Source: Parelaphostrongylus tenuis
Taxonomy: Eukaryota; Nematoda; Chromadorea; Rhabditida; Metastrongylidae
Direction of reading: 5' to 3'
DNA length: 64,000 bases
Assembly: GCA_019055375.1 (NCBI GenBank)
Contig: JAHQIW010001913.1
Coordinates: 1 to 64,000, forward strand
Within the stretch, counting starts at the first letter, position 1. Every line of letters begins with the position of its first letter. The notes under the pieces were generated by a model. It was not told the DNA's origin, did not search any database, and worked only from the letters and a program-made list of their open reading frames with translations. This document shows positions 1 through 64,000 of this stretch, in pieces. The translations under genes were made by a program, and so were the position numbers.

Positions 1-19
1 TCTTCTTATGGCTGCTACA

Positions 20-31
20 GCACAATAAAAA
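20..31. repeat. Left 12-bp target-site duplication of retrozyme A
   Basis: GCACAATAAAAA at 20-31 is repeated exactly at 494-505. The pair brackets the ribozyme-bearing insertion. The sequence before 31 and after 505 joins into one uninterrupted foldback-type subrepeat (GCTGCTACAGCACAATAAAAA then GTTTTCTTG), so this is an empty-site footprint and not a chance match. Confidence 0.88.
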
Positions 32-129
32 TCATCATAACATCATCCTACTTTGGGTGCTTAATTTTACTCGGCGTCGGTTCCTTTAGAGGATTGTTTA
101 CCTCAAGGGATCGACGGAACCGAGGGAGG

Positions 130-177
130 GTGCTACTGATGAGTCCCAATAGGACGAAATAGGCGCCTATATAGCAC
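130..177 (+). ncRNA. Hammerhead ribozyme, type I (family A copy 1)
   Basis: All invariant parts are present. Helix I pairs GTGCTA (130-135) with TAGCAC (172-177). The core CTGATGA is at 136-142. Helix II is GTCC (143-146) with GGAC (152-155) around loop CAATA. GAAA is at 156-159. Helix III is the near-loopless palindrome TAGGCGCCTA (160-169), closed by A159-T170. The cleavage triplet is ATA, so scission is predicted after A171. Helix I is the open helix, making this type I. Outside it, 119-129 and 178-191 can pair further around an internal loop, the usual place for the loop-loop contact that speeds cleavage. The core closely resembles that of published schistosome and PLE hammerheads. Activity is predicted, not shown. 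Confidence 0.95.
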
Positions 178-412
178 TAGACCTATGGCTCAAAATATGT
201 CATATCCTTATCAGATTAAATCATTTTGAGCGGGTCTGTAAAAAAAAGCAGTCGATAGAAGAAGTATAGTTCATTTTAAAAGCCGTAAGCTCGACTGCCG
301 GTCACCACAAAGTCAGGTAATAACATCATCCTACTTTGGGTGCTTAATTTTACTCGACGTCGGTTCCTTTAGAGGATTGTTTACCTCAAGGGATCGACGG
401 AACCGAGGGAGG

Positions 413-460
413 GTGCTACTGATGAGTCCCAATAGGACGAAATAGGCGCCTATATAGCAC
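413..460 (+). ncRNA. Hammerhead ribozyme, type I (family A copy 2)
   Basis: This copy is identical to copy 1 through the core. Helix I is GTGCTA (413-418) with TAGCAC (455-460), CTGATGA is at 419-425, helix II GTCC/GGAC encloses CAATA, GAAA follows, and helix III is the TAGGCGCCTA palindrome. Cleavage is predicted after A454. A transcript spanning both copies would be cut at 171/172 and 454/455, releasing a 283-nt monomer with the ends needed for ligation into a circle. The upstream unit differs by a single base in its early part (GGCGTCGG against GACGTCGG), so the two units are of similar, recent age. Confidence 0.95.
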
Positions 461-493
461 TAGACCTATGGCTCAAAATATGTCATATCCTTA

Positions 494-505
494 GCACAAT
501 AAAAA
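494..505. repeat. Right 12-bp target-site duplication of retrozyme A
   Basis: An exact repeat of 20-31. It follows directly after the end of the second ribozyme unit (CATATCCTTA). Confidence 0.88.
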
Positions 506-564
506 GTTTTCTTGAAAACATTACCGGAATTTCTAAGATTCAATCTATAGATTATTTATCATAG

Positions 565-885
565 ATTTTGTTTCGAGTGTATTCTTAGGACTACGCTCAA
601 ATTTCAATACTTCTAATAATTATTTGCAGCCACGACCAATCGAGTTTACGACACTGATCTACTGATTTATTTCACATGGCGGCACGTGTAATGCACGTCG
701 TCGCCTGCTGTGTAAAGGGTTGGATTCTCTCCGAGAGAACTGGTTAAACTTGAAGGGCCTGCTCGACTGACGAGGCTGCCAAAGTCGAAAAACGTATATA
801 AAGTTCTATAAATGCCCACAGCAAACCACATGATATATTAGCTCAATTAATAATTATCAGATTGAAGCGATGTTGAAGCATTTCA
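565..885 (+). mobile_element. Family B hammerhead element, decayed copy
   Basis: The left end (569-632) is the reverse complement of the usual family B 3' segment (GGCTCAAATAATGATTATCA... to ...CACTCGAAAC). The right end (about 830-860) carries the same segment in direct orientation, so the copy has inverted ends. The ribozyme remnant is at 761-808: GCTCGA, CTGACGA, then GTC GAAA. The 3' strand of helix I (AAAGTT) no longer pairs, so no cleavage is expected. There is no coding sequence. Comparable copies lie near 6420, 16216, 18837, 21519 and 21833. Confidence 0.65.
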
Positions 886-1057
886 AAAATTGCTATTGGG
901 CATGCTTACCAGTTGCTAAAAAGAGTTAGTACATCAATTCGTATGCGAGCACGTCTATCGACTGAAAGCTTTTTGAAGCAGTCGTCGTGAAACTGATAGG
1001 CTGTGCAGAAAATTTGCGCCGTTTCAGCTTCTCAATATTCCTTCGCAATCAAATTGC

Positions 1058-1965
1058 ATGATTTTAATATCTTCCAACTGCGTATTTTCTGGTAAACATC
1101 TTGCTGTACAATGTGACTGTCTTTGCTTTGAGATGGACGGTCTTGGGGACCAGCTCATTTGCAACCTATGCACGAACAGAAAAGAGGGCGAGGAGATAGT
1201 CCACGCAGTTATAGCTGAAGAGAACAGATTGAAGGTTTACTCGACCTTGCGCCGTCCGCAGGAGGTTGGTCGTCAAGCTGTCCTTAGGATAATCAAGGAG
1301 AATCCCTCAATGAGATACCGAATGCTAGCCAAACAGATTGACTCTTGCTTCAAAACCATCACCAACGTTTTGCGTTAAGTGGATATGGCCTGGAAGAAGT
1401 GAGAATGGGTGCAACATGGGTTGATCAAAGCTCAAAAGAAGAAGCTACTGAATTTGCTTATATTCGCTCTTATTAGTACGCTCGCAAGCCCGCCTTCGTG
1501 AACGGCACCGTCATCTGTGACGAATGCCTTCAAACATTCTCACTAGCACAACGAATGGCGCTCGCCCGGTCTGAAGATTCGTTGACTTCAGCTAAGAAAT
1601 TCTGCAAGGACAAGCGCATGTTGATTGTTTTCTGGAACCACGAGGACGTCATCAACTACAAAGTTGTTCGGAAGGGCCAGATCATAAATGCCAAGCTCTA
1701 GTGTTTTCATCCTGCGCCGTATTCACTGTAGTCTAGACTACCACTAGCTGCATATCCTTCTCCACGACAATATGCACTTCAACACTGCGAAGCCACTGGA
1801 GAATGAGTTCGGCTGCGGGCGAGACTCTGAAGCATCCATCACAGAACCTTGGTTATCATCAAATTTCTCACTTCCAAGCTCGTCGAATTTTACAACCGAG
1901 GAATCGATGTTTTGCATGAAATGTGGCAGGAAGTTGCTACGGTCGATGGAGAAAACTTTGGCTAG
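1058..1965 (+). pseudogene. mariner-family transposase pseudogene 1
   Basis: Mariner signatures occur in the correct order across several frames. The helix-turn-helix region is at 1255-1378 (RRPQEVGRQAVLRIIKENPS, then MLAKQIDSCFKT). A linker similar to the WVPHEL region is at 1380-1440. A fragment near the first catalytic aspartate (VNGTVICDECL) starts at 1498, where the annotated frame begins with GTG and is only a piece. The KRMLIVFWNHEDVINYKVV strand is at about 1610-1670. An LLHDN-like motif followed by FNTAK is near 1765-1790. The C-terminal FYNRGIDVLHEMWQEV block with a final DGENFG and stop ends at 1965. At least three frameshifts or stops separate these blocks. The first 170 bases of this span are not recognisably mariner. 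No inverted repeats were found. The element cannot encode active transposase. Confidence 0.8.
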
Positions 1966-2009
1966 TAATTTCGTCTTTTGTTCGAAACAAATTATTACAA
2001 GAATCATAA

Positions 2010-3060
2010 TGAAAAATCAAAGCGACATAAGTTTTTTACACGTCCTGTTTGACCCAAAACACCTTGAGTAAGGATATGACTTTCACTAATATTTGCTTAA
2101 CGCAGAGGATATAATCAATAGTGCTAAAGACTGTTAAATAATTCTTCATGCCTTGTGTAAATGCCTTCGAGATCTGCATTAACATCCCACAAAGAACACT
2201 GAACACGATAACAGGAACAAAACCGCGAATAGAAATTTCAATGCGAACACATAAGTCTCCGCGCTAAATCCAATCATGATATGATAGTCAGGGAAATGTC
2301 AAGTGCACACCTACATTTTATTTTTGGCAATCAAAACTGCACAACCTACAGTATTCGAAATGAAGTTTTACGTACATAATTGTCCTTGTTTATGAGGTTC
2401 ATCAGATAAAGCTTGAATAATGTAGTAAAGAAAAGGATGACTGAGACGGCTGTAATTACTTCATTCACACTTAGAGAAGCAGTTAATGGTTTCAGTTAAG
2501 ATAACAATATTTCACATGACCTATAAAGTAAAGTAGACAAAGTTTACTCAAAGCCAAAACCCAGAAAAACCAGCAGCGAATTAAGAGTTTTCAGAACACA
2601 AAAGTCCACTAAATGGAGATAAAGCAAGAGGTACAGTAGTCAAACGTTAGGAGAAGAAGCTGTGCGGTTTTAAAATTCAAATGATTACATTTCCTCAAGA
2701 CGAGTGAAAGCGGCAATAAAGACATCAACAGATTCGCGAGTACAGGCAATCACACCGGCACGTCTTTGGAGCGATTGCATCGTGAATACAAACCGACTTA
2801 CATGGCCCATTAGATCCGAAAAAAAAGGAACACTAGGAGCGATACAGTGTTTGTAACCGTGGTGTACTCTCATGTTCTCCGTGCCTATTCATGTCGACGG
2901 CTCTTTAATGGTCTTCTCCTGAATCTCACATTTTCTTAAATCATATTAATCTTTTGTCGGGTCGTAGTCTTTGCAAAAACATTTTTCATTCTGTTGAGAT
3001 TTTCCCCTGGAATCACTAAAAATGAGAATACCCAAATCATGGCAATTTCACTGCTGTGCT
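2010..3060. other. No recognisable gene
   Basis: AT-rich sequence with only short frames and many stops. I see no element ends, tRNA-like boxes or ribozyme core. It may be flanking non-coding DNA of the mariner and the SINE. Confidence 0.5.
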
Positions 3061-3065
3061 TGTTT

Positions 3066-3360
3066 TTTGATAACATGTGGCGCAGTGGTTAGAGGTACTC
3101 TGTGTCGCACACGAAGTCAATGATTTGATCTCACGCCCAAAGCTCACCAAGCCATCCAACTATCCGGAGTCGGTAAATTGGTATCACACTGGTCTCACAC
3201 TTGTCTGGGAGGAAAAGCAGCACTGACTCGGTTTAGCGGGAGGCCACCGCTAGTCATTGTGAAGGCCAGATATTCAATCAATCACCTCAAACGAAATTAA
3301 CAATGGAGATGAATGTATGACTCATCCTTCAAGGATTGATCAACACCGAGAGCTTTATCC
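3066..3360 (+). repeat. tRNA-derived SINE, copy 1
   Basis: The head resembles a tRNA gene: A-box-like TGGCGCAGTGGTTAGAGG at 3070 and a degraded B-box (GATTTGATCTC) about 50 bases later. The body contains CACCAAGCCATCCA, a CTTGTCTGGGAGGA block, GGCCAGATATTCAATCAATC and a tail AGGATTGATCAACACCGAGAGCTT. The same head and body recur at 7305, 9765, 13620, 24190, 33875 and 40415. There is no coding capacity. It would be transcribed by RNA polymerase III and moved by a LINE, possibly the RTE family present here; that partner is an inference. Confidence 0.8.
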
Positions 3361-3639
3361 TTTACCCCTTATGCTTGCTCTTGAAAAAGGACCTTTTCGC
3401 TGCGTTGTAGCAAGGGCGATATAATAATGCTACATACTCGAAGGGTTTCCGCGTTTTTTGCTGGTCAAAGCTTTTCCCCGATTTTTCAGTGATCGTCCGA
3501 TAGCACAAATCTTGGCGATTCATGCTCCTGATTTTTTGCTGTAGAATTTAGGTCGTTTGCCTGCTTGGAAAAGCTCTAAGCAAATTGTACGACTCTGATG
3601 CTCTAAGATATGTCGACGTCCTTATAAATTTCGGGCATA

Positions 3640-3930
3640 GATTCAGGCTGCCCACGCTCACAACATTGGAGAATTAATTTGGTAGTCTAAAGCGGAAATT
3701 GAAGCCCTAAACTCACAGAACAGTGGAGCAAAGTTTCCACTGCAAGATACAAACAAACTAATAGTTTTATGAAAAGAAAAAACTTCCAGACAAATAACGA
3801 AAAGACGAGCGATAATGCGCGCCGAGCGTGAAATTAGTTTAATCTTCGCTGTTACAGCAATGTAAAAGTTCCCTTTATCAAACAAGTATACTATGGAAAT
3901 TATCAATTTTGGTTTTGAATGATTATCAGA
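3640..3930. repeat. Foldback-type subrepeat fragment
   Basis: Contains the subrepeat landmarks seen in the foldback arms elsewhere: CGCTGTTACAGCAATGTAAAAG, TGAATGATTATCAGAAGCTTAG and a GAGCGTGAAATTAGTTTAAT block. It lacks a clear palindromic partner and is probably a solo arm fragment. The neighbouring 3400-3640 and 3930-4340 hold similar but weaker matches. Confidence 0.55.
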
Positions 3931-4344
3931 AGCTTAGTGACAATCTTTGTTCAGCTATAAAACCTCTACGAACAAAAATATTTCTTAATAACGGAAAGAC
4001 ACCTGCGCTCACTCTACATTATTCTGCGAAATAATGACACTGATAAAAAATTAGAAAACATCGATCTGAATGTCGAAAGTGGAGCTAAACTCTCCATGCA
4101 ACTCCATTTCCTAACTGACTAATGCACACCGTTCACTTTTCCAGTTTAAAATTTGGAAAAGCGCCTATAAAGAGCTTTAGAACTTTTGACTAAGTAGTCT
4201 GAAAAAGACAATTTGAATGACCTTATGTGTGAAAAATGAGAAATCCTTTTCAGAAGCATGAAGACACATTTTTCACTTTTCTGAGATTCAGGTTTCACTT
4301 GTAGTGTTAAGTTTGCCTTTTGATAATCAAAAAAGACACACATT

Positions 4345-6165
4345 CCTGCAATGCTTTCATCAGAGCCAAAGTCACGAGTAGTTTCTCATTCCAGCCTCCA
4401 ACCCTCTCTTGTAATCACGTGGCAGCGTCGCATTAGCTCGGCTGACGGGCGAGTCATACGAAAATGTGAAAATAAGGCCGATAGAGGAGAATTTCTGGTT
4501 ATCACGCTTGATCGCACACAATAACAGAATAAATAGCAAAGCTTTTGGCGCTGATAGATCTGTGAGGCATGCGCCACGCATTATTCTCTACATAGCAAGG
4601 TTTGTGGTGATTGTATCTACATTCGGCCTCAGCAATAGTCTACGGTGGCTTGTCAAAGTACTGAGACAATACTGTTATCCTCACCTTATTGAGTTCGAAG
4701 AGCAGACCTAACCACCGACCAGGCGTGTGCTTCTCAAAGCATTTCTAACCACTATAACATTTATGCGCCACGCACAATATTTTTAAATAGTACTATTACC
4801 GGAGAGATAAAAAGCGAGAAATGCTCCCTCCCTTCATTCGTCCAGTGAGCGCTCTTCCGGCGGTTGATTGGTCTCTACATGAAGGCATCGTTATCGGAAG
4901 GGGCCCTCTATAATCTAGAGTATGTAAAGAAAGTTGCATTGTTCCCAACTCGACTGGTAAATCTGGAACTTGTTTGTCTTCTTATTAGGTTAGTGGTGGT
5001 GGCTTGGGGTACCTCTGGGGATTACAGTAGTCTACTTGACTACTTAGGTCTTGCAGGAATCGAATTGCGCGGTAAAACTTTGTTGTAAGTGGAACCGGTG
5101 CTTTTTTGTTACCGAAAAATAATTCTTGAAGGGGTTTGTTGCATAGAAATTTACTACCAGACTTTTATCAAACATTGAAGATCATATATCTTGGAGATTT
5201 CAAAAGTGGACGTGTTATCTCGAAAGGTCTTCTCACAACGCTGCAGCACTAAAAGTAAGATTGCGTTTTACAATCGGTGCGTTTTCACGCAAATTTGTGT
5301 TATTTATTTAAAAATCTTTTCTCCCCTCGTAAAGATTTTCGGGCTCTTTTGTGTTACAACTGCAGAATAAACTTTGTTCTATCGTTCTGTGGGCATAGGT
5401 TTGAAACGTCGAGAAGTCTAAGCATTGATTTTGTGACACGACTTTATAATGATCATTTTGAGAGCGTCATTGTGAACGTAAGTTCTTCAGGTACTTAACT
5501 TGGATAGAAATTTAAGCAGAGGCATTCTTTGGTCGTTCCTAAGACAAGAATTTGTTCGAATCGCTTTTAGTGGTGGTATGACATTAATATTAGGTCGTTC
5601 ATGAAGTTTTGGCTCTAGAACAATATACACCGAACTTATGAACCAGAAGAAACTAAGATTCCATGATTTGGTACTCTTTAGTCGCGCATTGTTTCGCAAA
5701 TATTTTGCCGTACATTCTGCCTGTACTTCCTCCAAGATGGAGCTCTCGTGGGAACAATTTCTCGTGCTACTCATAAACAAATGGCGAGTATGGAAAAATG
5801 CTAATGAATCGGTGGGCAATATCAATGGAGCTTCATGTGAATGGCCCGGACGCAACTAATCCGCGAGGCTGTTTTTTACAAGCTTTGAACTCAGCAGACC
5901 ACTTCCTTGCCGTCCTTTCTTCGACCGTATCATCAATCATTCTAATCTTCATTAATTTTGCGTGCCGCTTTACTAGTATTTTCCACTACGTGCCATTCTT
6001 GCATGAGTAGGAACAAAATTTGTTCCAAGGACAGCTCTATTTTGAGGCAAGCATAGGCAACTTGTATGCCAAATTGTTTGGAAGGAAATGCGCAATTGAA
6101 CGATATTCTGGGCAATCAGTTTGGGTTTGCTGCTCAAGTGCAAGAAATTTTTGGACGACCTAATG
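4345..6165. other. No recognisable gene
   Basis: Contains several open frames of 60-120 codons on both strands (for example 4864-5088 + and 5487-5855 -). None shows a family motif, splice signal pattern or conserved copy elsewhere in the window. I treat them as chance frames. Confidence 0.45.
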
Positions 6166-6169
6166 ATAG

Positions 6170-6535
6170 CATCATACCGCTCATTTCCAGTGTTTTTCTT
6201 AAGACCACGCTCGAATTTCAAGTTTTTTCCTGAGAAAACACTCGAAATGAACGGTATAACCTATTTAAATATATTAGGCAAGACCAATCGTCTGTACAAA
6301 TACTTCCTATCTAGTGATTTTTACTTGGCAGAGTGTAGTGTAAGTCGTTTGTCGTCGCTTACTCTTAGTTTGGAGGCTGGGAGCACCTACAGAGGATTGG
6401 CTTAATGATGAGTGGTTTTGCCCGACTGGCGAGACTGTCAAGGTCGAAACATGTGTATCGGGCTATACAAAGCCCATTAACAGACCACATGACATGTTGG
6501 CTCAGATAACAAATATGAGAATAGCATAATATCAC
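6170..6535 (+). mobile_element. Family B hammerhead element copy
   Basis: The left part carries inverted-end sequence (CTTAAGACCACGCTCGAATT near 6205). The body then has the family B leader (GTCGTCGCTTACTCTTAGT near 6350, GAGCACCTACAGAGGATTGG near 6390), the ribozyme at 6420 and the 3' segment CCACATGACATGTTGGCTCA. No reading frame is conserved between copies. Confidence 0.68.
6420..6463 (+). ncRNA. Hammerhead ribozyme, family B, core mutated
   Basis: Helix I is intact: GCCCGA (6420-6425) pairs with TCGGGC (6458-6463). Helix II is GAC/GTC around a 7-nt loop. GAAA is at 6446-6449, followed by CATGTG and the TA cleavage dinucleotide (6456-6457). The core reads CTGGCGA in place of CTGACGA. The invariant A is changed to G, so this copy should be inactive although its fold survives. 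Confidence 0.75.
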
Positions 6536-6639
6536 CGTTAAAGGAGGTTAGAATGACTTTCAGTCCTAGAAGAACACAAGGAATCCTTCTTCCTAAATTT
6601 TTGCTGAAGTTAAATATCTGAAGAGCATACGTTTACAAT

Positions 6640-6930
6640 AACGTTCTCCAGAATGATTTTCTGTGAAACTTTGTCAAAGAATCGATGCTCAGACATTTCT
6701 CGACGTTCAAACAATACAAAAGAACTCAAAATCTCTGTGAGAGGGAAAAGAGATTTTTAAGTAAATAGTACAGGTCTACGTAAAAACGCATCGAGTGTGA
6801 AGCGCTGAATTATTTTTAGTCCTGCAGCGCTGTAAGAGAACTTTTTTAGAAAGCAAGTATACTCTTGAAATGTCGAGATTTATCATTTTGAATGATTACT
6901 AAAAGTCTAGCAGAAATTTGCTGTACGGCA
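6640..6930. repeat. Foldback-type subrepeat fragment
   Basis: Subrepeat landmarks: CCTGCAGCGCTGTAAGAGAAC, GTGTGAAGCGCTGAATTATTTT and TTTTGAATGATTACTAAAAG. About two units are present. No opposite arm was recognised nearby. Confidence 0.55.
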
Positions 6931-7304
6931 AAAGCTCCCCTTCTAAAGATCCTTTCCGATAACATAAAGGTAGATGGTTCATTGACCAATAAAGTCTGTT
7001 TCGGCGCTGAATATGCTTCCTTCAAAGGTTATGCCGGTCAAGATAACCACTGGAATCCTCAGATGTACCCAGCCACCAACCAACCTAACAGGAAGTCGAA
7101 CAGGTCCCAGATTTTACCAGCCGAATTGGGAACAATTCAACTTCCTTTACGTGCGTATCGCTATAGAGAGGTTTGCTTCTGATGACGATGTCCTCGCTTT
7201 GAAGCATCCAAACCACCGGACGAGTGCTCATAACACGAATGAAACGGAGGTTATACTTCTTTTTTTGGTAAAAAAATACTCGGAGATATTGTGTAAGGAC
7301 CGTT

Positions 7305-7545
7305 TATGTCATAGTGGTTAGAGGTGCTCTGCGACACACACGCACGCACACGTGATCGATAGTTCGATCTCGCCCTAGGCTCTCCAAGCCTTCGATCTCT
7401 CCGAGGTCAGTGAATAGGTACCAGACTTGTCTGGGAGGATTGCAGCATTAGCTAAGTACGTCGGTCGGCCACCACAGGTCATTATTGAGGCCAAAGATGG
7501 GTTCAATCATGTCATAACAATCAAAGACGTAGATCAAATAATTTC
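7305..7545 (+). repeat. tRNA-derived SINE, copy 2
   Basis: The head ATAGTGGTTAGAGGTGCTCTG and B-box GTTCGATCTCGC match the SINE family. The body has CTCCAAGCC, ACTTGTCTGGGAGGA and ATTGAGGCCAAAGATGGGTT. A short CA-rich expansion interrupts the head at about 7340-7352. The tail is lost. Confidence 0.75.
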
Positions 7546-7559
7546 TTATAAAAATCTTA

Positions 7560-7725
7560 TAATTAGTTCAAAAAAGGAATTTTTTTGTCTTTCCTTTTTC
7601 TTGCCTTTTATTTTTTTTCCTTTGTTACAACCTTTTTCTTGTTTTTTTCCTTTTTTCACATTTTTGTTCTTTTTCCTTCTTTCTTTTCTTCGTTCATCTT
7701 CTTTCATTTTTGGTCATATAATTGT
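7560..7725 (+). repeat. Polypyrimidine tract
   Basis: About 160 bases of almost pure T and C. The Phe/Leu/Ser-rich frames across it are artefacts of composition. Confidence 0.85.
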
Positions 7726-7869
7726 GGGTCAACTCATCGAAATTTGCTGCCAACCTTGTGCTTGCTCAACAAGAATTTTTTTTTGATGTTTCGGAAGTGG
7801 TGCTGTTGAGTTGTTGGATTGTTGACCCTAACTCTGTAGAGACGTCATGCACTCCATAAAATGCACGTC

Positions 7870-8165
7870 TACTTCCTCACATTTTTCGCTGGACAGAGCT
7901 TTTCCATTGGACTTTTGTTAGTCAGTCGAAGCCTTCAGGAACGACGATTTCATTCTGCTTTGGTTCTCAAAAAGACCTTTCCACTCCACTCTAGCAGTGA
8001 AAAAAAAATAACACTACAATTCGATAGCATACATCTAGATGATTCTAAAACTAGTAGGTTTTTGGAAAAGTTTCCATAGAGCGCTGTAAGAATGAGAAGA
8101 AGATCACCTTTCACATTGGAGTTGCATTACGTCGTTCCACAGGTTTCGGCACTAAAGTATTGAGC
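7870..8165. repeat. Foldback-type arm fragment
   Basis: Contains TTTTTCGCTGGACAGAGC, CTCAAAAAGACCTTTCCACT and GAGCGCTGTAAGAATGAG, all found in the arms of the complete foldback elements. The opposite arm is not evident. Confidence 0.5.
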
Positions 8166-8812
8166 ACCGAATTCATCAAGCAGACCTAACTAAAGTTACA
8201 TGGTTTTAGTACCCCTCAACTACGAACTTTCGTTTTAACATTTTGGCATACAACTCACCTTTATTTGGTTTGAGATGGAGATCTGAGAACGAAGTCGCTT
8301 CCTGCTCTTGCACAGATGACGTGTAGAGTAAAGTGCTATTGAAGCGACGAGCAAAAATTATACAGCTCTCTATAGAACGCGACTGACCCTTCAAGCTGTA
8401 CACTCCTGCTTTGAACTTCGCCCCCACTTCGTAGCGTCATTTCTGAAATCTTATTACTTTCTCAAGCTCCATTGATCTGGCACGGCCGCTTCACTAGCCT
8501 TTTGTCCTACGCGCGATCTGTCCAGGAGTAGGAAGCAAATTCGCTCTCAGCCAACTTCTATCTCAACGCAAATATGGGCAAGCTGTAAACCAAAATGTTT
8601 GCAAGAAATTGCGCAGTTCAACGATACCACAGTCATGTAGTTTTAATTTTTTCAGGTTAATTAATTTAATGATTATTGCTCTAGTGGCAAAACTCATAGA
8701 ACGACTTGAAATGTGCCCATGAAGGTTTTTATATGCGACAAAGGCATGAGAGGTTTTATAGGAAATCATGATGTAACTAGCTTACTTTAGTTTTTCTCTT
8801 GTAAAACAGAAA

Positions 8813-9583
8813 AGCTCGGTTCTTGTCCATTATAAGGCGAGAAAAGGTTATTTGATTATTTGACCCCATTCGCTCCGCAAGAACTTTTGTAGAATTGTTT
8901 GTAATTATTCAAAAGCTTAAATGCCTGGCTAGAGCGGCGCGTAGCCAGTTTTTTCCATAAACTCTTCAGTAACGCTGTAAAATTCAAAATAAGATTATGT
9001 TTCACATCAGCTGCGCGATCCAGTTATTACTACGCCAGAAATACTAAAAGCGCATGAACGTGTGCAAAAAATCATCTGTTATCGGAGTAATATGTTTTGA
9101 CCTGGAGATTCCCTTGAAGAGCAGGAAAAATCGCTAATCGATTGATAAACACATCGAATCACCATAAACACATCGCCACATCGAATTAATGGCCATCAGA
9201 CCCACAGACCGTTGACCAACCAGTAAATAAGCAAGCCAAAGTGTGAAACTCGATTTTTTTTTCACTTCTGCACTTCAGAGAAACGCTCTTTCCAGAAGGT
9301 TAGCACAGTTGGAATTCTTGATCCTCACGCTATGGAATGATTACTGGTAGTCTGAAGAAAGCGCGCTGTCTTACGCGAAAAATGCTTGTGTGAAACCCAA
9401 ATTTTTCCTTCCTGTAACAACGTCAACAAAAGGTTCATTTGAAAACCGACCACATTCGTCGCTAGTAAGGACTTTAGGCTTTCAAATGAGTATTAACACT
9501 TTTATGAAAAGTTCTTGTCCAGAGATTGGGGTCGGATACTCCGCTGCTGTCTCATAATTGACAAGTACCAGAAACTCTGATCA
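8813..9583. mobile_element. Foldback element 1
   Basis: The ends are inverted copies of one sequence: TTCTTGTCCATTATAAGGCG at 8819 and, reversed, CTCATAATTGACAAGTACCAG at about 9551-9571. Moving inward, both arms show the same order of blocks: a CATTCGC...AAGAACTTTT block, ATTATTCAAAAGCTTAAATG, TTTTTTCC...CCTTTT, then GCTGTAAAAT...GTTTCAC, with the order and strand reversed in the right arm. The centre (about 9030-9250) is unrelated. There is no transposase. Each arm is built of diverged subrepeats, as in foldback elements. Confidence 0.65.
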
Positions 9584-9764
9584 AATAGCAGGACTGCGTC
9601 TGCTTAGCCACCAACCGCGGTTCCACCGGGGTTCGACGGGTCCTAGTACACTTAAAATGATCTGGTGCCAAATGTTGGTCAGCAAATCGACTCTCACTGA
9701 ACTTAGGCATGAAAAGTGGAGAGTCTTATGAACCATCATTTTTGAGGCTTTTGCGTGGTCGAGC

Positions 9765-10055
9765 ACCTGTGGTGCAGTGGTCAGCGGTGTAATACAACGC
9801 ACACGTAGTCCCTGATTTGATCCCCCACTCAAGGATCATCAAGCCTTTCGTCCCTTTCGAAGCGGCGATTTGATACCAGACTTTTCTGGGAGGAAATCCG
9901 CACTGGCTTAATACATCAATAGGTCGCCTCTAGTTTTCACAAAGGCAAGACATGCCATTCAATCAGCTCTAGCAATTTTACGAATAGAGTGGAATATATG
10001 GCGCATCCATAGGGAATCAACCAACGCCCGGAGCTGTGCTTTTTATCCTTCTAGG
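9765..10055 (+). repeat. tRNA-derived SINE, copy 3
   Basis: Head GTGGTGCAGTGGTCAGCGGTG, degraded B-box TGATTTGATCCCC, and body blocks ATCAAGCCTTTCG, GACTTTTCTGGGAGGA, AGGCAAGACATGCCATTCAATC and GGCGCATCCATAGGGAATCAA, ending ACGCCCGGAGCTGTGCTTTT. It is the near full-length form of the family. Confidence 0.78.
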
Positions 10056-10451
10056 AGGCTAGTCCATCTTCCCCAAGGACGACGAAAATGCCGATTTCTC
10101 GGCGGTTTCGTTTTCTTACAGCATCCTTTAACACTCATATGAGAGACGCGATCGGCTGTGCTAAGAAAAATAAGATGTAGTGATACCTTTGCCTGTTTTT
10201 CTCTTTCCGTTTTCATCTTCTTTTTTTTGTATATCATTTTTCGCAGTGTATGACAACGCACCAGTGATCTCTCCCTGTAAGAGTGTAGCTGCTGTTAGGC
10301 CAAATCGCCGATACGTGAGCCATTCCCATCGATCTGAGGTAAATAAGCTAGACTCTCAAAAACCTTCAACCTTTTTAGAACTTTAGACTTACCTCGTCTG
10401 CATCTCTAACCCTCGTGTGGCAACGCTGAATGGTCTGCTCCACCTCCTCTA

Positions 10452-11222
10452 GCATCGTTGGTGTTTGTCTATTATGAAGCGAGAAAAGAAAAGATGACCT
10501 CTTTCGCTGCATAAGAAGTTTTCATAGGGGTGTTTGTAATTATTCGAAAGTTTAGATTTGTGGCTACAGCCTCACACGGCCAGTTTATTAGTTTCGTTTG
10601 TGATTCCACACCTGTGCTTATACCCTGAAAAGACCGTTTTTCTGAAATGCAGCAACTAGAATAAGTTGAATCGCATTTATGAGCAAGAGGGTCTTTGTCC
10701 AATTCACGTGCCGATGGGTGTGATGGCCACGTGCACTACTAACGTGATACTTCTCTACGCTTTCATATGCTCGAAAATCTATGATCATCGTTCAAATGCT
10801 CAAAATTCTATAATCATCGCTTCAGCAGTCCACTGGTAGGCCACATCCAGCGGCACGTGAATTGGACAAAGATCCACTTGCTCACACATGCGAATTTAAC
10901 TTATTTTACTTGCTGCGTTGCAAAGAAGCGGTCTTTTTAAGAAATGAGCATAGCTGGAATTAGCAACATTGCGCTGTCGAATGATTATTGACAGTCCAAA
11001 GAAAAAGCTATCTCCGGTGAGAAAAATTTGCGAGTCTTAGCATAGCTTTATGCTGGATTTTACAGGGCTATGAAAGGGTCTTTTTGGAAACCGGTTGCAT
11101 AGAGCTCTAGCCACAAATCTAACATTTCGAATGATCGCTAACACTTCTATGAAAAGTTCCTGTTCAGCGAATAAGATCGGTTTTTCATTTTTTGCCTCAT
11201 AATGGACAAGCACCAGGTATTT
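10452..11222. mobile_element. Foldback element 2
   Basis: Terminal inverted repeats: TTGGTGTTTGTCTATTATGA at 10458 and its reverse partner TCATAATGGACAAGCACCAG at about 11199-11218. Both arms reach inward to a shared inner block: GGTCTTTGTCCAATTCACGTG near 10700 and its reverse complement CACGTGAATTGGACAAAGA near 10855. About 115 bp of unique centre (10735-10848) separates the arms. The left arm is shorter than the right, consistent with loss of one subrepeat. This is the clearest inner junction of the family. No protein is encoded. Confidence 0.75.
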
Positions 11223-11224
11223 TT

Positions 11225-12515
11225 CTGCGTTCCAAAGAGAACTCGAGGTTTTACTCTGATACGACATATTTTTTTTACATGTTCATATGGATCTTGTGCA
11301 AATTTTACTCATTTGTACAAAGAAAGCTCTGAGCTCGGAACATAATTGTCTTCCCGCTCCTACAACACGCCATAAAGACCTTCTTAAAACCAGTATTGGC
11401 TGTGTAATTGCCAAAATTTGTACTGTTGAAAAGGCACTCGTGTACTCTAACGAGAATCCATCCACAGATTTTGATGGTGCAGACAGAACCTCCGAATGTG
11501 AAATATAATATTATCTTGGCACCTGCAGCGCACTAGCAAGGACTTTTTAAAAACCAAGTTTAGTGTTGGAATCGCCGTGATTTGAGCTTTCAAAAACTGC
11601 CATAATTTTATTGGAAAGTTCTGTTTAGCAGAAAATACTCTCTAAAAATCGTGCATCAAAAACGAGTTGCGCTATTAAGGATTGAAAAGAAGCTGTTAAC
11701 TATTCTTTTTTTCCAAATTTGTATTTCTGTTCAGAAAAGTGTTATGATGTGATATAAATTTAGTTCAACTCTCAACTGTACAATTAGAGCCACCTGAGGA
11801 GCAAGGACGGCGTTTTGAAGTCGAATGCGAGTTCGTAGAGCGTTGGCCGATCCTCATTATGTCAGCTGTAGGTTCAGTCACGTAACGGGTCACTAGTTGA
11901 TCTGCAGTCATTTTCAATCTTTGGTATGAGTGAAAACTTTGAGACACGATGAGTTATATATCACTCACAAGCGAGAGGGTGGCGATGAGTCTTATCTGGC
12001 ACATGTGGTAGATCCAGCCAGGCATGAGCCCTCCACCACTTATTTCCGGCCCAGTTTTTTGTTGCACAAAAACATCTGCGTGTTTTTTCAAACTGGTAGA
12101 TAAAAAGTCCCTAGCGCCACGCATCCTGTGGCAAACGATGGTCAAGAATGTGATTACCCACACATGTGTTGAGCACTTCCTTCCACATTCATAAATATGG
12201 CGCCAATCTTCCTGCTTAACTTGGTGATTGGAGAGCTATGGCCTAGTGATTCGTCGTCCTCGTCGCAGTGCGAGCTAACCTCAATCCCCAACACCCAGTG
12301 GCAGTGGACAACGAGAGCTCTATGAAACGTCCCAGCCAAGCTATCCTCAGGATTGCAAGAGATGCTTAAGCATTATTCCACTACGTTCAAGAAGAACATG
12401 CAAAAGTATATTGATGCTAGAAGTACAGAGGCCTGCACAGCGAAAACTGTGGAGATGGATAAAAGTGCCAAAGTGTTGGGAATTCAGTATCAAGAGGGGG
12501 TGCTGCTATGTTAGA
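11225..12515. other. Arm fragments and unassigned sequence
   Basis: 11300-11700 holds scattered foldback subrepeat matches (for example CACCTGCAGCGCACTAGCAA near 11520). 11750-12500 has short frames on both strands without a recognisable motif. I do not assign a gene. Confidence 0.4.
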
Positions 12516-13385
12516 CGGCGATGAATGGAATACCACTCCCTTTCATTGGGCAATAATTTTTCATAGGTCTGTTAATAATCACTCGAAAAATTAAGTCACT
12601 GGCTGTAACTCCTCGTCGCCGGTTTTTAAAACACCCTTTTATAACCCTGTTCAATTGAAAATAAAATTATGTTCATACCCTCCGTGCGCCTTTAGTTCGC
12701 CGAAAGCACAATAATATATGGATATGTATAGAAAGTTTTGAGCTATCTAAGTCAGTCGTTTTATATGAGGCTTTTCTTGAAGAAGAGAAAGAATTCCCAA
12801 TCGAAGTCAAGTTGCACCCCACATGTCCAACCCTTAACAGCCAATCGCCCGCGCACTTCCCCTCCCTTATTCTGAGTTGGTAGGTAAACAAGGCCGTTAA
12901 ATGCGTAAAGGTGGATCTCATTTATCGTTCTACACTGTAGTCAACGGTCTTTCGCTGAAAACAAGTCAGCGTTCCATTCACTGGACCCTACCCTATCGAT
13001 TAATTAATACTGATCTATAGAAAGAGCTCTGCCCGACGAGCTGCAAAGCACAAGTTTTTTCTTTCTTCTACACGCTCTCAAAAGATCTTTTCCAAAAAGC
13101 AAACACATTTGTGACTTTTGAGATTTGTATTATCGAAAGAGTACCAGCGTTCTAAGGAATTTTGTGCAGCGAAACATAAGCGAGATAAGGAACAAAGGCG
13201 TGGTTGTGTGAAATGTAATTTTATCGTTGAGAGCGCTACGAAGGAGCGTTTTAAAAAACCGGTCACGTGGAACTGTAACCAGAGATTTAAGCTTTCGAAT
13301 GATTACTAACATGCCTATGAAAATTTTTGTCCAGCGAAAGGGATTGGTTTTTATTTGTCGCCGTCTAACATATAACAACCTAAGG
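12515..13385. mobile_element. Foldback element 3
   Basis: The left arm starts TTTCATTGGGCAATAATTTTTC and runs through AATAATCACTCGAAAAATTAAG to a GGTTTTTAAAACACCCTTTT block. The right arm carries the reverse order: GAGCGTTTTAAAAAACCGGTCACG near 13245, CTTTCGAATGATTACTAACA near 13290, and a terminus TTGTCGCCGTCTAACATATAA near 13355. The middle (about 12700-13000) is unrelated. The terminus also matches foldback elements near 53 and 56 kb. Confidence 0.62.
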
Positions 13386-13619
13386 AGGTGTCAATCATAA
13401 GAAAGTCGTGCAAGATTACTCTATCGTCGTGATCGACCTCAACACCTTCATCTCTATTCTTGCGTTTCGTAATGCCCGGTTCGTTCTCTTCGACACGCAC
13501 AGCAAAACGAGAAGCACGACAGGAAAATGGCTGTGGCTGCTGGTTTGCACCCCTGGGTCGACCATGACCCTAATGTGGTAACGGAAATTACAGTCGTAGT
13601 AGATGGGTGTTCAAAAATG

Positions 13620-13890
13620 GCGCTTGTGTTGCAGTGTCAGAGGTGCTCCCTGCGATGCACACTTGGTCGATTGTTCGACCACTTGTCTAAGGCTTACCAA
13701 GTCTCCAATCCTTCAGGTGTCGGGGAATTCGTACCAGACCTCTCAAATAGGATATCAGCACCGACGTGCTAGACCGTTAGGCCTCTGTGAGTCATTATAA
13801 AGGTCAGATTATGCAGTCAGTCACCTCAAATGAGAATGGAATTGAATGCAGGGCGCATCCTTTAGAGAATTAATCGGTGCCGAGAGCTGC
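13620..13890 (+). repeat. tRNA-derived SINE, copy 4
   Basis: Head TGTTGCAGTGTCAGAGGTGCTC, B-box-like GTTCGACCAC, and body blocks CTTACCAAGTCTCCA, TACCAGACCTCTC and GGTCAGATTATGCAGTCAGTC. The tail is GGCGCATCCTTTAGAGAATT with GGTGCCGAGAGCTGC. It is diverged but complete in layout. Confidence 0.72.
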
Positions 13891-14334
13891 ATTCAGTATT
13901 TTTTCTATGACTGAACTAAAGTTCTTCACCGAGTTTTAAATCATAACATAGATTATATTATAACATTTTTTATTGCTTAAACCTAATTTTCTCGTTTTAG
14001 TTTCAGCACATCGTGATTTTCTCGATGAACAGCATTTCATCAACTATCTCAAGTATCTGTGATGCTGGAATCAGCCAAAATGTACCAGTAGATGTCACTC
14101 ACATCATTTTGTTATCAATGTGTTTGCCTATTTCTATCACAGATTATGCCATAAATCGATTTTTCTTCGAGTTTTTTGGTTTCACTCTAATAGGTTGTAT
14201 AGTAAGGTTTGTGTCATTTTGGTTTTTTAATATAATTTTTGCACTTGAGTCGCACAATTTTACCGTCGTTCGATTGTGCATTTTTTGCGAACTTCTTGTT
14301 ATACAAATTCTTATACTTGCATTAGGATAAGTTG

Positions 14335-14790
14335 TTTTGGAGACTTTGTCACAACTGATGATCTCGTTCAGGGAACCGGGCTGTCGAGGTGTGTCGACAA
14401 GACGACGATAAGCAGTTCCAGCACGCTCCCCTTCTGGGCTTCAGTCTATCTATGTGGCACTCATTTTGACTTTCTCCAGACCTTGCACAGTTTATACAGA
14501 ATATTGGAGCTGGTCTTGAAGCAACAATCAAGCTCTTCGACTAGCATTTGGTAAGACATTGAGGGGTTCTGTTCGACCATCTCAACAGCAGCGTGATGAT
14601 CAACTTCCACTGGACGGCGAGACACAACTGATGCTCCAGACTGTTCTCTGCAGCTTTAAACTTAGCAAACCACTTCCTAACAGTCTTTTTTGCAACGCTA
14701 TCATCGTCCAATCTCCAGTAATCTTGCTCACTGCTTCACTAGCACTTTCTGCTCTCAACACAGTGATATCCTGTAAACAAGTTTAAGCAA
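14335..14790 (-). pseudogene. mariner-family transposase pseudogene 2 (N-terminal part)
   Basis: Reading right to left, the product starts near 14780 and enters DDDSVAKKTVRKWFAKFKA (recognition helix region) followed by AENSLEHQ. A frameshift then leads into SRRPVEVDHHAAVEMVEQNP, SYQMLVEELDCCFKTSSNI and LYKLCKVWRK, the mariner linker with a degraded WVPHEL region and a final T-like DEK region near 14340. This corresponds to roughly the first 150 residues of a mariner transposase. The catalytic DDD domain beyond the first aspartate is missing. It shares the CCFKT/SCFKT helix with pseudogene 1, so both likely derive from one lineage. It has at least two frameshifts and several stops, and no inverted repeats were recognised. 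Confidence 0.8.
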
Positions 14791-15211
14791 GTTATATACC
14801 AAAATATGCGGAAGAAAATGCTCAAATGAACGATACTAAAATTATGCATTTTCATTGGAAAAGTGATTTTGGAGAGCCGAAATCGCACGAACTTTTCACA
14901 CAACTTATTAGGTGACCGCATTTTAAGCTAGAATTTTGCCAATCTATCTATCTGAGGGGACTTCTGGCTGAGTATCAACAGATACTCGGCTCGGCTCGTC
15001 ACGAGGTCGACCCTCACCTCTTCACCACTCTCCGGTGATCAATAACGAGCTCCCTAAGGAATGCCATAGCTTGTTATTTCAGAGATTGCAAGGAAAAGTG
15101 TTCAAAGTGTCTTACGACAATCATGAAGCAGAAAAGTCCTCAAACAAGCGATGAACGCGAGGAGACAAATTGATTGCTAGAACTATTGGGACCAGCGAAA
15201 TAAAAAAAAAG

Positions 15212-16020
15212 GCTCCCTTTGCTTATGAGCTAACAAATGAAAAACCGACCTTATTCGCTACGCAAGAACCTTTCATAGGGAAATTAGTAACCATTCGAAA
15301 GCTGAGACTTTTGGGTACATACCCGGTTTTTCCAAACATCCTTTTATAATGCTGTGAAGCCCACACAAAGCTATGTGTCAGACGCGCATATTTCTCTCCG
15401 GACAAAGCTCTTTCTTTGGATTATCAGTAAACATTCAATAGCTTAATCATTGCTAATTGCAACGCTGTGCCCTTATGCTGAAAAGACCGTTTCTCTGGAT
15501 CGCGACAGGTAAAATAAGTTGGATTTGCATGTGCATCCAAAGAGGTCTTTGGCTAATTCACGTGCGGCCGGCTAAGGCGAACACGTGCGCTGAAGCAATG
15601 ATTGATCAGTCCTGGGCCGCTTCCATGACATCGCGTCAACAGCACGTGGTCGTCTTAGCCAGCCGCATGTGAGTTTGCCCAAGTCTCTCCAGGTTGCACA
15701 TGCGGATCCAGCTTAACTTACCTGCTACGTTCCAGAAAAGCGGTCTTTCTAGGATACAGGCATATCGTTGCAATCAGTAACGATTACCTATCGAATGATT
15801 ACTGATAGTCCAAGGAAAGAGCTCTGTTCGGCGAATAATATGCACGTCCGCAGAGCAAAAAATTTTCTTCTCTAGCAGTGTTAGAAAAGGCTTTTTCGCA
15901 AACTGGCGATGTGTGGCTGCAGCCTGAAATCTCAGCTTTCGAATATTTGCCAACACTTACACGAAAAGTTCCTGTCCAACAAACGAAGTCTGCTTTTCAT
16001 CCTCCTCCTTATAACCGAAT
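15212..16020. mobile_element. Foldback element 4 (most symmetric copy)
   Basis: Two arms of about 350-370 bp align block by block in inverted orientation. The left arm has AATGAAAAACCGACCTTATTCGC, AACCATTCGAAAGCTGAGACTT, CGGTTTTTCCAAACATCC, CTCCGGACAAAGCTCTTTC, ATTGCAACGCTGTGCC, AAAAGACCGTTTCTCTGG and GGATTTGCATGTGCATCC. The right arm returns through the same blocks reversed, from TTGCACATGCGGATCC (15696) to ACGAAGTCTGCTTTTCATCC (15985). The centre (about 15570-15690) is unique. There is no coding capacity. It would need transposase supplied from elsewhere; which family is unknown. Confidence 0.78.
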
Positions 16021-16099
16021 AGTACCGAGAAAAACTGTAGTACGGCTCGAACAAAATAAATAATAGGTGATTTTGTCTTTTCGGACAGTTCAGTGTACA

Positions 16100-16325
16100 A
16101 CACTGCTAATTTGGTTGCTTTCACTTGACGGATATGTAAATTATTTGTCGTGGCCTACTCTCAGTGTGGGAACTGGAGCACTCCAAAAGGATTGGCTAGA
16201 AAACGAAGAGCTCTTCCCGACTGACGAGAGTCAGGGTCGAAACACGTGTATCGGGCTGTACAAGGGCACGTTAACAGACCACATGACAAGTTAGCTCAAA
16301 TAGCAATAACGAGATATGTTTCAAA
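16100..16325 (+). mobile_element. Family B hammerhead element copy
   Basis: Leader GTCGTGGCCTACTCTCAGTG, then GGAGCACTCCAAAAGGATTGG, then the ribozyme at 16216, then the 3' segment ACAGACCACATGACAAGTTAGC TCAAATAGC. The upstream 16085-16110 (CAGTTCAGTGTACAACACT) matches the sequence between the two copies near 21700, so the unit extends further left than the leader. Confidence 0.68.
16216..16255 (+). ncRNA. Hammerhead ribozyme, family B, core intact
   Basis: CCCGA (16216-16220) pairs with TCGGG (16251-16255). CTGACGA is at 16221-16227, GAAA at 16239-16242, then CACGTG and the TA cleavage dinucleotide (cut predicted after 16250). The invariant core is complete. The weak point is helix II: GAGTCAGGGTC supports only two canonical pairs where other copies have three or four, so activity may be low. 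Confidence 0.8.
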
Positions 16326-16439
16326 AGTATTCTTAGCTATTCGCTTGGCCTATTCCAGTGCTCTTAAATATCCTCAGTCTTTGCACAATCTGGAGTGTTT
16401 TCAAATCTTCAGTGCTATAATTTACGTTAAGCACTAACG

Positions 16440-16995
16440 TCAGGTATTGAAGTCAGCCATCCTCTGTTAGTATTTCGCGTATTTTGTGCATGTTCTGGGA
16501 AGAACGCCAAATTTATAGAGGACCACGAAGTTTTACAGTGGCTACATTACTTACGGAACGACAATGGTTACATGTTAGTTCGTAAAATTCGCTTTAAAGA
16601 CAGGATAAGAGGGCAAGTGTTAATGAGGTTTATTCACTGCAACTCATTTTCTGCATGGGAGGGAGGAGATGACCTTGGTTAGTGGTGCAGTTTGCCAGGT
16701 AGTAAGTTGCTAGTTCAGTCCTTCTTGCCCTAACATCTTTCGCAGATAGTCGACTGAACTCTTTAGGGAACGCCCCAGCTCGGCTAACAAACCGAATGCA
16801 AGAAGTATTAAGATCCACGTAGTAAAGTCTGATAGTGGACCTTGTACAATTGAGTTTTACTTATTTTCATCCATTTTATTTACGCGACCTGTTATTACAA
16901 TTTTTATTGTGTGTATCCCAGCACTACAAGCTTTAGATTCGTTTTTCGTCTTATTCTTCAATGACGTAGTATACTGGTTGAACATGTCTCCTTAC
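16440..16995. other. No recognisable gene
   Basis: AT-rich with short frames only (for example 62 codons at 16630-16818 on -), none with a family motif. Confidence 0.45.
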
Positions 16996-16999
16996 TATC

Positions 17000-17130
17000 T
17001 CGAGGATAGTCTGGCTGTGGCGTTCCATAAGGCGTTCTTGCTGACTAGTGGAGAGTGCGGGAGGTAGAGGTCGGCTCCGCGCGTTCCGTGTCAAGCATCA
17101 CAACCACTCGGCCACGTTACCCTCTGTAAA
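17000..17130 (-). repeat. tRNA(Ser/Leu)-like SINE remnant
   Basis: On the minus strand the head reads GTAACGTGGCCGAGTGGTTGTGAT, an A-box typical of class II tRNAs, followed by a CAAGAACGCC...CCACAGCC body and CTATCCTCGAGATAG. A second copy with the same head and body lies at 59150-59275 in the same orientation. The B-box is unclear, so pol III activity is doubtful. Confidence 0.6.
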
Positions 17131-17134
17131 ATAA

Positions 17135-18695
17135 ACTGGAATAGAAAGATAAAATTTTTATATGTTAGCACATTCGTTAAAACCCAAGACAGATTTGCAG
17201 TTCTTTGCTTAACCCATGAAGTTTTCAGGCCAATATTTCGTTTCCAGATTGGTCCTCTTTCCTGAACTCCCTACTCCCATCCTCATCTCATTCACTAATT
17301 AGGTTGTCGACTACATTTGAAGTTTACAAAAAGTGCATTTGGTAATAAAAAACTCAACTAACGTATGAGTTCTCCGATGAAGTCGTCATCAAGCCTCCCA
17401 TTTGATTGATACTTTCCTAGTTGAGCATTAATATCTTTTGAACTTCCGCTCGTTTGTCTTTTCTTAGGTCACCCACCATGGTAGTTGTCAATCGCTGATC
17501 ATTATGGATCAGAGGTTGTTCTCCTTTTCTGACTAAGAGATCATAAATCGAAACGATTCTCAGCACTGGAATCACAGTAGGTCGATCGTTTCTCAGATGG
17601 ACCTTTTTTGTTCGATAGCGTTGTACGTTTCTGTGTGCCCGTCGTAGCTTGGTACCCTTGTGCCATCACCTTACAGAACTAAGCCTGTAAGAGGAGAAGT
17701 TTCTGAACTTTTAGGGTGAAAAAGCATTCACTGGGGCATCATTGTCCTTCCTAAGAGTCGTCTGCACGGAAAAGTTTTGAAAATTCGTTTTTTTTTGAAT
17801 TTTCACATTGAACTCATCTAAATGCCATTCTATGTTCTATTCTGCTGATCACAGTATCTTTTTCCATTTTTTCGCATTCGTCATTGAGTAAGTTTTTAAG
17901 ATTTGCATTTAGAATCGCCTGCAACTTCATGACTATATGAATCGCCAAGTGCTAATTAGATTGGTTCCCTCCAGAAATCTGAGGGAACACTAATAGAGTT
18001 CTCAGTTTGTCGCATTTTGTCCGGATCTGAGAAGTTCTAGTACAAATGTGTCGACTCAGTAATAATTGGGATTTGTTGACCCGAGCTAAGTCGAACCAGT
18101 GACTACTGTATGCACTGCACGACATCTCCTACTGAGTTTGCAGCTCATTAGTGTAAAATCAGCAGGTCAGGTCACCATAACGAGAGATCGGCACGTAATA
18201 CAACTAGTGAGGCATAAAGAATATTTTTTCATTAATTTAATTATAGGTGTACCTTTTCTTTCTTTGTATTTGAAAATGTTTTTCTTCTCTTGACGACTTT
18301 ACCGCACCTCTTTTTGCTAAGAGAACTCAGATTCAATTTATTGATCAAAGGAATTTCAACATGAGGAGAGGCAGAACATTCTGCTCTGTTGAAGTCGTCG
18401 AAAAATTTAGCTGTGTTCTAGTATTGAGTGCTTCATGTAAGTTTATCTAAAGGCCAGTCCTGACGCAGTAGAGAACGGTGAAGGAAAAGGTCGAGATGAC
18501 ACTGTTGATGAATTTGAACTATATAATGCCGCTTCGGATATTCTTGATCCAAAATAATCAAAACATTTTTCTTTGTGAAAAAGGCGTAATAAAAACTTGT
18601 GATATAATTTACCTAAAGCAGTATCATCTTAGACCAGATGAATATCGTTAACTGAAGTGTAAATCCGAATGCGCATAGTCTAATCAGTCTGGCGG
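17135..18695. other. No recognisable gene
   Basis: I see no conserved motif, repeat boundary or ribozyme core. The only frames are short and isolated. Confidence 0.45.
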
Positions 18696-18699
18696 TACC

Positions 18700-18950
18700 C
18701 TTCGTCTTTTGCCAACCCCTCGGGGTGCTCCAGTCCACCATAGTAAAGGTATATCGAGTAAAATGTTCATCGTCACCTACTCTTAATGTGGGGTACTGCA
18801 GCACACCGAGAGGACTGGCAAAGGACAAAGGGCACCGCCCGAGTTTTGAGACTGTCAAGGTCGAAATACATGTATCGGGCTTCATAAGTTGCCCTACAAC
18901 ACACCACATGCATGGCTCAAAAATCATTATCAGGCATACTGAAGATTAAT
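18700..18950 (+). mobile_element. Family B hammerhead element copy with inverted leader
   Basis: Positions 18700-18745 are the reverse complement of the family B leader (GTCTTTTGCC...GGGTGCTCCAGTCCACCA). The leader is then repeated in direct orientation at 18770-18835 (ACCTACTCTTAATGTGGGG, GAGAGGACTGGCAAAGGAC). The ribozyme remnant (18837) and the 3' segment CACACCACATGCATGGCTCA follow. The local head-to-head arrangement parallels that of the 21400 and 57677 copies. Confidence 0.66.
18837..18880 (+). ncRNA. Hammerhead ribozyme remnant, family B
   Basis: Helix I is intact (GCCCGA 18837-18842 with TCGGGC 18875-18880). GAC/GTC of helix II and GAAA (18863-18866) are also present. CTGACGA has become GTTTTGA and helix III is changed to TACATG. 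Catalysis is not expected. Confidence 0.7.
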
Positions 18951-18959
18951 ACTATTGTG

Positions 18960-21395
18960 GTGGACATGATAGCCGTTGGTGATTTATAGCTCATGACATT
19001 TTACAATGCAAGATCCAAAATGAAGTTGATCATATTTACATATGTCGATATTTCTTCAAGTCGTTGTGTATAATTCCTTTTCGATAGAAAAAAAAGCAGA
19101 AATTAGCACTTTCCGTAGAAGGAATTTCTGAGCCATTAAACCAGAGTGCCCATATGCGCAAGTATAGTGTCTACGTATCTCTGACCCTAGAATGCAGTAA
19201 GGACACTAGGAAGTGTGTTGTCAGTGTTGCCAATTCAGTGGGTTTGGTCACTTTTCAAACACATGTGGATCCATTCTACAGCGAGTCAAGAAGCAGATTT
19301 AGATGGGAGGACTGAGACAAGTTAAGTAATCCTTGAAAACTTGATTACAAAGCACCTTTCTATGAAGAAGTTTGTTAACCATTAAATTTTCTGGAACCTT
19401 CTAAGACTTGAATATTTCATTGCTTTAGTAGCAACTTGACATACCCGACGTCTTTGTCAGCTTGTTCCATTTTATAAAATTTTTCACATAGGTTTGAGTC
19501 GTGAACGATGTCATTGTACAGCTTTTCATGTAGGTTTAGCTTTTTCGGAAACTATGCTAATTGGTCGAAAACAGTACCGTGTCATCGATCACTTCCGCCA
19601 ATGAAGCACATCTAATGCTATAGCTCTTGTTAAATTATCCGTTTTTGGGTCTTTTTATTGTAAAAAAAAGAAGGCTCACCTGGAAAATATCTATATAATA
19701 TGAGCATATTATCTAATTGATGAGGTTGAGATAACGAAAGTGATGCGTGAGTGATGGATGGCGCAAGTGTATTAAGAGGCAAGGTGAAAAGTAAAACTCT
19801 GGTTCGATCCCCTTCCTTCTCAAATATTCTCCTGAAATCAATCAACTTGGTTTCGCCTTAGCTCGGCTATCCCCAAGAGTACAAAAAATTTGTCTCGACC
19901 AGCATTTATGTAAAACAATTTTTTAAAAAAAAAGGAGAAAATTCCCAAGCAGCGAGCGAAATGTTCGAAAATATATTTGGAGGAGAATGCGAGGAACTGC
20001 GGCGAGTGTAAGAAATGTTAGGACACGCGAAGTAATTTGTTATGAGGGTTCGTCTAGAGTGAAAAAAATTTCAGAACAGCTACGTTACTTGTGTAATGAT
20101 CTGTTCTCACTTAATCGTAGTGAAAGATAGGGAGTCAACGTCACTAAAAATGTCGGTTGCTTTCTTCGCTTGAAAATAGATGGGACTACATCATTTCGCT
20201 ACTTTCATGCCACTTCGAAACACAAGGTGAAGATTTGAGAAACTATTTTTTTTGTTTAGAGAACCTTTTTAGCAATAACATGAACTAATTAGAACAGAAG
20301 TAAGACTACAGTAGATTCTGTATGGTCATGAACATGATTGACTTTGCGGGCTTAATTGGCAATATCTTGTTGAGCTAATAGTACGCCGATATTTCTCCCA
20401 ATAACTCTTTAGTTGCGGTAAGTCATACTTTCTTAAATTTTGTGAGATCAAGTACTGTATGGTACTGTCGGCTTAGTACGTGATTCTCTAAAAAGTTTTG
20501 GCTACTTAGGCGTTATTTTTGAAACAGACTACAGCGTCCTTTTTTATTTTTTATTTCTGTGCGAAGCGTCTGTTCAAGCTAATCGTTTGAATGTTCGTTT
20601 TACGAGAAAATGTTGATGTAGGTGGTGACTTTACCTATAAATCGTTTCTGCTGTACCTCTGTACTTTACTTCTCGTAGTTTCTTTTAAGGTGAATGTTTT
20701 GCAAACTGATTCTTAGAAATGGGCTGATATTCCGCTCCATTAATATGATCAATATGACCAATATGACCAACTCGATTTAGATTGTAAATCCGTCCTTTGA
20801 ATGTCGATGCCCAACGAATCCACAGCAATTTTTATTGCTACACTTAATGTGCAGTGATCAGCTGGTCGGTTGAGTAATCACAGGAATCACAAATGTCATA
20901 GGAATCGCTGTCGACCTGGGAAAGTTCGACGACTACATGTCCTGTAGACCTAAGCGACGCCTATTTTACCTTCTAATGAGGATTTCATCGACTCTGAACA
21001 GCATTTGACATGCTAATGGGCAAAGAAGACAATACAATTCCGGAATACACATTGAAACAGGTGCAGAAATACCGACGTATGGATGGCGATTGGAAAGCTT
21101 GAGCAACCATTTATCTATGTGCCTGAGCAGACAATGTGCATTAGTCATTCAATCTTTGTGCAATACTTCTATTCGTTGGTAAGTTTGATTAATCTCTTTG
21201 CCTTTGAAACACTACACGTGATCAGTTTCATGCACATTGAATGTTAAGGAAATCAACACGGAGCATTTATATCGGGCAATACTAGGCAATACAGTATATC
21301 GACCGCTTCTACCGTGAGTCCTCTGGACTCACTACTGTCTACTTTATATAAAGAAATATCTGGCCCATTCTGAGCAGGTGAAAACGTTTTCATCA
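18960..21395. other. No recognisable gene
   Basis: About 2.4 kb of AT-rich sequence. A short direct repeat (ATATGACCA units) is near 20745. No element or coding signature was recognised. The longest frame (19630-19845 -) has no family features. Confidence 0.45.
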
Positions 21396-21399
21396 TTTT

Positions 21400-21665
21400 C
21401 GTTTCGAGTGTTTACTTAAGACCACTGCTCAAATTTTAAAATGCCTGATAATCAATATGTGAGCCACGTATATCAGTGGTCTGTCAATGAGGGAGACGAA
21501 AGACGAGAAAGGGTAACTGCCCGACTGACGAGATCGCAAGATCGAAACACGTGTATAGGGCTCTGTAAGTCAGCCCTCATTGACAGACCACTGACATGCG
21601 TGGCTCAAATAATGATTATCAGGCATATTGAAATTTGAGCAGTGGTTTCAAGAAAACACGAAACG
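21400..21665 (+). mobile_element. Family B hammerhead element in a palindrome
   Basis: Two arms of about 93 bp (21400-21494 and 21574-21665) are inverted copies of the family B 3' segment: GTTTCG...ACCACTGCTCAAATT, GCCTGATAATCA, GAGCCACG, CAGTGGTCTGTCAATGAGGG, and the reverse on the right. The 79-bp spacer holds a hammerhead (21519-21561). A transcript would fold into a long hairpin with the ribozyme at its tip. In other copies the left side is the unrelated leader, so this palindrome is a rearranged head-to-head copy. Confidence 0.75.
21519..21561 (+). ncRNA. Hammerhead ribozyme, family B, near-intact
   Basis: CTGACGA is at 21525-21531. Helix II is a perfect GATC/GATC stem closed by a GCAA tetraloop. 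GAAA is at 21544-21547, then CACGTG, with TA at 21554-21555. Helix I pairs GCCCGA (21519-21524) with TAGGGC (21556-21561) with one G-A mismatch. The core is complete, so weak activity is possible. Confidence 0.82.
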
Positions 21666-21734
21666 AAAGTTATAATCTTTTGAATATACCAGCCAAGAGC
21701 AGTTGAGTGTCCAACACTCTATGTTGGTGAGTTT

Positions 21735-21945
21735 TTCACTGAACATAGAGTGTAAAACGTTCGTCGTCGCTAACTCTTAGTGTGGGGACTGGAACTCCCA
21801 CAGAGATTAGCAAAAGACGAGAAAGGGTAATCGCCCGACCGACGAGATCGCAAGATCGAAACACGTGTATCGGGCTCTATAAGTCAGACTTCATTGACAG
21901 ATCACATGACATGCGTGGCTCAAATAATGATTATCAGGAGCTTTC
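21735..21945 (+). mobile_element. Family B hammerhead element copy
   Basis: Leader AAAACGTTCGTCGTCGCTAAC, GTGTGGGGACTGGAACTCCC, then the ribozyme at 21833 and the 3' segment GATCACATGACATGCGTGGC to TGATTATCAGG. Its ribozyme lies 314 bp from the 21519 copy in the same orientation, so the pair may be a tandem dimer. Confidence 0.7.
21833..21875 (+). ncRNA. Hammerhead ribozyme, family B, one core change
   Basis: Helix I (GCCCGA 21833-21838 with TCGGGC 21870-21875), helix II (GATC-GCAA-GATC), GAAA and CACGTG-TA are all intact. The core reads CCGACGA: the invariant U4 is C, which should inactivate it. Confidence 0.8.
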
Positions 21946-21949
21946 ATTA

Positions 21950-23880
21950 TTGTTTAGTGTCCAATCTTTCACGCGGTCTTCCACACATTTCCTCTCTTTT
22001 TGTGTGTCTGAAAGTATGCATTGATAATAAATGATCATAACCTAATCAATGTATTTTCCCCCACTGATAACTTAGGATTGTCCTACTGCTTTAGCTTCAT
22101 TGAGATTTTGTGCAGTTTTATGGTCTTTAGATCAGTCTCGTTGACGTTCAATTGCGACGTTAGCTAAAGCAGCATAAAACTTGGGTGAAACGGAAATAAA
22201 GCGAAGGCATTTGTATATATCCACAAGACAACGCCATTCTTTGCACAATGTGGCCTCTTGTTCTGGAAATCACCTTTTAGCCGTTCCTTTTATCACTGAT
22301 CGAATAAATGTGACTGAGATATTCTCTGAAGTGATCAGCTCGTATCACAGCCATTTTAGTTCACTACTACTGTCAATCCTATTGTGACGTAAAATCTTCC
22401 TTTTTGGATTAAGGCTGCTCAAGAGATGTCTAATTGTTCTTGGACTCATAAAACTGTATGTTGATACCTGAAAAGAAGCCGTAGAAAAGGAGAAAGAATA
22501 TAGACCATTCCTTCTTTGTCATTTTAACAAGTCTTGAAAGCTTTACCATCATAACATCGCTACATCAAAGCATTTTTCGTAAAAAAAAGCTTTTTTCAGA
22601 ACACCTGAAAGATTCACTTTCAGAAAGTGTCAAAATTTGGACGGGCACTATATTTTCTGCTTTTCTATACTTCATGTCTGAAGAGTGGCCTATCGCGGCT
22701 TCTATCCGGTGGCTATCTGCTGCGAAAGTAGAGGTGCCTATGATTGGGTGATTTTCAAGTATTTTCTTAGCTCAGTCAATTGATTTCGTTCCATTTCAAG
22801 TCCTAATATGGATTCTAATCTAGCGGTGTGGTTTTTGATAAGTAATTTTGTCTCTTCAGTACCAGGTTGTTTGGGAGAATCTGACTTCTTGCAGCACGCA
22901 TAGTAATGCCCCAGCGCTACTCTCAGTATTCTCCGGAGAAAATGTATTAGCTCGCCTATCAAGTCATGTAAAATAATAAAAAATGAAATTTGTTTAAGAG
23001 TGTTTCCTTGAATATATATGTTACGTAACTCTAAGAGAATCTTCAAAATAAAGCACACGTAGAATGTCTTGTTATCACGCGTGATAACACACGATACACG
23101 CGAATAACATCATTGAATGAGAAAGGCGGTACTCCCACTGTCATGTCAACGCTCTACGGCTGGTTGCTCAACGTAGAGCTTCCAGTGTCAGGTCTACAGA
23201 AAGCGGTGAGTGTGTTCAAAAGATCTTTTGTGTCGGCTTCGACTGCAATCTAGGTCTTGTCTGTTTTCCTATTGGGTTAATGGAGTTGCTTGGGTGGCCG
23301 CCAAGTTCCACCAGTCAACTTCATTTTTCCAGGCTTTGAAGGAAGTGAAATGTGTTTCGAAACGTTAGCTGTCGCAAATGAATTCTATTCCAATGACCTT
23401 CATGTCTGGGGTGAATTGCAGATCGTTGGGACTGTGTTTGAATAATAATGTGTTCATTGCTCGTTGCTCTTTACTATGAGTGAACGAGTAAGAAAATGAC
23501 TAGGTCAATCCATTTTTTACTCCTCTATGACCTGTTTTGATTGACGCACTGTTGAAGTGGTCTAGGACTGTGACAATTTAATGACTCCACCGGCAATTCT
23601 CGCTCTCCTCGTATTACCAAAACATTCATTGCTCATCGTCCTCATGGTTTTTCTCTGCATTGCTCATTATTCCTCTTCATCCTCTGTTGATCGGTCGCGC
23701 TCTTCACAGTGTTCACTTTTGCAATATAATTGATATTAGCACCAGATATGGTTCCAAATTTGGTGGGGCCATGCAATCGCAGAAGATTGTGGGCAAGAGA
23801 ACATATGCCACGATGAAGCTATTCACGCCAATCGTGGCCAACTAGATAATCCCTTGAAAGACAATGTGGGATATTATTTT
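21950..23880. other. Unassigned; one lysine/glutamate-rich frame
   Basis: The minus-strand frame 22738-23058 (106 codons) ends in a charged, helix-like stretch (TARLESILGLEMERNQLTEL). It has no family match I know and no paralogue here. A perfect 17-bp palindrome, TTATCACGCGTGATAAC-like, lies near 23071-23089. Nothing else is recognised. Confidence 0.35.
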
Positions 23881-23884
23881 TTCC

Positions 23885-24110
23885 CACACTGCGCGACGTC
23901 AGATCTCGCTCAGCTAGTGTGGTGGCGGCGTCGCGCCGCGTAAGAAAGGCGGCGCGTCTGATGGGATGACAGAAGCAAATAGCATGATAGATGCGTGGAG
24001 GCGATCCCAGATTCTGAGGAGAACTATAATCATGAAATGATGGAATTTCATTGAAAACGCTTATTTATTAAAATCCGACTATAGGGAAACTTCATTGCTA
24101 CGAAAAGATA
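23885..24110. repeat. Dispersed repeat with GC-rich end
   Basis: A GC-rich stretch (GGCGGCGTCGCGCCGCGTAAG near 23925) is followed by AT-rich sequence (ATAATCATGAAATGATGGAA near 24030). The same order occurs at 45590-45840 (GCGGCGGCGCGACGGGGCGG then TAGTGATGAAATGATGAAAT). GC-rich relatives occur at 29360-29395 and 48283-48325. Family unknown. Confidence 0.5.
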
Positions 24111-24189
24111 AAATGTCAATAAACAAACTTTCATAAACGCATTTTGAATGAAAGTAACGCCGGTTTAACCATTTTTGAATGAAAGGAGC

Positions 24190-24385
24190 GCATGTGACGC
24201 CACGGATAGAAGGTGCGCTGTGTCGCACACAAGGTCTATGGTTCGACCTCGCGCTCATTGCTCACAAAATCGTCCATCCCTCCTTGATGATAGACTTGTT
24301 TGGGTAGTTAACAGCACTTGTTCATATACTTCGCTAGGTTACGAAAAGTCACTGTGAAATCCTGGTATAGCGCATCCCACGGGAA
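24190..24385 (+). repeat. tRNA-derived SINE, copy 5 (internally shortened)
   Basis: Head GTGACGCCACGGATAGAAGGTG, CTGTGTCGCACACAAGGTC and an excellent B-box GGTTCGACCTCGCGC. The body is shortened, keeping GATAGACTTGTTTGGG and GCGCATCCCACGGGA. Confidence 0.72.
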
Positions 24386-24419
24386 GGAGCGAGAGCGGAA
24401 CATGTACTGATGGTCCTTT

Positions 24420-24700
24420 CAAAACCACCTGTCCACGTGGCCACATTGCGGTTATTTGGAGTAATCAGAACGGGGCGAGGTGCAGGAAATCATGTGGAGA
24501 GCATAGTGGACTATGAGGATTAAATAGAACACGTCAAATGGCAAAGATTGCAGAGATGAATAATGTTCATAGTTGAGATCGATTAAAAAACTCCTAAGGG
24601 TGGTCGTTTAAGTGGCATTCTATAGCAACCTGTATAATCATTTCTGACAAACAAGTCTTGTATTGTAATTGCCTTTACCTAATCTTGTCATTTTTTGTGG
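24420..24700 (+). repeat. Dispersed repeat, copy 1 of 2
   Basis: ATGGCAAAGATTGCAGAGAT, TGTTCATAG, AATCATTTCTGACAAACAAG and TTGTATTGTAATTGCC match in order at 28990-29190. The family and boundaries are unknown and there is no open frame. Confidence 0.55.
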
Positions 24701-27700
24701 TATCGTCGCTATGGCACGTCTATTTGGGGTTATCACATACTCCAATATATCAGATGATATAGTTTCGATGGCAAAACTGATTTTAGCAGGAAAACGGAAT
24801 CTGGCACAATCCCAAAGATTTCGTCGAATATTTTGTTTCTAGTATAAGGTTTGAGATAGTTCCATCTATGAACAGAATGTTCGCAAGTAAAACATTCTAA
24901 AGTTCATGTCATTTATAGATATAAAGCAATCACATCCGGAATCCTGAAAAGACGGAGAGCACAAGCCAACGTATTCGCTCAGAAACAGACACGGAAAATA
25001 CATCTACCAGTGTTGCAATTCTTATAATCCGAAGTCGATCAATTGAACAATGAAAGCTGCTCCATGATTCTAAGATATCAAGGAACAAATTCATTTGTTC
25101 TGCACCTCTCCCCGACTTGCATGGAAAAATCAAAATTCAGCAAAGATTGTCTAACATAATCACGACTGCAAAGATTATTGTCAAAGAGGCTCGAAGAGAA
25201 TTTTCACAAGGTATGTTGCTGTACGCACTTACTCAGGGCATCGAACACGTTTTAACGAAGAAATAAGTTGAACGGCTGAAATATTTGTAGAGGGAATCAA
25301 GCAAACTATTTGCAAGACAAGATTGTAGAAAGCCAAAGTGTAACAATGTCAACTTAAGCAGATAAAAAAGATGTCTAGTGCAAATGGGATATCATTACTC
25401 GAATACCCTTGCGACTTCTCGTCTCGAGGAGTAATGCAGAACGATAGCAGCGTTAAACATCTTCACGCAGTAAGGACGATTTCTGGTGACATTGCGCAGG
25501 GTGTTGACAGGAAATGGCCGCAAGTGATTAATGACGACCAGATAGCATTCAAGTGGTGAACACCACTGAGATGGAAACGATTAGTGATATTTGTTTTACA
25601 CGAGATAATAAAATGTATTGAATACATTTCTTCCTAGCTAAGAATGGCCACATGCTCAATCTAGAGCATACGGCGAGTGACAGAAGTCATGCCAACTTGG
25701 AATAGACTAACTGAAAATAGTAGGAAAGGAATAGTGTACGAACAATATGAGCAACACGAGGCAATCTGAACATTTCGTGATGGCACCAGAAATGCATAGA
25801 GCTTGATGGTTCATAACAAGCGATCATCAGTGGTCACACATTGACAAGATCAGAGAAAAAAGGAAGGAAATTCACAAAGTCAAACACCTTCACCTAGCAC
25901 TTCACGATATTACTTGCTTCCGAGCGCTCATATAATCGTCTGTATAAACAGAGAAGGACTTTATATCTATAGTGAGACAGGAAGAATGAGCCAGCATCTG
26001 TTCGAACACGGCACATTTGATCACATGCAAGACTTGAGGTGGTGAAGGCATTCGCGAAATCGAAGGTGTTATCCTGCAATACCCATAAAAGGACATCAAC
26101 ATGAGAGATCTAGAACTCGATGGAGTATTTCTCAAGATGCATTTAGAGCACAAAAGGAAAGCAGTGACGATTTTGAGGAGGTAGTCACAGTTCTAGGGCA
26201 TAAATAGGAAAGACTAGAAAGTAAAAGCTTGAAGGAATTTAGATATACATCAAAAATTCGAGAATGAATAGATAAGGGGAGCGCCTGATTATCACACATG
26301 ACTTAGCGCCTTGTGGCGGATTGGTTTCCGATCCAAGGACGGTTCAATGCAAATAGTGTGCAAACAGCGCATAAATGACTTTGTCCTATCTAGGAGATTG
26401 AGTGTCATACTTTTCAGTGGGCGACTTTCAGATGATTTTTTGAGTGAATTTTTATTAGAAAGGAAAGTATCAACTGAGAAGTAGAATCTAGTACGGAATA
26501 GCGCGACATTAATAGTGGTGATCAACCGACATCGTTTTAAAGAGATATTTGTCGGACAGATAATCAACTAAATTCCCTGTGAATCGTCGTTTTTTGACTT
26601 TCAATTTCAACTACATTGACTTGATCTATTTGCGCTCTACGCTGGATCGAGTTGGAGCATAAAATGCGTAAATGTACAAAACAATACTTTTCATCAAAAT
26701 GAAAATTCTTACACTTACTTGTAGGAAGTCTAGCACATTACTTAGAGTGTATTCAAGCCTTCCAACAGAGCCCTGGGCAGCAGTTTTGGACATGTTACCA
26801 AATTCACTATTCTTAATTTCATGTTTCAATGAAAGTGTCTCCATTGAAGTAAACACTCGGCCATATTATCGCTATGTAACACAAAACATAATTGAAATCC
26901 TATAGAGTAGACTTTATACTTTGGAACTGTTCCGCTAGGATAAAGACATTTATTCCTCGTTGATTATATGAATCTATATTCCAATTTTTCCCCGTCCTCT
27001 CACCTACCTTGAACCTTTTTCATCTGCGTTTGAAGGAAAGTGAGCAGTCTTTGTCAACATTTAAATAACTTCCGCCATTGTTTTGTGATTTAGTGGAAAT
27101 CATGTTCTTTCAGAAACTACACGCTTTCACTTCCTCTTTGTTATAATAACAAAACATACTTTCGATACTTTCGGTCCACTAATGATCTAGAGGTGGTGCA
27201 GTGAAAGAACCAGTCAGACTTCCCTATCAGAATGCTCATAGGCAGGCAGGTAATCGCTTTCACGGCCTCCAGACATGGCCATTATTGGTGCAGTTTGGCA
27301 CCTTAAACTTTAATGATTAAGCCAAATGTTAACACAACGATAGCAATCCTTGGAAAATCTTAGAACATAGAAAAGATCCTACGTTTTTTTGAGATACGCT
27401 TAGTACGTTACAACTAACAATGCCCAGCATGATGACAACAATAAAAGAGCACAGCTTTACCACACCGAAACCTCTAGATACACGCTTTCAAAATGACAAC
27501 AGTCCCATTAAACATCAATATTTTTTACTGTGCCAAGCTGAATCATTCTGAACGTCATGCGAAGCTCAACAAAATAACCTCACGAGTTCTAGCCAGCTCC
27601 GTGTTGAATTAGGACAAGATAGTAATAGATACTAAAAGGATAAATTTATGCATGATAGGTAAAAATAATGGAGGAGAGCGACATTCCTGGCGCTCTTTCA

Positions 27701-27995
27701 CAGCATTTCAAAGGGAAGAGTCATTGGTGGCTCAAAGAACGCTCTGTATTTAGGAGAATTTCCGAATGAGTTCATGCCACTCCACTGCAGCTAACATTTA
27801 GCGTACTTTCAGTTATCCGCACCCTGCTTCGATTTCTTGAAAAAACCTACCTTTTGGTTGTTTTCGTGGTTTGAGTAGTCATTCGATAAATTGAATCAAA
27901 AAGAAATTTTATGGTCTATTTGCTCTCGAAATTTTTTTATGTTGTACTATATCAGCAAAAACAATATTTTGTTCCTCATTCAAACATTTCTCACT
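24700..27995. other. No recognisable gene
   Basis: 3.3 kb without recognisable elements. Small frames at 25371-25559 (+), 26292-26567 (-) and 26626-26856 (-) have no motif, no splice-consistent neighbours and no second copy. This is the longest stretch free of recognisable repeats, so a diverged host gene with small exons cannot be excluded. Confidence 0.4.
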
Positions 27996-27999
27996 GATT

Positions 28000-28960
28000 A
28001 AATTTTTCCTCTAAACTTTCAGGAACCATTCAATAGCTTAAATCTCAAGTATTTCAGCAATGTCTTTAGCTTTTGAAAAAAACTGCTTAGTGCGCTGTAA
28101 ATATTAAAAGATGAGAGGGATTTGCAAATTTGGCACCGGGAAAAGCGCGGTGACTCATTGAGAAGGTAGCGAATTCTATTCACGCATTGGCGAAGCACGG
28201 TAGCGTGGTGGCCAACGTCAAGCTGCGCGCAACTTAACATTTTTTTAGCTGCTACAGCGCACCAGGAAGTCGCTTCCAAAAATCAAATATATCATATGAA
28301 CTGCGGAGATTTAAGTTCTCTCATGGTTACTAAAAGCTTAGAAAAAGAGGTTCGGTGAACGAGAAATGTTTGAATGAGAAACAAGGTTCTGCTGTTACAT
28401 CACAATAATAAAGCCACTTTCAAATTCGAATGCAACATTGGAATTTCTGAGATTTAAGTTCTTAGATGATTGTTAAAACTCTAAAAGAAATAAAAAGCGC
28501 GATATGGTCAGTGGACTGAAAAAATATGTGGGCAACGGAAATGATCTGTTTGTGAAACACAATCTTGTTTTGGCTGCTACAGCGCAGCAAAAAGCCGCCT
28601 TTCATAAAATGGATCTGAAGCCGTCGAGAAAGCTACCATATAATAACTAAACGTCTGAGAAAAGCTTTATTCAGTCAGAAAATTTTGAATGAAAAACATA
28701 ATTTTATTTTATTGTTACAGTGTGCTGTAAAATCCATTGTGAGAACAACATGCACCATGTTTTTGATTCGAGCTATCGAATGATTATTAAAATTTGAAAA
28801 CATGGAAAATGAGCTTTTTACGCGGGATCGAAGTAGCGTGCGGATAACGGCTGTCACTCTAGTGCAGAAGAGCTGTGCAAAAAAAAAAACCTTACTTCAT
28901 TTGTGCGGTGAAACACCATACCCGATTCGGACGATGATTGCGAAGAGCAATATCGTAAGG
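28000..28960. mobile_element. Foldback element 5, second subfamily
   Basis: The centre near 28130-28250 (TGCAAATTTGGCACCGGGAAA...GCACGGTAGCGTGGTGG) is flanked by subrepeats in opposite orientation. To the right, units begin at GCTACAGCGC (28251), GTTACATCAC (28394), GCTACAGCGC (28576) and GTTACAGTGT (28714), spacings of 143, 182 and 138. Units share ATTTAAGTTCT, ATGATTATTAAAA-like and GAAACATAATTTTATTTT-like blocks. Confidence 0.65.
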
Positions 28961-29190
28961 AAGAGCAAGTGGCGAGGACAGTCGACTTAAATTTTCGCCG
29001 TCGTAATGATGACAAGACCACCAAATTCAGCCATGATAAAGACTCATAAGTTAGTGATATTGATAGTGGTGAAATGACAAAGATTGCAGCAACTAACAGT
29101 GTTCATAGATCAGAGCGATCAGAAATTTCACTGCTTCAATATGTAAATCATTTTTGACAAATAAGCTTTGTTTTGTATATGTCTTCGCAT
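28960..29190 (+). repeat. Dispersed repeat, copy 2 of 2
   Basis: Matches 24420-24700: ATGACAAAGATTGCAGCAAC, TGTTCATAG, AATCATTTTTGACAAATAAG and TTGTTTTGTATATGTC. Confidence 0.55.
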
Positions 29191-29439
29191 ACTTTGTCGG
29201 GCGTACTCTCCTCTGCCTTTGTTCTTACTCTCAATTTTCTCACGGTCTCGATCAGCTACCGTAACTGCGGCGTTTCCTGTTGTGAGAATGAAGGCGCTCG
29301 TGGCAACGGAAGCGCAGAAAGCACAATATTTGCGCACAAAGACGCAAATGTCCCGCCCAGCGAGTGCCGCTTAGCGACGGCGCGACGCAGCCTGCCTATC
29401 AGAGGTGGTCGCCGAAGGGGTATAGACGAAAATACCTAT

Positions 29440-29890
29440 CAAAATTGTTTTGTGAATGACACTGTCACCTTTTCGGAAATACCGCTGAGACAGGGACAGT
29501 GTTCAATGAGCTCCATGAAGCGGGGTATGTCAGGCTACGCATAAACAAAGGCAAAACCTAGTCCATGAAACATTTACTGTAGAAAGGTGAACAAATTAAA
29601 CAGTTCTCTTAACATAGGAACTCCCTCTTTAGGCACACTCGAGTCTCTCAAAGAAGACATAGCAGCTGCTTACCTTTTCGATTCAACAGTCCTCCCATTT
29701 TCTTATGCAGCAGAGACGCGGGATGATACCACCTGCACGCCACCCACAGAACGCATGGGCAGCCTCCTGAAACTCAATCAGTGCTCACATTGTTTAGTCG
29801 GTTTGAGCACTCAAACTTTCGAAAGCTACCTCATATTAGAGATCACATGATGTATGTCTGGATAGAGAAACACAAGCGGTCACATAATAA
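29440..29890 (+). pseudogene. RTE-type LINE reverse transcriptase fragment
   Basis: Translated blocks in order: a palm-region remnant ending in AETVFNELHEAG-like sequence (29475-29520), then about 29540-29650 with degraded INRKKT and YVYLG regions, then AYLFDSTVLPFSYAAETRDD (29664-29725), and a LLKLNQCSHCLVGL block (29765-29810). These match the region after the catalytic motif of RTE-clade LINEs (AHLFDSTVLPAL.YAAETW). Frameshifts separate the blocks, and 5' and 3' parts are missing. Direct neighbours are unrelated repeats. A related fragment pair is at 62310-63345. Confidence 0.72.
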
Positions 29891-29894
29891 GAAG

Positions 29895-32150
29895 ATCAAA
29901 TAACGTATGGCAGTTCTCATAAATAACTTTTATTTTTTCTCATTGCACATACTCATTAATATTAACGATGTCAATTTCCAGATAATTATAACAGTTACTG
30001 GACAGACAGAGAGTCATAGTGGTCGATTCAAATTTCCCGTACTAGCCGGCCGGTCACAGTATCTCACAGGATCAGTCGTTGTATTCGTGCAAGTGGCAAC
30101 TGTTTTATGTACCAGATGGCCAGTGTTGGCTGATGAACTCTTCGAAACGCAATGAATGGCTCTTTAAAAGGACGTGTTCTCACAGTAATTGATCAGTGTT
30201 GTGGTGGCAAACTATTCACAGGTTAACCAAACAAGGATTTTGGAAATCATCACGCCGTCATGGAGCGCCATTCAACTGTGGGCGCCACTTTGAGCTCGGC
30301 TGTAACTTCCACCTCTCCTGGCTCTAGATCATTCTGGTCATAGCGTAGTGTAGATAATCTCGTTGTATATTGCCTATGTGTGAAGTCACTGCTCTTTACA
30401 ATGTGTAGCTCCTCTGATTCTTCTTGAGATCTGGGATTCGGGGCATCTTAGGCTTAGGCTCACATCTATTGCATCATGGAAGTGTTAACATTGCGTTACA
30501 TGTCGTGATTGTTGTTTGCTCAATTATAGTTATGTTGCACTTGTCATTTGTTATAGGTTGCTCGTGACGGCGATGAATATGGTTCGTTGGTCTCAGGATC
30601 AACACTGTCCTTCATCCAAATAAATAGTAAAAGACCCGCGTGCCACGAATACTTAAGGCGACCGAGTGACTCTTACGGCACATAGCACACACTCACTGAC
30701 AATAGGCAACAAAACCTAACTACTCTAGTACAGTCACCAATGAACCTAAACCAATTTAAGCTTTCTCCACTGATAAACTAATACCAGATGAACGTAATGA
30801 AAAGTGGAGTGAACTCCGAATGAAATTCTTTAAGAAGACAACGCAAGCCATGGGCGGACGTGTTTGTGAATAACGCAAAGTAACTGCGTCCGCAAATGGC
30901 AAAGAGCTTATCAAACTGACCGATTTGGTCCATCAAACGTCACTATGCTCCAAACAGACAAAAGGTGGAAAGTATGCTGAGGCTCGTATTATCAGTGTAA
31001 ACATTGAAGTATCCATGTAAGTAAAAACATCGTGCCAGCTCATCAGTATAGAAATATGTCAAAATAGTCAATCGAAATTCATTTATTTGACCGCTTCTTG
31101 CGATGGTATGATCTTATAATATACCCACTAATGTAGAGTGCTGTGCAAAGTGCATGCACTTAACATTATTTGGTTCATCAAAATAGTTCTCCGTCAAGGA
31201 TATGTCGCCAAGGTCATTAAGAGGATTGAAATGTAGTGATTAGTAACAAACTAGGATAAACAATAATGAAGAAAAATTTGGTTGTGATCGAAGCTATTCA
31301 CTGACAAGATTTGACATAAATGAACAATGGAGAGTTGTTTGATATTGAAACACTTTTTCCGCTTGCTTAAACACTGGTACGATTTTATGATGGCCTTCTA
31401 GAAAAAACATGTTCATACTTTGCCAAAGTAAACCTAGAGCACCCAAGCAGACTAAGTTGTACTAACTTTACATTTCAAGACACTGCACTGAAAATTGCAT
31501 AGCTTTCTGTTGCTTGGAACGTATACAGAGATATACCGGTATCAGTTTCGCCTCCCGAGATGGCACGGTGTTGGTGGACAAAGTTTCTGTCATTGAGAAA
31601 GTGGCATTGCTACAATCCTTACCGCCTCATCTGTTTTCTACTTTTCGATAAGGGGTAGTTGATAATTTACTGCCACAAGTAAATTAAATGCTTTTTCGTT
31701 ATCTTCTTTCGTTTCAACCTTTAAGAAAAAGGTGTTTGTTGCTCTTTTCAAAGATTTAGTAATCATTCGGTGGCTCAAATCACGAGAATTTTAGTGGTGC
31801 ACTTTATTTTTAGATGGTCCTTTTGTAGCATTTTATAGCAAGAATAAAACTTTCACCTCATACTCAAGCACTATTCGCTAGAAAACTTTAGAATGTACTT
31901 GTTGAGTGCTTTCTTCTGTTCAGCCATTCCGAGGTGATACTGATATTATTTATTGAATACTAGCGAAGCATACAGCAATATAGTTAGTAATGCAGCTTGA
32001 ACATACAATTATCGAGGTGGCTAAAGTTTCTGCGGCTCGCCTTGTTCAGAGCCTAGAAAGATCATATTGATACGCAATTCGCTAAGCCAAAACCTCCATA
32101 ACCCAGGCACCAAACTTTAGAAACGAATTTCGGATCGTACAGTAGAAGCT
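29895..32150. other. Mostly unassigned; one solo inverted-repeat fragment
   Basis: No gene is recognised. At 31083-31150 the sequence GACCGCTTCTTGCGATGGTATGAT...AGAGTGCTGTGCAAAG matches the terminal inverted repeat of the tRNA-like element family at 44758, 52315 and 63356. It is a solo end. Confidence 0.5.
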
Positions 32151-32189
32151 TGATTTTGAATCATTCTTCGTTTGATGTTCTGGATCTAT

Positions 32190-32960
32190 CAGCTATTTAC
32201 TTGTTTTTTCTCCTGTAAAGGAGTTTTCCGTGCGTTGTAACTGTTAAAAGAAGATTGGGCATCGCAAATTTGGCGTCGGCAAAAACACGGTGGCTCGATG
32301 CAAATGCTGCAAAGTAATATCCACATACCGACAAAAACACGATGGTTTTGAACCATTGCCGCGTTGCGCGAAATCCGATATTCTTGAAGCTGTTGAAGCG
32401 CAGTGAGAAATCTTTCTAAATATCAAATACGTCGTTGTAAGTGTCGAGATTTGCGTTATCTTCAAGTTATCGAAAGTGTAGGGAAAATGTTCTGTCGGGC
32501 AAAAAATGCGCCGAATGTGAAACATAAATTTATTCTCACTGCTATCGCAATGAGAAGTCCCAAAATGTCAGGTGTAATATTAAAATTGCCGATATATGGT
32601 TATCGAGTGGTTTTCACAAGTCTAAATAACTTGCTACTTCTCAATAAATGCGACGAGTGTGAAATGTAATTTTATTTTTACTTTTGAAACGTACTTAGAA
32701 TTCAAGTAACATAGCGCGCTACTGCAATCTTAGAGATTCAATCCATCAAATAGCTACCAAAACTTTGGAAAAAATCAGAAAACATGGTTTACCAAAGAGG
32801 TTGAAATAGTCCGCGGACAACGGAAATGATTTGAACCCGTGAAACCCAATCACCTTGTGATTGTTACAGTGCATCAAGAAGTTTCTTTCTGGAACCAAAA
32901 TTCTTCTATTTTCAATGATTTTAACCTCTGAATTTCTGAAGCTTTGGTGAATATTTGATA
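32190..32960. mobile_element. Foldback element 6, second subfamily
   Basis: The centre GCATCGCAAATTTGGCGTCGG...ACACGGTGGCTCGATGC (32257-32310) is followed by a diverged inverse at 32320-32385. Left units are reversed (AAGGAGTTTTCCGTGCGTTG) and right units forward (TGTGAAACATAAATTTATTC, GTGTGAAATGTAATTTTATT, TGTTACAGTGCATCAAGAAG). It shares its centre with the elements at 28.0 and 59.9 kb. Confidence 0.62.
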
Positions 32961-33024
32961 GGTTGATTCTCAGAAATTTCAGTGGTATCCTATATTTGTA
33001 AAATAATTCCTTTCTGCTGACTTA

Positions 33025-33300
33025 CATCCCGACATATAGCTGGTGGCACTCTCGTGTTCCAAAACAGGTTGGTTGTAAAAGCTCAAAGGTATGACTATCT
33101 CTCAAGCTCGGCATAACAGAAAAAATGTGAAACTCTTCCAAAATGTCCTCTTCTTCTATACAAAACATGCAAGAGGTTGGTTCCTCCATTTCCTCAAAAT
33201 TTGATGGCTAAAGTATTGGCGGCAAAGCCTCGTCAAAACCCTAGACGTATGTATCATACCATATCTCATTATTTGGTTAGTATTTCTCATGCACCAAACA
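33025..33300 (-). repeat. PLE-linked downstream block, copy 1
   Basis: About 270 bp nearly identical to 34695-34975. On the minus strand it reads CMRNTNQIMRYGMIHTSRVL and onward; on the plus strand MAKVLAAKPRQNPRRMYHTI and onward. Both directions are open, so I cannot say which, if either, was coding. In copy 2 this block directly follows a GIY-YIG domain, as does a diverged relative at 41440-41620, which ties it to the PLE. The solo copy here has lost the endonuclease part. Confidence 0.6.
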
Positions 33301-33874
33301 GTAAAAATGATTACGTTTCCCCACTGGTGCGTTTTGGCCCATTTTTCGCTGGACAAAGCATTTTTATAAAATTTCCAGTAACCACACTTCATTATTCGTA
33401 CGATGAACTGCCAGGTCCGATTAGCTTCTACGATTACGAAGATCAAAATGTACAAAAAAGTAATTACTAGACAACCGAATAGAATCAATGTTGCTTTGCT
33501 GACGGAACCCACGATCCGTTGTACATAATAAAGAATTATAAGAACGTTAAGCTAGCTCATTAATAAAATGGCATAGTCCTACAAAAATAGATCTAAGTAC
33601 ACTCTTAATAATGATGCGAGTGTATAGAGCGTTGTAAAAATGGAGATTTATTGGTCAATAAAAGTGAAGAAAACACCAAACCAGCTGATTGTAACTGAGC
33701 TTGCCCATAGAATGAACTGATTCGCTAGATGAAACGAGAGTTATTTATCAGTGAATCCTTTATCCGGAAGCAAATTTATGATGACTAATCAGCCTGTACT
33801 TATTAGAGGAAGTCAATAGCGCATAGAGAAACCAATGTTTCTGTTGGGACTGCTGCATTTAAAACCACTATGCT

Positions 33875-34085
33875 AAGAAGTGGGGCGCATGAGACGCAGA
33901 TGAAAGAGGTGTCCTGCGACACATATAGTAGTCGATTCTATCCCGCGCTCCATTTTACCAAATGTTCCACCTCCCGCAATCTGTAAATTGGACTCGTAAA
34001 TATCTGGGAAGATACCAACACTGGAGCGATATATCATTAGTCAAGTAGAAGTCATAGTAAAAGCCAGATATACGTATAATCTCCT
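33875..34085 (+). repeat. tRNA-derived SINE, copy 6
   Basis: Head GGGGCGCATGAGACGCAGATG, CCTGCGACACATATAG, degraded B-box CGATTCTATCCCGCGCTCC, and body CAAATGTTCCACCTCCCG, CTGGGAAGA and AAAGCCAGATATACGTATAATC. Strongly decayed. Confidence 0.6.
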
Positions 34086-34694
34086 CACACGATGTTAAGC
34101 GAAGAATTATGCACAGCTCACCCCTCAAGCACTAGTGAATGTCAGAAACTTTACTTCTCGTTCTTTTACGCCAAAAAGGACTGCACCCCTTGTCGTTTTT
34201 TACGAAGCTTTTTTGAGCTATCAAGAATCAGTTTCACCGCCGAATGTGTAACGGTGACAATGACACAGCTGTTGCCATCGGAAAGAAAACCAGCATTGTG
34301 TCATTCCATGTCTCCTAAGTCGTATTCCACTTTTCGACCTCGGTTTTTGATAATTTACGGCTGCCATTGCATTTTGGCTATTTTCAAACCAGCATTTCAA
34401 ATTACACGGTAATACAAAGGGTCAGGTTATCGAAAACACATTCTGGTGAAAATTGAAAGTCGAGCTGTGAGGTGACAATAGTAAGACTTTCTTGCAAACT
34501 CACTAGGTACTACGTCGATTTTTCGCGTGACACGCGACGCGACGCGCTCTTCAATAACAGTGTGGTAGTTTTCTGATGAAATTTAGACCTTATTCATAAC
34601 CAGATAGTAGAGAGCGACGCAAGACATTTTATTGAGTCTTTCTGTAACTGCACAGAATGTATACAGATGAAGCTGTTAGCATTCATTTCTTCTG

Positions 34695-35033
34695 ACTTAC
34701 ATCCCGACATATAGCTGGTGGCACTCTCGTGTTCCGAAACAGGTTGGCTGTAAAAGCTCAAAAGTATGACTATCTCTCAAGCTCGGCATAACAGAAAAAA
34801 TGTGAAACTCTTCCAAACTGTCCTCTTCTTCCATACAAAACTTGCAAGAGGTTGGTTCCTTCCTTTTCCTCAAAATTTGATGGCTAAAGTATTGGCGGCA
34901 AAGCCTCGTCAAAACCCTAGACGTATGTATCATACCATATCTCATTATTTGGTTAGTATTTCTCATGCACCAAAAATCAATTAAAAAACGATATCCTAGA
35001 CACTCTGAAAAACTCCACGTTATCCTAAATTTA
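34695..35033 (-). repeat. PLE-linked downstream block, copy 2
   Basis: Lies immediately downstream (minus strand) of the GIY-YIG fragment at 35034-35401. It starts with a GGAGTTTTTC segment also present after the + strand GIY-YIG near 41385, then CMRNTNQIMRYGMIHTSRVL. The minus frame stays open for 113 codons and includes CKFCMEEEDSLEEFHIF, a possible zinc-binding pattern. Because the opposite strand is also open and the distant copy keeps similarity in both directions, coding status is undecided. Confidence 0.55.
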
Positions 35034-35401
35034 GACAAGCGCGGCTACTGCTCTTGTGTAACACAATTTGAATAATGAACAACCCTCAGACAAGAAGGTG
35101 ATTCTGAGATTAGGTGCCATATCACTTGTTATGTTTAGGCAATCTCCCCTTTTATTCATTTCTGGTCTTTTGAGGTTTCCCCAAAAAGCTTCAAGGGTTT
35201 TTCGCGCCAACGTTCTTGACTCCTGCTCAGGATTCCTACTATCATATCAAAGTTCGTATCGTCATGTTTTTCTACTCTGCGTGTCCCCAGAGGCTTACTT
35301 GTTTCGTTGGCTTTTCCATCTAAGTGTTCTTTAACTCCTTGACGACTAATTTGAAATCTGGTCGCGGCACACGACGTGGTCGTGCGGCGAACTATAATCA
35401 C
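35034..35401 (-). pseudogene. Penelope-like element GIY-YIG endonuclease fragment 1
   Basis: The minus-strand product includes ISRQGVKEHLDGKANETSKP, LGTRRVEKHDDTNFDMIV and KPLKLFGETSKDQ, then after a frameshift near 35160 MNKRGDCLNITSDMAPNL and AVAALV-stop. This is the C-terminal part of the GIY-YIG nuclease that follows the reverse transcriptase in Penelope-like elements: the R...KEHLDG helix, the KTLEAF-like glutamate helix (degraded to KPLKLF here) and the PKMNR-like segment. The N-terminal GIY and YIG strands are missing or beyond recognition. The enzyme would nick DNA to prime insertion in an intact element. It is the same family as the + strand copy at 41005. Confidence 0.77.
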
Positions 35402-35404
35402 GGT

Positions 35405-36790
35405 GCGGCAGTCCTCTAATTAAATTTTTACTGTTATCGCTACTAAAAGGATTTAGTTTCCAACAAGTTATAAAAGATGATAGAAGAAAGTTTATTAAGG
35501 CTACTTGCAGTAGGAACATTACCGAATATCCTTCTTAGAACCGCGCCTTCCGAGGGAAAAGCCATATACTCACGAAAATGGGGTGTTTCTTACTGCTATT
35601 GAACATTTCATGCTGTCTTATCCATATTCATTCATTAATAAGTCATGTTTCTCTTCTATTTTTCATGCTGACAACGTCTCGTTCTTGTTCATTGCCGATA
35701 AAAATAATAATTAACTAACCAAGCACTTTGTTTGTCTATTCTCCTGAAGTGAAAAGTTACCACAAAATTCTTCTAGTTCTGAAATTATTTCACTTCATGA
35801 CTCAGCTCAAAGCCATGATAGTGACTGAAAAAGAGAAATCGATAAACTGTTTGTCAAAAATGATGCTGTACACCGCATGCGATGCTACTTTATCGGCTTT
35901 TTTTTTAAATTGTTCGAGTATTAGTAAACTCCTGGAGTAGACACCTAAAAAAGACTTTGCTCTATCGCTTTATCGGTAACAACTTTTTTTCATCCGCTGT
36001 TATTCTGTGCTGTAAGCGCATTTTGTCGTGGTGATTTTGACACTTGATATTCGTGCCGTTCTCGCCCTCTACGTATTCCTTCTAGCTGAATGCCTCAAAA
36101 AGACTTCATGCTCCGAATCAAAGTCTCAGCTCTACTAATAACTCCAGTGTGACCACATCCCAGGTGGTTAGACGTCCAACAGTAAGGCAGAGACCTCTAT
36201 GCTGCTCAAGTGTTTTCGTTAGATATCGATTTCACCAGTGGTAGTATTCCTTTCATCACATATTTTGTCTTGATTCTTCCGTCTACGCCTCCAGACAACA
36301 GCTTGAAGCTCTTACCCCATCAGTAGCTAATGATAGATCTATTCACACACAAGACTTGCTAATTTCTACGAATGTAGTTCACGGATGCAAGGATTAGCTT
36401 AGCTGGGTACTTTTGCGTCACGAAAACAGCTGTAGGCCTGTAGCCATTTGTGTCTGAATGAACAGCAGACAAATATCCGCAACGACAGGAGAGATGATGA
36501 GATGGAAAAAGAAGGTCTTATTCCTGTAATACATCAAACAGAAATGAGGAATAAGAGATAGATGTTAATTCACTTCTATAGTTTTCCTATCGAACGCGGA
36601 TTCCCAGAACGTAATGGCTTATTTCCTGCCAAAAATCCCTACGGAAATTCTTCTGGTGATATGTCGCTTTCCTGTGACACGTTTCCACACCATCTAAACT
36701 GCGCAGTATAACTGTTAGCAGAAGCCTCGCCGAAGTTCAAGTATTGAGATAACTATCCCCAAGGCAAGTCGTACTTTTCTCCGCGCTGGT
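35405..36790. other. No recognisable gene
   Basis: Short frames only. GCTGTACACCGCATGCGATGC near 35868 resembles a piece of the PLE-linked leader block (41580-41900, 56945-57290) and may be a remnant. Confidence 0.4.
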
Positions 36791-36799
36791 ATTACTCAC

Positions 36800-39265
36800 T
36801 GAAAAGTTTTTTTATGATGCAAGCCTAGTACTAGAACGTCTATTTTTTAGCTATCAAATGATTATTAATAGTCTACTAAAAAGCAGGAATTATAGTGTAT
36901 ATGCACTTTCCTATGGAAAAGTTTCCAAATTTGATCACTACAAACGCTGTCGATGCTTACTCCAGCGGCAAACCAAAACTCCCTCTATATATTTTCCTAC
37001 TTTGAGTTCCTCATCGTGAAACATGTGTTTTTGAGTCAAATTCTTACGGAATAGGCGATAGTAATGCACAATGAGAACTAAAAGTATGGTTTTCTCCCAA
37101 GGATATACTATTCGAGTTAAAAGGTAGAGATTATTGAGGCATGTGGGTATTTCCCAAGGAAAAATGACGCTTTTCCAATAAATGATCTACTCTTCCATAA
37201 CAATAAGTATGATTAAAACCCAAAAATCATTTGTATGAGTACCAAAAACGCCAGTGTATAGTGCAGGCGCGGGCTATTTAGTCGCAAAGCAAAACGCAGT
37301 TGTCTTCGCACTTATTACAGCGCAATAAGAAGGTTTTCCTATAAATCAATCCCAATATAAAATCTTCATTTTTCAAGCTATTGATTAATTAATAATGGTC
37401 TATGGAGATACTTTCCATACAAAAATTCCAAGGAAACACGAGCACATTTCACAGATTGTAACTGCACTTCGCACAATTCATACTATGAAGTAGAGTTTTC
37501 TTGGAGAACTAAGTGCTCTATGTACTAAAAACAAGTTTATAGCAATCTCTTCAATAGTATCCAATACTTTAAGGCGATAAAATTTCTCTGAAATCAGAAT
37601 TTCACTATAAAAAACCAAAAAATACCCTTCGGAGTTGGAAAAAAAACTGATTGCAAAACATTATTTTGAGTTTATGAAAGTGTTTTCAAAAAGCAGACAC
37701 AGTGAGAAAATCTACATTCTTCAAGATATCGAATGACTACAAAAGCATAAATGAAAATGGAACAAACGAATGTAATGTAATAGCTAAAAATATGTTTTCA
37801 TTTTCGATAATGTGGTTTTTTCGTTGAAACATAATTTATTTTTTGATACATGGGGGTTATCTTCAATATAAAACTCTTTATAGACATCTCTTCTGTATTA
37901 TATCATTATAATCAAACTTTCTCGGCATCGCATTTCACGATTTATTCCAAAAAAAGCGGTGTAAAGTCGAAATAGCTTACTCTGTAAGCAAAACTCAAAT
38001 CTCTTTCTAGTTATCACTTCGTACTGTGAGAGAGCAAGCTTACTGCTAAAATCTCCAGTTCTGAAACTCCTGAATGACCGCTAGTAATTTGGCGAAGAGC
38101 TCTTTTTGGAAAAGAAAGGAAGCACGAGTGCTTTTCATCTAATACAACCGCATTTACGCAGTTTTTGATTAAAGTGAAGGCAGTACTGTACTAATATGGC
38201 TGCGCCATTTGAGGCATTTGGCGAAAGCGTATTTTTTTGCTTTTGTAGCATGTTGCTGTAAATTATTGATAGCTCAAATAAGTGAATTTCAGTGGCTTGT
38301 TCAATTTCTCAAATAGCTTATTCTTGGCGCCGCACCACTCAAGAAAAAATTTGATGGCTAAATACAAAAAATTTATCAATTATAATGGTATGTTTGGCTT
38401 TCAGAAAGGCTTCTTCGAGCTCTATAACGACCAAAAGAATATTGGGCTCCACACTCAGACCTCTCAAACTCACTCTTCTCGTGCGAATGCAAAGCACTAC
38501 GAAGTTATTTCTAAAGAGCAAACAGATTTTCCCAACCAGAAAGGATTTCCCTATCTAATGCTTGAAATTTTGTTGAGAAAAACCTTTTATCAGGCGTGAA
38601 ATCTTCAAATCTAAAACACGATTTCATTTTAATCGGTACGGTCGTTAACAACAGGCAATATGAGAAATAAAGTATACCTTCAAGATCACTCGATTTATAC
38701 TATCAGATAATCATGCATTCGTCAAATTCCAGCAAAGGATACGCTTTTACCAAACGCCTCAACTGGCGCCGCCATAATGGAACAGCATTGCCAAGGTTTT
38801 CAAGAGCAGCTGAATGTTCGTTCTATCAGAAAAAAAAAACGTCTACAAAGGTTTATCCGACGACCTTCTGATTTTTCGTAGCGACTAAATTTACTTAGCA
38901 TTGGAACTTCAGTATATAATACCAAGAAATCCGCTATGGAAGTACGAACAACGCACTTTGGAAGCAAAAACTTTTTTCTTAAGTAGAATATGATGCGAAA
39001 GTTTTGCAACAAACTAAGCTTAGTTTGAGAATTGGCATCTTTCATGTTATCAAATGAGTACGAAAACCATGCAACAACTGGAAGTAATTTCGGTTTCCAA
39101 AAGATGTGGTTTTCTTTCTTGAATCACAAAATGGTTTCCGACAATTTTTTACCAAAAAACCCACTACAAAAGTCTCTTCTGCTATCTTTCATCACTTATG
39201 CTGGGGCTTTCTAGATCACTGAATCTTAAACACCTTTTTATAGCTGCGTTTATTTTATTCGTTGA
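36800..39265. repeat. Array of foldback-type subrepeats
   Basis: Many diverged units in both orientations: TTATTACAGCGCAATAAGAAGG (37313), TATCGAATGACTACAAAAGC (37725), TCATCGTGAAACATGTGTTTTT (37012), CTTTTGTAGCATGTTGCTGTAA (38241), TTTTAATCGGTACGGTCGTTA (38627). I could not resolve single elements, and several insertions are probably nested. The open frame 38282-38599 lies within these units and looks fortuitous. Confidence 0.5.
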
Positions 39266-39269
39266 AAAA

Positions 39270-40320
39270 ATTGGTATCAAGAAGATCTTCCCGTTCAGGT
39301 TTGAAACAGTGTGTTTTCCTTATTATTGTTATGGGCTTGCTTCTCTATATTGACGTAGCATCCGTGACTGCTCTTTCGTAACTATTTGAAATGGCTATCT
39401 TTTGCTCCAAACGTGCTGACTCTTCCCTCTCCTCACTTCCCGTGCAAATACTTGTAGCCATTCCGTACATGTTTCAAAAGAGTGACCTTTTCGTGTGTGG
39501 GAGGTGGGAAGAAAGCTAATGCACTAATATGTTTTATATTACCTGGTGTGTGATGCCATTTTGTTATGTGGCCACTTTCAGATTGATAAATTTGAACGTT
39601 CAGTAATCTATGCCAGTTCTCCCTAGGCTTCTTCTGTGTAAACTCAGTATGTCTGACTGTCTCTTAAAAAGATCAAAACATATGTCAACCTCCTCCTGTG
39701 TCGAGCAGATGATGAGGCAATCATGTACGTATCGACAATAGATTAATGGGCCACGACAACGAACTGTAAAGTTCACTCTGGACATAAAAACAATAACAAG
39801 GCCTGGTGCCAATCGTTGCTCCATTGCCAACCCTCTAATTTGTACATAGTATGTCCCCCACTACCTGAACATTGAACAACTCAGGCGCGCCCTGAAAAGA
39901 GTCATGAGCTGCTGAATTAACATGCCATGCATGAATACTTTCACCTAATTTTCTACCAGCAATTCGTGAATTGCTTGTAGTGCGGAGTCATTCGATTCGT
40001 TCGTGTAAAAAGCAGTAAAATCGAACGATTTTATTATATACGTTTGATTTAGCTGTGCACGATTTAGGTGTTCTAGAGAAATTTTGGTGTTAGCTAGATG
40101 GGTTGGTATGAATTCTAATAGCTGTGACAAAATGAGGCTTAAAACCACCCTATCCTACCCGTCGATCTGCCTACGCAGCTAATGAGCGGTCTAACTTCGA
40201 ATGTTGAAGGATCAATAGATTCTAGATCGCTATTGGAGGTGAGCTTCTGTGTTTTGATGAGTGTGTAAAACGGGACAAGTTGGTAATTCATTCTTATGTT
40301 GACGGAATATCAATTATTGT
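39270..40320 (-). pseudogene. Penelope-like element reverse transcriptase pseudogene
   Basis: Blocks in PLE order: VPFYTLIKTQKL and EVRPLISCVG with STGRIGW (about 40300-40140); LSQLLEFIPTHLANTKISLE; motif A SFDFTAFYTNESND with its aspartate at 40020-40022; then after a stop and frameshift, motif B LAMEQRLAPG (39825); motif C YCRYVHDCLIIC at 39737-39700; and a thumb-like stretch (FLNVQIYQSESG-like, ITKWHHTP) to about 39400. Motif C normally reads YVDD; here a single G-to-C change gives YVHD, so a catalytic aspartate is lost. At least three frame breaks are visible (near 40145, 39943 and 39600). This polymerase would copy the element's RNA, and in hammerhead-carrying PLEs it is the presumed partner of the ribozyme. 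The downstream GIY-YIG is not found in line. Confidence 0.82.
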
Positions 40321-40414
40321 GCAACAGCTGCCCTTGCTGTGCTGACCTACTCTCTATTCAGTTTCTGGTGATGCGTTTCATATTGTTTTATAAGAATGGT
40401 ATTGATTTATTAGG

Positions 40415-40725
40415 GGCGTATGTGGCGCAGCGCTTAGAGGTGCACTGCGTCGCACACGAGGTCGATGGTGCGATTCCACGCATGTAGTTCACCAAGCCAT
40501 CCATCCTTCCGGAATTGGTAAATCGGTGCCAGGCGGGCCTCAGACTTTTCTGATAGGATACGCAGCAGTGACTCGATACAGCCGGAGGTCATCGCGAGTC
40601 ATTGTAGAGGCCAGATATGCAATCAATCGCCTCAAGCAAAGTTGAGAACTAAAGGCGAATGCATGGCGCATCCCACATGGATTGATCAACGCCGAGAGCT
40701 TCATCCTTAATTCTTTATTGTGATC
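40415..40725 (+). repeat. tRNA-derived SINE, copy 7 (best preserved)
   Basis: The head ATGTGGCGCAGCGCTTAGAGG, CTGCGTCGCACACGAGGTCG and B-box GGTGCGATTCCACGC is followed by the full body: CACCAAGCCATCCATCC, GGTAAATCGGTGCC, CCGGAGGTCATCGCGAGTC, GAGGCCAGATATGCAATC, GGCGCATCCCACATGGATTG and ACGCCGAGAGCTTCATCCTT. About 300 bp, which probably approximates the active form. Confidence 0.82.
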
Positions 40726-40729
40726 TATA

Positions 40730-41000
40730 TTCCTCATCGGTTGATGGCCGATAAAGGGTGAAATCCTGAAGATGTTTTATCAAGATGAGGTAATTCATAA
40801 CGAATGAAATAGACGCAGCTATAAAAGGTGTCTAGGAAACAGTGGTCTGGAAAGCTCCGTTAGAGTCATAGAAATTCCTCCTGTTAACATCCGTGGCTGC
40901 TGGGTAGGATTGCCTGTACGACAGTCTTCCAAAGATTGACAATTGTAAAGTAAACCCTAATGGCAGAGAAGTAGATTGCATGAGTTCGGGTACAATACAC
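40730..41000. other. No recognisable gene
   Basis: Spacer between the SINE and the GIY-YIG fragment. It may hold decayed PLE sequence, but no motif is readable. Confidence 0.4.
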
Positions 41001-41004
41001 CTGA

Positions 41005-41374
41005 TCTCTTGGTAACATGCAGTAAAGAATACATTGTCGGCACAGGAAGACCATTTTGAATCTGCGTCAAAGAACACGTAGATGGGAAAGCTAACAGCGA
41101 AGCAAGTAGGCCTTTGGGTGCACACAGGTTAGAAGAACATGACGATATGCACTCTGATATGGTAGTAATATTCCTGGAGCGAGAGTCAAGAATATCGGCG
41201 CGAAAAACACTTGAAGCTTTTTGTATAAACCGCAAAAGACCAGAAATGAATAGGAGGGGAGAATGCCTGAACACAACAAGTGATATGGCACCTAATCTGA
41301 GATTTGTCTTTGAGTCTGAGGATGGTTTATTACTCAAATTCTGGCACACAAGACCCGTGGCCGCTCTCGTATAA
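41005..41374 (+). pseudogene. Penelope-like element GIY-YIG endonuclease fragment 2
   Basis: The plus-strand product reads KEYIVGTGRPF (the EYIGETGR strand), a stop, then ICVKEHVDGKANSEASRPLG, AHRLEEHDDMHSDMVV, SRISARKTLEAFCINRKRPE and MNRRGECLNTTSDMAPNL, ending AVAALV-stop at 41372-41374. The conserved arginine (GR) and the KTLEAF glutamate are both present, so the catalytic core is nearly whole apart from the in-frame stop near 41055. The GIY strand upstream is unreadable. Orientation is opposite to the RT remnant at 39270-40320, so the two are not parts of one linear copy. It shares its C-terminus and downstream block with the fragment at 35034. Confidence 0.8.
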
Positions 41375-41910
41375 CTCTGAGCAAGGTGGAGTTTTTCATA
41401 ATGACTAAACTGTTGATTTCTTTTCTATTGGAATTTTGATGTATGCGAAATATTAACCAAGTAATCACAAATGGTATAATTTACGCGCCTAGGCTCTGAC
41501 GAAGGCGTTGTCGGCAAAACGTTATCCGTCATATTTCGAGGGAAAAGAGGTACCATTCTCTTGTAAGCTTTAAATAAAGAAAAGGACACGTCGGTTGTAT
41601 CGACACAGCGTTTCACTAAACAAAATTCTCTGTTCTCAGCCTCTATATAAGCCTAGCCCGAATCACCAAACTGCACTTCTGCAACCCTTCACTGCGGTCT
41701 ACGATGTTCATCGAAGCGTCTGAGTCCGGCCGTCTTCCACTGTAAACCATGACATTTTCGGACTCAAATGCGAACAAAAACTATCGATAGTAGAACAGTG
41801 CAAATGCTTCCAAATGAACATTGAAACAATCTAATGTTTATCATAAATTATATTTCACACTGCACGCTATGCTTCTTCCTCAAAAGCTCATAACATATCT
41901 CTATTACTAG
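41375..41910 (+). repeat. PLE-linked downstream and leader block
   Basis: 41385-41570 is the diverged relative of the blocks at 33025 and 34695 (MRNINQVITNGIIYAPRL in the + frame). 41580-41900 matches the minus strand of 56945-57290: GGTTGTATCGACACAGCGTT, TAAACAAAATTCT, CTCTATATAAGCCTAGCC, CTTTGAAACA-like and CACACTGCACGCTATGC. The shared CTATATA(A/T)GCC resembles a TATA box. The position after an endonuclease end suits the long repeat that PLE copies carry at their ends or between tandem copies, but that role is an inference. Confidence 0.6.
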
Positions 41911-41914
41911 TAGA

Positions 41915-43640
41915 CTTTGAAAATTGTAACTCCCATAAAGTTTCAAAAAACTTTGCTCTCCTGCATAAGGTTACTAGGTTCTATATCACATGTGCTTTAC
42001 TAAAGACCATATTCATTGTTACACCGTTTGTCGCTAGTTAAACATACTAGCTTTACGCGATCTCCCTCCATAGTCTATATGCCCTCCTTGTCCTGTTCCA
42101 TCTTTTCATATAACTTTAATGAAAGCATGTGCAGATGTTTTCAGAAATCCATCAAAACATAGAAGACACAACCTTCTCCTTTCATTTGATATCATTCTCC
42201 ACTGCCCATCAAAGTAATTTCTTTATCTATTGTTTATTTGAGAGCAACGTATGCTTTGAATTACTTATGGTTGTTGTGCGCGAAACGAAACCGCATACTA
42301 TTCGAAAACCGAAGCCTAATACTTCGGCAGTATGTCAATGCTGAGGCTAAAATGAAAGAATCCCATGCCTTGCTAAAACGTTTGCTTATGTTGAAGAAGG
42401 AGGAGGGCCTTGTTGACGATGAAGTCAAAGAAAGCGCTGTTTTTTTCGAGATGCAGTTTTGAAGACAGTGATGCAGATGATGAAGCACGCGGTACTACTA
42501 ATGATACCGATGCCCTGGGCGGCTGGCAAAGTCTTGTGATTTCGCCTGCAATCCCACTCGCCGATGAACGTCGGGCTGTTGTTCGGTACAGTGCATTGTT
42601 GGGTGTGAAAGGTCAGTTGGCTACAACAAACATTTCATGAAATCTATTAAGGAATTGATTATGGATCACACAATTATTTATGATTGGCAAAAGAATGCTA
42701 TTCAAGAAGAGGCAACGATTGATCGATTTTGAGGTGGAAAAACTCGTTGGCTTCTGCTATAATCCCTTGACAAGTACACGGAAATTGCGTGCGTCGACCT
42801 CAGCGTGTTCAGATGAAAGCTTCGCTATTTCTAGAAAAAATTAGATTTTTATAATCACAAAGGAGAATGTAGCTGTCGCTGAATGGTGAAATACGGTAGG
42901 CTATAAGTAACTCAAGCACCCTTATAGATTTTCCAGCATCCTACTTTTTCCAAGAAAAGACTAAATGAATGCGAATAGATCATATTTTTATTGTTGCTGA
43001 ATTTCTTGTCCTCTCTTGCTTATATTTGTTCATATATCAATCATTCTTAATCTATTCCTTGAGCGAAAAGCAATTCATTCTGATAGATAGCCGTAATTGA
43101 AGCCTCACTGTAAACATTTTCCAAAGTCTGTAAGAATGAATAAAGCCTTACCGAAGTTAAGCAAGGTCATCCAACGACTGAAATTAGTGATAACACAATG
43201 TCATTGTACGCTGTGCTACCACCACTTACGTCTCCCCTCCCTGCAACAAAATAGGGCTCAGTGTGGGCCGTGGGCCACTGATGAAGAGAGCAGAGATTTT
43301 GAAGTGACAGCTTCGGTATGGATTTGAGCATTCCTATGTACAATGCAGAGATAGTTAATAATCTAATCATTTTATACTTCTAAAGTCAAATTGCACGGTA
43401 TAAATTTGTCCAATAATCGATTTATCAAACTGCACTTCTAAAATAAAATATTAGGTCATAAATCTTTAGTCTTGGTATCCTCTCATCTCATGCAACACTC
43501 GAAGTCACTTTAGTGATTGATAATAGGAGAACAATGAGAAGTTAGTAGAAATTGATACTGCACACTGCATGCAATCTCAATTCGTTCAAAGCTCTAGATA
43601 TTTTTTTGTTTACTAGTGCACCTCATATGTTGGCATTCGC
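41915..43640 (+). other. Unassigned; possible degraded exon at 42237-42640
   Basis: Two overlapping plus frames at 42238-42462 and 42410-42640 have even codon use and plausible protein texture (KMKESHALLKRLLMLKKEEG; DSDADDEARGTTNDTDALGG). They are joined only by a frameshift. No family is recognised and no second copy is seen. It could be an exon of a host gene or an unknown element. Confidence 0.3.
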
Positions 43641-43644
43641 TGCT

Positions 43645-44350
43645 TTTCCATTATATACCGACAAATGAATAAACGATCCCATTCGCACTTTCGAAAAATT
43701 TGCAGAAAAGTCTTAGGCATCATTCGAAAGCTTGAATTGCTGACTAGAGCTGTAGGTGGGCGATTTTTCAAAAACGCCAATTTATTACGAGGTAAAATCT
43801 AAAATAAAACTATGTTTCACTCCATCACGCAAGTTTTTTCTCATCAGGCTGACATTTTGCTAGACAAAACTCCTTTCCTAGACTGCTAGTACACTCTCGA
43901 TAACAAAAGTTTTGGAGAACTCAAAAATGTGCTTTTTACCGTGGAAAAGCTTTCTTGATAGCGCTGTCGAAGAGAGAAAACATTTGTGTTTTTTACCACT
44001 CCGGACAAAGTTCTTTCTTCAGACTATCAACCATTTGATGGCGCAAGATCTAAAGGTTGCAACGCTTTGTTTACTTTCTGGAGAGACCGTTTCGTTGCCG
44101 TGTGGAGGGGAAATTTAGAATTTGCACAAATACGTTATTATTTGTTCTTTGGCCAGTTTAAAGAACTCGGTGTGGGTGGCAGGACGGCTGACGCCATGAT
44201 CGATCGAGTTTCTCACTTGAAAGTGTGATGCTTTTTATTCTGTTAAGAATCGCTTCTCGGTTTTGAGGGAAATTCCAGACTGAACGTATGACTTTGATGC
44301 TTCAAGATCTTCTATACACGTTCGGGTGTTTTTCGAATGATTTTTTTCAA
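43645..44350. mobile_element. Foldback element 7, partly decayed
   Basis: The left terminus CCATTATATACCGACAAATGAAT (43649) matches the foldback end. The arm continues with GGCATCATTCGAAAGCTTGAAT, CATCACGC...GCTAGACAAAACTCC, TTGCAACGCTTTG (44058) and TCTGGAGAGACCGTTTCGTTG. An inner GGCCAGTTTAAAGAACTC region follows. The right arm is hard to follow. Open frames at 43912-44228 are arm sequence, not a gene. Confidence 0.52.
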
Positions 44351-44757
44351 GGAATTGATTTCTCAATCAAAAAAAGTAGATTGTTAATACGTACAGGCGC
44401 TGTGCTCACAAAATCTTTGAATCGTAATACATGAATGATTTTAGCAGCATAAAATTGTGATAAAACGATTATTTGACGATTTATTCTTTCATGGTAATAA
44501 TGGAACCGAGTTAATGCTGGAGTAAGAAATAGAAGAAGTATGACAATATGGACAACATTTAAAATTGATATGATTGTTTGAGAATGTTTACTAGTAATTT
44601 GAAATATGTTCTTTTCCTAATTGTCGGGAGTCTTTCTGCAAAATTCTATAACGACCGCTAGCCTTTCTGAAGTCTCTCTCATCATTGTTTACCATTTACT
44701 GACAATAAAATCTCCGTTAATGGCTGCAAAAATCAAAATTTCAAGCAGAATTCTTCT

Positions 44758-45215
44758 CATTTAACCGCTTTTTGCGGCAGGATGATGTTTATAGACATAC
44801 TCAATGATGTTGAGTGATCTGCAAAACTTTTGCGTCAATCGGAACTTGAATCCGCAATGAATTCTATTCAAGGGCGCGTGTTGCATATGTTTTGGACATC
44901 ATTTAGCACATCGTTTATGTTTATAACACCGTGACACTGCTAGAAGCGGTTGAATGGAAGTTATTCTGTATGATCATTGGAAGCCACATCTCTGTCAGCG
45001 TAAATGGGTTTAATGTCGGCATCGAATACACAGGCCATACTGTTGACGGTAAGTTGTTAACAGATGGATACGTTGTAGCCTGGAAAGAGTGATGGAAATT
45101 GAGAGTCAGTAGTGCAAGAGTCAGAGCATGCGCCCTCAGATAGGATAAAATGTAGGTTCGAGTCTTACCTATTGAAGAAGATTTGCACATCACTCAACAT
45201 TATTCGGTAAATTCA
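44758..45215 (+). mobile_element. Terminal-inverted-repeat element with tRNA-like core, copy 1
   Basis: The left end TTTAACCGCTTTTTGCGGCA...AATGATGTTGAGTGATCTGCAAAA (44760-44829) is mirrored by TTTGCACATCACTCAACATT at 45183-45202. Just inside the right end lies a tRNA-like module: GTAGTGCAAGAGTCAGAGCATGCG (A-box-like, 45108) and GGTTCGAGTCTTACCT (a strong B-box, 45153). The interior has CTGTCAGCGTAAATGGGTTTAATG, also found at 63657. There is no coding capacity. Related copies are at 52315, 63356 and 63640. Confidence 0.68.
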
Positions 45216-45579
45216 AATTTTGTTAGAAAACGACGCATTGTCCTTCTAGCGCGAAGAGAAAAACTTTGCTCCGTCATTGGATAGGTAGATTGATCAAAGA
45301 GATCTTCATAGCCATGCAATTTGTTTGTAATAACAAGGCAAATCCTAGATGATGCTTTGTGATTACAAATATCGTTACGGGACGTCATCGTTACGCAAAG
45401 ATAAACTCTATCTTCGAGATTTTTCTACAGATATTTTTAGTAAGTTCTAGCCCTATTAGCAATTTTATAACAATAATTTTCAGAAATCTGATAACATATT
45501 TTGGGCCTTTGATGAGGTGTTTTATGGCACTGATATAAAGCTAGACGTATGTTTTGATCTTTTAACCTTATTCGGCCTC

Positions 45580-45840
45580 TGTCGCACACCGCGTGTGCGG
45601 CTGAGAGGAGCGGCGGCGCGACGGGGCGGAGTCTGTACTATCAGCTTTGCGATGGAGATATGGTAGTTTGTTTGATAATCTGAGCTACTAAGAAAATATT
45701 ATAGTGATGAAATGATGAAATATAACAGGAGATACTTCGATAAAAGTTTTATATCTTGAAACAGGAACTATCTATCAAAAAATTATCCAAGTTTTCAACG
45801 GAAAAAGCAATTATTGTGAAAAGGAACTTCATTCCAGCTG
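45580..45840. repeat. Dispersed repeat with GC-rich end, copy 2
   Basis: Matches 23885-24110: a GC-rich block (GTGTGCGGCTGAGAGG, GCGGCGGCGCGACGGGGCGG), then GTCTGTACTATCAGC and TAGTGATGAAATGATGAAAT. Family unknown. Confidence 0.5.
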
Positions 45841-46504
45841 TTATATAACTTCAATTCTGTCTTTTCTACTTATGCTTTTCTATTTCCCACTATGTTTGTT
45901 TCATCAAAAAACTTCTATAGCCCGTTCTACAACGAAACAGGACACGTTTTAAAGTCAGAGGTCCTTTTTTTTTTATCAACATCACAAGGTATACCTTTGC
46001 ATCACAAAGTAAAATTTAGATTCCAAGATAACTATCGATACAGAATAATAATTGTAAAGTAAACTAAATAAATGTTATGAAAAAGGCATTTTTAAATGGT
46101 TTATAGGAAGGAGAATACTCATACATTAAAAAAATCCATGTTTCAACGAAAAAAACCGCTTCCTACAAAGAAAAACATTCTTTTTTCTGATTCTCTGTAA
46201 CATTTTCCTTGATTTATTAATGTTTCTATTAGCCTTTTGATAACCTGAATAATTCCGCTCCGATATTGAGCCTGATTTCTGAAAGAACCGCATTACCATG
46301 TTATGCTGCAGGAGAAGACTGACGTTTCGCCCTCACGATGCGTTGTTTCAACCTAGCATTAAGCTTTGATTGTGTGCAAAGTTTTTTGCTAGGAAAGATA
46401 GTTCATCTTCCGATAGATTTTTGTAGAAGTACTTTTAATAGAAACAGCACCTAGTTATTCAAAATCTTTTCTGATCAAATTACGAAGCTCAGAACGAGCG
46501 AAAT

Positions 46505-47470
46505 GCTCTCGCCGCTTATTAACCCTTGTTGAGAAATGGTGATATGGTAGCTATCTGGTCGGTCTGGTCCACCAGCGACTTTCTCCTACTGTACATCTCG
46601 ACGACTTCAAACTTGTTCATGGCTTTCCAGTCACCCCTGCGCAGTTTTCCTTCCATGACCTCCTCAGGCAAACCTTTCCTGCTCTTTCTTGATGTTCCAA
46701 TAAAGTATGGATTGCTTTGCAGTAGACTCTGAGCTAGGGCGACGCTGGAGTACCAGTTATCGGCAAAACGGTGCCTTCTTTCATTCAGAAGATCCTTCAT
46801 TGGTACCTTTACTAGAAAATCTGCAAGTGGCTCGTTCGGTGTCGGATTTGTGCCAGCATCTATGTACACCATCGTTTTGTAGGTGTACCCGCCTTTATCA
46901 CAAAATTCAAATAGTTTGTTCCATACCTGCTTCTTTTGCAAGATGCATGATGGCAGAATTCCATTCGTCCTCTGAATGGCACTATCTACTCATCGATATA
47001 CACGTCTCCCCATGATTTGAATGGGTCCTTGCAACTATTATTGACAAGCTCCAGCATTGGTCTTATTTTGTATAACTTGCCGTTCACATCGTGACCCATA
47101 TTGTTGCTTACATGCAAGTGGGTCGTGATCTCGAAGAAGCGATCCCCAACATAAGATGCGATGCTATGGGAACTCCCAAAAGATGCGGGCAATCGCTCCA
47201 GTAATCGTAGTGCCTTGTCAATCGTATAATGGTCATTTTGAGGCACAGGTCTAAGAAGATCCTCATTTCTTCAATCGTTATATCTTTTCATCAATCTTTT
47301 TTTTGTTGACCATATATATTGATTTGCTCAACAATTGACTCCCAAACGTCCTTCGTAAACAGTTCATAAAATTCCGATGGAGTTTCAGACCCGAAGATGG
47401 TAAGGATGTTGCAAAACACTAGCGACCTATGCAATAGAATGAGATTTATTGTTTTATCTTCACAAGCACT
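46505..47470 (-). pseudogene. piggyBac-family transposase pseudogene
   Basis: Reading from 47470 down: ETPSEFYELFTKDVWESIVE with QINIYGQQKK (47390-47290), YVGDRFFEITTHLHVSNNMG (47160-47100), KLYKIRPMLELVNN, then DVYIDE, a stop at about 46988, IVPFRGRMEF and KRSRYGTNYLNF across a frameshift. Next come KGGYTYKTMVYIDAG, the block FADNWYSSVALAQSLL with a catalytic aspartate, and NPYFIGTSRKSRKGLPEEVM. These are the DDE_Tnp_1_7 landmarks in order. The first catalytic aspartate (IDE) and the second (DNWYSS) are present. The final aspartate, the MGGVD region and the Cys-rich C-terminus are missing after 46519. The remnant is about half a transposase. No TTAA ends were found. The unbroken 140-codon stretch at 46519-46941 suggests moderate age. 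Confidence 0.85.
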
Positions 47471-47474
47471 GTTT

Positions 47475-50400
47475 TTGACCTACCCAGCTGGTGTGTCTGA
47501 TCTGCCCAGTCGATGTTTCAAATGTAACTGCCTTGATAACCTTTGCTCGAAAATTTGTTCGGCAAACTTCCGTGCAACACTTCATATCGGCATTACAATA
47601 GCTGCTACGAAATCTGTACATATAGGATATCTTGCATAGAATGTATAACAACCTAAACAGCAATATACCACATATGTTGTGACAGACATACATATGTCCA
47701 AAAAAAACATGCACTCAGTCCGACATCGAAAGGACGTGGCGGCAGATGTCTCTCATGTGTTGATGAACTTCGTAAAGCACCTGCGTGATCTTGTTGGTGT
47801 GAATTGCGGAAATGGAAACTGGAGGAGGCACAAAAAGTTGTTTTGAGAGAAATCAACTAAAAAGAAATACGTAGGGTACAGGAATTAGTGCTCGTAGTGT
47901 CATAAGTCGCCCATTGTTCTTGGGCGCACAAGAAATTTTATCTACATTCATTCACTTTCTTTTCATTCATCCAAAATTCATTTGTGGTTTTTATGAAGAT
48001 GGTTGTTGCTGATGTCATAAATAAAAGACGAATATGACCAAAATATGAGTGAAATAGGATTACATAACGATGTTCAGTAACAGTTTGAATGATCATCTTA
48101 TACAACATATCTGCCTTTTCCCTCAAGAATCGGAGCTTTAGTAGGATATATTGCCATTGTTTTTAACACAACAAGTTACATGGATGTCTGTTCTACCATA
48201 TTTCATTATTTACTGAGGACAAAATTGTATTTAGTAGCGATAAATATCCATATTTCCACAGAAATCTACCACAACGTCATTGCTGCCGCCGCTTACGTGG
48301 CGGCGCGGCGACGCGGTGCGACAAGCAGGATTTCAACGACGTTGCCAACATGTCAAGGGGATAATGTCCTAGATGTAAAGAAAGCAATGACGAACATATT
48401 ACACTGCGCGTCAGTGTAAGATCAAAGGCCGAAACGCGCGTCTAACATGTATAAGTGCTATAACATACCTCGAGAGAAACTCGGATTATGTTGTAAATCT
48501 TTTGAGCTGGGATTCAAAAAGGACATAGTTGAGAGAGCAGGATGTCTCTGATGCATTGTTGGTCTTCCAAAAAAATGCGTCTAGTTACACAAAAGTTATT
48601 AGAAAAGCACGAAACAAAAGAGGGTTCAGAAATCGTTTTCAGAGAGTTCAACTGGCAAGATATACTCTAAGCAAATAAAGTTGATGTCTTTGATTAGCGT
48701 CAAAGGTGATTACAGCCAACAATGTGCGAAGCAAAGTATATGGATCGATCATAAAAAGTTAACATGCGTATGACGACTGAACAAAGTCTGTTCTAGATTC
48801 TTAGAGAGGTTCCAATTGCCGATATATAGAGACGATTAAAAAATTGCGGGAAGTTGTCGATCAAGTAGCTTCAAGTGCAGTGTATAGCATCATTTTTGCC
48901 AAACTAGTCATTGCGTATGAATTATAAAAATACTATGATGTTTTTTTCATACTGTATGTAATGAGAGAATAACGAAAGTACAAATTCACATCGTAATATT
49001 AGATTTTAGAAGTACAAAACGGTAATGTAATTTGAATTGACGATTTATTCATTTAGGGCTGTGTAACAAGATGAAGTCTTGCCGACATGATAAATAAGTA
49101 ATAAATAGTGCTGATATAGTCATAAATATGGATAAGATAGGAAAGAATTGTTTAATTATAGCACGAAGTATGACCCTCTAATAAGCCTATGCGAGGCTGG
49201 AAGCATAAGCTTTGTTTCAGCCACCCATGAACCTATTGAAGTCTCCTCTACTATAGTACATCACTTATTGACGAAAGACCTTTCTCTAATGACGGTAAGA
49301 ATCCATATTTGATTAGAAGACATATCTGATATACCTAATGTCAGGCCACGTACTGCGTAGTTCGTGTCAACCCAAGCCTCAATGAAATCTAGGAGATATA
49401 CTAGATGCATTGAGTGAGGCTACAAGGAGTCATTAGCATTGAATATCACAGAGAAGACTCTATAAAGATGTGCGCAAATACGAACACTCGTACTTAGAAA
49501 AATTTTTGTACTTCTAGCTGATATATGACATTTTTCTCATTTTACCTATGTTTTCATAGTCATTCTATATCTTGAATAATGTCAATTTTGAAATAGCATA
49601 GCTTTCAAGGACCTCCTACTATCAGAACAAAGATCTTACTTGTTTTGGAGGAACTATCGCGTTGTTTTGAATTTACGACGACCTTCAATACACTTGCTTT
49701 GGGGGTTATACACTAACTTGAAATTCTTATTAACAAATTCTACCGCAGAGAGTTTCTTGCTCAGCTAGTCTCCTTCATTGCTCATAGCACTGTTCAGTAG
49801 ATGAATGTGAGTTTTAATCTGAGAAAACGTAGCCATCGACGTGAAACTCAACGCAAGGAAAAATCACTCTTTAGCAAGCCGAGCGACAGTTTCAGTAGCA
49901 GAAGTTCGGAGAATGGTCATTCTAACCTCAACGGTATGGCCCGTTTGAGGGTCAAGCCGTTCGCCGCCTAATGCAGTTTGTGCCATCACGCACTACAATA
50001 GAAATATGAGAAGTTATTCGATAAATTGAGGTTTTAAGAACACCGTGGTGATTAGATCGTGAATTATAGCAGAAGAGACGTCTGTATAGGGTTTTCCAGA
50101 ATAAAGCACTCCAGTTTCTTAAAGAATACTTATGTTCGGCAGGAATACTATACTATTGTGAAGGGTAATGTTTAGCCGATTTGGGAAATGTTTTTTTCTG
50201 GTATTGAAGTTTTTCACAGCTATTCAATATTTTGAAAGACGCATATTTTTATACTAACCTTGGTCTGTGGAAATGTTGTCTTCTTGTAGGTCTACTGTAG
50301 AACAGAACATTACGTGCTGTTTTCGATGCGCGTTCTTTCAACTTCACAGCTGTATACTCAAAATTATAGAGTGAAACACTGATTGTAGACAGATTCATCG

Positions 50401-50510
50401 CTACGATAGTCTCCTATATGCACATTTTCTTTGAAAGATAAAGCAGTTGGCTTGAAAATCTTCACTCTTTGATAGCAGATATTTAGAATTTATTGACTTC
50501 TGTAGATTGT
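47475..50510. other. No recognisable gene
   Basis: Short frames only. A GC-rich stretch at 48283-48325 (GCCGCCGCTTACGTGGCGGC) resembles the repeat ends at 23925 and 29365. The sequence TTCAACTTCACAGC with GTGAAAC and TTGTAGAC at 50335-50395 recurs loosely at 51228-51305, on the other side of the mariner at 50515. Confidence 0.4.
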
Positions 50511-50514
50511 AATA

Positions 50515-51069
50515 GGTTGAGAAAAGAGTTCTGAGAAAATGCTTGTAAAACATTTATTTGTGCACCCATTATACCCAAACAAGGACAAAACTGGTAGTAA
50601 AAATTCTCTCCTTTAAGATCAAGCACTTCCTGCCACGCCACCGGCAAAATATCGAATCCGTGAGCATAAAATTGCGATTCCTCGCTGTTGAAGAAATGAA
50701 TGACCGATTGTGCAATTCAATATCACTACCAAAATTTTGTCTCGCAACCAGTGCTCCATTGAATGTAACCTTGTTCACTTTCGCCAAAAATCTTTGATCC
50801 ACCTGTACACCGTACTTTTGCCAACTGTGTCTTCGCCCCAAACCAGATTGATACGTTCACTTGCCACCGTTGCATTTGAACCAAGCAGCCATTCGTTCAT
50901 CATCAACAACCTAATTTTCTCGCTTATCAATTCCATCTTGAAATAAGTAGAGTAAGTAACATACCAATTATCACAGGAGAATACGGATTTTTGAATGAGC
51001 CCAAAACACAAAAAATGGCCGGCAGTCAGAAAATGTTACAAGAATTTTCTCAGAACTTTTTCTCCAACC
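50515..51069 (-). mobile_element. mariner element with internal deletion
   Basis: Both ends are readable. GGTTGAGAAAAGAGTTCTGA (50515) and, reversed, GGTTGGAGAAAAAGTTCTGA (51069) begin inverted repeats of about 40 bp. A TA precedes the left end, as expected for mariner. On the minus strand, ISEKIRLLMMNEWLLGSNAT, INLVWGEDTVG and KSTVYRWIKDFWRK (50930-50775) are the N-terminal helix-turn-helix. The next recognisable block is the C-terminal DILPVAWQEVLDLKGENFYY (50670-50610). The whole catalytic domain is missing between them. At 555 bp it is a non-autonomous derivative caught between a full element and a MITE. Confidence 0.83.
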
Positions 51070-51849
51070 TGTTAATTGTTGGTAACCTTTTTATCCAACA
51101 CAGCCCTCACAAGACTATTAGTAATCATTAAGTTGCTCAAAAAAAAGACGATCCCAATACTAAGCTTGACTTGTAAAAAATCTTCATACCATGAACGTTT
51201 TTATGAAGGAGAAAAGATTTCGTTTCACTTCTAGAGTCTTTTGATTCAACTTCACAGCAGATTATTGGTTTTATGTAGTGAAAGTTCAACTGTAGGCAAG
51301 CTTCGTAGAGAGTTAGGGATAAAATACTACTGAAAAAAATTTCATACACATACTTTTAGCAGAAAGCATATCCTTATGCCCTAAGATTCACTTTTTTTCA
51401 ACGTAAAAGTAACATCGATGGAATGGCAACGTATTCTCTACACTCCTTTTATATTTCCTTCGGCGTACGTTAAACTACTATTCGAAAGCACACTTTTTGC
51501 AATCTGAAATTCTCTGGAAATAGATCATACGGGTTTTTATGTGCAGCGAAATATGTCTTATCAGAGTTTACATCCTTTTATTTGAGGAAAAATACTTCAG
51601 AAGCGTAAACTCATACATAACACATAGTATTTCTGCTTGTTAGTAGGCTCAATAGTCATCGTATAGTCTGGAAAACGGAGAATGCAATGGTGGGTGCGGC
51701 TATTTGAAAAGTCTATCATAGTACTCAGTACCAATAGTCTCTCTTTCGGGATAACTAGCCTGCTGTTTGAACATCACGGTAATATCTGTTGGCAGATATA
51801 TACGTAGGGTTTAGCAAAAGTTTTGGGAAATTGTTGAAAGTTTTGTTTC

Positions 51850-52255
51850 TATGCGCGGATTAATAAGAAAAACAACAGTTTTTTTTTTAATGTGATGACC
51901 GTGATTGTCCACAACTTTCTGCAATTGTTCTGCAAGTTCTCGAATTTTCTCAATGCACCATTTCGGCCTTTTGAATCGAATAGCTCTTGATAAGCTTTCT
52001 CACAAGAATAATTCAAATTGAAGGACATCCGAAAAGTGTTGCATTGATTCAGAGAGGCCATAATCGGACAGTGCCTATGCAAATCGTGCTGAAACCTCTT
52101 GCAAGCAGCCCAATTGGTGCAACTTGCAGCGATCCACAAAACTCCCTCGTCAAATTAGAAATTCGATGAAAACTCAGCATCCAAAGAAGCTTGCAATTCA
52201 CTGTCATCCAAAACAGATGGCCGACATGAACAAAATGATTTTTCGAGATCAAAAT
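51850..52255 (-). pseudogene. mariner transposase C-terminal fragment
   Basis: The minus-strand reading, with frameshifts, gives an LHQLGCLQEVSARF-like helix (matching LGWEVLPHP), ALSDYGLSESMQHFSDVLQF (matching the APSDYHLFRSMQHFL block, third catalytic D region) and IEKIRELAEQLQKVVDNHGH (matching GIRKLPERWQKVVDNDG). It is the last third of a transposase. The lineage differs from the 50515 element, whose C-terminus has other residues. N-terminal parts were not found upstream. Confidence 0.78.
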
Positions 52256-52314
52256 TGCAGATCATGATATTTGTTGAATTTCTCAAACCATCTGCTTACA
52301 TAATAATCAAGATC

Positions 52315-52480
52315 CCTTATGAATTAACTGCTCTTTTTGCTATGTTATTATGTAATAAATATACCTAAGGGGATTGAATGATGCGCAAAAGCTCGGCCTC
52401 AGGTTGGGGTTAAACCCGCACTTTACTTATACCGGAGGCGCACGCTACCACTACACCATCAAGACCATAGATTGTCCACC
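52315..52480 (-). mobile_element. tRNA-like module beside a terminal-repeat end
   Basis: 52315-52385 (TTAACTGCTCTTTTTGCTATG... to ATGATGCGCAAAAGCT) matches the inverted-repeat end of the 44758 and 63356 elements. Next to it, on the minus strand, is a tRNA-like module: GATGGTGTAGTGGTAGCGTGC (A-box) and GGGTTTAACCCC (B-box). CAAGATTCCTTATGTTTTAACTGCT at 52604 directly repeats 52301-52325 (CAAGATCCCTTATGAATTAACTGCT), so another copy may begin there. Confidence 0.6.
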
Positions 52481-52999
52481 ACACATTTTTCAATAGCTCG
52501 CTATCATAGCTATCAGCCACCAATCGTTAACAGGTTTGAAAGGGTAAGCACATATTGCTTTCTAAACCCAAGTTAAGGTAACAGCCATTTTGCACACTTG
52601 ACGCTCAAGATTCCTTATGTTTTAACTGCTTTGTTCCAATGTTTTGCTGTTTCGCATATATTGCCAAGAGTGATTTTAGAATAATCGCCATTGACTAAAT
52701 AATCCGTGACTACATTTCGTTCAGCAAACGCGAATTGTACGTATACGTTTATTTTTTTATTAAATAGCTCAGTAAGGTTCGCATCGGTAGCTAACATTTC
52801 GGCAGTTTTGCTTTCTTCGGAGCATGAAAGAATCGCATTACTTGCATCAACTTAGTGGAACATTTTCTTATTCAAAGCAGAGTAAAAAAAGAACAATTAA
52901 ACAACTTTAAAATCTTAACGTATTCAGTTTTATTTGACTCACCTTTCTGTTGTTTTGTTATCCACTTAATGTTTTTCAAATGTTTCTTCCGCAAATATA

Positions 53000-53880
53000 T
53001 ACTAAACAACAATAAGTTCATTTACCGACCTCATTCGCCGGACAGGGCATTTCATAGGATTAAAGCAGTCATTCTAAAGCTTGAATCTCTGGCTACAGCC
53101 ATGCTTTGCCGCTTTTTGAAATACCCTTTTTTACCGCTGGAAAATCAGGCATAAAATTTTGTTTCAAGCTCGCTTACCACCTTGATTTTGATCACGCGTG
53201 TACTACGCTGGAAGCACCAAAAGCATATCAGCGTGAGGAAAATTCCCCGTAGTATAAAAATTATACACTTTTATTTGAAGGTTTTGTCGAGGGGGTGAAA
53301 AATCCTCAACTGATGAACAATATTTTCACATTTCAGACAAGATCATTTGCCCCGCCTTGGCCCCTGCTCCGGAATTAGCCGGCATATAATGTGGTCAGAA
53401 ATGTGAAACTCTATCAATCTTTCATGCTGAATGGTGTTTCCGGAAAATAAGCATGACGTTGGAATTATGGCAGCTTCCGAAATCGAATAGTTACTGATAG
53501 TATAAAAAAGAGCTCTGTCCGTCGAGGTTTAAAACACAAATTTTTCTTTCCTCAATAACGCTGTCAAAAGAGCCATTCTAGAAGGCAATTACATTTCTAA
53601 GTTCTTTGAAACTTGTGCTATCGTATGAAAGCGAGCACTCTAGAGAAGGAGTTTTGTTTGAAGAAAAATATGAACAAGATAAGAAAAAACAAGTGGTCTT
53701 GTAAAACATAATTTTATTTTGGACTTTACAACGCCATAAAAAGAAGCTTTGGAAAACGACCACAGAGAGCTCTAGACAGAGATCCAAGCTTTCGACTGAT
53801 TACTAACACTCCAATAGAGAATTCCTGTTCAGCGAATCAGACCAATTTATAATTTTGTCACCGTCTAATATATATGTTTC
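53000..53880. mobile_element. Foldback element 8
   Basis: The left arm has ACCGACCTCATTCGCCGG, GTCATTCTAAAGCTTGAAT and CCGCTTTTTGAAATACCC. The right arm has the reverse order, from TCGAATAGTTACTGATAG (53483) through AAAACATAATTTTATTTTGG (53703), CTTTCGACTGATTACTAAC (53788) and a terminus TTTTGTCACCGTCTAATATAT (53854). The centre near 53200-53460 is unrelated. Confidence 0.62.
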
Positions 53881-53899
53881 GGCAGATGTTCCAAATATA

Positions 53900-54000
53900 C
53901 AAGAGTCGAGTGCTGAGCAAAAACTCGACCACAGACGGGGGTTTAACTCGCGTTTCACCCCACCGAAGGCGCATGGTATCACTACACTATTCTAAAACAT
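53900..54000 (-). repeat. tRNA-like module, copy
   Basis: On the minus strand: ATAGTGTAGTGATACCATGCG, then GGGGTGAAACGCGAGTTAAACCCC (degraded B-box) and GGTCGAGTTTTTG. It is aligned with 52385-52475 and with 54175-54260, which lies in the opposite orientation. Confidence 0.58.
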
Positions 54001-54169
54001 CATAACACTGAGAGGAGTGCAGTCAGACCATAAGGATTCTTGGTTATTATGTATGTACACTGTTTGGCAGTGTGACTGGGTTAGAAAACGACATGTGCTC
54101 ACCGGACCAAATTTGCTAGCAGCTGGTAACTGACAGCAATGACAGTGAGATATTGAAGAATCGGTGGTG

Positions 54170-54265
54170 GACCACCGCCTCAGTGGTTTAGTGGTAGCAC
54201 GCGCTCCCGTAGGGGTGAAACGGAAGCTCAACTCTCGTCTATGGTCAGGTTTTTGGTCAACACTC
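54170..54265 (+). repeat. tRNA-like module, copy
   Basis: CAGTGGTTTAGTGGTAGCACGC (A-box-like), GGGGTGAAACGGAAGCTCAACTC (poor B-box) and GGTCAGGTTTTTGG follow the order of the minus-strand module at 53900-54000. It is a SINE-type remnant and not a functional tRNA, because no acceptor stem or anticodon arm can be closed. Confidence 0.58.
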
Positions 54266-54269
54266 AATG

Positions 54270-55280
54270 CTATTAGGCGCATCTGTTCGCAGTTTTGCCT
54301 CCGCAGCAGCACCTTCGCCCTCCCTATCCCATTCTCAACTTCAAAATTTGTTAAGTCTTTTCCATAATAATGGTGGATAAAGGCACTCAAATTATACTGC
54401 TCAGTAGGCATTTTGCAGTTAAAAGTAGTAAAGAAGAGAAATACATGCAGAGTTGTAAACTAGAAACGACACAAAGACGTCAGAAAAATGAAACTTCCGA
54501 AAACTTTATAGGAATTTTTCCTCAACCTAATAAAAATGGTAGGATACCGAGAGCAATTCAGAGTCACGAAGAAAGCATATAAAGACAGCATGAAATTCTA
54601 TAAAGGTATGTTTAGTAAGCATAATCTCTGTACGTCCTTCAAATCCGTATTTTTTGATTAGAAAATCAATCCCTTGAGAAATGAAAATATTTCCAACTGT
54701 TAATGCGCTTGCATTTCTAGTGTCATGTGAACCGGGACCTTTTTTCCCATTCATCAATCTTCTGATTTCCGTAAATACTTGCCTGTTCCACAGTCAGCTA
54801 CCATAGATCGTGTATGTAAAGTTTCAGATCTAAGAGGTCAATCGGTTATTTTATCTCAGCATCACCTTGTCTGGAACACTCCTTATTATGACCAACGATT
54901 TTTTTAACAATTCATTGTTCTCGGATTTTCAATCTTTATATCGACCACTGAGCATTTGATGAGATAAGATAATGTCAAGACTGAAGATTCATGGCACAAT
55001 ATTTTATTTCAGAACTATAGTTCGATAAACCAATTCCTCGAATTAGTATCTACAAGAATTAATTGTTATTCACTCAAAGAAAAGAAGTGAATAATGCTAA
55101 AATATGAACAGATCTATGCAAGTTCATTATAAGTACATGTATCATCTATACAAGAATATAAAAAGTCAAATAAAAAATTTGAAATATGTTCTCTTGGCGA
55201 GCATTTGGTTTTCCTTTGAGAAAAGTGGTATGCTAGAGAAAGCATCAGGGTGCTAAATTTACTCAAAGCGTTATTGATGT
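54270..55280. other. No recognisable gene
   Basis: A minus frame at 54527-54757 (76 codons) has no motif. Nothing else is recognised. Confidence 0.4.
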
Positions 55281-55282
55281 TT

Positions 55283-56200
55283 CGGCAGTTGTCCAGTATA
55301 AGACGACAAATGATTATTCAACCCATGAACTTTTGGCAGCAGTGTTAGTGATCAATCGAGAGAGGCTAACGCTTCAAGTGGCGGATTCTTCAAAACTCCC
55401 TTCTTAAACACTGTAAAATCCAACATAAAATTCTGTTTCAAGCGGCCCCTTTTTTCCCGCTGATATCTCGCTGGGCAATTTTTAAATAAAATTCCTCCTT
55501 TAGATATTCTAACTCTTTCTATAGTACAACTGATTAAGAACTTAAAGATACGCTTGCTTTTTGGAAAAGCTTTTTTGGTAGCGGCGCAGGAATAAGAAGA
55601 TATTTGTATTTTACACCCTACTGGGCAGAGTCTTTCTCTAGACTGTTAGTAATCATTTGATAGCGTAAGATTCAAGAATTTAAATGCTATGCTTGTTTCT
55701 GGAAAGATCGTTTCTTTGTTATGTAGCAGGATAAGTGAGACTGGTTTGCATTCGCGACCATGTGTTCCTTAACAAATTCACGGGCCGCAGGGTGGGGAAG
55801 GAAGAGAGGTTGGTGCGATGCTCGTTCGACTTCTATACACGAAGGTCCAATGTTTATCATTCAATTGATATGCTCATGGAAATCTACAAAATGCTTCTGT
55901 GCTAAAACAAACTCCTGTTTAAACATATGTTTCTGATACTACAAGAATTTCTATGCACGTTTATGTGCTTTTCGTAATTCAGCGAATTAATAGATGAATT
56001 GCGTATTTGATGTAAAACATGACTCTATTATGAGTTATACAGCTTTATGAAACGGTTTTTGAAAAAAACGGTTATGTACCGCTTTAGTCAGATATTTAAG
56101 CTTTCGAACTTTTGAATTGTCACCAACACTCATATGTAAAGTTCTTGTCAAGCAAGTGGCTTCAATAATCATTTGTCGCCTTGCAATAAAAAGAACAGAA
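55283..56200. mobile_element. Foldback element 9
   Basis: Left terminus TTGTCCAGTATAAGACGAC AAATG (55291) and right terminus CAATAATCATTTGTCGCC TTGC (56163) are inverted partners. The left arm runs through CACTGTAAAATCCAACATAA, TGATATCTCGCTGGGC, TTCTGGAAAGATCGTTTC and a central AATTCACGGGCCGCAGGG. The right arm returns through ATGACTCTATTATGAG and CTTTCGAACTTTTG. The inner ACGGGCCGCAGGGTG block corresponds to the ACGTG-rich junction of elements 2 and 4. Confidence 0.62.
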
Positions 56201-56209
56201 GCTTCTTTT

Positions 56210-56940
56210 GTTGTGTTTCACCACTGTGTGACAGTTATAATCCCTTTCATGGTAATATAAATTCAATTTTCTTTAGAGATGGCGGCATTGCCATTTGTTT
56301 ACACCGCGCTCGATGTGCACGATTTTAGTATTGTAGTCAAAGGATCAAGGCATACGCCAACGTTTTTCTTCACCTCGTCAGTCAACACCTGTATCCAGTC
56401 AGCATTCTTCTCCTAACCATAAATGAATGTGTGATGCATAATCAATAATAACTTTCTTGGAATTTTCGTAGTAGTTGTCTGGCCTATAACACTATAATAG
56501 GCTACTGCCTTGTGCACGATCCAACGTCAATCGAAGGGAGAGATTGTGGGTGAGACCACATTACTTGGCCAGCACCAGAGGCACTTGTATAATCAGCAGC
56601 ATCCTGTGTTTCGTAGTCTGCACTATTGCTTTTAGAGCTACAACTTTTAAAAAAATACGCTTTTTTCATCTTCATCGTCAATAAGGTCTTCCTCGTTGTG
56701 GCACATAAATTAACGCTCTAGCAGGGTCTGCAAATATTTGAGTCCGGCCTCAGAATTGACGTATTAGTATTCGGTTCTTGGGCATGCATAACAGTGTGCC
56801 TAACTAGTGAAATAATGTAGTAACGAGTATGAACCAACATAGTCTCTCCTGAAATTTTATGAAAGTCGCAGCTTCTAGGATATAACAAAACAGTAATAGA
56901 TTAATGAATATCAAAACAAAACAAGGACAAAATATAATTC
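56210..56940. other. No recognisable gene
   Basis: Short frames, no motif, no recognised repeat boundary. Confidence 0.4.
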
Positions 56941-56944
56941 CATA

Positions 56945-57295
56945 GAATCGTTGTACGTTGAAAGTTATCGAGCATGAGGCATCGCATACAGTGTGAAGTA
57001 TCACTTATGACAAACATTCGACTGTTTCAAAGTTTATTGGGAAGCGTTTGCTTTGTTTCTACTACCAATGGTTTTTTTTCGTATTTCGGTCAAAAGACCT
57101 TATGGTTGATAGTGGAATACGTTGATGAACATCGTCGAAAGCAGCGAAAGGTTGGAAAGGAACAATCTGGTGATTTAGGCTAGGCATATATAGGGGCTGG
57201 TAACAAAGAATTTTGTTTACTGAAACGCTGTGTCGATACAACCAACCTGATTAGAAAGATAAGACTGCCATAAGTTGTATGTCGAGACTGAATGT
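56945..57295 (-). repeat. PLE-linked leader block, second copy
   Basis: On the minus strand this matches 41580-41900 along its length: GGTTGTATCGACACAGCGTT, TAAACAAAATTCTTTG, CCCCTATATATGCCTAGCC, GATGTTCATC, GAATGTTTGTCATAAGTG and CACACTGTATGCGATGC. Both keep the TATATA element. No transposon protein is nearby, so this is a solo block. Confidence 0.6.
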
Positions 57296-57666
57296 CGGAA
57301 GAAAGAAATGCTGCAGCATGCATCTGTATGTGAGACGGAAAATCACTGAAGTACCTAAAGAGTTTGCAAGAGAGTCTTTCCACTGTCACCTCACGGCTCT
57401 ACTTACAAATTCTACCAGAATCTATGTTCGGTAACGCGACTTTTTGTACTGCCGTATATTTTGGAGTCCTGGCTTGTCAATAGTCACAGTGCCGTAGAAA
57501 CCGTGAATTATCAAATACCGAATTAGAAACGTAGATTACGACTTAAGCGGCAAGGAATGAGAAAGTGCCGGATTATTTCTGATGATATCAACTGTGTCAT
57601 TATCCCGGCGCATTTCCGGCGGTGATGTTGATCCTGCGATAGCTCAAAAATGCTTCTTAACAAGAG

Positions 57667-57676
57667 GAAAAGGCTT
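57667..57676. repeat. Left flank duplication of the palindromic retrozyme
   Basis: GAAAAGGCTT at 57667-57676 recurs at 58203-58212, bracketing the inverted ribozyme pair. At 10 bp it is shorter than the 12-bp duplication at 20-31, and its exact limit is uncertain by one or two bases. Confidence 0.68.
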
Positions 57677-57776
57677 TTAAAATGAACTATACTTCTGCTA
57701 TCGACTGCTTTTTTACAGACCTGCTCAAAATGATTTAATCTGATAAGGATATGACATATTTTGAGCCATAGGTCTA

Positions 57777-57822
57777 GTGATATAGGCGCTTATTTCGTCC
57801 TATTGGGACTCATCAGTAGCAC
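57777..57822 (-). ncRNA. Hammerhead ribozyme, family A copy 3, damaged
   Basis: On the minus strand, GTGCTA, CTGATGA, GTCC-CAATA-GGAC and GAAA are intact. Helix III has one mismatch (TAAGCGCCTA), and the 3' strand of helix I has lost two bases (TCAC in place of TAGCAC). The core is complete but helix I is broken, so activity should be poor or absent. Confidence 0.88.
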
Positions 57823-58115
57823 CCTCCCTCGGTTCCGTCAATCCCTTGAGGTGAAATACAATTCTAAGGGAATCGACGCCGAGTAAAAATTAAGCACCCA
57901 TAGTAGGATGATGGTATTACCTGACTTTGTGGTGACCGGCAGTCGAGCTTGCGGCTTAGCAGAAGTATAGTTTATTTTAAAAGCCGCAAGCTCGACTGCC
58001 GGTTACCACAAAGTCAGGTAATACCATCATCCTACTTTGGGTGCATCATTTTTACTCGGCGTCGATTCCCTTAGAGGATTATTTCACCTCAAGGGATCGA
58101 CGGAACCGAGGGAGG

Positions 58116-58163
58116 GTGCTACTGATGAGTCCCAACAGGACGAAATAGGCGCCTATATAGCAC
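58116..58163 (+). ncRNA. Hammerhead ribozyme, type I (family A copy 4)
   Basis: Helix I is GTGCTA (58116-58121) with TAGCAC (58158-58163). CTGATGA is at 58122-58128. Helix II is GTCC/GGAC with loop CAACA, one base different from copies 1 and 2. GAAA is at 58142-58145, helix III TAGGCGCCTA, and cleavage is predicted after A58157. The core is intact. Conservation of core and helices while the loop varies fits selection for the fold. Confidence 0.95.
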
Positions 58164-58202
58164 TAGACCTATGGCTCAAAATATGTCATATCCTTATAAA
58201 AA

Positions 58203-59145
58203 GAAAAGGCTTAGTACTTATTAGTGTAAGAATTAAGAAGGTGAGTTTTTCACATTTTTCAACCCTCGAGAGATGTGCAGCGTATTCGCCTTCAGTTGGC
58301 ATCGTTAGAGGCGATTAAACACATGTCTGGTCTTCACTGTCACTTACAGTTGGCGCTGGAGATGAAGAGCTTGGTGAGCCTGAAGCTCGGGATTGAACCG
58401 ATCACCACGAGTGTGTTGTAGGACTCTTCTCTCATTTGCGCATCACTCGCTCCATTTTTCAGCGTATTGGCTCGAAATGTAGCAATCCAGGAAGGCATCT
58501 ATTTCTTTATGAGCTTTTGGCTTATTATGACAAGTGCACGTTGATTTTACTTTCTCGGTAGGTCATCATTAATCCGAATCCGTATGAAACATTCAATGAT
58601 ATTTAACTGTCGCTTCACCTACTGCAACAGTTTTGATTTGTAAGCAACCTCAATTACAATTAGATGGCTTGTTGTTTTCTTAATTTGTTATTGACAAGTA
58701 TATTTCTATTCTTCCCATAACTTGGACGACACATCATTATTAAGAGAGAATTTCAATCGATTTTTGTAGGTAACTGTAGACTATACTATTTTATTGATAA
58801 GCTAGCACAACGTTCTTGTGATTCCTTATTATGCCCAACGGTTGGTGGTTTTGTCAACAAAGCAACACTAATTTTGTTCGGGTGTCTTGTAATTGCTTTT
58901 TTCTTCAACTCCGATCTTGGTAATTGCTAAACGAATCGGGCATGATAGTTCACCGCGCGAATGATGAAGTGTTCTTTGCAACGCTTTCTCATAAGTAATG
59001 GAGCACTAAAGTCGCTTTACTCTATCGTTCCCACCTCTTATTTCAAACATTTTACTTCTTCATCGGCCACTACCGTCATGCTCACTCGCTTTTTCTTCTT
59101 CTTCGTTAACGTTGTAAATTAGATTTAGCAAGTCTCCTTGAATTC
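58203..59145. other. No recognisable gene
   Basis: Begins with the right flank duplication (58203-58212). Nothing coding or repetitive was identified in the rest. Confidence 0.4.
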
Positions 59146-59149
59146 TCGA

Positions 59150-59275
59150 GGATAGGCGAGTTGCGGCGCCCCATAGAGCGTTCTTTGTTACTTGCCGGAG
59201 AGCTTTGGCGGCCGGGTTCGGCCACGGCGCACCACGACAAACATCACAACCATTCGGCCACGGCGTCCCTCATTC
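59150..59275 (-). repeat. tRNA(Ser/Leu)-like SINE remnant, second copy
   Basis: Minus strand: ACGCCGTGGCCGAATGGTTG (A-box of class II tRNA type), then GTGGTGCGCCGTGGCCGAA, and CAAAGAACGCTCTATGGGGC. It ends in CTATCCTCGAGAATTC, matching 17000-17130. Confidence 0.6.
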
Positions 59276-59299
59276 TCGCTTATTGTATGACAAAATATA

Positions 59300-59530
59300 C
59301 AACGCAAACACACACTAACATGGCATGTATGCGTGTCCGCACTCATCTGCACCCTCTTCTTCCTCGATTATCTCTAGCTCAACGACTCCGCCCACCGCCT
59401 GCGGACGCGTCTTAATGATCGGCATCTATTTTCTTTACTCATTCGCGCCGACGTCTCTCCGGACGCCACCGGAGCTTCTCCATTCCGGCGATGTGCGCTG
59501 CCGTCGTCACGTCCAACTGTTAAGGTAAGT
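59300..59530 (+). other. GC-rich stretch with splice-donor-like end (possible host first exon)
   Basis: Composition changes sharply to GC- and C-rich (CACCCTCTTCTTCCTCG, CGCGCCGACGTCTCTCCGG, GCCGTCGTCACGTCC). The stretch ends in TTAAGGTAAGTTATA, an excellent donor match at 59523, followed by T-rich intron-like sequence. Overlapping plus frames run through it (59161-59415 and 59325-59528), but neither is clearly the real one. It might be a 5' untranslated or first coding exon of a gene continuing to the right. I see no matching acceptor plus exon. Confidence 0.3.
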
Positions 59531-59849
59531 TATAACTCCAGTTTTTATACTAGTTTAGTTTATTTTTAGTTTCGAGTTTGTTTACTTTGCTTATCGTGGG
59601 TTTTTGGAGTCATTTAAACTGGAATTCCATAAAATCTGATTGGTGTAGTGTCGACAAGTTGTTACGATGATGATTTTGCTGGTCCCGTTTGCTCTGGTTT
59701 TCGTGTTTCACCTAAGACATTATTCAATAGCTTGTTTCTTTGGATTGAGATATATCTTGGAATACTCCACCATTAATTAGCTTCTGAAAACGCATGTTTC
59801 GCCTTTTTCATGGTAAATTACAAGAGCATTATTGGTGTATTTCATCTAT

Positions 59850-60560
59850 TAGAAGGTTTTTTTCGGTGTAACAATATAACAAACACTTTATTTCGCACCA
59901 AAACATTTTTCGGTGGACGAAGTTTTTCCGTCACACTCTAACAGCCATTCGATAACAGCAATCTCGACGATTCCAATGATATAGTTGTTTCTGGAGAAGA
60001 CTTCTCTGTGCGGTGTAACAATGAGAAGTAGATTGGGTCTTGCAAATTTTGCATCGGCAAAAGTACAGTGGCTCGACGTCGGTGTCGCGCTGGGCAAAAC
60101 CTACATTCTTTAGGAAGCTACAGCGCAATGAAAGGTTCTTCTAAAAAATCGAATACTTCGTCAGATTTGCTGAAATTTGTGTCAACGAATTGTTACCAGA
60201 GTTTAGTAAATCCTTTGTCCAACGAAAAAAGGGAGGAATTGCTTAAAGTGTGAAACACAAAAATTTTTGCTGTCACAGCGCTTCAAGAGAAAATATTTCT
60301 CAAATGAAGCACACCATTGGAACTTTTGAGATTTAATCTATCATATACCCACCAAAACTTTAGAAAATCAGTCGTCAAAGTGAAAACTGAGGAAAGAAAA
60401 TGTTTGGTTGTAGAAAGATACTTTTTAGTGCGATGGAACAATCGAAAGATAATAAAGCTTTGCAAATTATTTCGACCTTTTGAGGAAAACAAGTTTTTTG
60501 ATTTTCTCGAGATTCCAGTATCCAGTTGATAGAATAAATTTGAAATTTCCATTAGTGGGC
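59850..60560. mobile_element. Foldback element 10, second subfamily
   Basis: The centre TTGCAAATTTTGCATCGGCAA...GTACAGTGGCTCGACG (60035-60085) is flanked on the left by reversed units (TTATTTCGCACCAAAACATT, AGCCATTCGATAACAGC) and on the right by forward units (GAAGCTACAGCGCAATGAAAGG, GTGTGAAACACAAAAATTTT, GCTGTCACAGCGCTTC). It is the same subfamily as elements 5 and 6. Confidence 0.62.
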
Positions 60561-61180
60561 TTTGTTGCAGAATTTTCTGAGTGTGCTTCAAAAGTAAAGA
60601 TAAAATATGTTTCGTGCTCGTTCCATTTCCTGCTGGGCAGAGATTTTTTCCTGGAATTTCGATATTCATTCAACATCACAAATATCACTCAATATCACAA
60701 ATATCTACTCTTTTGATAGTATATTTGATATTTCAAAAAGACTTCTCATTGCGATGTTGCAGCCTAAAGTAAATCAGGTTTCACACAGCGCGGTACTACG
60801 CCGCCGTGCTTTTGTCTGTATGTGGCATAAGACTTTGCAACACTGGCACCAAGCCACTGTGCTTTCTCCGATGTCAAATTTGCAAAACTGCATCTATTTG
60901 TCATTGTAACAACGCACGAAAAAGTCCTTTTCAGACGCAAGAGCATTATTGAAAATATCAAGATTTGTGCCATCGAATCGTTATTGGAAATTTGAGGGAA
61001 AGACTTGAACCAACGAAAAATGCTTGATTGTGAGATGAATTAAATGTTGTTGTTACAGTGAAATGAAAAAAATGGAAATAGAGTAAATCATTGATTTAAG
61101 CCATTCAGTGATTATCAAAGCTTTGAAAAGGCAAAAAAGAACGCTTTAGTCTGGGAACTGAGAGAGAAGAGAGATAATGG
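60560..61180. mobile_element. Foldback element 11, inverted neighbour of element 10
   Basis: A second centre in opposite orientation lies at 60780-60895 (CAAGCCACTGTGCTTTCTCCGATG then TCAAATTTGCAAAACTGCATC). Units on both sides are arm type (TCGTTCCATTTCCTGCTGGGC on the left, TTGTTACAGTGAAATG on the right). Frames of 60-128 codons at 60283-60973 are arm sequence. Confidence 0.55.
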
Positions 61181-61184
61181 AAAC

Positions 61185-62305
61185 AAAGTTCATGTAACTA
61201 AGGCTGCAAATTAGTGATTACCCTTTGCCGAAAAATGATATATTTGCGTGACTGCAGGGAATGTGGCAATGCTAGTTCTTTCAGGGAGAAAAACTTTGCC
61301 CACGTACATCCCGGGCTATGTTCTAGTCAACAGAATGATATGTATTTTTTAGTACAGTGTCTCATAATGAGCATTTGATGGGAAGGTAGTTTTTTTTTGT
61401 TGCTTTCGGTTTCTTTTAATAAATGAATATAAATATGCTTTTCTTGTAAACCGTCATAAAGTCGTTCCTGAATCTTTAATCACAACTAGGTTTTTCTTCT
61501 CTATTGCTTAGCCAAGTTTGCTACTAATCACTAAATTTCAATCCTCTTAAGTGACCCAGACAACATATCATTTAGAGCGAACTATTCTGATCCATTCTCA
61601 TAGAAATATATTTTTGTGCCGATGAACTGCTACGATATAACTTACTTGGTACTTCATTGGTCTGTTTTCCAGTGATAGTACGAGCCGTAGCATATTTTTA
61701 TCCGCATCTCTCTCGCCAGATCCACGTCCATGGTAGCGTTCTATTTTGGGTATACTGACGTATAAAATACCCAATCCGTCAGTTTAAAGAACTTTTTAAA
61801 ATATGCGGATGCAGTTAGCTTTAAGTTAGCCTCACACACATCCGCCAATGGTTTACGTAGCTTTCCAGAACAATATCATTCGGATTTCACTCAACTGCTT
61901 GTCACGTTCATCTGTTATCTGATCTCCTTATTCTGCAATCACCTATCTGCGTTTCGTTATCGATACAGACATTTCTGGATCTCGAATACGGGATTGCATT
62001 CAAAAAGTTAAGTGTGCGAACGGACTAAATGTTCTAAATGCCGATTGATATTCACAAGACTGAACTTGAGCCCTACAGGTGGCGCGCAGGTAGTATTAGC
62101 CCACGTCTATGTTGTATATCAAGGTGATGGAGGGAACACTGTATGAAAAAGGTAAGCACGGTATTTAGTAATTCGCTATCAGGTAGGTGGCTTTTTTGAG
62201 CGGCTCAAATGTGTCCACTGCAGCTCTCCATGTTCTGTCTGGTACTTCCTTCACATGACAATTTTGAGTTCATTTTGTTTACCTTTCTGCAGTAGGTTCC
62301 TTATG
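61185..62305. other. No recognisable gene
   Basis: No motif, repeat boundary or ribozyme core recognised. Confidence 0.4.
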
Positions 62306-62309
62306 AACT

Positions 62310-62510
62310 AGGTTTCGACCATGATTATTAGGAGCCTAATCGATCCCGCTTCATTGAGTTTATTGAGCACTGTCCCTGCCTCAGTGGTGCCTTTAGATTG
62401 GGTGATAATATCGTTCGGAAAACGAGTTTCTGATAGGATTTTCCATCTACACTTACGCCCTCTTGTCCTCGTCGACAGCACGATGTTTTCACAAGTCATA
62501 AACAGATCTG
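62310..62510 (-). pseudogene. RTE-type LINE palm-domain fragment
   Basis: The minus product RKCRWKILSETRFPNDIITQ with TEAGTVLNKLNEAGSIRLL matches the catalytic palm of RTE reverse transcriptases (DGRFLSNLRFADDIVLIT...LNELNEAGKRIGL). The FADD box reads FPND, so the first catalytic aspartate is changed. It lies downstream of the fragment at 62593-63345 on the same strand, although in an intact protein the palm precedes that region, so the order is scrambled. Confidence 0.73.
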
Positions 62511-62592
62511 AAATCTTAGTGGTCTGCCACCATCAGTGCGACGAAGATTCAAGTCTGGTATCTTTATCAGTTACTAAAATGTTCATCTGTAT

Positions 62593-63345
62593 CACCTGTC
62601 GTCCCGCTGATCCTCGAGTGACTCGAGCGGGCACCAGCAACACTTCCATATTTCTCTGTCCTACGCAAGAGTAGGTCAGTGGGCTCTCGTCGCTTTAGAA
62701 ATTCGTTGAGCATCATATCTTTCTTCTATGCTTTTCGTGAAGAAACCGGAACATCGTTTCGGTGGTCTTCCTGTGGAGCGCTTGACATCCCGAGGAATCT
62801 AGTCGGTAACCATCCTCGTCCATCGATTGCCGTTAAAGCTCATCACGTGTCCTGCTCGTTTTATTTCCGATATCCTGGCTTGCAAAACGGCGTCTTTAAC
62901 CTTCGATCGTTAACGGAGGTCGGAGCTTCCGATGCTATCTCTTTCTTGCGAAATATGGGATACTTCAAACATTGACCTTTCGACTAGGGGTTCAATAACG
63001 CCAAATGCTTCTCCATCCTGCTTACGTAGCGGCCAGGTTTGTGCTGCATACGCTACAGCAAGAATGATCACAGAGTCGAAAAGGCGGGCACGGAGTCGGA
63101 TATCCTAAGTCCTCTTCACTACATCGGTGATGCTCTTGAACGTTTACCAAGCCCCTCGTTTCCTCTTGCTCAACTCTGGAGCAAGGTCGTTCATCATGTT
63201 GATTTCACGACCTAGATAGACATAACTAGAGCAATCGGAAATGTTCGTTTTGCTGGGCGTGAACTTGGCATCGAAAACTCAATTGTTCCTCATGGACATC
63301 GTTCTCGTTGGATCTAGTTGAAGGCCAATCTTTCCACTGATCAAA
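62593..63345 (-). pseudogene. RTE-type LINE reverse transcriptase C-terminal pseudogene
   Basis: In one mostly continuous minus frame from 63345: FDAKFTPSKTNISDCSSYVY, LGREINMMNDLAPELSKRKR, TDVVKRT with DIRLRARLFDSVII, AYAAQTWPLRKQDGEAFGVI, RSMFEVSHISQERDSIGSSD, KVKDAVLQARISEIKRAGHV, NRWTRMVTD with IPRDVKRSTGRPPKR, then SKATRAH and a final ESLEDQRDDR-stop at about 62593. This is the thumb and C-terminal region of nematode RTE elements, with its normal C-terminus. About nine stops or frameshifts are present. The 5' side ends abruptly, 10 bp from a terminal-repeat element at 63356. 5' truncation is usual for LINEs, but here the neighbour may have cut it. Confidence 0.85.
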
Positions 63346-63355
63346 TAAATTTGTT

Positions 63356-63625
63356 TTTATTTAACTGCTTTTTTGCAGTGGTATAATGTTATGGATATAT
63401 ATCCACTGTTATAGAGTGATGTGCACAACTTTAGCGCCAGGCGGGACTAGATCCCGCACCTCACTTTTTCCGGGAATGCGTGCTCTATCCGTTACACTAG
63501 TGACACCCATTTTGCACTTCGCTCTTTCTACGTTACAGCACATCTATTGTTTTTGCACATCACTCTATAACCTTGGTATATATCTATGACACCATACCAC
63601 CACAAAAAAGCGGGTAAATTAAACA
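63356..63625. mobile_element. Terminal-inverted-repeat element with tRNA-like core, copy 2
   Basis: The best copy. The left end (63356-63428, TTTAACTGCTTTTTTGCAGT... to ...AGAGTGATGTGCACAA) and the reversed right end (63556-63621, TTTACCCGCTTTTTTGTGGT... to ...AGAGTGATGTGCAAAA) form inverted repeats of about 65 bp. Inside, on the minus strand (63430-63510), is a tRNA-like module: GTGTAACGGATAGAGCACGC (A-box) and GGGATCTAGTCCC (B-box position). About 270 bp in all, with no coding capacity. A possible TTA/TAA flank is too short to prove a duplication. Confidence 0.76.
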
Positions 63626-63639
63626 ATTTCATTTGATCT

Positions 63640-63895
63640 ATAATACCCAATATCTGTCAGCATGACTGGGTTCAATGTCGAGACCGACCACCCGGGCCAG
63701 GCCGTTGACGGCTGGCAGCTGTCAGAACGGTGCGCTTTAGCGTAGAAAGAGCGTTGTGCAAAATGCGCATCAGTAGTGTAACGGATAGAGCACGCATTCC
63801 CGGAAAGAGTGAGATGCGGGCTCTAGTACCGCCGACGCGAAAGTTTTGCACATTACTCTATAACACTTTCCACTGATGTTGTCAGAATCAATTAA
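63640..63895 (+). mobile_element. Terminal-inverted-repeat element with tRNA-like core, copy 3 (partial)
   Basis: ATCTGTCAGCATGACTGGGT TCAATG (63652) matches the interior of the 44758 copy. The tRNA-like module GTAGTGTAACGGATAGAGCACGC (63773) is in plus orientation, opposite to copy 2, followed by GCGGGCTCTAGTACCGCC and the right-end remnant TTTGCACATTACTCTATAACACTTTCCACTG. The left terminal repeat is missing. Confidence 0.66.
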
Positions 63896-64000
63896 CTTTC
63901 TCTCTGTTTTCCTAACCCTTAATGTTATGAGGACGTATCTTCAGCGAAGGGAAGATGGTTTAATCGTCGACCGTCAATTTCCACTCCCATATCGACCCAT

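Follow-up and report, generated by a model that had tools for sequence, protein, structure and literature searches.

Hammerhead insertions in the window

The window analysed here, a stretch of 64,000 nucleotides from the nematode Parelaphostrongylus tenuis, carries two insertions of one family of hammerhead-bearing repeats (family 1) and five loci of an older hammerhead family with a unit of about 314 nt (family 2; Table 1). The left flank of insertion 1 is only 31 bp long, because the contig begins at base 1 of the window. This insertion holds two type I hammerheads, one per 283-nt unit and identical letter for letter, whose canonical fold has helices of 6, 4 and 4 bp (-10.1 kcal/mol); the minimum free energy fold of the 48-nt motif (-10.2 kcal/mol) differs from the canonical one. 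The Rfam model RF00163 matches each hammerhead with 29.5 bits (E 5.4e-5 for 1 kb, 0.0034 for 64 kb), and a scan at the gathering threshold lists nothing, since the curated cut-off is 34 bits. Reaching from one predicted cut site to the next, the monomer folds at -87.0 kcal/mol, as compared to a shuffle mean of -66.6 kcal/mol, and is more stable than 200 of 200 shuffles (z -4.2). No stop-to-stop frame of at least 110 aa overlaps positions 32-505.

A first-pass annotation of this DNA had described a pair of intact hammerheads at a spacing of 283 bp, which is confirmed, and a perfect flanking direct repeat of 12 bp, which is real and extends to 13 bp; it is the sole identical 12-mer pair with a spacing of 470-478 in the window. 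The same annotation had located the insertion inside a foldback-type repeat, whereas insertion 1 lies outside one, about 60 bp to its left; the repeat in question is probably the element at 566-860, a decayed hammerhead element of another family. It had also spoken of a complete non-coding mobile unit. Mobility is borne out by the duplications found around 34 of 38 insertions of the family (see below), and completeness is not, insertion 1 being a 5'-truncated 1.65-mer. No unfilled paralog of insertion 1 was found via its joined flanks within the sequence examined. The left flanks of insertion 1 (window positions 1-31) and of another copy, L049, are alike (GCTGCTACA...ACAATAAAAAG), and perhaps one repeat was targeted twice.

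Insertion 2 (57677-58202), absent from the first-pass annotation, is a second copy of the same family. It has the 3' end CATATCCTTA in common with insertion 1, and its first half is inverted. The hammerhead of its forward arm (58116-58163) is intact, and that of its inverted arm (57772-57822) is damaged in helix I. A repeat copy at 34525-34049 aligns to the joined flanks of insertion 2 without the insert, and the site of this insertion therefore has an unfilled counterpart.

Table 1. Positions of the elements, their parts and flanking duplications in the window
Feature	Position	Strand	Remarks
Left target-site duplication, insertion 1	19-31	.	AGCACAATAAAAA, 13 bp, perfect
Insertion 1	32-492	+	1.65-unit tandem of 283-nt retrozyme unit; single orientation; 5' end truncated
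Type I hammerhead	130-177	+	predicted UA cut 171/172; CUGAUGA + GAAA cores
283-nt monomer between both predicted cut sites	172-454	+	
Predicted hairpin, loop holding site A (~210)	179-237	+	stems AGACC/GGTCT, GCTCAAAAT/ATTTTGAGC
Site B region, second 3' terminus among genome copies	248-270	+	GCAGTCGATAG[A/C]AGAAG...
Type I hammerhead	413-460	+	predicted UA cut 454/455; CUGAUGA + GAAA cores
Site A, 3' terminus of insertion 1	484-493	+	CATATCCTTA; last A common to duplication
Right target-site duplication, insertion 1	493-505	.	AGCACAATAAAAA, 13 bp
Family 2 element, decayed	566-860	+	left arm inverted, stopping near its site B; right end its site A
Family 2 element	6171-6520	+	left arm inverted, reaching site B; right end site A; duplication diverged (by eye)
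Family 2 element	16086-16315	+	no inverted arm found
Family 2 element	18679-18943	+	head-to-head, other end points
Family 2 element	21397-21937	+	period 314, inverted left arm
Paralogous unfilled site of insertion 2	34049-34525	-	joined flanks align insert-free, 71% over 479 columns
Left target-site duplication, insertion 2	57667-57676	.	GAAAAGGCTT
Insertion 2, inverted arm	57677-57956	-	ends past site B, 22 nt after GTCGATA
Insertion 2, forward arm	57957-58202	+	ends at site A (~58196)
Right target-site duplication, insertion 2	58203-58212	.	GAAAAGGCTT

Other repeats of the window are of different kinds. A fragment at 46519-46989 on the minus strand matches DDE_Tnp_1_7 (PF13843; E 7e-12), the piggyBac-type transposase family, and the region at about 977-1960 on the plus strand resembles a decayed mariner-type transposase, although its 133-aa ORF has no Pfam match. 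The repeat at 10609-10956 is self-complementary (72% over 355 columns) and has relatives in other places, among them 15223-15603; neither a descriptor scan nor an Rfam model scan found a hammerhead in it.

Dispersed copies, paired ends and arm haplotypes

The genome (481,506,261 bases on 5105 contigs) was searched with the retrozyme unit. Out of 1625 candidate places the best 40 were scored, giving 128 matches at 40 places on 38 contigs. The 39 places outside the window and the two window insertions make 41, from which L060-L062 were left out of all counts as being the same insertion as L059, leaving 38 distinct insertions; young and intact copies are over-represented among them, because the best-scoring places were sampled. 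The insertion L059-L062 is present four times with identical flanks, on three contigs of which C3537 has two copies, and its copies represent a segmental duplication or haplotigs.

Further dispersed copies with duplications, the absence of which the first-pass annotation had taken as refuting its reading, are present: an exact duplication of at least 8 bp flanks 34 of the 38 insertions, as against 7.0% of 1406 mismatched flank pairs. Duplications reach at least 10 bp in 30 of the 38, the median over all 38 is 12, and in the 33 orientable insertions the duplicated sequence is richer in A+T (76%) than the adjoining flanks (69.5%). The tandem units are 283 bp long, with one ribozyme each and up to 13.7 units per arm. 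Among these best-scoring copies, a choice biased to intact sequence, the core pattern CTGATGAG..CGAAA occurs 145 times at loci with 146 hammerhead-spanning units, and the exact 48-nt hammerhead consensus occurs 127 times. The dispersed family, its duplications and the type I hammerheads with intact core support the retrozyme reading, and the feature is almost certainly one copy of a mobile, non-autonomous, non-LTR animal retrozyme, the RNA of which is predicted from its sequence to cut itself into pieces of 283 bases. The exact hammerhead query had no match in viral_contigs and genome_contigs, the latter sets possibly leaving out the window's own genome. Purifying selection on the hammerhead was also considered: 0 of 14 shared and 4 of 41 private variants fall within its 48 of 283 nt, a weak signal, as the chance of 0 in 14 is about 7%.

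The insertions differ in architecture. In 25 of the 38 an inverted array and a forward array stand head to head, with a variable junction point and two arms of unequal length (about 0.2 to 13.7 units), and the other 13 have a single orientation. Their 3' termini fall at two places, which we call sites A and B. Ends at site A fall 0-15 nt downstream of ATATCC, as a rule some 39 nt beyond the ribozyme cut, and site A itself is placed in the loop of a predicted hairpin in both retrozyme families (the apical loop in family 1); site B is situated about 54 nt further on, the B ends lying 2-13 nt after GTCGATA in 22 of 23 A/B insertions, with insertion 2 (W2) as an outlier at 22 nt. A duplication of at least 8 bp accompanies 24 of the 25 head-to-head insertions, and 23 of these 24 have one A and one B end, the sites having been recognised on the very insertions in which they were then counted. 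With independent ends at even odds, the probability of at least 23 mixed pairs in 24 would be about 1.5 in a million. Of all 34 duplicated insertions, 23 have A and B as their outer ends, nine have A and a truncated side, one (L055) has B and a truncated side, and one (L054, which is without a site B end) has A and an unclassified end. This count leaves out L038, L039, L042 and L050, which have no duplication of 8 bp; L042 resembles the A/B type by eye. The A ends inspected by eye showed no poly(A) tail. As 9 of the 10 one-sided duplicated copies end at site A, we infer that A may be the first-strand primer and B the second. What is new here is this integration anatomy of head-to-head arrays with paired A/B ends; a two-ended head-to-head architecture of retrozymes was not found in the literature searched on retrozymes, Penelope and nematode hammerheads, some of it in partial text.

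In family 2, paired ends resembling those of family 1 occur at three of the five loci of the window (566-860, 6171-6520 and 21397-21937), where the inverted left arm stops about 50 nt past site A and the right end is at site A. Because the automatic alignments overrun these ends, they were placed by eye. The predicted hairpin around site A of family 2 is similar to that of family 1, and in the region from the cut to site B the two families are alike, with only 1 of 1000 shuffles scoring as high. The element at 21397-21937 retains a hammerhead (21519-21561) with an intact core and one mismatch in helix I, and a diverged duplication (21386-21397 / 21940-21951, 10 of 12 positions by eye). The core letters are also intact in the hammerheads of 566-860 (about 761-767), where helix I is lost, and at 16215, where part of helix II is lost; those at 21833, 6420 and 18837 have core changes. 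Pieces of family 2 in both orientations (66-78% identity) were further observed at positions 2-434 of the locus L082, near a Penelope-like element.

The sequence variants of the units bear on how many templates were used per insertion. Mean unit identity is 99.46% within an arm (261 pairs), and 99.16% between the arms of one insertion (174 pairs); between insertions, for which no more than three units per arm were used, it is 98.51% (7778 pairs). Haplotypes were defined as the consensus at seven polymorphic sites and compared in insertions with at least four comparable sites; among 24 head-to-head loci (L036 was left out, its short arm being under the length limit) four had fewer. The two arms have identical haplotypes in 17 of the remaining 20 insertions, as against 180 of 1626 random arm pairs (11%), and none of 2000 permutations reaches 17, a sign of one template per insertion. 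Three of the seven sites distinguish the two arms of L043, whereas a single site does so in insertion 2 and likewise in L046. Fixed differences between arms number 0 in 13 of 24 insertions, 1-2 in nine, five in L043 and 12 in insertion 2.

Within arms, 50 of 235 unit pairs are of unlike haplotype. Eight arms have at least four long units, and five of them (both arms of L035 and the plus arms of L043, L046 and L059) are without any site whose minor allele occurs in at least two units; the 13.7-unit arm of L035 has four variable positions, two of them internal singletons and two at its overextended outer end. A monomer circle as template would fit many of the arms. In L057, L068 and one arm of L046 the variants are mixed unit by unit in no simple order, so that some arms would require a second RNA or a multimeric one, or else mutation and conversion at a later time.

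Penelope-like elements and other known systems

Penelope-like elements (PLEs) are present in this genome. The best 150 of 1723 candidates from a GIY-YIG search were scored, some of which form opposed neighbouring pairs, and RVT_1 occurs together with GIY-YIG in three ORFs, in L083 (893 aa), L085 (894 aa) and L086 (550 aa). Among the named matches of the PLE protein, those to Necator, Ancylostoma and Haemonchus score best, which, like the SL1-like matches described below, points to a strongylid nematode; identity is 52-73% over the nine leading matches, the top one (73%) being nameless, and a search of solved structures with this protein gave no match. The PLEs carry a minimal hammerhead-like motif in the context GAAACGTC, read as a hammerhead in line with those described for PLEs. 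Their 3' ends were scanned at 15 loci (L071-L085), three of which (L074, L079 and L080) gave no end, and one of the 16 rows obtained was internal. The resulting 15 ends lie past the cut by 56-75 nt (nine), 105-117 nt (three) and 20-49 nt (three), values in which alignment ends may overrun. Three PLE insertions have opposed ends and a 12-bp word common to both flanks, namely L083 (+110/+60), L084 (+101/+62) and L082 (+111/+39, the short end falling outside the main short cluster), while the longest common word in 21 unrelated flank pairs is 10. For the opposed ends of L086 the longest common word is a palindrome within the element.

Sequence kinship between retrozymes and PLEs was also looked for. 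The words GCTCAAA before A and CAGTCG before B had suggested a relation of the A/B region to PLEs, which was abandoned, as the alignment is no better than those of shuffles: for the region from the cut to B of the retrozyme, the local alignment to one reference PLE is equalled by 949 of 1000 shuffles, and 191 of 1000 score as high for family 2. No partner PLE is named, because there is no significant similarity to this one reference.

The published systems are compared here from excerpts of the papers cited. The element shares with metazoan non-LTR retrozymes type I hammerheads, tandem units of 170-400 nt, low GC content, the non-coding character, duplications of more than 4 bp and the presence of PLEs in the same genomes (PMC7229834). 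That 2020 work, which defined animal retrozymes, regards PLEs as a strong candidate on account of shared hammerheads, tandem copies and co-occurrence. By the features examined, i.e., the core, unit length, lack of a long frame, dispersal and duplications, our element is a metazoan non-LTR retrozyme. The excerpts of PMC7229834 describe direct tandem repeats and are silent on head-to-head arrays, on a pair of fixed 3' termini and on internal starts; their list of invertebrates, which ends with 'among others', names no nematodes.

PLEs are known to have a head-to-head inverted pLTR, an optional 31-bp tail on one copy and duplications of 8-10 bp, the head-to-head copies being explained by self-priming on an antisense template (PMC3846280). 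The PLE protein of Anolis cuts and extends both strands, and reverse transcription starts internally at two RNA sites that bound the tail, the start site being alike on top and bottom strands; the hammerhead (PAc) was dispensable for insertion in vitro and failed to cleave in the absence of protein (PMC11167929). The retrozyme insertions are similar in their head-to-head inverted copy, a tail at only one end of the two, duplications around 10 bp in length, a hammerhead upstream of the tail and an internal start of reverse transcription (PMC3846280; PMC11167929). Differently from PLEs, the retrozyme is without a long ORF, its unit has about one tenth of the length of the PLE ORF, its hammerhead is fuller (helix III of 4 bp), and it has no sequence similarity to the reference PLE. 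The ORF with reverse transcriptase and GIY-YIG that marks an autonomous PLE is lacking in 32-505. The element itself is no PLE, and its insertions resemble PLE insertions.

The W-elements of Schistosoma are likewise satellite-like hammerhead repeats, for which a duplication and inverted repeats were noted; compared by description only, the excerpts describe no paired ends (PMC8490949). Plant LTR retrozymes have in common the hammerhead in repeats, and the plant elements form circular RNA, but they differ in their type III hammerheads, LTRs with PBS and PPT, and 4-bp duplications (PMC4918200; PMC7229834). Helix III of family 2 is short and has a palindromic tetraloop (ACGT), as in the hammerhead satellites of newt and axolotl, whereas that of family 1 is longer, this comparison resting on descriptions and not on monomer sequences (PMC7229834).

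Possible mechanism of insertion

We propose that a tandem retrozyme copy would be transcribed and its RNA cut by the hammerheads into 283-nt units, which would probably be ligated to circles. A Penelope-like reverse transcriptase with a GIY-YIG endonuclease would take this RNA in trans, the PLE enzyme would nick both target strands about 12 bp apart, and reverse transcription would begin inside the RNA, with site A, which lies in the hairpin loop some 39 nt beyond the cut, as the start for one target strand, and site B, roughly another 54 nt along, as the start for the other. Repeated laps would give multimers of up to 13.7 units. The two cDNAs would then meet head to head, or the A-primed cDNA alone would be kept, joined to the flank and 5'-truncated. 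Judged from the similar paired ends of PLEs, PLE-type bidirectional target-primed reverse transcription of a circular or multimeric ribozyme RNA is probably what moves the retrozyme. More tentatively, and with a slightly less than even chance in our estimate, one RNA, probably circular, would offer two fixed internal starts, A for the first cDNA and B for the second, each used by one target strand. The strict division of A and B between the strands fares less well, because no strand difference in the start site was seen with the Anolis protein (PMC11167929).

Mobilisation by a LINE through ordinary target-primed reverse transcription, with inverted arms made by twin priming, appears improbable. 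Duplications of about 12 bp and 5'-truncated copies would suit LINEs, and the 15-bp duplications of Nematostella repeats have been likened to LINE mobilisation (PMC4918200). Insertion 2 can be read as twin priming, with the microhomology GGCTT at its left junction, and for this copy alone twin priming with target microhomology was attractive. In twin priming, however, the inverted part begins at places varying with the target; it was set aside because the genome copies show a fixed second end, within 2-13 nt after GTCGATA in all but one of the 23 A/B insertions. The absence of a visible poly(A) tail at site A ends and the similar paired ends in PLEs of the same genome also argue against a LINE. 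It is scarcely credible that the locus is an immobile satellite or local tandem duplication in which a hammerhead arose by chance, even if the window copy by itself is a 1.65-mer and metazoan hammerheads were first found in satellite DNA (PMC7229834), since the best 40 places are spread over 38 contigs, 34 of the 38 insertions have duplications and insertion 2 has an unfilled paralog. A DNA transposon of the foldback or MITE-like kind, having long inverted arms, would account for the 25 copies built as large inverted repeats, of which 24 are flanked by a duplication of 8 bp or more, but its arms would hardly be expected to range from about 0.2 to 13.7 units around a varying central junction, to have unlike outer ends (A and B) or to lack the inverted arm in 13 of 38 copies, and we regard it as very unlikely.

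Two further alternatives keep the PLE enzyme. For the same element and enzyme, the template could be a linear multimeric transcript of an old array, no circle being involved. The mixed unit variants of L057, L068 and one L046 arm and the in vitro dispensability of the PAc hammerhead (PMC11167929) agree with such a template, the uniformity of five of the eight arms with at least four long units does not, and we consider it possible although unlikely. Less likely still is the mechanism put forward for rotifer PLEs (PMC3846280), in which self-priming on an antisense template, and not priming from both target strands, would produce the inverted arm: in 23 of the 34 duplicated insertions both outer ends are fixed ends of the 3' type (A and B) beside the duplication, the arms differ in length, and a second fixed start is not obviously expected.

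The combination of A/B ends with head-to-head arrays provides an anatomical fingerprint that can be checked in any animal genome and hints at the moving enzyme. The paired ends also suggest the nature of the long-known PLE tail and predict two start sites of reverse transcription. If the strand-split reading of the bidirectional PLE-type mechanism is true, it would represent a distinct form of bidirectional target-primed reverse transcription, with labour divided between two RNA sites, and the PLE 'tail' would be explained as the second-strand start.

Two minor observations concern spliced-leader sequences. Just past the array duplication, the right flank of L035 has a 15-nt match to the 3' part of the nematode SL1 sequence, and this is possibly a retrotransposed trans-spliced message. 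Contig C3131 contains 36 SL1-like matches among the best 50 of 138192 candidates scored, most of them 568 bp apart, with 44-47 bits (curated cut-off 75).
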